Assembly (NCBI GenBank): GCA_028819575.1
Contig: JAPPLB010000110.1
Location: 1 to 37,818, forward strand
DNA from: Bryobacterales bacterium
GTDB lineage: Bacteria > Acidobacteriota > Terriglobia > Bryobacterales > UBA6623
Reading direction: 5' to 3'
DNA length: 37,818 nt
Shown here in pieces: positions 1 to 37,818 of this stretch (the stretch's first letter is position 1; every line of letters starts with the position of its first letter). Both the position numbers and the translations under genes were made by a program. Under the pieces are notes generated by a model. It did not search any database and was not told where the DNA came from. It was given only the letters and a program-made list of their open reading frames with translations.

Positions 1-643
1 AGACTCCTTTCGCTTCGGCCCCCCAGATGGTCTTGTGGAGTTGGTGGCCGAACCGTACTTCGTCCAAGCCGTCGTTCAGGATCCACTCGGCCAGGTTCGG
101 CAAGTCGATCCCGCCGTGCGCGGGTGAGAAGATGACCGCCGCGGCGCGCCGGGTGAGCTGGTGTCGCTTTGTGAGATCGCGGGCAAACGCATAGTCACGG
201 CGAGTGGCGATGACGAATTTCAGCTCGTCGTGCGGCGACAGGTGATCCAGGTTCTCGAGACGGAAGGTGTCGGGCTCGCCTGAGTCCGGGCACTTCACGT
301 CGACGATCTTGATGACCTCGGCAGGCACCTTGTCGATGGGCCTTTCGCCGCTGGTTTCGAGCATCACGCGGTAGCCCTCGCCGAGCAGGCGGTCCATCAG
401 GGGATAGACAGGCCGCTGGAGCAACGGCTCGCCGCCGGTGATCTCGACCAGTTTCCCGCCAAGGTCCGCGACCTTGCGCATCACCTCGTCCAACGTCATG
501 CGGGCGCCGCCGTAGAAGGAGTACTCGGTGTCGCACCACGTGCAGCGCAGATTGCAGCCGGTGAGACGGATGAAGGTGCAGGGCAGTCCGGCGCGAGTGG
601 ACTCGCCCTGGATCGAGCGAAAGATTTCGGTGATCTGAAGCAT
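1..643 (-). CDS. queE: 7-carboxy-7-deazaguanine synthase QueE, 3' end cut by window edge
   Basis: Radical SAM enzyme that converts 6-carboxytetrahydropterin to 7-carboxy-7-deazaguanine in queuosine/7-deazaguanine synthesis. Translation from the ATG at 643 opens MLQITEIFRSIQGES, the usual QueE N-terminus. It then shows the cluster motif CNLRCTWC (Cys30, Cys34, Cys37; the CxxxCxxC spacing of this clade), followed by the glycine-rich SAM segment EITGGEPLL. The frame stays open for 214 codons and reaches KTIWGAEAKGV at the edge. QueE proteins are about 210-225 residues, so only a few residues are probably missing. The gene lies 55 nt downstream of the dinG-like gene on the same strand. The larger overlapping frame at 195-680 is a shadow. 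Confidence 0.93.
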   Translation of the reverse strand, partial: MLQITEIFRSIQGESTRAGLPCTFIRLTGCNLRCTWCDTEYSFYGGARMTLDEVMRKVADLGGKLVEITGGEPLLQRPVYPLMDRLLGEGYRVMLETSGERPIDKVPAEVIKIVDVKCPDSGEPDTFRLENLDHLSPHDELKFVIATRRDYAFARDLTKRHQLTRRAAAVIFSPAHGGIDLPNLAEWILNDGLDEVRFGHQLHKTIWGAEAKGV

Positions 644-698
644 CGCAGCCACGGGTTTTCCCGCTTCGACGAAAAAACATCTTCGCACGGCGTGCCGT

Positions 699-2636
699 TC
701 ACGACGCCTGGAAGAACCGTTGCACGTCAGCAAGCTGCGTCGTGAATGCGTAGTCCGGCAGGCTGTCGAGGAACGTCTTGCCGTAGCGCGCGCGCAGGAT
801 GCGATTGTCGAGCAGCACCAGCGCGCCGCGGTCTTTCGAGTGGCGGATCAGCCGTCCGAAGCCCTGCTTGAGGGCGATCACGGCTTGCGGAATCTGGTAC
901 GACGCGAAGGGGTCTTCTCCCGCTTGCCGCAGGCTCTTCATCCGTGCTTGCACGACCGGGTCCGACGGCACCGCGAAGGGCAATTTGTCGATGATGACCA
1001 TGCTGAGCTGCTCTCCGGGCACGTCGACCCCTTGCCAGAAGCTGGCCGTGCCGAACAGCACGCAGTTCTCCGTCGAGCGGAACTCGTCGAGCAAGGCCGA
1101 GTTGGGCGCGGAGCCTTGCAGCAGGGTCGGGTGCTCGATCGCGAACGAGGCGGCATCGTGGACCGCGTTCATCTGCTGATAGCTGGTGAACAGCACGAAA
1201 GCGCGGCCGCGGCTGGCGCGGATGAGTCCGATGACCTGGTCCGCGGCTTGGAGCACGAACTCCGCGGAGCGGGGATCAGGCAGGCGGGCGGGCACGTAGA
1301 ACAACACCTGGTTGCGCCAGTTGAAGTGGCCCGGAACGACCAGCTCTTCGGCTCGCGACACCCCCAGGCGTCCGCGAATGAAATCGAACTTCTCTTCCAC
1401 CGCCAGGGTTGCCGACGTAAGCACGACCGTGTCGACCTCGTCGAACAGGCGCTCGGCCAGGATCTCGGACACCTCGATCGGCGTAGCCTGCAGAAAGACG
1501 CCCTTGCCGCGCCGCTCGATCCAGTAGACGTATTTTTCGTCCTCGCCTTCCATCAGGAACCGTAGCTCGCGGTCGAGTTCCGCGGTGCGCCGCTCCAGCG
1601 GGATGATTTCGTCGATCTGCTTCGGGGTGAGCTTGAGCTGCGTCGCGACGAGATTCAGGGCGTTGAGCAGCAGCGAATACTGCTCCTGGTGGCGCTTGAG
1701 GAAGTCTTCGCGGTGGTCGAAGCCGCTGCGGCCCTGGTAGCGCTCGAAGAGAGCGAAGAAGCCCATGGAGCGAATCCGCAGCGTTTCGATGGCGGTGTCG
1801 AGCTCGCGGGAGCCCACCTCCCGTTGGATCGCGGTGTGCTGGATGTCGCGCGCCAGTTCTTCGAAGCGGTAGTTGCTGATCTGCACGCCGAAATGTTTCC
1901 CGGCGATGTCCTCGACTTCATGAGCTTCGTCGAAAACGACCGCCTCGTAGTTGGGGATGATCGAGGCGTAGTCGTCTTCCCGGAGCGCGAGGTCGGCGAA
2001 AAAGAGGTGGTGGTTGACGATGATGATGTCGGCTTCGGCGGCCCGCTGGTGCATCAGAGTGATGAAGCAGCGGTCGAACTGTTCGCACTTCTGGCCGGCG
2101 CAGAGTTCGCGGCGGGCGTCGAGACGGTCCCAGACGGCGCTGTCTTGAGGAAGCTTCTTGAGCTCGGCGCGGTCTCCGGTTTCGGTCTCCTTTTCCCAGG
2201 AGCCGATGAGCCTGCAGTCCTCGATTTCGACGAGTCCGGCCAGGGTCGGGCGCTTCTCGGTTTCGTAGAGCTTCTGGCGGCAGAGGTAGTTGTTGCGGCC
2301 CTTCATGTAGGCCACGTTGAGAGGGCGTTCGAAATACCGTTCGAGGAACGGGATGTCCTTGTAGTAGAGCTGCTCCTGCAGGTTCTTCGTGCCGGTCGAG
2401 ACGATAACGCGTTTGCCGCTGGCGATGACCGGAATCAGGTAGGCGAGGGTCTTCCCCGTGCCGGTGCCGGCCTCGACCAGCAGATGACGCCGTTCGGCGA
2501 GCACCGCTTCGACCTGCTCGGCCATGGCGAGCTGCCCGGGCCGGAACTCGTAATGGGCGTACTTCGCGGCGAGCAGGCCGTGCTTCCCGAAGAAGCGGCG
2601 GGCGCGCGTGGCCTTTCGGCTCTGGCCTGTTCTCAT
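699..2636 (-). CDS. dinG: DinG/XPD-family ATP-dependent DNA helicase with Fe-S cluster
   Basis: Superfamily 2 helicase of the DinG/YoaA (XPD-like) group, which unwinds forked or damaged DNA and R-loops. Seen in the 645-aa product: Walker A EAGTGTGKT at residues 55-63; four cysteines suited to a [4Fe-4S] cluster (Cys119 in NYLCRQK, then Cys179, Cys184 and Cys190 in ELCAGQKCEQFDRC); Walker B VVFDEAHEVED around 233-243; late helicase motifs GTASFWQGVDVPG and QGFGRLIRH. The open frame runs back to 2957, but the extra N-terminus is read through repeat copy A and a coding remnant. I therefore chose the ATG at 2636, about 30 residues before the conserved YEFRPGQ segment. A downstream alternative start cannot be excluded. 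Confidence 0.92.
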   Translation of the reverse strand: MRTGQSRKATRARRFFGKHGLLAAKYAHYEFRPGQLAMAEQVEAVLAERRHLLVEAGTGTGKTLAYLIPVIASGKRVIVSTGTKNLQEQLYYKDIPFLERYFERPLNVAYMKGRNNYLCRQKLYETEKRPTLAGLVEIEDCRLIGSWEKETETGDRAELKKLPQDSAVWDRLDARRELCAGQKCEQFDRCFITLMHQRAAEADIIIVNHHLFFADLALREDDYASIIPNYEAVVFDEAHEVEDIAGKHFGVQISNYRFEELARDIQHTAIQREVGSRELDTAIETLRIRSMGFFALFERYQGRSGFDHREDFLKRHQEQYSLLLNALNLVATQLKLTPKQIDEIIPLERRTAELDRELRFLMEGEDEKYVYWIERRGKGVFLQATPIEVSEILAERLFDEVDTVVLTSATLAVEEKFDFIRGRLGVSRAEELVVPGHFNWRNQVLFYVPARLPDPRSAEFVLQAADQVIGLIRASRGRAFVLFTSYQQMNAVHDAASFAIEHPTLLQGSAPNSALLDEFRSTENCVLFGTASFWQGVDVPGEQLSMVIIDKLPFAVPSDPVVQARMKSLRQAGEDPFASYQIPQAVIALKQGFGRLIRHSKDRGALVLLDNRILRARYGKTFLDSLPDYAFTTQLADVQRFFQAS

Positions 2637-2647
2637 GGAACCGGCGG

Positions 2648-2759
2648 GATTCATGCGGAGGGGTGCGGCCTGGACGGCAAAGCCTTGGGCGTAGCCTACC
2701 ATGACGCCCGCGGCGCGTTCGTTTGCGGAAGGATGCGAAGGAAAAACGTTATTCGGGGT
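2648..2759 (+). repeat. dispersed 112-bp repeat, copy A
   Basis: This segment aligns without gaps to 10604-10715, at roughly three quarters identity by eye. It begins GATTCATGCGGAGGG and ends TATTCGGGGT. A fully conserved core CTTGGGCGTAGCCT, four variable bases, then TGACGCCCGCGG can fold as a GGGCGT/ACGCCC hairpin. Both copies lie in the same orientation. Copy A sits just upstream of the dinG start and abuts the coding remnant at 2750-3069. No transposase is associated. Confidence 0.75.
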
Positions 2760-3069
2760 TGTCTCTAACGGCCTCGGCGCCCTGGTCGGCGGTGTAGCCT
2801 TTGTCGAGCAGGCCGCGTGTCGTCTCGATCTGTTGCGAAGTGATTCGTCTTTTGGGTCCGAAGGCTGTCCAGCATACGCTCGAGTTCGGGCCGGAAATCG
2901 TGGAGGTTCTGATTGAGCTCCACGTAGCCTGGGTGGTCTGGATGTGTGACAAAACATACGTCACGACGGGCGAAGCTCCCAGTCGCGTGTAAAAATAGTT
3001 GCGAAAAAACAAGGGAATATCACCAGCGGCGTCATTCCCCCCGAGGCCGGGTGGAGTGATCGCGGTCAT
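2750..3069 (-). pseudogene. possible frameshifted coding remnant
   Basis: No single frame here makes a convincing gene, but protein-like segments appear in alternating minus-strand frames. One frame starts at the ATG at 3069 and contains GGNDAAGDIPLFFRNYFY. A second contains VTHPDHPGYVELNQNL and HDFRPELERMLDSLR. The first frame resumes with QQIETTRGLLDKGYTADQGA and ends at a stop beside repeat copy A. At least two frameshifts would be needed to join them. I do not recognise the family. It may instead be non-coding sequence that happens to be open. Confidence 0.3.
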
Positions 3070-3098
3070 GATGCGCTGAGCACGTCGGAGCCCCCGTC

Positions 3099-3680
3099 AT
3101 GAGCTTGGCAGTGATGAGAAACGGCGCCCTTGCCGCCCTGCTGGCGGCAGCGACCGCTGTGGCTGAGCGGCCGTTGCCGCCGTGGATGGAAGTGCCGCCA
3201 AGTTGCACGGGGCAGCCGTTCCGGCCGGGGGCGAAGGAGCCGAGTTGCGCGGGGCAGTCGAAATGCGCCTCGTGCTGGCTGGAGCTGGAGAGCCATCCCG
3301 GCTGCTTCGTTTGGAACAGCTACCTCAGCGAGGGCGAAACCGCGGCCTGGAGTGGCGAGTGCATCGACGGCTTGGCCAGCGGGACGGGAACGCTCAAGTG
3401 GACCTACGGAAGCGTGGTCAACGAGCATACGGGTCTCCTCCGGAACGGGAAGTACCACGGCCACTGGGTGCGGCGTTACTCGAACGGGAATGTCCACGAA
3501 GGGCCCATGGTAGACGGCAAGAGGCAGGGCCACTGGGTCGTGCGCGATGCCGACGGGACGGTCATGGAAGGGCCCATGGTGGACGATAAGAGGCACGGGG
3601 ACTGGGTCAGGCGCGACTCGAACGGTTACACGATAATCCTGAACTGGGTCAACGGAGTCCACCGGCGCGGCCGCCGATAA
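3099..3680 (+). CDS. secreted MORN-repeat-like protein
   Basis: The 193-aa product has an N-terminal signal peptide (hydrophobic stretch ALAALLAAATAVA, likely cleavage after AVA-E). A cysteine-rich segment follows at about residues 35-70. The C-terminal half is built of MORN-variant repeats, such as LLRNGKYHGHWV, PMVDGKRQGHWVVRDADG and PMVDDKRHGDWVRRDSNG, each about 23 residues. MORN-like toxin-antitoxin-type modules and envelope proteins both carry such repeats, so no specific role can be given. GGAG at 3087-3090 supports the ATG at 3099; a second ATG at 3114 would also keep the signal peptide. It is transcribed away from the remnant upstream. Confidence 0.8.
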   Translation: MSLAVMRNGALAALLAAATAVAERPLPPWMEVPPSCTGQPFRPGAKEPSCAGQSKCASCWLELESHPGCFVWNSYLSEGETAAWSGECIDGLASGTGTLKWTYGSVVNEHTGLLRNGKYHGHWVRRYSNGNVHEGPMVDGKRQGHWVVRDADGTVMEGPMVDDKRHGDWVRRDSNGYTIILNWVNGVHRRGRR

Positions 3681-3711
3681 CCCTCGGCTCCTCTTTCAGC
3701 TTCCCAGCCCT

Positions 3712-3726
3712 GGAAACCGGGTTTCC
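3712..3726 (+). terminator. short hairpin after the MORN-like gene
   Basis: A perfect 6-bp stem, GGAAAC/GTTTCC, with a CGG triloop lies 32 nt after the stop of the MORN-like gene. There is no clear T-run, so termination is only possible. The remaining 3727-3950 shows no gene. Confidence 0.35.
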
Positions 3727-3915
3727 TACTCCCATCTCAAGCCCTCGTCTCATTTGACGACGACCAACCTGGTTGAAGCGGCTGCGTGTGTCACAACTCT
3801 GTTTTCGCCATCGCGACGAGAAAACAAACTTGCGGCAACGCGTAGGTCCCGTCAAAACAACAGGTGTGGGGATGTACCATAACTTTGGAGTCGTGAGACA
3901 CAGCAGTGTCGAGAA

Positions 3916-3934
3916 AGCCTATCTGAAATAGGCT
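3916..3934 (+). promoter_or_regulatory. hairpin in the leader of the TPR/TonB gene
   Basis: AGCCTAT (3916-3922) and ATAGGCT (3928-3934) form a 7-bp stem with a 5-nt loop, ending 16 nt before the ATG at 3951. It could affect translation initiation or mark an operator. Its role is unknown. Confidence 0.35.
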
Positions 3935-3950
3935 ATCCGGAGACTCGCAA

Positions 3951-5531
3951 ATGAACCGTATTGCAAGAGCAATGATGAAGGTCGCTTGGATGGCGGCAGT
4001 AGTCGGCCTCGTCGCCCACGCGGAGACTCTTTACGATCGGGAAGGAATCCAGCTTCAAGGGACGGCGCGGGTCGTGGCCTACGAGGCCGGCACCTGCCGC
4101 GTATTGGAAGAACGTCACTCCGAGGCGGAGTACGAGGACATGAAGGCGAACCACGGCCGACCGCTGCATGTCTGGCAACTGGATTTCTCCGCCTACAACG
4201 GGACCGGGAAAGCACTCTCGTACCTGAGAGCCGGCTTCGAAATTGAATCGGAGTGGCCGCCGTGCACTAATTGGAGCGGCCCGTCCGGGAATTATTCCAA
4301 GCCGGTGCTCTGGGCAGGCAGCTTTCAGTTGCTGCAGAAGCCCTCCGGGATGGAACCGGGCGAGGTGGTCCGCGACACGATCTTCTTGCTGGTATTTCAC
4401 GAACATCAGCCGGTGTTCAAGAAATGGGGTGTCAATTTTGGGTTGGAGGAGTCAGGGGAAAGAGAAACTGACGCCGCCCCGACAAGGCCGGCTCCGGTAG
4501 AGCACCCCGTCAAGCCATCGCGAGATATTGCCCCCAGTCTTTTGAGTAGTGACAGGTCTTCGAAATCGGTTGATATGCTTCGACAAGGCGAAATCGCCGA
4601 GGACAACGGAGACTACAAAACTGCTGAGGAATTGCTTAGTCAGGTCTGCGGGCTCTCGGACGAGAGATTGCCGGATCCGAGAGCATGTATGCGATTGGCG
4701 AAGTTTCATGCGGTTCAAGGCGAGTTCAACAAAGCCGGCAAAGTACTCCGTCAACTCTTGAAGACCTTACGGTTGCCAACTTCTTCGCAGCCACTCAAAA
4801 TCGTCGAAGCGCTCCTTCTGCACGCGGAGGTTTACGCTGCACAGTCCCAACTGGACTCTGCTGCAAAGACTCTGCACGAAGTGATTCCGCTTCTCAATAA
4901 GCTGACTCAGCCGAAGCGAAGCCGCGCCCTGGCTCGGATGAGCGGCTTCTACCTCGCTGCTAACAACCCGATCGCACCTAACGACAGCAATCGGATGGAG
5001 CTTAACAACCGTAACCAGACGGCACGAGAATTCGGTACTCGTCTCTTGGAGCAAGCTCAGGCGGGGCTCGAAGCGGAGCGTGACTTCGAACCTGCTGAAT
5101 ACGTTACAGCCGCGACCGAAGTAGCCGGCTTTCTTAACGCCTACGGCCAGAAACAAGCTGCAAAAAAGTTGGACGAAAAGATCAAGGAGTGGAGAGAAAA
5201 GATTCCCCAGAGCTCCAGGGATCGCCCCTCTCCAGTCAAGAAGGTTGGGGGAGACATTTTATCGCCAAGACTCCTTCACAAACAGGAGCCTTCCTATACT
5301 CCTGGAGCGAGGGATGCCGGTGTGGAAGGCACAGTTGTACTCACCATCCAAGTCTGGCCGGATGGCCGGGCGCACAAGATCCGGGTCATCCGGCACCTTC
5401 CTTTTGGTCTGTCGTGGGCGGCGATTCAAGCGGTGCGCGCATGGCGCTTTGTACCGGGAAGCAAGTCGGGCGAGCCGGTCAAGGTGGCGGCAACCGTTGA
5501 AGTGAACTTTCGCCTTCTCAGCCCCAGATGA
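3951..5531 (+). CDS. exported TPR protein with C-terminal TonB domain
   Basis: The 526-aa product has a signal peptide or signal anchor at residues 1-24 (KVAWMAAVVGLVAHA). A domain of unknown function at about 25-150 follows, then a proline-rich linker. Helical TPR-like repeats span about 205-420 (for example GEIAEDNGDYKTAEELL and KFHAVQGEFNKAGKVL). The C-terminus (about 440-522) is a TonB C-terminal domain: EPSYTPGARDAGVEGTVVL, then AIQAVRAWRFVPGSKSGEPV. Many acidobacterial proteins use such domains outside classic TonB-ExbB-ExbD transport, so it is probably a periplasmic adaptor rather than a true energy transducer. It starts a plus-strand group with the next two genes, 65 nt away. Confidence 0.85.
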   Translation: MNRIARAMMKVAWMAAVVGLVAHAETLYDREGIQLQGTARVVAYEAGTCRVLEERHSEAEYEDMKANHGRPLHVWQLDFSAYNGTGKALSYLRAGFEIESEWPPCTNWSGPSGNYSKPVLWAGSFQLLQKPSGMEPGEVVRDTIFLLVFHEHQPVFKKWGVNFGLEESGERETDAAPTRPAPVEHPVKPSRDIAPSLLSSDRSSKSVDMLRQGEIAEDNGDYKTAEELLSQVCGLSDERLPDPRACMRLAKFHAVQGEFNKAGKVLRQLLKTLRLPTSSQPLKIVEALLLHAEVYAAQSQLDSAAKTLHEVIPLLNKLTQPKRSRALARMSGFYLAANNPIAPNDSNRMELNNRNQTAREFGTRLLEQAQAGLEAERDFEPAEYVTAATEVAGFLNAYGQKQAAKKLDEKIKEWREKIPQSSRDRPSPVKKVGGDILSPRLLHKQEPSYTPGARDAGVEGTVVLTIQVWPDGRAHKIRVIRHLPFGLSWAAIQAVRAWRFVPGSKSGEPVKVAATVEVNFRLLSPR

Positions 5532-5596
5532 TCGATGGCTTCTTCGCAACTAGAAACTGGCTTCGAATCAGGCGACCCAAGAAAGGAAAGATCATC

Positions 5597-6211
5597 ATGA
5601 TTCAGAGAACGGTTTCCGCATTGGCCGTGACACTCGTTCTAACGTGCGGGCTATGGGCCTCCACGGTGATGCAGGTCAGCTTCCAGGAAATGGTTGCCAC
5701 AAGTGAATTCATTTTCGAAGGCACGGTAATCGGTCAGGAGGCGATTCGGCCCGACGGATCGCGCAACATCTTCACAAGGGTTACATTCGCGGTTTCGGAC
5801 GTTCTCAAGGGAGACAACGACGCATCCACGGTGTCGCTCTATTTCATGGGTGGAACGATTGGGTCACTGACGCTCTCGATCAGCGACCTGCAGATTCCTA
5901 AGAATGGAGAGCGGGGCATCTACTTCGTGGAGTCGATCGCAAAGCGACAGGTTCATCCCTTGTACGGTTGGAATCAGGGCCGGTTCCTGATCCTGAACGA
6001 CCGAGACGGCAACCCCCGTGTCCACACAGCCAAAGGCGAACCCATCCGAAGTGTTGGCAAAACCGCTACCCCTACTGTGGCGGCGCTCCTTGACGGTGCG
6101 ACGGCGGCGGCCCTCGGAGTTGAGGTTGCCGCAGACTCAGCCGGCGTAGAGAGCGTCCTGACGCCCGGCGCATTCAAACAAAGAATACGTGACATCGGCG
6201 GTTTGCAGTGA
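5597..6211 (+). CDS. small exported protein, partner of the matrixin
   Basis: The 204-aa product carries a signal peptide (TVSALAVTLVLTCGLWAS). The rest is a compact beta-rich domain with the pattern FEGTVIGQEAI, VTFAVSDVLKGDN and NGERGIYFVES. Similar small exported proteins are often found beside matrixin-type metalloproteases; the function is unknown. The start is the ATG at 5597, preceded by AGGAAAG, and not the upstream in-frame ATG at 5528 that overlaps the previous gene. The stop codon TGA overlaps the GTG start of the protease gene by 4 nt, so the two are probably translationally coupled. Confidence 0.75.
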   Translation: MIQRTVSALAVTLVLTCGLWASTVMQVSFQEMVATSEFIFEGTVIGQEAIRPDGSRNIFTRVTFAVSDVLKGDNDASTVSLYFMGGTIGSLTLSISDLQIPKNGERGIYFVESIAKRQVHPLYGWNQGRFLILNDRDGNPRVHTAKGEPIRSVGKTATPTVAALLDGATAAALGVEVAADSAGVESVLTPGAFKQRIRDIGGLQ

Positions 6212-7890
6212 ATAAGCTTTGCCTTGCGGGTGTTTTCGCCGTTGTGCTCATCGCGGTTCCGCTGATCGAAGCCTACGTACTGTTCGAGTACCGTTGGCCA
6301 CAACCTTCAACAACGTTCTACGTTGATATTCGCGGTGCGGAAGGACTCTGGAACTCCGCCTTCGACGAAGCTATATCACTTTGGAACGAGCGGACAGTTT
6401 TCACTTTTCGCCGAGTCCGCGCATACGCGGATCCGTGTTCCGATCCAAACGAGAATCCTCGAAGGAACGGCACCGCTTTCTCCGACACTTTGTGCGGAGA
6501 GGATTGGGGGGAAAAGTTATTGGCTGTTGCCCCTATTTGGTTCACTACAAACGGCGTGATCCTCCAGAGCGGAGTCGTGTTCAACCGTACTGAAGTGTGG
6601 AATGTTTACAGCGGCCCGTACCAAGCCGGCAATTGGTATGGCGTCCACGATTTCCGCCGTGTCGCCGTACACGAACTCGGTCATGCGCTTGGGCTGGATC
6701 ATGAGGACGACGTACCTGCCATCATGGCCACGCGTATTGGCGATATCGAAGTGCCCCAGGCAGATGATATTGAGGGTGTCGCGGCGATCTATGGTGAGGC
6801 CCCGCCACCCTCTGGAGGGACCGGGCCGCCGAACGACCTGTTTTCGAACGCACTAACGATTTCCGGGGCACGAGGAAGAACTACGGGCAGCAATGTCGGA
6901 GCCACCGAAGAGAACGGTGAGCCGGGCTCGGGGGCCTCCTCAGTGTGGTGGCAATGGCGACCCGCTTCAAGCGGGACGGTGACAATCGACACAGCAGGCA
7001 GCACTTTCGACACGACCCTGGGTGTGTACACGGGAACGAGGGTCAGTGCGCTGAGGACACTTGCGGAAGACGATGATGCCATTGGCCTGCAAAGCCGTGT
7101 GACCCTGCAGGTGACAGCGGGGACAGTCTACAGGTTGCGCGTCGCCGGTTACGATGGCGAGACGGGCAACATCGTCCTCAACTGGGACCTCGAAACCATA
7201 ACTACCTCGCCACCGCCCAACAACGACAATGCATTCGCGACCTTGATATTTCCTCAGATTGCCGATGGATCTTCCAGCGACGGCTCATTCTTTCGAACCA
7301 CGATCTCGCTGACACGCAAGGCCAGAGGCGATGCCAACTGCCGCCTGATCCTGTACGGCATGGACACGGACTTTGGCGCGGGAAGGGAATCCTTGTTCAC
7401 TGTGACCGTCCCGGGCAACGGATTTACGTCGTTCAGGACGACGGGCGCCGGTCGCCTTCAGTCCGGCTATGCAACGGTAGGCTGTGACAGGCGTATATCC
7501 GGCCATCTCACCTATGCGTTCTATGACGCATCCGGAACGAAGTTCGGGGAGGCCACGGTGTTTCCGACGGAGGTTGAGTCTGCAAGCTACAGCATGATCG
7601 TTGACGGTCGTGACGGAGCGCAACTCGCGCTGGCGATTGCGAACAATACGGATCGCTCGAGAACTTATAACCTCACATTGCGGGACTGGGATGGCGATAC
7701 GGTGAGCATGGGCTCCGTGACCGTGCCGGCGCGCTCAAACATTGCCCAGTTCCTCAACGATCTGATCTCTCCGCCCCCGGCTTCGGGGATTGTCTATCTC
7801 CTGGAGGTCCGGTCCTCCGATCGTTCGGATTTTTCGATGATTGGGCTCCATGTAACCGGGTTTGTTTTTTCGACGGTACCTGTCAATTAA
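6208..7890 (+). CDS. secreted matrixin-like zinc metalloprotease (M10)
   Basis: The 560-aa product has an N-terminal signal segment (LAGVFAVVLIAVPLIEA). It contains the metzincin zinc site HELGHALGLDH (residues 155-165; ligands His155, His159, His165, catalytic Glu156) and a Met-turn AIMATR (Met173). A region resembling bacterial pre-peptidase C-terminal domains follows (about 205-330, SVWWQWRPASSGTVTIDTAG). A further beta-sandwich region lies at about 340-555. The enzyme is probably secreted or surface-bound and digests external protein. There is no obvious cysteine-switch prodomain. It starts with GTG inside the TGA of the preceding gene, a GTGA overlap. Confidence 0.88.
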   Translation: MNKLCLAGVFAVVLIAVPLIEAYVLFEYRWPQPSTTFYVDIRGAEGLWNSAFDEAISLWNERTVFTFRRVRAYADPCSDPNENPRRNGTAFSDTLCGEDWGEKLLAVAPIWFTTNGVILQSGVVFNRTEVWNVYSGPYQAGNWYGVHDFRRVAVHELGHALGLDHEDDVPAIMATRIGDIEVPQADDIEGVAAIYGEAPPPSGGTGPPNDLFSNALTISGARGRTTGSNVGATEENGEPGSGASSVWWQWRPASSGTVTIDTAGSTFDTTLGVYTGTRVSALRTLAEDDDAIGLQSRVTLQVTAGTVYRLRVAGYDGETGNIVLNWDLETITTSPPPNNDNAFATLIFPQIADGSSSDGSFFRTTISLTRKARGDANCRLILYGMDTDFGAGRESLFTVTVPGNGFTSFRTTGAGRLQSGYATVGCDRRISGHLTYAFYDASGTKFGEATVFPTEVESASYSMIVDGRDGAQLALAIANNTDRSRTYNLTLRDWDGDTVSMGSVTVPARSNIAQFLNDLISPPPASGIVYLLEVRSSDRSDFSMIGLHVTGFVFSTVPVN

Positions 7891-7931
7891 GCTGCAAAGT
7901 ACCGCCCTTTTCATCGGCTCGACAAGCTGGG

Positions 7932-7952
7932 TCACCTGATCGAAGCAGGTGA
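7932..7952 (+). terminator. hairpin downstream of the matrixin gene
   Basis: TCACCTG/CAGGTGA forms a 7-bp perfect stem with a 7-nt loop, 41 nt after the matrixin stop. No strong T-run follows. It may terminate the 3951-7890 transcript. Confidence 0.35.
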
Positions 7953-7996
7953 GGTGGTGCTACATCCCTCGCAAGAATTAGAAGTTTTCTTAATAA

Positions 7997-8755
7997 TTGA
8001 CTCCCGCATAATATAAGGTGGCCCTTTGGAGACTTTTTCTCGTCTTACGAGACATGGGGAATCCGAGAGGAGTACGACGAGATTTTGAGGCGCTGGAGAA
8101 GCGACGGTGGGCAACGGTGCGGCTGGTCGTGGAGGAAGGCTGGTGTCAGTCCGCAGCGGCGCGGCAGGTGCAAGCAGCGCAGCAAAGTGTGAGCCGTTGG
8201 GTGGGGGAATATCGCCGACGGGGCGCCGCAGGTTTGCGCCTCGCCGGGCGGGCAGGGCGCAAGCCGCTGTTAGGAGCCGCACGGTCAGACGCCGGTGCTG
8301 CAGTTCAACTTCAACGGGCAGAGGCTTTCCGTCGCAGTGGGACTGACGCTGTATAACTTCTACTTCCGGCTCTGTCCCGGCGCAATCCGACAAGCCGAGG
8401 TGATCGACTTTCTCAAGGCGCTCGTACGTCACATCGACCGACCGTTGCTGATTCTCTGGGACCTATTGCCGGCCCACCGCAGCCGTCTGGTGAGGGAGTT
8501 CACCGAACTCTCCGAAGGACAACCTTGTGACGGAGTACCTGCCGCCCCATGCGCCGGAACTGAACCCGGTGGAATACATCTGGGCCTACTGGAAGCAGCA
8601 CGAGCTGCCGAATGTTTGTCCCAAAGACTACGGGCAGTTGAGCCGGCGCCCCCGCCGAGCGCTGCGCCGCATGCAACGCAAACCACGCTTGGTCACGGCC
8701 TTCTGGAAGCAATCTTCTCTTTGCTTCGAATAACTCTATATTATGCGAGATTCAA
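7997..8755 (+). mobile_element. degenerate IS630-family insertion sequence
   Basis: The ends carry matching terminal inverted repeats. The left end is 7997-8018 (TTGACTCCCGCATAATATAA...). The right end, read on the minus strand from 8755 to 8734, is TTGAATCTCGCATAATATAG.... They differ at only a few positions. Between them lies a broken IS630-type transposase. TA-rich flanks fit the TA target preference of the family, although an exact TA duplication cannot be placed. At about 0.76 kb it is shorter than a complete element (about 1.1 kb). Confidence 0.85.
8054..8733 (+). pseudogene. IS630-family transposase, broken by deletion and frameshifts
   Basis: The N-terminal helix-turn-helix part starts at the ATG at 8054 (MGNPRGVRRDFEALEKRRWA) and reaches AGRAGRKPLL near 8275. 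The catalytic part then resumes in another frame from about 8285 with TPVLQFNFN, LYNFYFRLCPGAI and ILWDLLPAHRSRLV. Near 8520 it shifts frame again to EYLPPHAPELNPVEYIWAYW, ending at the stop at 8733. The second Asp (in ILWD) and the Glu (in NPVE) of the DDE triad are present. The linker and the first Asp region, roughly 100 residues or more, are missing. The gene is not functional. Confidence 0.88.
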
Positions 8756-15594: not shown

Positions 15595-17121
15595 GTGAGA
15601 GGATCAGGAACACGAGTTGGCGGCGCGGCGGCGGTTCTGACGGCCTTGGCGCTGTGCGTCACGGCCTTGCCGGCCGACGTCGTCGAGCAGGGACCGAAGG
15701 ACTCGGCTCCCTCGGGGCTGCTGGCCGGAGCCGCGCGGGCGGACATCACGCCTCCTGTCGGCATTGCTCAACTGAACTGGGGATCTCAGACCCACATCCG
15801 CTCCGTCGGCAACGACCCCGCGGGCATGGTGGCGACGGCTCTGGTCGTGGCCAACGGCGGAGACAAGTTCGCGATGGTCGACCTGGACGCGCTCCGCGTC
15901 GAGCCCTTCGAAGCTGCGATCGACCGGGCGGCGAAGGAGACCGGCATTCCTGCGAACCGCATCCGGCTGGCCGCGACACACACGCACGCCGGTCCGAATC
16001 TGTCGGCTGCGAAGGGCCCCGCGGGCATTGACCTTTCCGAGCAGTTGGACATGATCCAACGCTACCGGGAGCAGGTTATCGACAAGATTGTGGGCATCGT
16101 CATCGAAGCGAACGCCCATCTCGAGCCCGCTCACATCTACGGCGGGCGCGGCGCAGGGACCATCAATATCAACCGGCGCTTCCGGGCGAGCGGTGAAGAT
16201 CCGCCCGCGGTGGGACGCAACACGGACGGTTTCGTTGACCGCGAGCTCGTTGTCTTCCGCATCGACGACGCGGCGGGCAAGCCCATCGCCGTGCTCGCCA
16301 ACTACCAGTGCCACGGCACCGTCCTCGCCTATGAGAACAAATTCGTGTCGCCCGATTGGCCCGGAATGACGCGCAAGGTCGTCGAGCAAGCATTTCCTGG
16401 CGCGCTGTGCCTGTTCTTTCAGGGCGCCGCCGGCAACCAGGGCCCGATCGAGGGATTCACCGGGGATCTGGGTGTGGCGCACCGCTTGGGGGCTACGCTG
16501 GGGCACCAGGTCGCCGCGCTGGCTTTGGGCATCGAGACCGTTCGCCGGGAGCCGGCGTTCGAGGGCTTTGTGGAATCGACGGCCTATCAGGCGAAGCAGC
16601 ATTGGCGGGTCAAGGGTCCCCGTGATGCGGCGCTCCGGTTCACACGCAAAATGATCGACCTGCCGCGCCGCGAGTACTCCCAGGAGGAAATCTCGGCGAT
16701 GGCCGCCCGGGTGGAGGATGCGAAGCAAAAGCTGGCGGACGCCAACGCTTCCGGCGACGACTGGAAGAAGCACCAGACCGGGGCGCGTCTGCGGCGTTTC
16801 AGCGACCTGCTCGAGAAATGGACGCAACCGCCGGACCCCGCGCCCGTCCAGCTCGAGGTGCAGATTCTCCGCCTGGGTGAAGTCGCTATTGTCGCCATGC
16901 CGGGCGAGCAGTTCGCCGAGATCGGCGAGGCGATCAAGAAGGCTTCACCTTTCGCCTACACGATGTACGCCGGATATTCCAGCGGCGCGGGCGGCGGCTA
17001 CATGCCGACCGACGCCGAATACGCATTCGGCGGCTACGAAGTAGAACGCGCGCCGTACGGCAAAAGCGCCGCCGACAAGCTGATCCGCGAGACGATCGCC
17101 ATGTTCGAAGATGTGAAGTAA
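15595..17121 (+). CDS. exported neutral/alkaline ceramidase-fold hydrolase
   Basis: The 508-aa product has a signal peptide (AAAVLTALALCVTALPAD). It carries the N-terminal domain of the neutral/alkaline non-lysosomal ceramidase family: ARADITPPVGIAQLNWGS, RIRLAATHTHAGPNLS with zinc-binding His, NYQCHGTVL and LFFQGAAGNQGP. Many bacterial members are not proven ceramidases, and the substrate is unknown. The open frame begins at 15514, but the GTG at 15595, preceded by AGGAG at 15584-15588, places the start just before the signal peptide. It is divergent from coxB and 6 nt from the phosphoesterase gene, so the two are probably co-transcribed. Confidence 0.85.
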   Translation: MRGSGTRVGGAAAVLTALALCVTALPADVVEQGPKDSAPSGLLAGAARADITPPVGIAQLNWGSQTHIRSVGNDPAGMVATALVVANGGDKFAMVDLDALRVEPFEAAIDRAAKETGIPANRIRLAATHTHAGPNLSAAKGPAGIDLSEQLDMIQRYREQVIDKIVGIVIEANAHLEPAHIYGGRGAGTININRRFRASGEDPPAVGRNTDGFVDRELVVFRIDDAAGKPIAVLANYQCHGTVLAYENKFVSPDWPGMTRKVVEQAFPGALCLFFQGAAGNQGPIEGFTGDLGVAHRLGATLGHQVAALALGIETVRREPAFEGFVESTAYQAKQHWRVKGPRDAALRFTRKMIDLPRREYSQEEISAMAARVEDAKQKLADANASGDDWKKHQTGARLRRFSDLLEKWTQPPDPAPVQLEVQILRLGEVAIVAMPGEQFAEIGEAIKKASPFAYTMYAGYSSGAGGGYMPTDAEYAFGGYEVERAPYGKSAADKLIRETIAMFEDVK

Positions 17122-17127
17122 TCGCAT

Positions 17128-18276
17128 ATGCCTACGCGCCGGGACTTCCTCAAGACTTCACTCGCCGCGGGACTCACGCTCCCGGGCGCCGCAGCACAGC
17201 GAACCTCCACGGACACCCTGCGGCTGTGGGCTTTCAGCGATGCCCATGTGGGCAGCGACCGCCGCTACGGGAACCGCGAGAGCCTGGTCGAGGCCGTTCA
17301 GCAATCGGAGTTCGGTACGCCGGACGGCGCGCCGCCGTTCGAATGGGACCTGGCGGTCGATCTCGGCGACCAATCGGGGGCGCAGCACCTGCCCGGCGAC
17401 GATGAAGGGGCCGAGGTGGTTCGACAGTTTACGAAAGGCTTGCGGGAGCACAAGCGCGAGGACGTCTACAGCGTTTGCGGCAACCACGACCGCTCGGGCA
17501 TCGACGAGCCGAAGAACTGGTGGTGGCGCAAGTGGCTCGACCCGATGGGCGAGTTCACCAGGTTCTCGGGCGTCGACGCCTCGAAGCGCACCTACCCGAC
17601 GTCAGGAACCTGGGAGCGCTACTCGTTGCAAGTCGGCAACGTGCTGTTCCTGATGATGAGCGACATCAACGAGCCGACGCAGCGTCCCGGACGCGACCTG
17701 CTCGGAGGCAATCCCGGCGGGGTGGTTTCGGGCGAGACGTTCGCGTGGTGGAAGAACATGGTCGAGGCCAACCAGGACAAGATCATCGTCTCGACGCACC
17801 ACTACATGCTCAAGAACACGACCGTCGCGTCCGGTGAGTGGGAAGGCATGCGCAAGGGTGCGAGCGGTCTGTGGCGCTCGCACTACCACGGCTACAAACC
17901 ACTCGGGACGCCCCGGGGCGCTTCGTATCTCTATTGGGTGGACAGCATGCCCGACGCCCAGGCGTTCGAGAAGTATCTGGAGGCGCATCCGGGCGCGATC
18001 GACTTGTGGCTCGGCGCCCACACGCACACCTACCCGGACGACACCTACGGCGGAAAGTCCCACGTCGAGACGAGATGGGGCGTGCACTTCGTGAACGTGT
18101 CGGCGCTGGCGCGGCATCACGCGCGGCTGACGACGGTGCCGATGAGCCGCTACTTCACGTTTGCGGGGAATGAACTGCGGGCGCGGTGTTACCTGCACAC
18201 CTGTGACTATGCGGCTTCGGGCTGGTATCCGAAGGCAGAGCGGAGGCTTCGTTTGCGGAAGGCTTTCCGCTGGTAG
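17128..18276 (+). CDS. Tat-exported calcineurin-like metallophosphoesterase
   Basis: The 382-aa product opens with a twin-arginine signal (MPTRRDFLKTSLAAGLTLPG). Metallophosphoesterase motifs occur in order: FSDAHVGSD, AVDLGDQSG, VCGNHDRSG, VSTHHYML and GAHTHTYPD. They supply the two-metal site. The protein should fold in the cytoplasm with bound metals and be exported by Tat. The substrate is unknown. It lies 6 nt downstream of the ceramidase-fold gene. Confidence 0.9.
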   Translation: MPTRRDFLKTSLAAGLTLPGAAAQRTSTDTLRLWAFSDAHVGSDRRYGNRESLVEAVQQSEFGTPDGAPPFEWDLAVDLGDQSGAQHLPGDDEGAEVVRQFTKGLREHKREDVYSVCGNHDRSGIDEPKNWWWRKWLDPMGEFTRFSGVDASKRTYPTSGTWERYSLQVGNVLFLMMSDINEPTQRPGRDLLGGNPGGVVSGETFAWWKNMVEANQDKIIVSTHHYMLKNTTVASGEWEGMRKGASGLWRSHYHGYKPLGTPRGASYLYWVDSMPDAQAFEKYLEAHPGAIDLWLGAHTHTYPDDTYGGKSHVETRWGVHFVNVSALARHHARLTTVPMSRYFTFAGNELRARCYLHTCDYAASGWYPKAERRLRLRKAFRW

Positions 18277-18404
18277 CGCCATGTTGCCGGCTCCGGCTTG
18301 CTTCGACGCCGCCTGCCGCTCAGCGGTGGCGAAGGCGATGCTTCGAGGTTCGAACCCATCGTGTACTGCGCTCTCTTGCCGCACCGCTGTTGGACCAACC
18401 CGCC
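18277..18404. other. palindrome-rich spacer before tag
   Basis: The spacer contains CCGCTCAGCGG and GGTTCGAACC palindromes and a CGATG/CATCG pair enclosing the latter. The second palindrome resembles a T-loop, but no acceptor stem or other tRNA arm is present. It may be a dispersed intergenic repeat. Confidence 0.35.
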
Positions 18405-18983
18405 ATGCCTGAGACAACCCGCTGTGGTTGGGCGAACGCCCCGCTGCTCGACCATTATCACGACACCGAGTGGGGCGTCCCGCTTCACGATGACCGGCTG
18501 CTGTTCGAACACCTCGTCCTCGACGGCGCGCAAGCCGGGCTGAGCTGGCTCACCATCCTCAGGAAACGCGCCGGCTACGCCAAGGCTTTCGAGAACTTCG
18601 AGATCCGGAAGGTCGCTCGCTTCCAACCGGAGCGCATCGAGAAGCTGGTGCTCGACCCGGGCATCGTGCGAAACCGGCTCAAGATCGAGTCGGCGGTCAA
18701 CAACGCGCGCAGGGTCCTCGAAGTGCAGGACGAATTCGGCAGCCTGGACGCCTACCTGTGGCGGTTCGTCGATGGACGCGTAATCCAGAACCGCTGGCGG
18801 AGTTGGCAGGAGACGCCCGCCACCAGCAAGGAGTCCGACGCCATGAGCAAAGACATGAAGCGACGCGGCTTCAAGTTCTGCGGGTCGACGATCTGCTACG
18901 CGATCATGCAGGCCACCGGCATGGTGAACGACCACGTGGTGGACTGCTTCCGCCACCAGGAACTACGGCCAATGAAGTGCTGA
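18405..18983 (+). CDS. tag: DNA-3-methyladenine glycosylase I
   Basis: The 192-aa base-excision enzyme removes 3-methyladenine from alkylated DNA. The Tag family pattern is clear: RCGWANAPLLDHYHDTEWG at the start, AGLSWLTILRKRAGYAKAF, and GFKFCGSTICYAIMQATGMV. The structural zinc ligands are conserved as Cys7, His17, His177 and Cys181, close to the positions in E. coli Tag. The ATG at 18405 was chosen because the N-terminal zinc Cys follows directly. An in-frame TTG lies five codons upstream. Confidence 0.93.
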   Translation: MPETTRCGWANAPLLDHYHDTEWGVPLHDDRLLFEHLVLDGAQAGLSWLTILRKRAGYAKAFENFEIRKVARFQPERIEKLVLDPGIVRNRLKIESAVNNARRVLEVQDEFGSLDAYLWRFVDGRVIQNRWRSWQETPATSKESDAMSKDMKRRGFKFCGSTICYAIMQATGMVNDHVVDCFRHQELRPMKC

Positions 18984-19008
18984 GTCTGCTGCCGCCTGTC
19001 TGTTAACC

Positions 19009-19029
19009 GAACGCTCGTCTCAAGCGTTC
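19009..19029 (+). terminator. hairpin after tag
   Basis: GAACGCT/AGCGTTC forms a perfect 7-bp stem with a 7-nt loop, 25 nt after the tag stop. It is followed by TAGTTGTG and precedes the next gene by about 50 nt. It is a plausible intrinsic terminator, although the T-run is weak. Confidence 0.45.
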
Positions 19030-19082
19030 TAGTTGTGTAAACCAGACAGAGAGCCGTCGGACTCGGCGGCAAAGGAGCCGAA

Positions 19083-19547
19083 ATGCCTTTCATGGGAGCA
19101 GGTAGCATCATCCCGATGCTCATTCCGCTGGGAGCGTTTGTCATGGTGGTCTTCATCGCGTGGTTTGACAGCCGCCAGAAGCAGGCCAGAATCAAGGCGC
19201 GCGCGGACTTCAACAAGCAACTCCTGGACAAGTTCGCATCCTCACAGGAACTCGTTGCGTTTTTCGGACAAGAGGGCAGCGAACGCTTCCTCGACGAAAT
19301 GTGGTCAGAGAAACAGCATGGTCCAAAAGAGCGCATCCTGGGAATCATCATCCCCGGTTGCATCATCACGTCGATCGGCATCGGCTTCCTTTTGCTGAGC
19401 ACGAAGACGCCCGGGTTGCGGATCGCCGGGGTCACGATATTCACGGCTGGTATCGGCGTACTCATCGCCGCCGCCGTCTCGTACAGGTTCTCGAAGGCGT
19501 GGGGGCTGATGAACGGGAAGGACCGATCGCGTGGCAGGCGCGAGTAG
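19083..19547 (+). CDS. small two-helix membrane protein, sigma-factor neighbour
   Basis: The 154-aa product has an N-terminal membrane helix (SIIPMLIPLGAFVMVVFIAW). A charged helical region follows (QARIKARADFNKQLLDKFAS, then FFGQEGSERFLDEMW). Two further hydrophobic segments span about 90-140 (ILGIIIPGCIITSIGIGFLL; IAGVTIFTAGIGVLIAAAV). AAAGGAG precedes the ATG. Proteins of this layout often precede ECF sigma factors in acidobacteria. A sensing or anti-sigma role is only inferred from position. Its 3' end overlaps the sigma gene by 17 nt if the GTG start is used. Confidence 0.78.
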   Translation: MPFMGAGSIIPMLIPLGAFVMVVFIAWFDSRQKQARIKARADFNKQLLDKFASSQELVAFFGQEGSERFLDEMWSEKQHGPKERILGIIIPGCIITSIGIGFLLLSTKTPGLRIAGVTIFTAGIGVLIAAAVSYRFSKAWGLMNGKDRSRGRRE

Positions 19548-20139
19548 GCTCATGACGCTCGACAGCGCGGCCATGATCGAATCGTTCATCAACAGCGGAG
19601 CCGCGGCGGCCGGGCCGGGAGAAGATGCCTTGACCACACCCCTCCAGGCAATCGAGGAAGCGGCGTTTCACCGCCTCTACGAGCAGCTTGCGCCGGCTCT
19701 CCGGGCCTACGTTCTCCGGATCTGCGAAAAAGCCGATCTTGCGGACGACGTTGTGCAAGATGCTTTTGTCAAGTACCTGCGGACCCCTATCCGAGAGATG
19801 GACGAGACCGCCGCCAAGGCGTACCTTTATCGCATCGCGACAAATCTGGTAAACGATCATTGGCGCCGCCGCGAGCGTGAGCGAAAATGGAGTTGGAAGG
19901 CGATCTTCCGCAAACCGGCTGAGGCCAAGCTCGACTTGCGCGGCGACATGGCGCGGCAGTTCGGCCGCCTTGCCCCTCGCGAGCGAGCCCTCTTGTGGCT
20001 GGCGTACGTGGAAGGATTCGATCACGAGGAGATCGCCCGGGTCCTGAAGGTCAGACCCAAGAGCATAAGAGTCATGTTGTTTCGAGCACGCAAGAAACTG
20101 CGCAAGCTGCTTGACTCGGAAGGGACGGACATGCAATGA
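19531..20139 (+). CDS. ECF-type RNA polymerase sigma factor
   Basis: The 202-aa product contains sigma region 2 (FHRLYEQLAPALRAYVLRI, ADLADDVVQDAFVKYL, YLYRIATNLVNDHWRRR) and region 4 with a helix-turn-helix (LAPRERALLWLAYVEGFDHE, then IARVLKVRPKSIRVMLFRAR). No region 1 or 3 is seen, as expected for ECF factors. The GTG at 19531 has GGGAAGGA about 8 nt upstream; the ATG at 19552 is an alternative. Its stop overlaps the next start by 4 nt (ATGA), so sigma factor and membrane partner are translationally coupled. Confidence 0.9.
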   Translation: MAGASRLMTLDSAAMIESFINSGAAAAGPGEDALTTPLQAIEEAAFHRLYEQLAPALRAYVLRICEKADLADDVVQDAFVKYLRTPIREMDETAAKAYLYRIATNLVNDHWRRRERERKWSWKAIFRKPAEAKLDLRGDMARQFGRLAPRERALLWLAYVEGFDHEEIARVLKVRPKSIRVMLFRARKKLRKLLDSEGTDMQ

Positions 20140-20495
20140 GCAACTCTTCACACCCTTCGGATGCCGACGTTGCTCGCTGGATGCAGACCCTGGCGGAGGA
20201 GTCTCCAACCAAGGGATCCCTGCCGGATCCTCACCTGCTTTGGCTGAAGGCCCGCCTTGAGGAGCGGGCCGAGCGGAACGAGCGGGCGCTTCATCCGATT
20301 GCGATTGCGAAAAAGATTGCGGTCGCCATCTTTGCGCTTCTCGGCAGCGCGGGCCTGATCGCCATCGCGCAGCATGCCGAAACCTGGGTTACGCAGGCTC
20401 CCGAGCCCGCCATCTTCGCGTGGGCGGTCGCCGGTGTCTGTTTCATCGCCATCGGCTTCGCCTTCATCCTGAAGCCCCTCCTGAGCGGCGACTAG
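20136..20495 (+). CDS. small membrane protein, putative anti-sigma factor
   Basis: The 119-aa product has a soluble N-terminus (about 55 residues, DADVARWMQTLAEESPTKG), then two membrane helices (IAVAIFALLGSAGLIAIAQ and IFAWAVAGVCFIAIGFAFIL). It lacks the HxxxCxxC zinc-binding anti-sigma motif. Overlap with the sigma gene and the cytoplasmic N-terminus make an anti-sigma role likely by context only. Confidence 0.7.
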   Translation: MSNSSHPSDADVARWMQTLAEESPTKGSLPDPHLLWLKARLEERAERNERALHPIAIAKKIAVAIFALLGSAGLIAIAQHAETWVTQAPEPAIFAWAVAGVCFIAIGFAFILKPLLSGD

Positions 20496-20538
20496 CAGGC
20501 AAGTTGAACGAGCGCCCCGGCGTCATTGACGAATACCC

Positions 20539-21498
20539 ATGAGACCATTGCGAATCGGAACCGCCCAGTTCGAAGCCCGCGACGGCGACAAGGACTACAA
20601 CCTCAGCCGCATCGCCGCCCTCGGCCGCCAAGCCGCCGAAGACAAGGCGGATCTCGTTTGTTTTCATGAGTGCTCGATCCCCGGCTATACGTTCCTCGAG
20701 AATCTCTCGCGCTCCGACACCGAGGCTCTGGCGGAGCCGGTCCCGGACGGGCTGTCCGTCGATCGATTGATCGAGTTGTCCCGTGATCTGGGAATCGCGC
20801 TCGGCGCCGGGCTCGTCGAGCAAGAGGGCGGGCAACTCTACAACACCTACGTCGTGGTCTCGCCGGAAGGTTTCGTCGCGAAGCACCGCAAGATCCATGC
20901 CTTCATCAGTGAGCATGTCTCGAGCGGCGATTCCTACACGGTCTTCGAACTGCTCGGCGCGAAATTCGGGGTGTTGATCTGCTACGACGTGAACCTCCCC
21001 GAGAATGTCCGTCTGACGGCGATGATGGGCGCGGAGATTGTCCTGATGCCGCACGTTACGGGATGTCTGCCGAGCCCGATGCCCGGCCGCGGGAAAGTCG
21101 CGCCGGAAGTCTGGCGCAACCGTGACACCGACCCCGTGACCTGCCGCCAGGAGTTCGATGGCCCCAAGGGGCGCCGCTGGCTGATGAGATGGCTTCCGGC
21201 GCGGGCCTATGAAAACGGGGTCTACGCCGTCTATTCGAATCCGATCGGAGTCGAGGGAGACACGATCAAGCCCGGCGGTTCGATGATCCTCGACCCCTTC
21301 GGGGAAGTCCTCGCCGAGTGCCGGAAACTAGGTGATGAAGTCGTCATCGCGACTTGCGACCCGGCCAAGCTCGCGGTCGCGCCGGGGCGTGCGTATATCC
21401 GAGCGCGGCGGCCCGCGCTTTATGGCGCGATGACCGCGCCCAATCCACACCTGGGGCGCTCCGGCCGCCCCGAAATCTGGTGGAAGAAACACCGCTAG
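20539..21498 (+). CDS. nitrilase-superfamily carbon-nitrogen hydrolase
   Basis: The 319-aa cytoplasmic hydrolase carries the catalytic triad Glu44 (CFHECSIPGY), Lys118 (KHRKIH) and Cys148 (LICYDVNLPE). The superfamily cleaves C-N bonds in amides and nitriles; the substrate (amidase or carbamoylase type) cannot be read from sequence. An insertion after the nucleophile region (GCLPSPMPGRGKVAPEVWRN) is seen in some aliphatic-amide-type members. The stop codon is part of the hairpin at 21497-21532. Confidence 0.9.
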   Translation: MRPLRIGTAQFEARDGDKDYNLSRIAALGRQAAEDKADLVCFHECSIPGYTFLENLSRSDTEALAEPVPDGLSVDRLIELSRDLGIALGAGLVEQEGGQLYNTYVVVSPEGFVAKHRKIHAFISEHVSSGDSYTVFELLGAKFGVLICYDVNLPENVRLTAMMGAEIVLMPHVTGCLPSPMPGRGKVAPEVWRNRDTDPVTCRQEFDGPKGRRWLMRWLPARAYENGVYAVYSNPIGVEGDTIKPGGSMILDPFGEVLAECRKLGDEVVIATCDPAKLAVAPGRAYIRARRPALYGAMTAPNPHLGRSGRPEIWWKKHR

Positions 21499-21532
21499 GA
21501 GTCTGTCCCCCTTTTCTGTGGGACAGACTCCT
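21497..21532 (+). terminator. perfect 13-bp hairpin overlapping the hydrolase stop
   Basis: AGGAGTCTGTCCC (21497-21509) and GGGACAGACTCCT (21520-21532) form a perfect 13-bp stem with a 10-nt loop. The stem begins inside the stop codon of the nitrilase-type gene. No T-run follows. It may be a terminator or a dispersed palindromic repeat. Confidence 0.6.
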
Positions 21533-21558
21533 GGACCTTCCGAACCATCACCTATAAT
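21531..21558 (+). promoter_or_regulatory. promoter of the HipA-like/DUF3037 operon
   Basis: A consensus -10 box TATAAT at 21553-21558 has a weak -35 candidate CTGGAC at 21531-21536, 16 nt upstream. It lies 26 nt before the ATG of the HipA-like gene, so the pair probably has its own promoter. Confidence 0.5.
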
Positions 21559-21584
21559 GCTGCATCGTAGCACCCTGTCTGACG

Positions 21585-22466
21585 ATGTCCGTGATTGCCT
21601 GCCAGCATATTCGCCGGATGCGGGGCGGAGCGAATGCCCACTTGATGCTGGCGGATGACCGTCACTACTACGTCGTCAAGTTCCGCAACAACCCCCAACA
21701 TGCGCGCATCCTCGTGAACGAGCTGGTTTCCTACGTCCTGCTGGACTACTTGCAGCTTCCGGCGCCCAGGTGGGATATCGTCGAGGTGCCCGAGGAGCTG
21801 ATCGAGGGCTCTCCGGAGATGACGATGGAGGCGGGCTGGAAGAACCGGCGCTGTGAAGCGGGGCTGCACTTCGGATCTCGCTGGCCGGTCGACCTTCACA
21901 GGCGGGCGGTTTATGACTATTTGCCTTGGTCAATGATGGAGCTTGTCGTCAACTTGCGTACGTTTTGCGGGATGGTCGCTTTCGACAAGTGGGTGAGCAA
22001 TGCGAACGGACGTCAAGCGATATTCTTTCGCGATCGGGCCGACCGCTGGATGCTGTCGGATGACGACTCCTCAAGGGTTGCATCCCGGTCGCTGGCCTAT
22101 GCGGCGAACATGATCGATCACGGGTTTGCGTTCAACGCGCAGACCTGGGAGTTTCCCGATTCGGCCGAGCGGGGGCTTTACAGCCGCCGGGAAGTCTATC
22201 GGCATGTCACGGGGTTCGATGACTTCCAGCCATGGCTGGAAGTCATCGAAGACTGCCCCGCAAAGGTGCTCGATGATGCTGCGAAGCGCATCCCGCCGCG
22301 ATGGTTCGACAACGACTTCGATGCACTCGAGGGGATGCTCGAGCAGCTCTACGCCCGGCGGAAGCGTGTCGCCGATCTCGTGAAGGACAGCAAGAACGCC
22401 GGACGCGACCCGTTTCCCGACTGGTCTCTACGAGTTGGGAGCGCCGTCGCGAGTCGAGGAGGGTGA
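21585..22466 (+). CDS. HipA-like kinase family protein
   Basis: The 293-aa product resembles the HipA-like (HipA_2) kinase family found next to DUF3037 proteins. N-terminal ATP-lobe features are HLMLADDRHYYVVKFRNNPQ, with candidate ATP-binding Lys32, and ILVNELVSYVLLDYLQLPAP. The candidate catalytic segment is MVAFDKWVSNANGRQAIFF (Asp134, Asn139, Asn141); HipA itself has an Asp where Asn141 seems to fall. A later MIDHGFAFN (Asp178) may bind metal. It is about two thirds the length of E. coli HipA, lacks a HipB-like partner, and is followed after 3 nt by the DUF3037 gene. Target and activity are unknown. Confidence 0.8.
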   Translation: MSVIACQHIRRMRGGANAHLMLADDRHYYVVKFRNNPQHARILVNELVSYVLLDYLQLPAPRWDIVEVPEELIEGSPEMTMEAGWKNRRCEAGLHFGSRWPVDLHRRAVYDYLPWSMMELVVNLRTFCGMVAFDKWVSNANGRQAIFFRDRADRWMLSDDDSSRVASRSLAYAANMIDHGFAFNAQTWEFPDSAERGLYSRREVYRHVTGFDDFQPWLEVIEDCPAKVLDDAAKRIPPRWFDNDFDALEGMLEQLYARRKRVADLVKDSKNAGRDPFPDWSLRVGSAVASRGG

Positions 22467-22469
22467 GAG

Positions 22470-23273
22470 ATGCAGACGAAGAGTGAGGAGTCATCACGGT
22501 ATGACTTCCAATTGATTCGCTATGTGCCGAATGTTGCAGCAGCGGAGTTCTTCAACATCGGCGTATTGCTGTATGGAGAGCAATGGGAACTGCTGGACGC
22601 ACGCTTCGCATCCGATTTCGGCCGCATGAACTGCCACCCACTCGTCGAGATGCCCTATCTCGAGGCGCTGCGCGAGGAGTTCGAGGAACATCGGCTGGCG
22701 GGGGATGGCTTCTCTTCCTACATCAACGAACTGTGCAAAAACCTTTCGGCATCACTCGATGTGACGTCTCCGAAGACGTTCTGGGGAGGGAACGCGCCGG
22801 CGGAGATGGATCGGTTGTTCGATACCTATGTGAAAACGCCCAAGCCGCTGAACGGCGCTGAGCACGACGAGAGCCCGCGGGCAGGGACCCGTGCGGCGCT
22901 GCGATTACGCATGGATGACAGCTTCCGGCGTCACTACCTCCTCGATGCTGAGCGGGGTTTGATGACGAATGACTCGGTGCAGTACGCTGGGCCGCGGATG
23001 CGGTTCTCCTTCGACTATTCGTATCGTCCGAACGGAGCGGCCAGGTACGTTCACGGCATCGCGGTTCGGAACGAAATCAACGACGCCACAAGACTCTCTT
23101 TTGTGTTCGAACGGTTGCAGCGTCAAAACGAAGGGTCGGCGCTGGCTGTCGTGTTGGGAGAAGGGGTGCAGGACGACACGGCCGAGCTGTTGGCGGCAAG
23201 CGGAGCGGTTAACTGGCCCGTGGCTCAGGTCGACAAGCTGGCGCTGGCGATTCGCGAGGAACTGGGACTGTAA
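22470..23273 (+). CDS. DUF3037 protein, partner of the HipA-like kinase
   Basis: The 267-aa product has the DUF3037 N-terminal core: RYDFQLIRYVPNVAAAEFFN, then IGVLLYGEQWELLDARF and ALREEFEEHRL. Its C-terminal part is a mixed alpha/beta region of unknown function. No DNA-binding helix-turn-helix or membrane segment is obvious. It lies 3 nt after the HipA-like gene, so the two form a two-gene unit. The pairing of these two families recurs in bacteria, but I know of no established function. Confidence 0.82.
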   Translation: MQTKSEESSRYDFQLIRYVPNVAAAEFFNIGVLLYGEQWELLDARFASDFGRMNCHPLVEMPYLEALREEFEEHRLAGDGFSSYINELCKNLSASLDVTSPKTFWGGNAPAEMDRLFDTYVKTPKPLNGAEHDESPRAGTRAALRLRMDDSFRRHYLLDAERGLMTNDSVQYAGPRMRFSFDYSYRPNGAARYVHGIAVRNEINDATRLSFVFERLQRQNEGSALAVVLGEGVQDDTAELLAASGAVNWPVAQVDKLALAIREELGL

Positions 23274-23313
23274 ACCGGCACAAGCGTGTCCCCTCCACAA
23301 GCGGTAATTCGCG

Positions 23314-23360
23314 TTAGCCTGCATTTCACCAATCGTGTCGTTGCGTTGGTGTGTTTCGTC
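23314..23360 (+). repeat. partial copy of the 37584-37767 repeat end
   Basis: TTAGCCTGCATTTCACC at 23314-23330 closely matches the left end of the palindromic repeat at 37584. A short TCGTTGCG match follows (23338-23345). It lies between the convergent DUF3037 and aldolase genes. Only one arm is recognisable. Confidence 0.45.
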
Positions 23361-23362
23361 GA

Positions 23363-24391
23363 TCAGGCGGCCAACTCCTCGGGGCTGCCGGCTCCGTAGA
23401 AATGGAACCAGGGCGTGGCTTCCTGGAGACAGTCGTTGACGTTGTTGATGTTCTTGACGCCCTGGTCGCGCATCCAGTCTTCGAGAGCAGCGGGGCCGTC
23501 CTGGCCGTACACAGGGATTCCCTCCTTCCAGGTAGCGCGTCCGCACAGAACACCCGAGAAATTCACTCCCGCCTCCGCCGCCCAGCGCAGAGATTCCGTG
23601 TACTGCTCGTTGCTGACGCCGGCGCTGAGGTAGATAAAGGGCCGCGCGGCAAGCTCGGCAGCCTGGCGGAAGTGCTCGAAGGCCTCTTCCTTGCCGTAGG
23701 CTTTCTGCCCGGTGAATACCCCGGCCCCCTCGGCAAACGCCAGGTTGACGGGGATCTCAACCTTCAAGACGTCCACGTGGTAATGATCCTTCGAGAACTC
23801 TTGCATGCTGCCCCCGACCACGGCCGGTTTTTTCTTGGCGAACTCGAAGCCCTTCTCGTCGCCGCCCTCGGGATCGTAGCCGACAAACTCCAGAAAGAAA
23901 GGAATATCGTGGGCGACACACTCGGCGCCGATACGTTCAACCCAGGCGTGCTTCCGGGCGTTGATTGATTCCTGTTCGAAGGGCGTGTAATACAGCAGGA
24001 TCTTGACGGCGTTCGCTCCCTCCTCCTTGAGGTTACGCACCGAGATGTCCGGCAGCAGAAACGGAAGCCGGCCCGGCTGCGTGTTGTCGTATCCGGACTC
24101 TTCATAGGAAAGCAGCAGGCCGGCATGGGGGTCGCGGACTTCAGCAGCAGGCAGTCCCCATTGCGGATCAAGCAGGATAGCGCTGGCGTGGGGCGTAAGG
24201 ACTTTCGAGACGGCCACCTTGAACTCGGTCATCATTTCATCGGTGACATCTCCTCGGTCGATGCCTTTCGCGGCGCCAATGGCTTTTTTTAATGAGCCTC
24301 GCTGATCCATCGCGGCGGCGGCGATCACTCCGCGGTCGTTGGTGAGAGCCTTGAGATTTTCGATTTTTCCTGGGGTAAGTCTGTTGGGCAT
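23363..24391 (-). CDS. lacD: tagatose 1,6-bisphosphate aldolase-like class I aldolase
   Basis: The 342-aa product of the LacD-type class I aldolase family cleaves tagatose 1,6-bisphosphate to dihydroxyacetone phosphate and glyceraldehyde 3-phosphate. Landmarks are VIAAAMDQRGSLKKAIG, ANAVKILLYYTPFEQESINA, and VDVLKVEIPVNLAF with the probable Schiff-base Lys. The C-terminal phosphate-binding part includes FIYLSAGVSN and SGVLCGRATWKEG. No other lactose or galactitol genes are near, so the physiological substrate is open. It lies 34 nt downstream of ribF. Confidence 0.88.
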   Translation of the reverse strand: MPNRLTPGKIENLKALTNDRGVIAAAAMDQRGSLKKAIGAAKGIDRGDVTDEMMTEFKVAVSKVLTPHASAILLDPQWGLPAAEVRDPHAGLLLSYEESGYDNTQPGRLPFLLPDISVRNLKEEGANAVKILLYYTPFEQESINARKHAWVERIGAECVAHDIPFFLEFVGYDPEGGDEKGFEFAKKKPAVVGGSMQEFSKDHYHVDVLKVEIPVNLAFAEGAGVFTGQKAYGKEEAFEHFRQAAELAARPFIYLSAGVSNEQYTESLRWAAEAGVNFSGVLCGRATWKEGIPVYGQDGPAALEDWMRDQGVKNINNVNDCLQEATPWFHFYGAGSPEELAA

Positions 24392-24425
24392 GTAACGAGC
24401 TCCTGGCTGCTGATTGGGTATCGGG

Positions 24426-25400
24426 TTATGGTCGTGGCGTTGCCTCGGGGTTGGAGGTCTTGAGTGCCGAGAGCCTGTGCAGGTATCTCTCGGCGAAACG
24501 GATGTCGGACTGAATCTGATGCTTCAATCTGTCGGCGGATGCGAAGCGCTTCTCTTCTCGAAGACGACGGTAGAATGCCAATCCGATTCTCTCCGGCTGC
24601 TCACCCCGCCATTCGTCGAGCACATGGGTTTCCACGGAGAGATTCTCACCATCGAAGGTCGGCCGGTAGCCGACGTTCGAGATGGATTTCCAGGTCCGTC
24701 CGCGCAAAGGGTCACATGTCATTGTGACGTAGACGCCGGTGGGAGGCAGAACCTCCGCTTCGGGTTTGAGATTCAAGGTAGGCACCGTCTCGCGGGAGCC
24801 GACGCCGTGTCCGGTGACGATGGGACCCTGGAGGCTGAAAGGACGCCCCAGAAGGCGCCGGGCGAGACCGAGATCGCCGCTCGAGACAGCCGCTCGGATG
24901 CGAGTGCTGCTGATCGGCTCACCGGCCACCTCGAGCGGGGGGACCGCCTCGGCCTGAAAGCCCAGTTCCTCGCCGAGGGCGCGGAGTCGCGTGAAGTCAC
25001 CCGCTTGGCGGCATCCGAACCGGAAGTTTTCGCCAACCACCACCGCGTGTGCATGCAGACGGTCGACGACGACTCGTTGGATGAACTCCTTGGGACTGAG
25101 CGCGGCAACCTCCGGAGTGAACTTCATCACGACGCCGGCGTGGAAGCCCAACTGCCGGAAGCGCCACAGCCGCTCGACGGGCAACGTCAGAAGCGCAGGC
25201 GCCCTGTCGGGGCGTACGACTCTTGTCGGGTGGGGATCGAAGATGAGAGCCAAGGCCTCCAACTGGAGTGTCGACGCCAGCCCCCGCGTGCGGTCGAGGA
25301 TGGCAATGTGACCCCTGTGCACGCCGTCGAAGTTCCCGATCGTGACGACAGTAGGCGGCAAGTCAGCCGGCACCTGTTCGAGTTCCCAGTACGACTTCAT
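24426..25400 (-). CDS. ribF: bifunctional riboflavin kinase / FAD synthetase
   Basis: The 324-aa enzyme makes FMN and FAD from riboflavin. The N-terminal FAD-synthetase (nucleotidyltransferase) domain has TIGNFDGVHRGH (20-31), FDPHPTRVV, GENFRFGCRQAGD and ISSTRIRAAV. The C-terminal flavokinase domain has GHGVGSRETVPTLNL, GVYVTM and SNVGYRPTFDG. The kinase loop GSRETVPTLNL differs slightly from the usual GxPTANL. It starts 6 nt after the PhnP-like gene, with which it is co-transcribed. Confidence 0.94.
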   Translation of the reverse strand: MKSYWELEQVPADLPPTVVTIGNFDGVHRGHIAILDRTRGLASTLQLEALALIFDPHPTRVVRPDRAPALLTLPVERLWRFRQLGFHAGVVMKFTPEVAALSPKEFIQRVVVDRLHAHAVVVGENFRFGCRQAGDFTRLRALGEELGFQAEAVPPLEVAGEPISSTRIRAAVSSGDLGLARRLLGRPFSLQGPIVTGHGVGSRETVPTLNLKPEAEVLPPTGVYVTMTCDPLRGRTWKSISNVGYRPTFDGENLSVETHVLDEWRGEQPERIGLAFYRRLREEKRFASADRLKHQIQSDIRFAERYLHRLSALKTSNPEATPRP

Positions 25401-25406
25401 GTCTCT

Positions 25407-26210
25407 CTACGAATCGGCTCCCACGACTCGAATCCGAAGGCCATCGTGCGCCAACCGGATATGCCGGGGAAGAGACTCGTTGGTCTCACGATGCGGCAGG
25501 TCATGGCAGATGTGCGTAAGGAAAGCACGCTTCGGTTGGAGACGCTCCGCCCAGGCGATGGCTTGTGATACGGAGGTATGCATGGGATGCGGCTCATGGC
25601 GAAGCGCATCGAGAAAAAGCACGTCGAGCTTCTGGAGCTTCGCCAGCGATTCCTCGGGGATGTCACTGTGGTCGGTGAGATAGGCCGCTCGCCCGAATCG
25701 GTAACCCATCACGGTCAACGGGCCGTGCCGAATCGGGATCGGCTCGAACAGCATTCCGAACAGATCGACGGCCGCACCGTTAAGCTCATGGCCCGCAACG
25801 CGAGGAACACCGCCTGGATGAAGGGCTTCTCCCTCGAAGGCGTACGGGAACACGCGCCGAAGACTGCGGAGGGTTTCCGGCATGCCGTAGATCGGGATGC
25901 GCTCCGAGCGGCCGTAGTTAAAGGGGCGAAGGTCATCCAAACCCATGATGTGATCGGCGTGGGCGTGCGTGTAGAGGACGGCGTCGAGCCGCGTGATACC
26001 GGCGCTGAGAGCCTGTTGGCGCAGGTCTGGGGTCGTGTCAATCAGGACGTTTCGTTCCCGGCCGGCCTCCGAAAACGTCACGAGGATTGACGGGCGCAGT
26101 CGTTTGTCGTGGGGGTCGTCGGATCGGCACACGGCGCATCGGCATCCGATCGTGGGGACGCCCACGCTCGTGCCTGATCCGAGGACCGTGATCTGGGAAT
26201 CGGTCAACAT
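25407..26210 (-). CDS. PhnP-like metallo-beta-lactamase-fold hydrolase
   Basis: The 267-aa product has the MBL signature LYTHAHADHIMGLDDLRPF, an N-terminal LGSGTSVGVPTIGCRCAVCR with zinc-site Cys like PhnP, and later His motifs YLTDHSDIPEESL and FLTHICHDLPH. PhnP hydrolyses a phosphoribosyl cyclic phosphate, but no phn genes are nearby, so this may be a general phosphodiesterase. The ATG at 26210 starts directly before the beta-strand leading to LGSGTS. The in-frame start 14 codons earlier is less likely. Confidence 0.87.
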   Translation of the reverse strand: MLTDSQITVLGSGTSVGVPTIGCRCAVCRSDDPHDKRLRPSILVTFSEAGRERNVLIDTTPDLRQQALSAGITRLDAVLYTHAHADHIMGLDDLRPFNYGRSERIPIYGMPETLRSLRRVFPYAFEGEALHPGGVPRVAGHELNGAAVDLFGMLFEPIPIRHGPLTVMGYRFGRAAYLTDHSDIPEESLAKLQKLDVLFLDALRHEPHPMHTSVSQAIAWAERLQPKRAFLTHICHDLPHRETNESLPRHIRLAHDGLRIRVVGADS

Positions 26211-26270
26211 GACCAGATTGGGTGAGCGCGTCCGGCGGCGGGCAGGTTGCAACAGCCCGCCCCCGCTCGC

Positions 26271-26717
26271 CTAACCTTTGGCCTTCTCGTTGATTTCGTT
26301 CACCCGCTGTACGTAGCGAAACCGCAATTCGGTCAAGGTGTTGTCGAGCCTCCGGGACTCCTCCAAACTGAGGTTCCCTTTCGTTTTCTCCTTGAGCACG
26401 GCCAACAGATCAATGGTGTGGCGGGCCATGTCGAGATTGGGCGGTGGCGCGTTGTCGTCGTTGGGAGCGGTCAACTCCATTTGCGCCTGCACTCCAAGGG
26501 ACATGACGAGTAGTTCGAAGCTGGCCGCTGGAAGCGGCGGTGGAGACGCGGCCGATTTTGCCGCGCTTTCGCGCTCTTCCGCCGGCTCATCCGTTGTCTC
26601 GGCGGCAACGGATTCTTCCGTTGCGGCAGTCTCCTCCTGGTCCAAGGGCTCGCCGTCGGCCGAGAAGCGTCTGCGATCGCTCACCTTGATCGACGGGTTT
26701 TCCGAGTCGTCGCTCAT
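26271..26717 (-). CDS. DUF1844 protein
   Basis: The 148-aa product has a low-complexity acidic N-terminus rich in Glu, Ala and Pro (about 1-62). The C-terminal DUF1844 domain follows: FELLVMSLGVQAQMELTAP, NLDMARHTIDLLAVLKEKTK and LSLEESRRLDNTLTELRFRY. It is a small helical protein, widespread in acidobacteria and deltaproteobacteria, of unknown role. It is the first gene of a minus-strand group with the PhnP-like gene (60 nt), ribF and the aldolase. Confidence 0.88.
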   Translation of the reverse strand: MSDDSENPSIKVSDRRRFSADGEPLDQEETAATEESVAAETTDEPAEERESAAKSAASPPPLPAASFELLVMSLGVQAQMELTAPNDDNAPPPNLDMARHTIDLLAVLKEKTKGNLSLEESRRLDNTLTELRFRYVQRVNEINEKAKG

Positions 26718-26725
26718 CGGGACTT

Positions 26726-26731
26726 ATTTTA
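26726..26731 (-). promoter_or_regulatory. -10-like box close to the DUF1844 start
   Basis: Read on the minus strand, TAAAAT at 26731-26726 is only 8 nt before the ATG at 26717. If used, transcription would start at or next to the start codon (leaderless). No good -35 box is seen. Confidence 0.3.
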
Positions 26732-26858
26732 ACAACGACTGGTTGAGGAGTCGGCAGGCGAGGCCGCTGCGCCGGCTTGAGGTGCATGCAGTTGATTGCG
26801 TGTTGTCGAACAGCCGTTCGGCGGAAAATTGGGGGCCTTGTTATATGCTTATTTGCAG

Positions 26859-28787
26859 ATGCGGATGGCTTTATTCATTCCCCGTCTCCGCTCCCGAAGT
26901 GGTTTGGCCAAGGCGGCGGTGGTGACGGCAGCGTTGACCCTGGTGACTTTGTTGCCGTCAGCGGCCGGACAGGGGCACGATCCTGAAGGACCTCCTCAGG
27001 CCGGACCGGCTGAAGTGTTGCCTCTCGAAAATGTCGAGCCGGGAATGCAAGCGACAGCCTGGACGGCGTTCGTGGGGACGACTCCCGAGCCGATACCGGT
27101 AGAAGTGATCGGGGTACTGAGGAATACTTGGGGGCCGGGGCAACACATCATCTTGGCTAAGCTGGGCGGCAAGGCGGCGCGCACGAATGTCGCTGGAGGC
27201 ATGAGCGGCAGTCCGGTCTATCACGACGGCAAGCTGCTGGGGGCAGTCTCACTGCGATTCAGCACTTTCTCGCCGGATGCTGTAGCCGGGATCACACCGA
27301 TCGATCTGATGCTCGAGATCAATGAGTTCGACGCCGGCCGGCCGATCGATACGAAGATTGCCGGGGACTCGAAGGGAGCAGCGGCCGGTTCCCTGGCTCT
27401 GGCGGCGCCGACCCCGGATGCGGGAAAGCACGGGCTCGCCGAACGGGTCTGGAATGCGTCTACGGCCGAACTTCCGGCGGACTCCTACATGATGCCGATC
27501 GAGACGCCGCTGACTTTCTCCGGCATGGAGCCCGCAGTGGTGGATGCGTTCGCCGGGTTCTTCCGCGAGTCGGGTGTTCGCGTGATGCAGGGCGGAGCCG
27601 TGGGCGCCTCGGCCGGCTCTTCGCGAGTGACCGGCGCAGGTGCTCTGAATCCGGGCGAGCCAATTGCGGCTGTACTGATCTCCGGAGATTCGTCGGCGAC
27701 CGCACTGGGTACGGTTACCTACAACGACGGGAAGCGGGTCCTCGCCTTTGGCCACCCCATGTTCAACATGGGACCTATCGAAATGCCGATGGCGACGGCC
27801 GACGTGCTGACCGTGCTGGCTTCCGCTTTTCGGCCGGTCAAATTTGCGAATTCGGCGCAAATCGTGGGAGCGCTCCGGCAGGACCGCCACTCCGGCATCA
27901 TGGGCGTGCTCGGCGAGAACGCGACGATGATTCCTGTCCGCGTGAAGGTCAAGAGCTTTGGAGAACACGACGCCTTGATTCACCAGAAGGAGCTTCGTTT
28001 CAACGTCTTCCAGAACCAGAAGTGGACGCCGCCCCTGATGATGATGACGGTGTTCAACTCGATGTTCGGACTCAATGACTACGCACTCGAGTCGACGTTC
28101 CGGCTGAAAGGGAGCATCGAACTGCAGGGCAACCAGACCATTGACCTCCAGACGATGCAGGCGGAAACAGGTACGCTGATTCCAGCGCCGATAGCGCTGG
28201 CGGGGTGGGTCGGTGACAAGTTCAACACATTGTTCAGGAACAGCGGCGAGTTCCCGGTGTTCGAAAGCGTCAACGTATCGATCGAGCTGATGCCGCAGCG
28301 GCGCCACGCGCTGATTGAGCAGGCTTCGGTGGATCAGCGAGAGCTGAGGCCCGGCGATACCGTGACGGGGAAAGTGGTGCTGCGGCCCTATCGAGGTCAG
28401 AGTCTGACCGAATCGTTTTCCGTGACGGTGCCCCCGAATGCGCAGAAGGGCGTGCTGCGCCTGCTGGTAAGTGATGCCGTAACGCTCGACCGCAGCCGCA
28501 AGTTCGCGGTGGAACGCAACCGCCTCCTGAATCTCACCGAAACTGTGGCGGCTTTGAACCGTGAACCTGTGAACAATCGACTGTATGCGACCTTGCTGCA
28601 GCAGTCGCCGACTGCTCACCTGGACGACAAGACGTTGCCGAATATTCCTTTGTCGGTGCTCACCGTACTGAGAACGTCGAGCCGCGGACGCATGGTGATC
28701 GAGGGGCAGTCCGTTCTGGCGCAAACCTCGATGGACTTTGACTGGATCGTCAGCGGCAGCCATTCGATCACACTCCGGGTGAAATAG
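26859..28787 (+). CDS. exported SpoIVB-type (S55) serine peptidase domain protein
   Basis: The 642-aa product has an N-terminal signal segment (KAAVVTAALTLVTLLPSAAG). The S55 peptidase domain shows GMQATAWTAFVGTTPEPIPV, NVAGGMSGSPVYHDGKLLGA (GMSGSP with the nucleophile Ser), GITPIDLML and RVLAFGHPMFNMGPIEMPMA. The C-terminal half (about 300-640) is a beta-rich region of unknown function. SpoIVB itself acts in spore signalling, but these long acidobacterial proteins occur in non-sporulating bacteria. The TTG at 26796 is an upstream in-frame start; ATG 26859 (or 26865) fits the signal peptide better. It is 5 nt from the propeller gene. Confidence 0.85.
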   Translation: MRMALFIPRLRSRSGLAKAAVVTAALTLVTLLPSAAGQGHDPEGPPQAGPAEVLPLENVEPGMQATAWTAFVGTTPEPIPVEVIGVLRNTWGPGQHIILAKLGGKAARTNVAGGMSGSPVYHDGKLLGAVSLRFSTFSPDAVAGITPIDLMLEINEFDAGRPIDTKIAGDSKGAAAGSLALAAPTPDAGKHGLAERVWNASTAELPADSYMMPIETPLTFSGMEPAVVDAFAGFFRESGVRVMQGGAVGASAGSSRVTGAGALNPGEPIAAVLISGDSSATALGTVTYNDGKRVLAFGHPMFNMGPIEMPMATADVLTVLASAFRPVKFANSAQIVGALRQDRHSGIMGVLGENATMIPVRVKVKSFGEHDALIHQKELRFNVFQNQKWTPPLMMMTVFNSMFGLNDYALESTFRLKGSIELQGNQTIDLQTMQAETGTLIPAPIALAGWVGDKFNTLFRNSGEFPVFESVNVSIELMPQRRHALIEQASVDQRELRPGDTVTGKVVLRPYRGQSLTESFSVTVPPNAQKGVLRLLVSDAVTLDRSRKFAVERNRLLNLTETVAALNREPVNNRLYATLLQQSPTAHLDDKTLPNIPLSVLTVLRTSSRGRMVIEGQSVLAQTSMDFDWIVSGSHSITLRVK

Positions 28788-28792
28788 GGCTT

Positions 28793-31006
28793 ATGAGATT
28801 CCAGGGCGGGTCCGCAGGAGCGGCGTTGCTGGCCATCGCCGCGCTGGTTGCGGCGCCCGTGCATTCCGAGACGACGCGGCGTTGGGAGCAGAGCGGCTAT
28901 CAGGAATTCCTCAAGGGAAAAGCCAAGGACATCTCGATCCGCAGCGACGGCACGCTCATTCTCGCGCCGCGCCTTGAGGAGCGTTTTGCGCCGCCCGCCT
29001 CCTTTCTTTGGGCGCTCGCGGAGGATTCCCAGGGGAACCTATTCGCCGCGGGAGGCCCGCGGGCAAGTGTCTTTCGCATTGGTGCGGACGGACGCAAGAG
29101 CACGTTTTTCGAGCGGGACAACATCGAGGTACACGCTCTCGCGATCGACGCGAACGACAGCGTCTACGCCGCGACATCGCCTGCCGGGAAGATCTTCAAA
29201 ATAGACCCTTCGGGCCGATATGAAGTGTTCTTCGATCCCGGAACGGAATATATCTGGGACTTGGCATTCGACTCCGTCGGCAACCTGTTTGTCGCCACGG
29301 GAGACGAAGGCAAGATCTTCCGTGTGACGCCCTCGGGCAAGGGTGAGGTCTATTTTGAGACAGGCGAGACGCACGTCCGTGCGCTGCTCGTCGACAGCAA
29401 CGGGAGTCTGGTTGCCGGGACCGATCCGAGTGCATTGATTCTGAGGGTCTCGGAAGACGAGGACGGCGCTTCAGGGTTCGTGATGTACCAGTCCTCGAAG
29501 AAAGAAATTACCGCGTTGACTCTGGGTGCCGACAGCAGCATCTACGGAGCCGCAGTCGGCAACCGCCAGACCACCGCCGCACCCCCGCGGCGCTCAGTCG
29601 TAGCGCCGCAGGCGCCGCAGACCGGGCAGCAGCGCCCCCAAACGCAGAGCGCTCAGCCCCGAGCGCCCCGCTTGCAGACCGGGACCCCATCGGCCTTGCC
29701 CACGCGTCTGACGGGAGGCAGCGAGGTTTATCGCATTCTGCCCGACGGCGAACCGCGGAAAGTTTGGAGCTCGGGTACGGATACCGTCTACGCCTTGGGG
29801 TCGGACCCGAACGGAAAGTTGTTGTTGGCAACGGGCAATCAGGGACGGCTATTCCGGGTCGAGTCGGAGACCTTGAATACGTTAGTTGCGACGATGCCCT
29901 CCGAACAGATCACAGCCCTCCTGCATCGGCCCTCGGGCGCCGTTCTGCTTGCGACGAGCAACGCCGGGAAAATCTACGAGCTCGGACCCGAGTTGGCGGA
30001 GCGAGGTGAGTTCGAGTCCGACGTGCTCGACGCGAAAAGGTTCGCTCGATGGGGGCGCCTGGAATGGGACAACCAGTTGCAGCAGGGTGCGGAGATCACG
30101 GTTGCAACACGCTCGGGAAACTTGGCAACCCCTTCAAAGAACTGGAGCAGTTGGGGGGAGGCGGTTGGCTCTGCGGAAGGCGACCAGTCAGGATCGCCTC
30201 CGGCGCGGTTTTTGCAGTGGCGTGCCGTCCTCTCACGGCAAGGTGGCGAATCGCCCCTGCTCGATGCGGTCAGGGCTTACTACTTGCCCAAGAACGTGCG
30301 CCCGGTAATCACGCACCTGGAAGCGACGCCTCCGAACTATCGGTTTCCACCCTCGAAACCGCGTACTGCTCAGGCCAGGAATCTGGTGCTGCCCCCTTTG
30401 GGGCGGACCGTGGCGCAACGCTCTCGATCGAGTGGCCCATCGAGCGGTCCCCCGATGACGGCAGAACAAGGGCGGATGGGCGCGCGGTGGGTGGCGAAGG
30501 ACGAAAACGGTGACGATCTCGTTTATCAGGTCGAGATTCGCGGCGAAGACGAGCAGAACTGGAAGATTCTCCAAGACGGTGTCCAGGAGTCCCACCATGA
30601 TTGGGATGGCACCTCTTTCGCCGACGGGGTATATCGAGTTCGCGTGACGGCTTCTGACTCCCCGTCGAACACGGCGCCTGAGGCTCTGAGCGTCTCGAAG
30701 GTAAGCGAGCCGTTCACGATCGACAATTCCGCGCCCGCCATTCGAGATCTTCAGGCAGAGCACGAGGGGGGTTCTTTGCGGGTTCAGTTCGCCGCGGCGG
30801 ACGCGGCTTCCCTGCTCGGCAGGGCCGAGTACTCGCTCGACGGAGGGGAGTGGGAACCGCTGTTGCCAGCCACACGACTATTCGATGCAAGGGAACTGTC
30901 GTTTGACTTTGCCACGCCGCCAGTCGAGACGGGCGAGCACACCGTGGCCGTGCGCGTCTACGACCGCTTCGACAATGTCGCGACCGGCAAGGTAGTCGTT
31001 CGCTGA
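28793..31006 (+). CDS. secreted NHL/SMP30-like propeller protein with C-terminal Ig-like domains
   Basis: The 737-aa product has a signal peptide (AALLAIAALVAAPVHSE). Repeated propeller blades such as FLWALAEDSQGNLFAAGG, VHALAIDANDSVYAATSPAG and YIWDLAFDSVGNLFVATGDE follow to about residue 420. A low-complexity Pro/Gln-rich insert interrupts the propeller at about 262-310. The C-terminus (about 560-737) carries beta-sandwich/Ig-like segments (DGVYRVRVTASDSPSN, ETGEHTVAVRVYDRFDN). It is co-transcribed with the S55 peptidase, 5 nt away. It may be its partner or substrate, but this is inference. Confidence 0.83.
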   Translation: MRFQGGSAGAALLAIAALVAAPVHSETTRRWEQSGYQEFLKGKAKDISIRSDGTLILAPRLEERFAPPASFLWALAEDSQGNLFAAGGPRASVFRIGADGRKSTFFERDNIEVHALAIDANDSVYAATSPAGKIFKIDPSGRYEVFFDPGTEYIWDLAFDSVGNLFVATGDEGKIFRVTPSGKGEVYFETGETHVRALLVDSNGSLVAGTDPSALILRVSEDEDGASGFVMYQSSKKEITALTLGADSSIYGAAVGNRQTTAAPPRRSVVAPQAPQTGQQRPQTQSAQPRAPRLQTGTPSALPTRLTGGSEVYRILPDGEPRKVWSSGTDTVYALGSDPNGKLLLATGNQGRLFRVESETLNTLVATMPSEQITALLHRPSGAVLLATSNAGKIYELGPELAERGEFESDVLDAKRFARWGRLEWDNQLQQGAEITVATRSGNLATPSKNWSSWGEAVGSAEGDQSGSPPARFLQWRAVLSRQGGESPLLDAVRAYYLPKNVRPVITHLEATPPNYRFPPSKPRTAQARNLVLPPLGRTVAQRSRSSGPSSGPPMTAEQGRMGARWVAKDENGDDLVYQVEIRGEDEQNWKILQDGVQESHHDWDGTSFADGVYRVRVTASDSPSNTAPEALSVSKVSEPFTIDNSAPAIRDLQAEHEGGSLRVQFAAADAASLLGRAEYSLDGGEWEPLLPATRLFDARELSFDFATPPVETGEHTVAVRVYDRFDNVATGKVVVR

Positions 31007-31010
31007 ACAA

Positions 31011-31025
31011 GCAACCCGGGGTTGC
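31011..31025. terminator. hairpin between convergent genes
   Basis: GCAACC/GGTTGC forms a 6-bp stem with a CGG triloop, sitting between the convergent propeller (stop at 31006) and GNAT (stop at 31031) genes. It could serve as a shared terminator. Confidence 0.45.
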
Positions 31026-31030
31026 TCTGT

Positions 31031-31963
31031 CTACGCGGTTTCGGGCAGATACGTCGGCAGGTTGACACCCCGATAAGGTTGGAATTCTCCCCGCACCTGA
31101 CAAAAGTGCAACTCGCAGTTGCGGGCGCCCCATCCATAAAGCCTCTGGACAAGCTTGTCCTTTTCCACAGGAACGACAAAGACCGGTGAGCGCCCCCGGT
31201 GTTGATCGAGCTCGCGCAACAACAGCGCGGCGGCTTGGCCTTCAGTGCGTGACACCCCCGGCCCGATCATGTTCATGGCGGGATGTCCGCAGGAAGCCAG
31301 GAAACCCTCGATGCCGCCGCCATCGTTCTCATGAACGCTGATGTGCCAGAAGCCGAGTGCGTTCTCGATGAAGTAGCGATAGTCCTGCTCGCGGGTGATT
31401 CCGCTGACTTCCCTCTCCAGCGCCAGCATTCCGGGAACATCGTCAAGCGTAGCATCCCGGACTCGATCGAGATCCGGCGTTCGGAAGTCGAGGCCGCTCT
31501 TGGGGACGGCGATCACCATGTCCTGATATGCGCAGCGAGGAACGAAACCGGCCTTGTTGTACAGAGAAAAGGAGTCGAGATTCAAAGCGCTCTGGACGAG
31601 GCGGAGCGCATTGTAGCCGTGCTGCTCGGTGTATTTGATGATCTCCTGCAGCAGAGCCCGGCCGGCGCCCTGCCCGAAGTAGTTCGGGTGGACGTTCATG
31701 ATGCCGAGAGAAACGTGGTGCGCGCGCGGATGGTAGAAGCACGAACCCGCGAGCCGCCCGGTATCCGGGTTTTCTGCCACGAGCGCGCAGCCTGGATCGA
31801 GGACGCTGTAGACGTCGTAGAAAACCTCGGCAACGCGGGGGCCGCCCCGGAAGCCTGGCGGCAGGGCGTGGCTCTGGTACCAGGTGTTGATTGACGCATA
31901 GATCAACTCCGCGACCTCGTAACGGTCGTCCTCGGTCATGGGTCGGATGTACATGGGCGGCAT
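31031..31963 (-). CDS. GNAT-family N-acetyltransferase with two tandem domains
   Basis: The 310-aa product has an N-terminal GNAT domain: YIRPMTEDDRYEVAELIYAS, then LGIMNVHPNYFGQGAGRALL with the acetyl-CoA Q/RxxGxG/A loop, and NLDSFSLYNKAGFVPRCAYQ. A second, degenerate GNAT-like half begins near VRDATLDDVPGMLALEREV and ends ELHFCQVRGEFQPYRG. The substrate is unknown. Start choice among Met1, Met4 and Met9 is open; the first is used. Confidence 0.87.
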   Translation of the reverse strand: MPPMYIRPMTEDDRYEVAELIYASINTWYQSHALPPGFRGGPRVAEVFYDVYSVLDPGCALVAENPDTGRLAGSCFYHPRAHHVSLGIMNVHPNYFGQGAGRALLQEIIKYTEQHGYNALRLVQSALNLDSFSLYNKAGFVPRCAYQDMVIAVPKSGLDFRTPDLDRVRDATLDDVPGMLALEREVSGITREQDYRYFIENALGFWHISVHENDGGGIEGFLASCGHPAMNMIGPGVSRTEGQAAALLLRELDQHRGRSPVFVVPVEKDKLVQRLYGWGARNCELHFCQVRGEFQPYRGVNLPTYLPETA

Positions 31964-32128
31964 CTCATCGTACCCGAAGGCCGACGGCTCTCAACTAGCC
32001 CCCGCACAAGTGCGGATCAATCACAGTTAAAAACCCACGTCGTGCCTTTCGTCCTAGTCCTACCTCTTCCGTACCATCGCACTGGCCTCGTTTCGACCTA
32101 TCTGCGGCGAGGATCATGGGTTTTCACA
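31964..32128. other. intergenic region with a small hairpin
   Basis: The region contains CCGCAC-AA-GTGCGG at 32002-32015 and a distant AAAACCCA/TGGGTTTT pair (32030-32037 and 32117-32124). No gene is seen. Confidence 0.35.
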
Positions 32129-33085
32129 TCAGACGTGGTTGCGGAGCATGAGTTCCTTCGGGTGAGGCGAGAGGTAGTGCTGGTTCTCGAGATAGGCAAC
32201 CTTCAATTGCCGGACATGGTGTCGCAGGAGTGTGATGGGGACGATCAGGGGTACCAGGCCTTGACGGAAGTCTTCGATCACGCTGCTCAACTCTTGGCGT
32301 GACGAGGAGTCGATCCCTTCTCTGACATAGCCCGCGGCGTGTTGAAGGACGTTGGCATGGCGTCCTCTGGTGGCCTTCTTCCGCAGAGCGGTCATGAAGC
32401 CGCTTTCATACTGATCTCGAAAAACCCGGCGGGGCTCTTGCTTGATGGTTGCAACGAGCAGGCCGAGCTGGCGGTAGTCCTTCGGCGAATGAGACATAAG
32501 CTGCAGCTTGTGATGCGTGTGGAACTCGACGACATTGCGGGTCTTCCAGCGGCCAGCGAAGAGGCTGAGCAAACGATTACGGGCGAAGACACGCTCGATG
32601 AAGTTTTCCCGTAGCTTGGGGTCGTGCAGGCGGCCTTCCTCTTCCACAGGCAAGTGGGGGAACCGCTCGAGCAGCGGGCCGGCAAAAGCCCCGATGCCTT
32701 TCTTCGCGGGCACGCCGTTTTCGTCGTAGATCGGGACGCGCTCCATGCCGCAACTCGGTGATCGTGACTTGAGCACGTAGCCGCAGAGGCTTTCCTTGGC
32801 GAGGTCTGCGAGCCGAGCGCGCACCCACTTCTGCATGACGCGGGTGTAGTCCTGACGGCTCTTGATCGCGACAAGACGGGTCCCGCCGGCCGAGCGTAAA
32901 AGCCGGAGAGATTCTCTGGGTACACCCATGCCGACTTCCAGTTCAGGGCAGACCGGCACCCATTCGACGTACCGGCCAAGGGTGTCTACGAGAAATCGGT
33001 CCCGTTTGTGTCCCCCGTCATAGCGGACCGTCTCGCCGAGCAGGCAGCTCGATATACCGATGCGGAGCGGAGTCAACGGCATCAT
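32129..33085 (-). CDS. DUF523-DUF1722 protein (TudS/YbgA-like)
   Basis: The 318-aa fusion has a DUF523 half (residues 1-150: IGISSCLLGETVRYDGGHK, VPVCPELEVGMGVPRE, LKSRSPSCGMERVPIY). Its three conserved Cys match the [4Fe-4S] ligands known in 2-thiouracil desulfidase TudS. The DUF1722 half (YbgA domain, about 180-300) has VVEFHTHHKLQLMSHSPKDY. The start is placed at the twin ATG at 33085/33082; the longer open frame covers the divergent promoter region. It may act in sulfur removal from thio-pyrimidines, by homology only. Confidence 0.88.
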   Translation of the reverse strand: MMPLTPLRIGISSCLLGETVRYDGGHKRDRFLVDTLGRYVEWVPVCPELEVGMGVPRESLRLLRSAGGTRLVAIKSRQDYTRVMQKWVRARLADLAKESLCGYVLKSRSPSCGMERVPIYDENGVPAKKGIGAFAGPLLERFPHLPVEEEGRLHDPKLRENFIERVFARNRLLSLFAGRWKTRNVVEFHTHHKLQLMSHSPKDYRQLGLLVATIKQEPRRVFRDQYESGFMTALRKKATRGRHANVLQHAAGYVREGIDSSSRQELSSVIEDFRQGLVPLIVPITLLRHHVRQLKVAYLENQHYLSPHPKELMLRNHV

Positions 33086-33120
33086 GATCGCAGACAGGAG
33101 CCGTGGCCTGGAAGCTCGCC

Positions 33121-33126
33121 TATAAT
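33121..33126 (+). promoter_or_regulatory. consensus -10 box 9 nt before the MetE-core start
   Basis: TATAAT lies at 33121-33126, and the ATG begins at 33136 after CGGGAAAAC. The expected transcription start would be within a few bases of the start codon, so the message may be leaderless. The -35 region is poor. Confidence 0.4.
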
Positions 33127-33135
33127 CGGGAAAAC

Positions 33136-34149
33136 ATGAGCATTCAGACCACGGTCGTTGGCAGCTATCCGATCCCGAGGTGGTTGTATGGCGATTCGTC
33201 GAAGACCACTTTGCGTGATGCCGTCGCGGTCGTCCTGAAGACACAAGAGCTGGCCGGAATCGATCTCGTCGCCGACGGCGAGTTGAACCGTTTCGACCCG
33301 AGCCATCCGGAAACGAACGGTATGATCGATTACTTCGTCAGCCGCATGTCAGGAGTCAAGACACGTTACTCGATCACCGACATCGAAGCATTTCGAGCCG
33401 ACCAAGGGATGACCTTTCGCGCGGCGCCGGCCGGGATTGTGGAAAGCGAGATCGGGGAAGGCGTGCTCAACCTGTCGGCCGATTACGAGTTCACCCGGAA
33501 ACTGACGACCAGGCCGCTCAAGTTCACTTGTACGGGACCGCACATGCTGGCGAAGACGGTGACCGACCGCCACTACGGGTCCTACGACAAGGTGTGCGCC
33601 GCGATTGCCGAGGTTTTGCGTAAGCAGTTGGAGCGTATCCCCGCTGACGTAGTGCAGGTGGATGAGGCGAATATCTCCGGCCATCCCGAGGACACCCCCT
33701 GGGCCATCGAGGCCTTGAACCATGTGCTCGACGGGATTCAAACGACGCGCGCGGTGCACATCTGTTTCGGCAATTACGGAGGACAATCGATCCAGAAGGG
33801 CTTTTGGAAAAGCCTGCTGCCTTTGCTGAACGCGCTGCATGTGCATCACTACGTGCTGGAGTTCGCCCGGCGCGGCTATGAAGAACTACCCGCACTGAAA
33901 GATCTGGACTCGAAAATCGGCATCGGATTGAGCGTCGTCGACATCAAGGACAATGAGGTCGAATCGGCGGATCTGATCGCTTCACGGATCGAGAACGCCT
34001 GTAAGGTGCTTGGCGAGGATCGGATTCAATACATCCATCCGGATTGCGGCTTCTGGATGCTGCAGAGAAGCGTGGCGGACCGCAAGATGAAAGCATTGAG
34101 TGACGGGCGAGACCTCTTCTACGACAGGAAAGAAAGCGGGGAGGAATAG
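33136..34149 (+). CDS. MetE C-terminal-domain (methionine synthase II-like) protein
   Basis: The 337-aa product corresponds only to the catalytic C-terminal barrel of cobalamin-independent methionine synthase. The zinc ligands are present: HICFGNYGG (His and Cys), LEFARRGYE (Glu), and HPDCGFWM (Cys). The opening TTVVGSYPIPRWLY is the usual start of this barrel. The N-terminal half of full MetE is absent, as in the short archaeal-type core enzymes, so the methyl donor may not be a polyglutamyl folate. The ATG at 33136 is preferred over the in-frame ATG at 33103, which lies before the -10 box. Confidence 0.9.
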   Translation: MSIQTTVVGSYPIPRWLYGDSSKTTLRDAVAVVLKTQELAGIDLVADGELNRFDPSHPETNGMIDYFVSRMSGVKTRYSITDIEAFRADQGMTFRAAPAGIVESEIGEGVLNLSADYEFTRKLTTRPLKFTCTGPHMLAKTVTDRHYGSYDKVCAAIAEVLRKQLERIPADVVQVDEANISGHPEDTPWAIEALNHVLDGIQTTRAVHICFGNYGGQSIQKGFWKSLLPLLNALHVHHYVLEFARRGYEELPALKDLDSKIGIGLSVVDIKDNEVESADLIASRIENACKVLGEDRIQYIHPDCGFWMLQRSVADRKMKALSDGRDLFYDRKESGEE

Positions 34150-34240
34150 CCGTTGTCAGACTCCCGCACATCCCCATGTTTGCAGCGGCTTGACAACCTG
34201 TTGTAACCGGACTACCCGCGGAGTGCGCCCAAGCTAATAG

Positions 34241-37036
34241 ATGGTCGGCCGAACCATTTCCCACTACAAGATCCTGGCGAAGCTGGGTGAGGGCGGGATG
34301 GGTGTCGTCTACAAGGCCGAGGACACCCGCCTGGAGCGCCCCGTAGCACTCAAGTTCCTGACGCTCCATGCCGGCGCCGGCGCGGACCAGAAGACGCGTT
34401 TCGAGCGCGAAGCGCGTGCGGCGGCATCGCTCGATCATCCGAACATCTGTACGGTCTACGAGATCGACGAAGCGGAGGGACGACCCTTTATCTCCATGGC
34501 GTTCCTGCAAGGGGATACCGTTCAACAGCTCGTCGAAAAAGGACCCCTGCCGGTCGATGACGTTCTTGAACTCGGCATACAGGGAGCGAAAGGGCTGGCG
34601 GCCGCTCACGAAAAAGGGATCGTTCACCGTGACATCAAGAGCGCCAATCTGATGGTCGTTCGCGCGACGACCGGGAGCGAACCGCAGCTCAAGATCATGG
34701 ACTTCGGCTTGGCGCAATTGGCGGCGGGCGCCAGCAAGCTGACAGCGGAAGGGAGCAAGCTCGGCACGGCGGCATACATGTCGCCGGAGCAAGCCAGGGG
34801 CGACAAGACGGATCAGAAGTGCGACATCTGGTCATTGGGAGTCGTTCTTTACGAGATGCTCACCGGCCGGATGCCGTTTCAGGGCGAGTATCAGCAGGCG
34901 ATCATCTACTCGATCCTGCACGAGGAGCCGGTACCTATTACGGGACTCCGAAGCGGCGTCGACCTGGAGCTGGAGCGGATCGTCTTCAAGGCGCTCCGGA
35001 AAGACGGCGACGATCGCTACCAAAGCGCCCTCGACCTGCTGGTCGATCTACGTTCACTGAAAAAACGGCGTGATTCAGGCGCATCTCAGATTGAGCCACC
35101 GGCGTATGTGACAGCGGCCATACCTGCGGCGGCTTCCGTGGCGACGGCGCCCCCGGCGGCAACATCTGCGCAGGCAGCCGGCAGCGGCGCAACGCCAGAG
35201 GCCGGCATCCCGCTGCGGCGGTACGGCTTGCTGGGAGCGTTCGCTGTCGTGCTGGTTCTGTTAGGAGCGGTCGCCGTGTGGCGATGGGGCGCGTATTCGC
35301 CACGGGCACTGTCGGACCCGCCGCGAGTTACTCCCATTACAAGCGACGCCGGCTCGGAAACGTTTGCTACGTTTTCTCCCGACGGCAGCCAGGTGGCTTT
35401 CGTGTGGGACGGCCCGAATCAAGACAACCCGGATGTGTACGTCAGGCTTGTGGAAGGTGGTCAGCCGCTGCGATTGACGAATACTCCGGCTCCCGAAAGC
35501 GGCCCGGTTTGGTCTCCGGACGGCCGGTCGATCGCATTTGTGCGCCACGAGCAAAGAAGGAGCGCGGTCTATCTCGTACCGCCGATCGGCGGTGTAGAGC
35601 GCAAGGCGGCCGATGTACGACTGCGCGGTCAGGATCGGGCCAACCGATACCTGGGCTGGTCTCCGTCCGGCAAGACCCTTGCCATCGCGCAGCAAGCAGA
35701 TCCGCCACCCAGCCCTCCTGCTGGGCGAGGCACCCCCGGCGAGCGGAAAGGAGCAGTCCGCGGAGGCGAATCCAGGGGGGCGAGCGTCATCGGGCTGTAC
35801 TCGGTGGACTCGGGACAGATGCGGCAGATCTTTGTCGGGACGACCCCGGGAGAAGCCCGGCAGCGCCTGCACAGTCCGACATTTTCACCGGACGGGGAGC
35901 ACATTGCCTTTGTCCGAACCGCGGGCCTGCTCGCCGAGGACATCTATATCACGGCGGTAGATGGCAACGGTACGGTTCGGCGAGTAACGGACGACGAGAG
36001 CAGAATCCAAGGCCTGGCTTGGGCCGCAGACGGTTTTCTCATCTTTTCTTCGGATCGCGGAGGCTCTGGACGATTGTGGAAGACACGCCCGGGCTCCGCC
36101 GGCGGGCCGATCTTGCCGCTCTTGGGTGCTGGAGAGAACGCCCAACTACCCAGCGTGGCCAAACAAGGAGGGCGCTTGGCATACACGCGAGCCGAGCGGG
36201 ATCTGAACATCTGGCAACGCAACATCGGCCAGGGATCGGCAATGATGGAGCCGCGCACCGTGGTTGCCTCAACGCGAATGGACCACAGCCCGCAATTTTC
36301 ACCTGACGGGAAGCGTATCGCATTCGTTTCGGACCGTAGCGGCAGCCATGAGCTGTGGGTCTCGGACTCCGACGGGGCGAACGCGTTGAAGTTGACCTCC
36401 TACGGTAGTGCCATCATCACCAGGCCAAGCTGGTCGCCGGACGGCCGCGAGATCGCGTTCCAAGTGATCGAAGGCAGCCGGTCCGAAATCGATGTCGTGG
36501 CGGCGGACGGCGCTTCGCCACGGCGGTTGACTACAGACGGCAGCGGTGGGGCCATGCCTGTCTGGTCGCGAGACGGCGAGTGGATTTACATGAATCAGCG
36601 TCAAATCGGACTGCTCAAGTTCCCCGCTCGGGGCAGCACGCAGTCTGAACCTCATCCGGTCGAGCAAGAGGGATTGTTTGCACAGGAGTCGCTCGACGGG
36701 AAGCGGCTCTACTTCTCCAAGAGGGGTTTCGGTGGAGGTCTGTGGAGCATGCCGGTTGATGGAGGCACTCCGCAGGCTTTGCCGAGAGAAGTGATGCCGG
36801 CCGGACGCGGGCGATGGGCGGTAACGGACCGAGGGATTTTCTTTGTTGACCGCGAGCGGAATCTCAAGCTTTATCACGTCGACACGGGCGAGCTGGAAAC
36901 GGTCGTTACCCTCGAACCGGAAGCGATTGGTTCTTCGGGATCCGGTTTTTCCGTTTCCCCGGATGGAATGCAGGTTCTCTACGTCCGCGTAGATCGCAGC
37001 GAAGCGGACTTGATGTTGGTGGAGAACTATCGCTAA
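34241..37036 (+). CDS. membrane Ser/Thr protein kinase with WD40-like propeller sensor
   Basis: The 931-aa product starts with a Hanks-type kinase domain (1-275): GEGGMGVVYKAEDTRLERPV with catalytic Lys38, VHRDIKSANL (Asp131), DFGLAQL (Asp154), SPEQARG and DIWSLGVVLYEML. An Ala/Pro linker, one membrane helix (about 328-347, YGLLGAFAVVLVLLGAVAVW) and an external PD40/TolB-like propeller follow (FSPDGSQVAFVWDG, WSPDGRSIAFVRH, FSPDGKRIAFVSDRSG and more). Kinase inside and propeller outside suggest a signalling receptor; this architecture is expanded in acidobacteria. A Pro/Gly/Arg-rich insert at about residues 488-515 breaks one propeller blade. Confidence 0.93.
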   Translation: MVGRTISHYKILAKLGEGGMGVVYKAEDTRLERPVALKFLTLHAGAGADQKTRFEREARAAASLDHPNICTVYEIDEAEGRPFISMAFLQGDTVQQLVEKGPLPVDDVLELGIQGAKGLAAAHEKGIVHRDIKSANLMVVRATTGSEPQLKIMDFGLAQLAAGASKLTAEGSKLGTAAYMSPEQARGDKTDQKCDIWSLGVVLYEMLTGRMPFQGEYQQAIIYSILHEEPVPITGLRSGVDLELERIVFKALRKDGDDRYQSALDLLVDLRSLKKRRDSGASQIEPPAYVTAAIPAAASVATAPPAATSAQAAGSGATPEAGIPLRRYGLLGAFAVVLVLLGAVAVWRWGAYSPRALSDPPRVTPITSDAGSETFATFSPDGSQVAFVWDGPNQDNPDVYVRLVEGGQPLRLTNTPAPESGPVWSPDGRSIAFVRHEQRRSAVYLVPPIGGVERKAADVRLRGQDRANRYLGWSPSGKTLAIAQQADPPPSPPAGRGTPGERKGAVRGGESRGASVIGLYSVDSGQMRQIFVGTTPGEARQRLHSPTFSPDGEHIAFVRTAGLLAEDIYITAVDGNGTVRRVTDDESRIQGLAWAADGFLIFSSDRGGSGRLWKTRPGSAGGPILPLLGAGENAQLPSVAKQGGRLAYTRAERDLNIWQRNIGQGSAMMEPRTVVASTRMDHSPQFSPDGKRIAFVSDRSGSHELWVSDSDGANALKLTSYGSAIITRPSWSPDGREIAFQVIEGSRSEIDVVAADGASPRRLTTDGSGGAMPVWSRDGEWIYMNQRQIGLLKFPARGSTQSEPHPVEQEGLFAQESLDGKRLYFSKRGFGGGLWSMPVDGGTPQALPREVMPAGRGRWAVTDRGIFFVDRERNLKLYHVDTGELETVVTLEPEAIGSSGSGFSVSPDGMQVLYVRVDRSEADLMLVENYR

Positions 37037-37122
37037 CCGCCTTTTCACGCCCTTCGCGCCACCATGCGGCGAGGGATGCAGGCCGACAAAGGCCCCGGCA
37101 GTTCGGCAGCGTCCGGCCCTCC

Positions 37123-37128
37123 TATACT
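37123..37128 (+). promoter_or_regulatory. -10-like box 6 nt before the thioesterase start
   Basis: TATACT at 37123-37128 is followed after CGGAAG by the ATG at 37135. Used as a -10 box it would give a leaderless or nearly leaderless transcript. Confidence 0.35.
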
Positions 37129-37134
37129 CGGAAG

Positions 37135-37548
37135 ATGCGTCGTGTAGAGTCGAGACTGCGGGTTCGCTATGCCGAGTCGGACCAGATGGGCGTGGTCTAC
37201 TACGCCAACTACTTCGTTTGGATGGAGATCGGCCGGGTGGACTATTGCAGTCAGCTCGGTTTCGAGTACCGCGACATGGAAGCGGCCGACGGCATCTTCC
37301 TGGTGGTTACCGATGCGCGATGCCGATACCGTAGGGCGGCGCGGTTCCACGATCCGATCCGGGTAGTGACTTGGGTGTCGGAATCACGTTCACGAACGAT
37401 CCGGTTCTCCTACGAGATTCGGCATGCGGAGGATGATCGACTGCTCGCGACCGGAGAGACGCTCCACACGGTTTGCGACCGTGACGGCAAGACCGTACGG
37501 CTGCCGGAAAAGTATCGGCCGTTCTTCCCTTTGACGAGCACCGCATAG
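37135..37548 (+). CDS. YbgC/4HBT-type acyl-CoA thioesterase
   Basis: The 137-aa hot-dog-fold thioesterase has the motif RVRYAESDQMGVVYYANYF with catalytic Asp16 and the conserved Tyr-Tyr-Ala-Asn-Tyr helix. ARFHDPIRVVTWVSESR follows, then SYEIRHAEDDRLLATGETLH. It cleaves acyl-CoA thioesters; YbgC links such enzymes with the Tol-Pal complex, but no tol genes are visible here. The length matches the family. Confidence 0.93.
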   Translation: MRRVESRLRVRYAESDQMGVVYYANYFVWMEIGRVDYCSQLGFEYRDMEAADGIFLVVTDARCRYRRAARFHDPIRVVTWVSESRSRTIRFSYEIRHAEDDRLLATGETLHTVCDRDGKTVRLPEKYRPFFPLTSTA

Positions 37549-37583
37549 CCCGTTTTCTCGCTGCGTGGAGAGAGAAGAGGGCT

Positions 37584-37767
37584 TTAGCCTGCATTTCTCA
37601 CCACCCGACGGTCGTAGCACGCGATACGACCGCCAGGGCTTCGTTGCGCTTGCTTACCGTGCTCGACGTACCGTCAAGTACGCCTGCGCGCGGCAAGCGG
37701 CTCGCGCCTCGTCCTGACGGCCCTCTCACCCACTTCGCCTCGCCACGTGGTGAGAAATGCAGACTAG
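37584..37767. repeat. palindromic repeat of about 180 bp with long terminal inverted repeats
   Basis: GCATTTCTCACCAC at 37591-37604 is a perfect inverted match to GTGGTGAGAAATGC at 37747-37760. The similarity extends imperfectly outward to TTTAGCCT and AGACTAGG. Inside, GGTCGTA/TACGACC (from 37610) adds a further stem. No open frame of interest lies within it. It looks like a MITE-type or large palindromic dispersed repeat, and a partial copy lies at 23314. Confidence 0.65.
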
Positions 37768-37818
37768 GGCCTGTTAACACTAACCGGCAAGAATGTTTTA
37801 TAATAGGGCATGGAGATC
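37764..37818 (+). mobile_element. possible left end of an IS5-family element, cut by window edge
   Basis: CTAG at 37764-37767 fits the YTAR target of IS5-type elements. It is followed by GGCCTGTTAACACTAA as a candidate terminal repeat, a TATAAT box at 37799-37804, and ATG GAG ATC at 37810-37818. Many IS5-family transposases begin Met-Glu-Ile. Only 55 nt are visible, so the identification rests on these signals. Confidence 0.4.

Follow-up and report, generated by a model that had tools for sequence, protein, structure and literature searches.

A HipA-like kinase encoded together with a DUF3037 protein is already known under the names "PDC-M66," "DS-6," and "HipAD," a toxin-antitoxin-like pair directed against phages. 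In Retron-Sda1, deletion of the HipA gene abolished defense, deletion of the DUF3037 gene was toxic, and the retron parts were dispensable (PMC12548924). The pair was validated as DS-6 and renamed HipAD, and a DS-6A mutant in the predicted catalytic residue lost defense (PMC13092281). A preliminary description of the locus analyzed here regarded the pairing as being without a characterized function, which these experiments contradict, and guessed that DUF3037 may be the cognate partner, in agreement with the neutralizing role of DUF3037 published for HipAD.

A gene pair of this kind is located in the window, which is the whole stretch of 37,818 nucleotides of a Bryobacterales bacterium that was analyzed. 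The genes and domains are the following:

21585 to 22466, + strand: HipA_2-type kinase-fold protein of 293 aa (PF20613, AlphaFold2, fold comparison, dN/dS)
22470 to 23273, + strand: DUF3037 protein of 267 aa (PF11236; PADLOC PDC-M66B)
22506 to 22832, + strand: DUF3037 domain, residues 13 to 121 (Pfam boundaries; six-frame match)
22866 to 23270, + strand: C-terminal PD-(D/E)XK-like domain, residues 133 to 267, probably degenerate (structural matches)

The stop codon of the kinase open reading frame (ORF) and the ATG of the DUF3037 ORF, both on the + strand, are 3 nt apart, which confirms the coordinates and the operon-like arrangement described before. Both genes are present in a single copy in the 5.37-Mb genome, and they are flanked by genes resembling those for a carbon-nitrogen hydrolase and an aldolase, as named from sequence. 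The kinase matched PF20613 HipA_2 (4e-11, 43.1 bits, gathering cutoff of 27), and its partner matched PF11236 DUF3037 (5e-13, 49.7 bits, gathering cutoff of 22.6). Matches to the PADLOC candidate defense pair were obtained with PDC-M66A for the kinase (4e-8) and PDC-M66B for the DUF3037 protein (1.1e-8). A PDB sequence search with the kinase yielded only a chance match to a designed helix bundle, and an NCBIfam search gave no useful match. A HipB-type helix-turn-helix (HTH) antitoxin was not found adjoining the kinase, as noticed before, the partner gene being that of DUF3037; the "short form" that had been taken as a peculiarity of the kinase is the normal length for HipA_2. The window pair shares with HipAD/DS-6/PDC-M66 the two Pfam families, the gene order, and the tight spacing, and DS-6B is likewise a two-domain DUF3037 partner.

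The AlphaFold2 model of the kinase is confident (pLDDT of 89.6) and matches PI4KII (Z of 14.4), CtkA (14.2), HipA (about 11.5), and also Fam20, so that the kinase fold supposed before is present in the predicted structure. CtkA of Helicobacter pylori and PI4KII are the closest solved folds, but they share only 12 to 15% identity with the window kinase, come without DUF3037, and do not allow a transfer of function. HipBA of Escherichia coli and Shewanella has the kinase fold and the ATP-binding residues in common with the window kinase, whereas the window pair possesses neither a HipB/HTH partner nor the N-terminal subdomain, has its partner gene downstream, and has an altered catalytic loop. 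The residues concerned are encoded as follows:

21678 to 21680, + strand: codon of Lys32, the expected ATP-binding lysine, invariant in 120 of 120 homologues
21984 to 22016, + strand: catalytic loop region D134-K-W-V-S-N139-A-N141-G-R143-Q144, with D134, N139, R143, and Q144 invariant
22005 to 22007, + strand: codon of Asn141, N in 56 and D in 64 of 120 homologues
22116 to 22118, + strand: codon of Asp178, the DFG equivalent (IDHG), invariant in 120 of 120 homologues

In the alignment, standard Acidobacteriota HipAD kinases carry W-F-D-x-x-x-x-N-V-D-R-T-x-x-N followed by IDHG, and the window family carries F-D-K-W-x-x-N-x-[N/D]-G-R-Q, also followed by IDHG. Asn141 is aligned with the catalytic Asp in the NVDRT motif of the standard HipA_2/DUF3037 kinases, which bears out the earlier assignment of an Asn to this position, and Gln144, in a shortened loop, probably takes the place of the canonical +5 Asn. 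Compared to HipAD with NVDRTxxN in its standard members, the window kinase thus has Asn141 and a shortened NGRQ loop and lacks the DRTxxN motif. Nothing else than Asp or Asn was found at position 141 among the 120 family homologues, and at least seven changes at this position are required on the kinase tree of 71 rows. Lys32, Asp134, Asn139, Arg143, Gln144, Asp178, and Gly180 are invariant in the Asp141 and in the Asn141 sets, and Glu46 is replaced, by Asp, in just two of the homologues. As neither set varies in the ATP/Mg ligands, the window kinase probably still binds ATP, and full catalysis is doubtful. The dN/dS ratio of the kinase gene is 0.13 in comparison to a sister locus (L039), which indicates purifying selection. 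A decaying pseudokinase would not show this ratio together with a strict D/N site and invariant ligands. The previous suggestion of a pseudokinase is therefore correct with respect to the Asn at the catalytic site but needs to be refined to a two-state Asp/Asn site with all ATP/Mg ligands retained.

An association of Asp141 with an S24-type partner and of Asn141 with an adjacent long DUF3037 protein was considered. The counts (28/24/5) look strong, yet they represent two independent pairs only, giving no statistical support.

Two features are positioned upstream of the kinase gene:

21553 to 21558, + strand: TATAAT, probable −10 element (CTATAAT 5' of the kinase gene in L039 and L040)
21497 to 21532, no strand: 36-nt inverted repeat AGGAGTCTGTCCC...GGGACAGACTCCT, a private insertion (minimum free energy [MFE] z of −5.96)

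The TATAAT on which a promoter of its own had been proposed is real, and CTATAAT is kept in these two relatives, but the promoter scan gave no acceptable −35 candidate for it. The inverted repeat has perfect arms, is placed between the stop codon and the promoter, and folds far better than shuffled sequences. The sister locus, with a kinase 96% identical, does not contain the hairpin, and its promoter region comes straight after the TAG. Because of this absence and of the single occurrence of the repeat in the window genome, the hairpin is a private insertion, so that a conserved terminator was rejected, and the separating hairpin described before exists but is not a conserved gene boundary.

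Of 200 genomes of the order, 182 (from 72 of the 75 genera) contained the kinase family, as did 242 of 299 genomes of the class Terriglobia, mostly as a single copy, and the best 80 loci from a scan of 84,980 species were all from Acidobacteriota. A 100% branch, with about 10 changes per column in all, separates the window family from standard HipAD in the kinase tree. The host families f1, f2, and Bryobacteraceae each form a group in this tree, the root of which is unreliable. A frequent locus across families consists of EF-G, an SLT-LysM lytic transglycosylase, a short ORF on the opposite strand, the kinase, DUF3037, sucB, lipB, and lpd. DUF3037 adjoins the kinase in f1, f2, Acidobacteriaceae, and most of the other families sampled; an enrichment in defense islands, raised before, does not fit this distribution and locus. 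A short protein of about 75 aa (ALELMKFIATTTGY...) without a Pfam match is kept beside the kinase locus in L219:7723, L231:9163, and L319:15503-15718. The distribution indicates that the kinase family is a vertically inherited core gene in Terriglobia and not part of a mobile island. As a core, single-copy, vertically inherited family in a separate clade, it differs from the sporadic HipAD, to which the window pair is only distantly related, without being a textbook member.

In most families sampled, the DUF3037 protein is thus encoded next to its kinase. Its residues 133 to 267 match PD-(D/E)XK nucleases (Can2, Z of 11.0; VC1899, 9.9; BsoBI, 9.5), and Asp182 is invariant in two alignments (A1 and A3). 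A conserved E-x-K was not seen in the C-terminal half in these alignments; catalysis by this half is therefore unlikely. In HipAD, the second domain of the B protein is DUF1829; the window protein had no Pfam match to DUF1829, its C-terminal half being PD-(D/E)XK-like. With a dN/dS ratio of 0.6, purifying selection on the DUF3037 gene is weaker than that on the kinase gene.

In Bryobacteraceae, no DUF3037 gene adjoins the kinase gene, and most of these genomes contain instead an unlinked fusion of about 270 aa of DUF3037 with an S24 peptidase. The Pfam score of the DUF3037 half is slightly below to slightly above the cutoff, the S24 dyad has an invariant Ser and Lys, and most of the fusions keep, as in LexA, an Ala-Gly bond located about 36 residues N-terminal of this Ser. 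This core protein, N-terminal DUF3037 and C-terminal S24, usually has a VWA-domain gene as its neighbor and the kinase gene elsewhere (L204 to L218). A separate LexA-like DUF3037-S24 fusion is located directly 3' of the kinase in L095:8925-9713, L097:8885-9655, and the IMG/VR contig L252:8928-9704, followed in all three by a second complete DUF3037 gene. The recurrence of S24 fusions suggests that DUF3037 may be a partner inactivated under certain conditions.

We favor, with about even confidence, that the window pair encodes the local version of a kinase-DUF3037 regulatory complex that is ancient in Terriglobia and has been inherited vertically, as a sister family of HipAD and not a mobile defense system. 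The kinase-fold protein would bind ATP-Mg via Lys32, Asp178, and probably Gln144, as the invariant ligands suggest, and the cotranslated DUF3037 protein would bind and hold it, by analogy to HipAD. The nuclease-like C-terminal domain of DUF3037 may, according to its fold, dock the complex on nucleic acid. Phosphate transfer would be weak or absent with Asn141, and the complex may act mainly as an ATP-dependent regulatory switch, with DUF3037, in view of the S24 fusions, being the part that would be removed when the complex must switch. Several points argue against a regulatory complex. Standard HipAD with the same Pfam pair is a toxin-antitoxin defense system, and the window pair matches PADLOC M66A/B; core genes can be toxins; and the pair has moved away from the ancestral locus in the genus of the window and was lost in a sister genus, g2. 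This genus of the same family contains neither the kinase nor the long DUF3037 protein (G002, G005, G007, G009, G011, G015, G017, G025, G027, and G033).

The same Pfam, PADLOC, and gene order data, together with the fit of the Retron-Sda1 deletions (PMC12548924) and of the DS-6A catalytic mutant (PMC13092281) to toxin-antitoxin defense, speak for a plain HipAD (DS-6/PDC-M66) anti-phage system, in which an active kinase toxin would be neutralized by DUF3037 and freed upon infection. This assignment is possible but rather doubtful: the catalytic Asp is an Asn and the canonical +5 Asn is missing, the window clade is set off from HipAD by a very long branch, its presence is near universal in a single copy at a conserved locus whereas defense systems are sporadic, and in Bryobacteraceae the kinase persists with no DUF3037 linked to it.

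In Acidobacteriaceae, the pair is located between terL and portal genes (PHROG matches of 1e-33 and 3e-42), and the order terL-kinase-DUF3037-portal was found in 22 of 22 IMG/VR contigs tested and in eight of nine complete or near-complete genomes. The shared cluster further holds genes for a sigma-70-region-4-like protein, an HTH protein, an MCP-like protein, a head-tail adaptor, and tail-like proteins, several of these roles being assigned by position only. Eight of eight genomes had terL, portal, and the MCP-like gene together with one or both flanks of the ancestral locus, and 66 of 120 Acidobacteriaceae genomes had terL, most of them in a single copy. The cluster loci (L287 to L292, L294, L295, and L307 to L322) have their own sigma-like and HTH genes. 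In a few genomes (G272, G703, and G714), terL appears to be split into pieces, which suggests local decay. Integrase or replication genes were not noticed among those shared genes that were annotated, and tblastn of an Acidobacteriaceae kinase and DUF3037 protein against the INPHARED phage collection gave no matches. The lpd set used to compare distances of cluster and flanking genes, in few genomes, included a paralogue. Gratiaviridae gut phages likewise have a HipA-family kinase amid morphogenesis genes, located between portal and MCP beside an ATPase and a glycosyltransferase; the part of the source available names no DUF3037 (PMC8008677), and the Acidobacteriaceae pair differs in lying between terL and portal and in having a fixed place on the chromosome. 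We regard the Acidobacteriaceae cluster as a candidate gene-transfer-agent-like element, although it may instead represent related prophages of one lineage; a literature search yielded no relevant paper on gene transfer agents in Acidobacteria or Terriglobia. A wider proposal, which we consider unlikely, is that a phage-derived locus was domesticated across the class and that the pair, repurposed from the HipAD toxin-antitoxin design, serves as its control module; the pair would still govern the packaging cluster in Acidobacteriaceae and occur elsewhere in Terriglobia alone or with an SOS-cleavable DUF3037-S24 protein.

The invariant ATP/Mg ligands, the restriction of position 141 to the near-isosteric D/N, and the strong purifying selection on a core gene would also agree with an active physiological signaling kinase, in which Asn141 would be sufficient or a different residue, for example the invariant Asp134, would serve as the base, with DUF3037 targeting the kinase to its substrate. 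We regard this as quite unlikely; HipAD kinases have an equivalent of Asp134 beside the canonical catalytic Asp, so that Asp134 is more likely structural and its candidacy as the catalytic base is weakened. Highly improbable is a domesticated-phage remnant, a former terL-portal packaging cluster that stayed intact in Acidobacteriaceae and lost its structural genes in the lineage of the window: the gene order in the contigs and genomes above, at the same locus as solitary pairs, speaks for it, but Bryobacterales have no close terL relative (best identity, 34%), the window genome has no match to this terL family, and the reverse order of events, a gain of phage genes around an older chromosomal pair, fits equally well with the tree root being unreliable.

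As far as checked, a kinase family that is core to the class, a site restricted to Asp or Asn, the fusions of DUF3037 with S24, and the placement of the pair between terL and portal are new. With terL, the pair, and portal sharing one chromosomal locus in different genera of Acidobacteriaceae, an element similar to a gene transfer agent is possible; we found none described for the phylum. The alternation between Asp and Asn with fixed ATP ligands offers a clear way of testing pseudokinase function. For the biology of these bacteria, the distribution shows that a toxin-antitoxin-like kinase pair has turned into a core gene set in a major class of soil bacteria.
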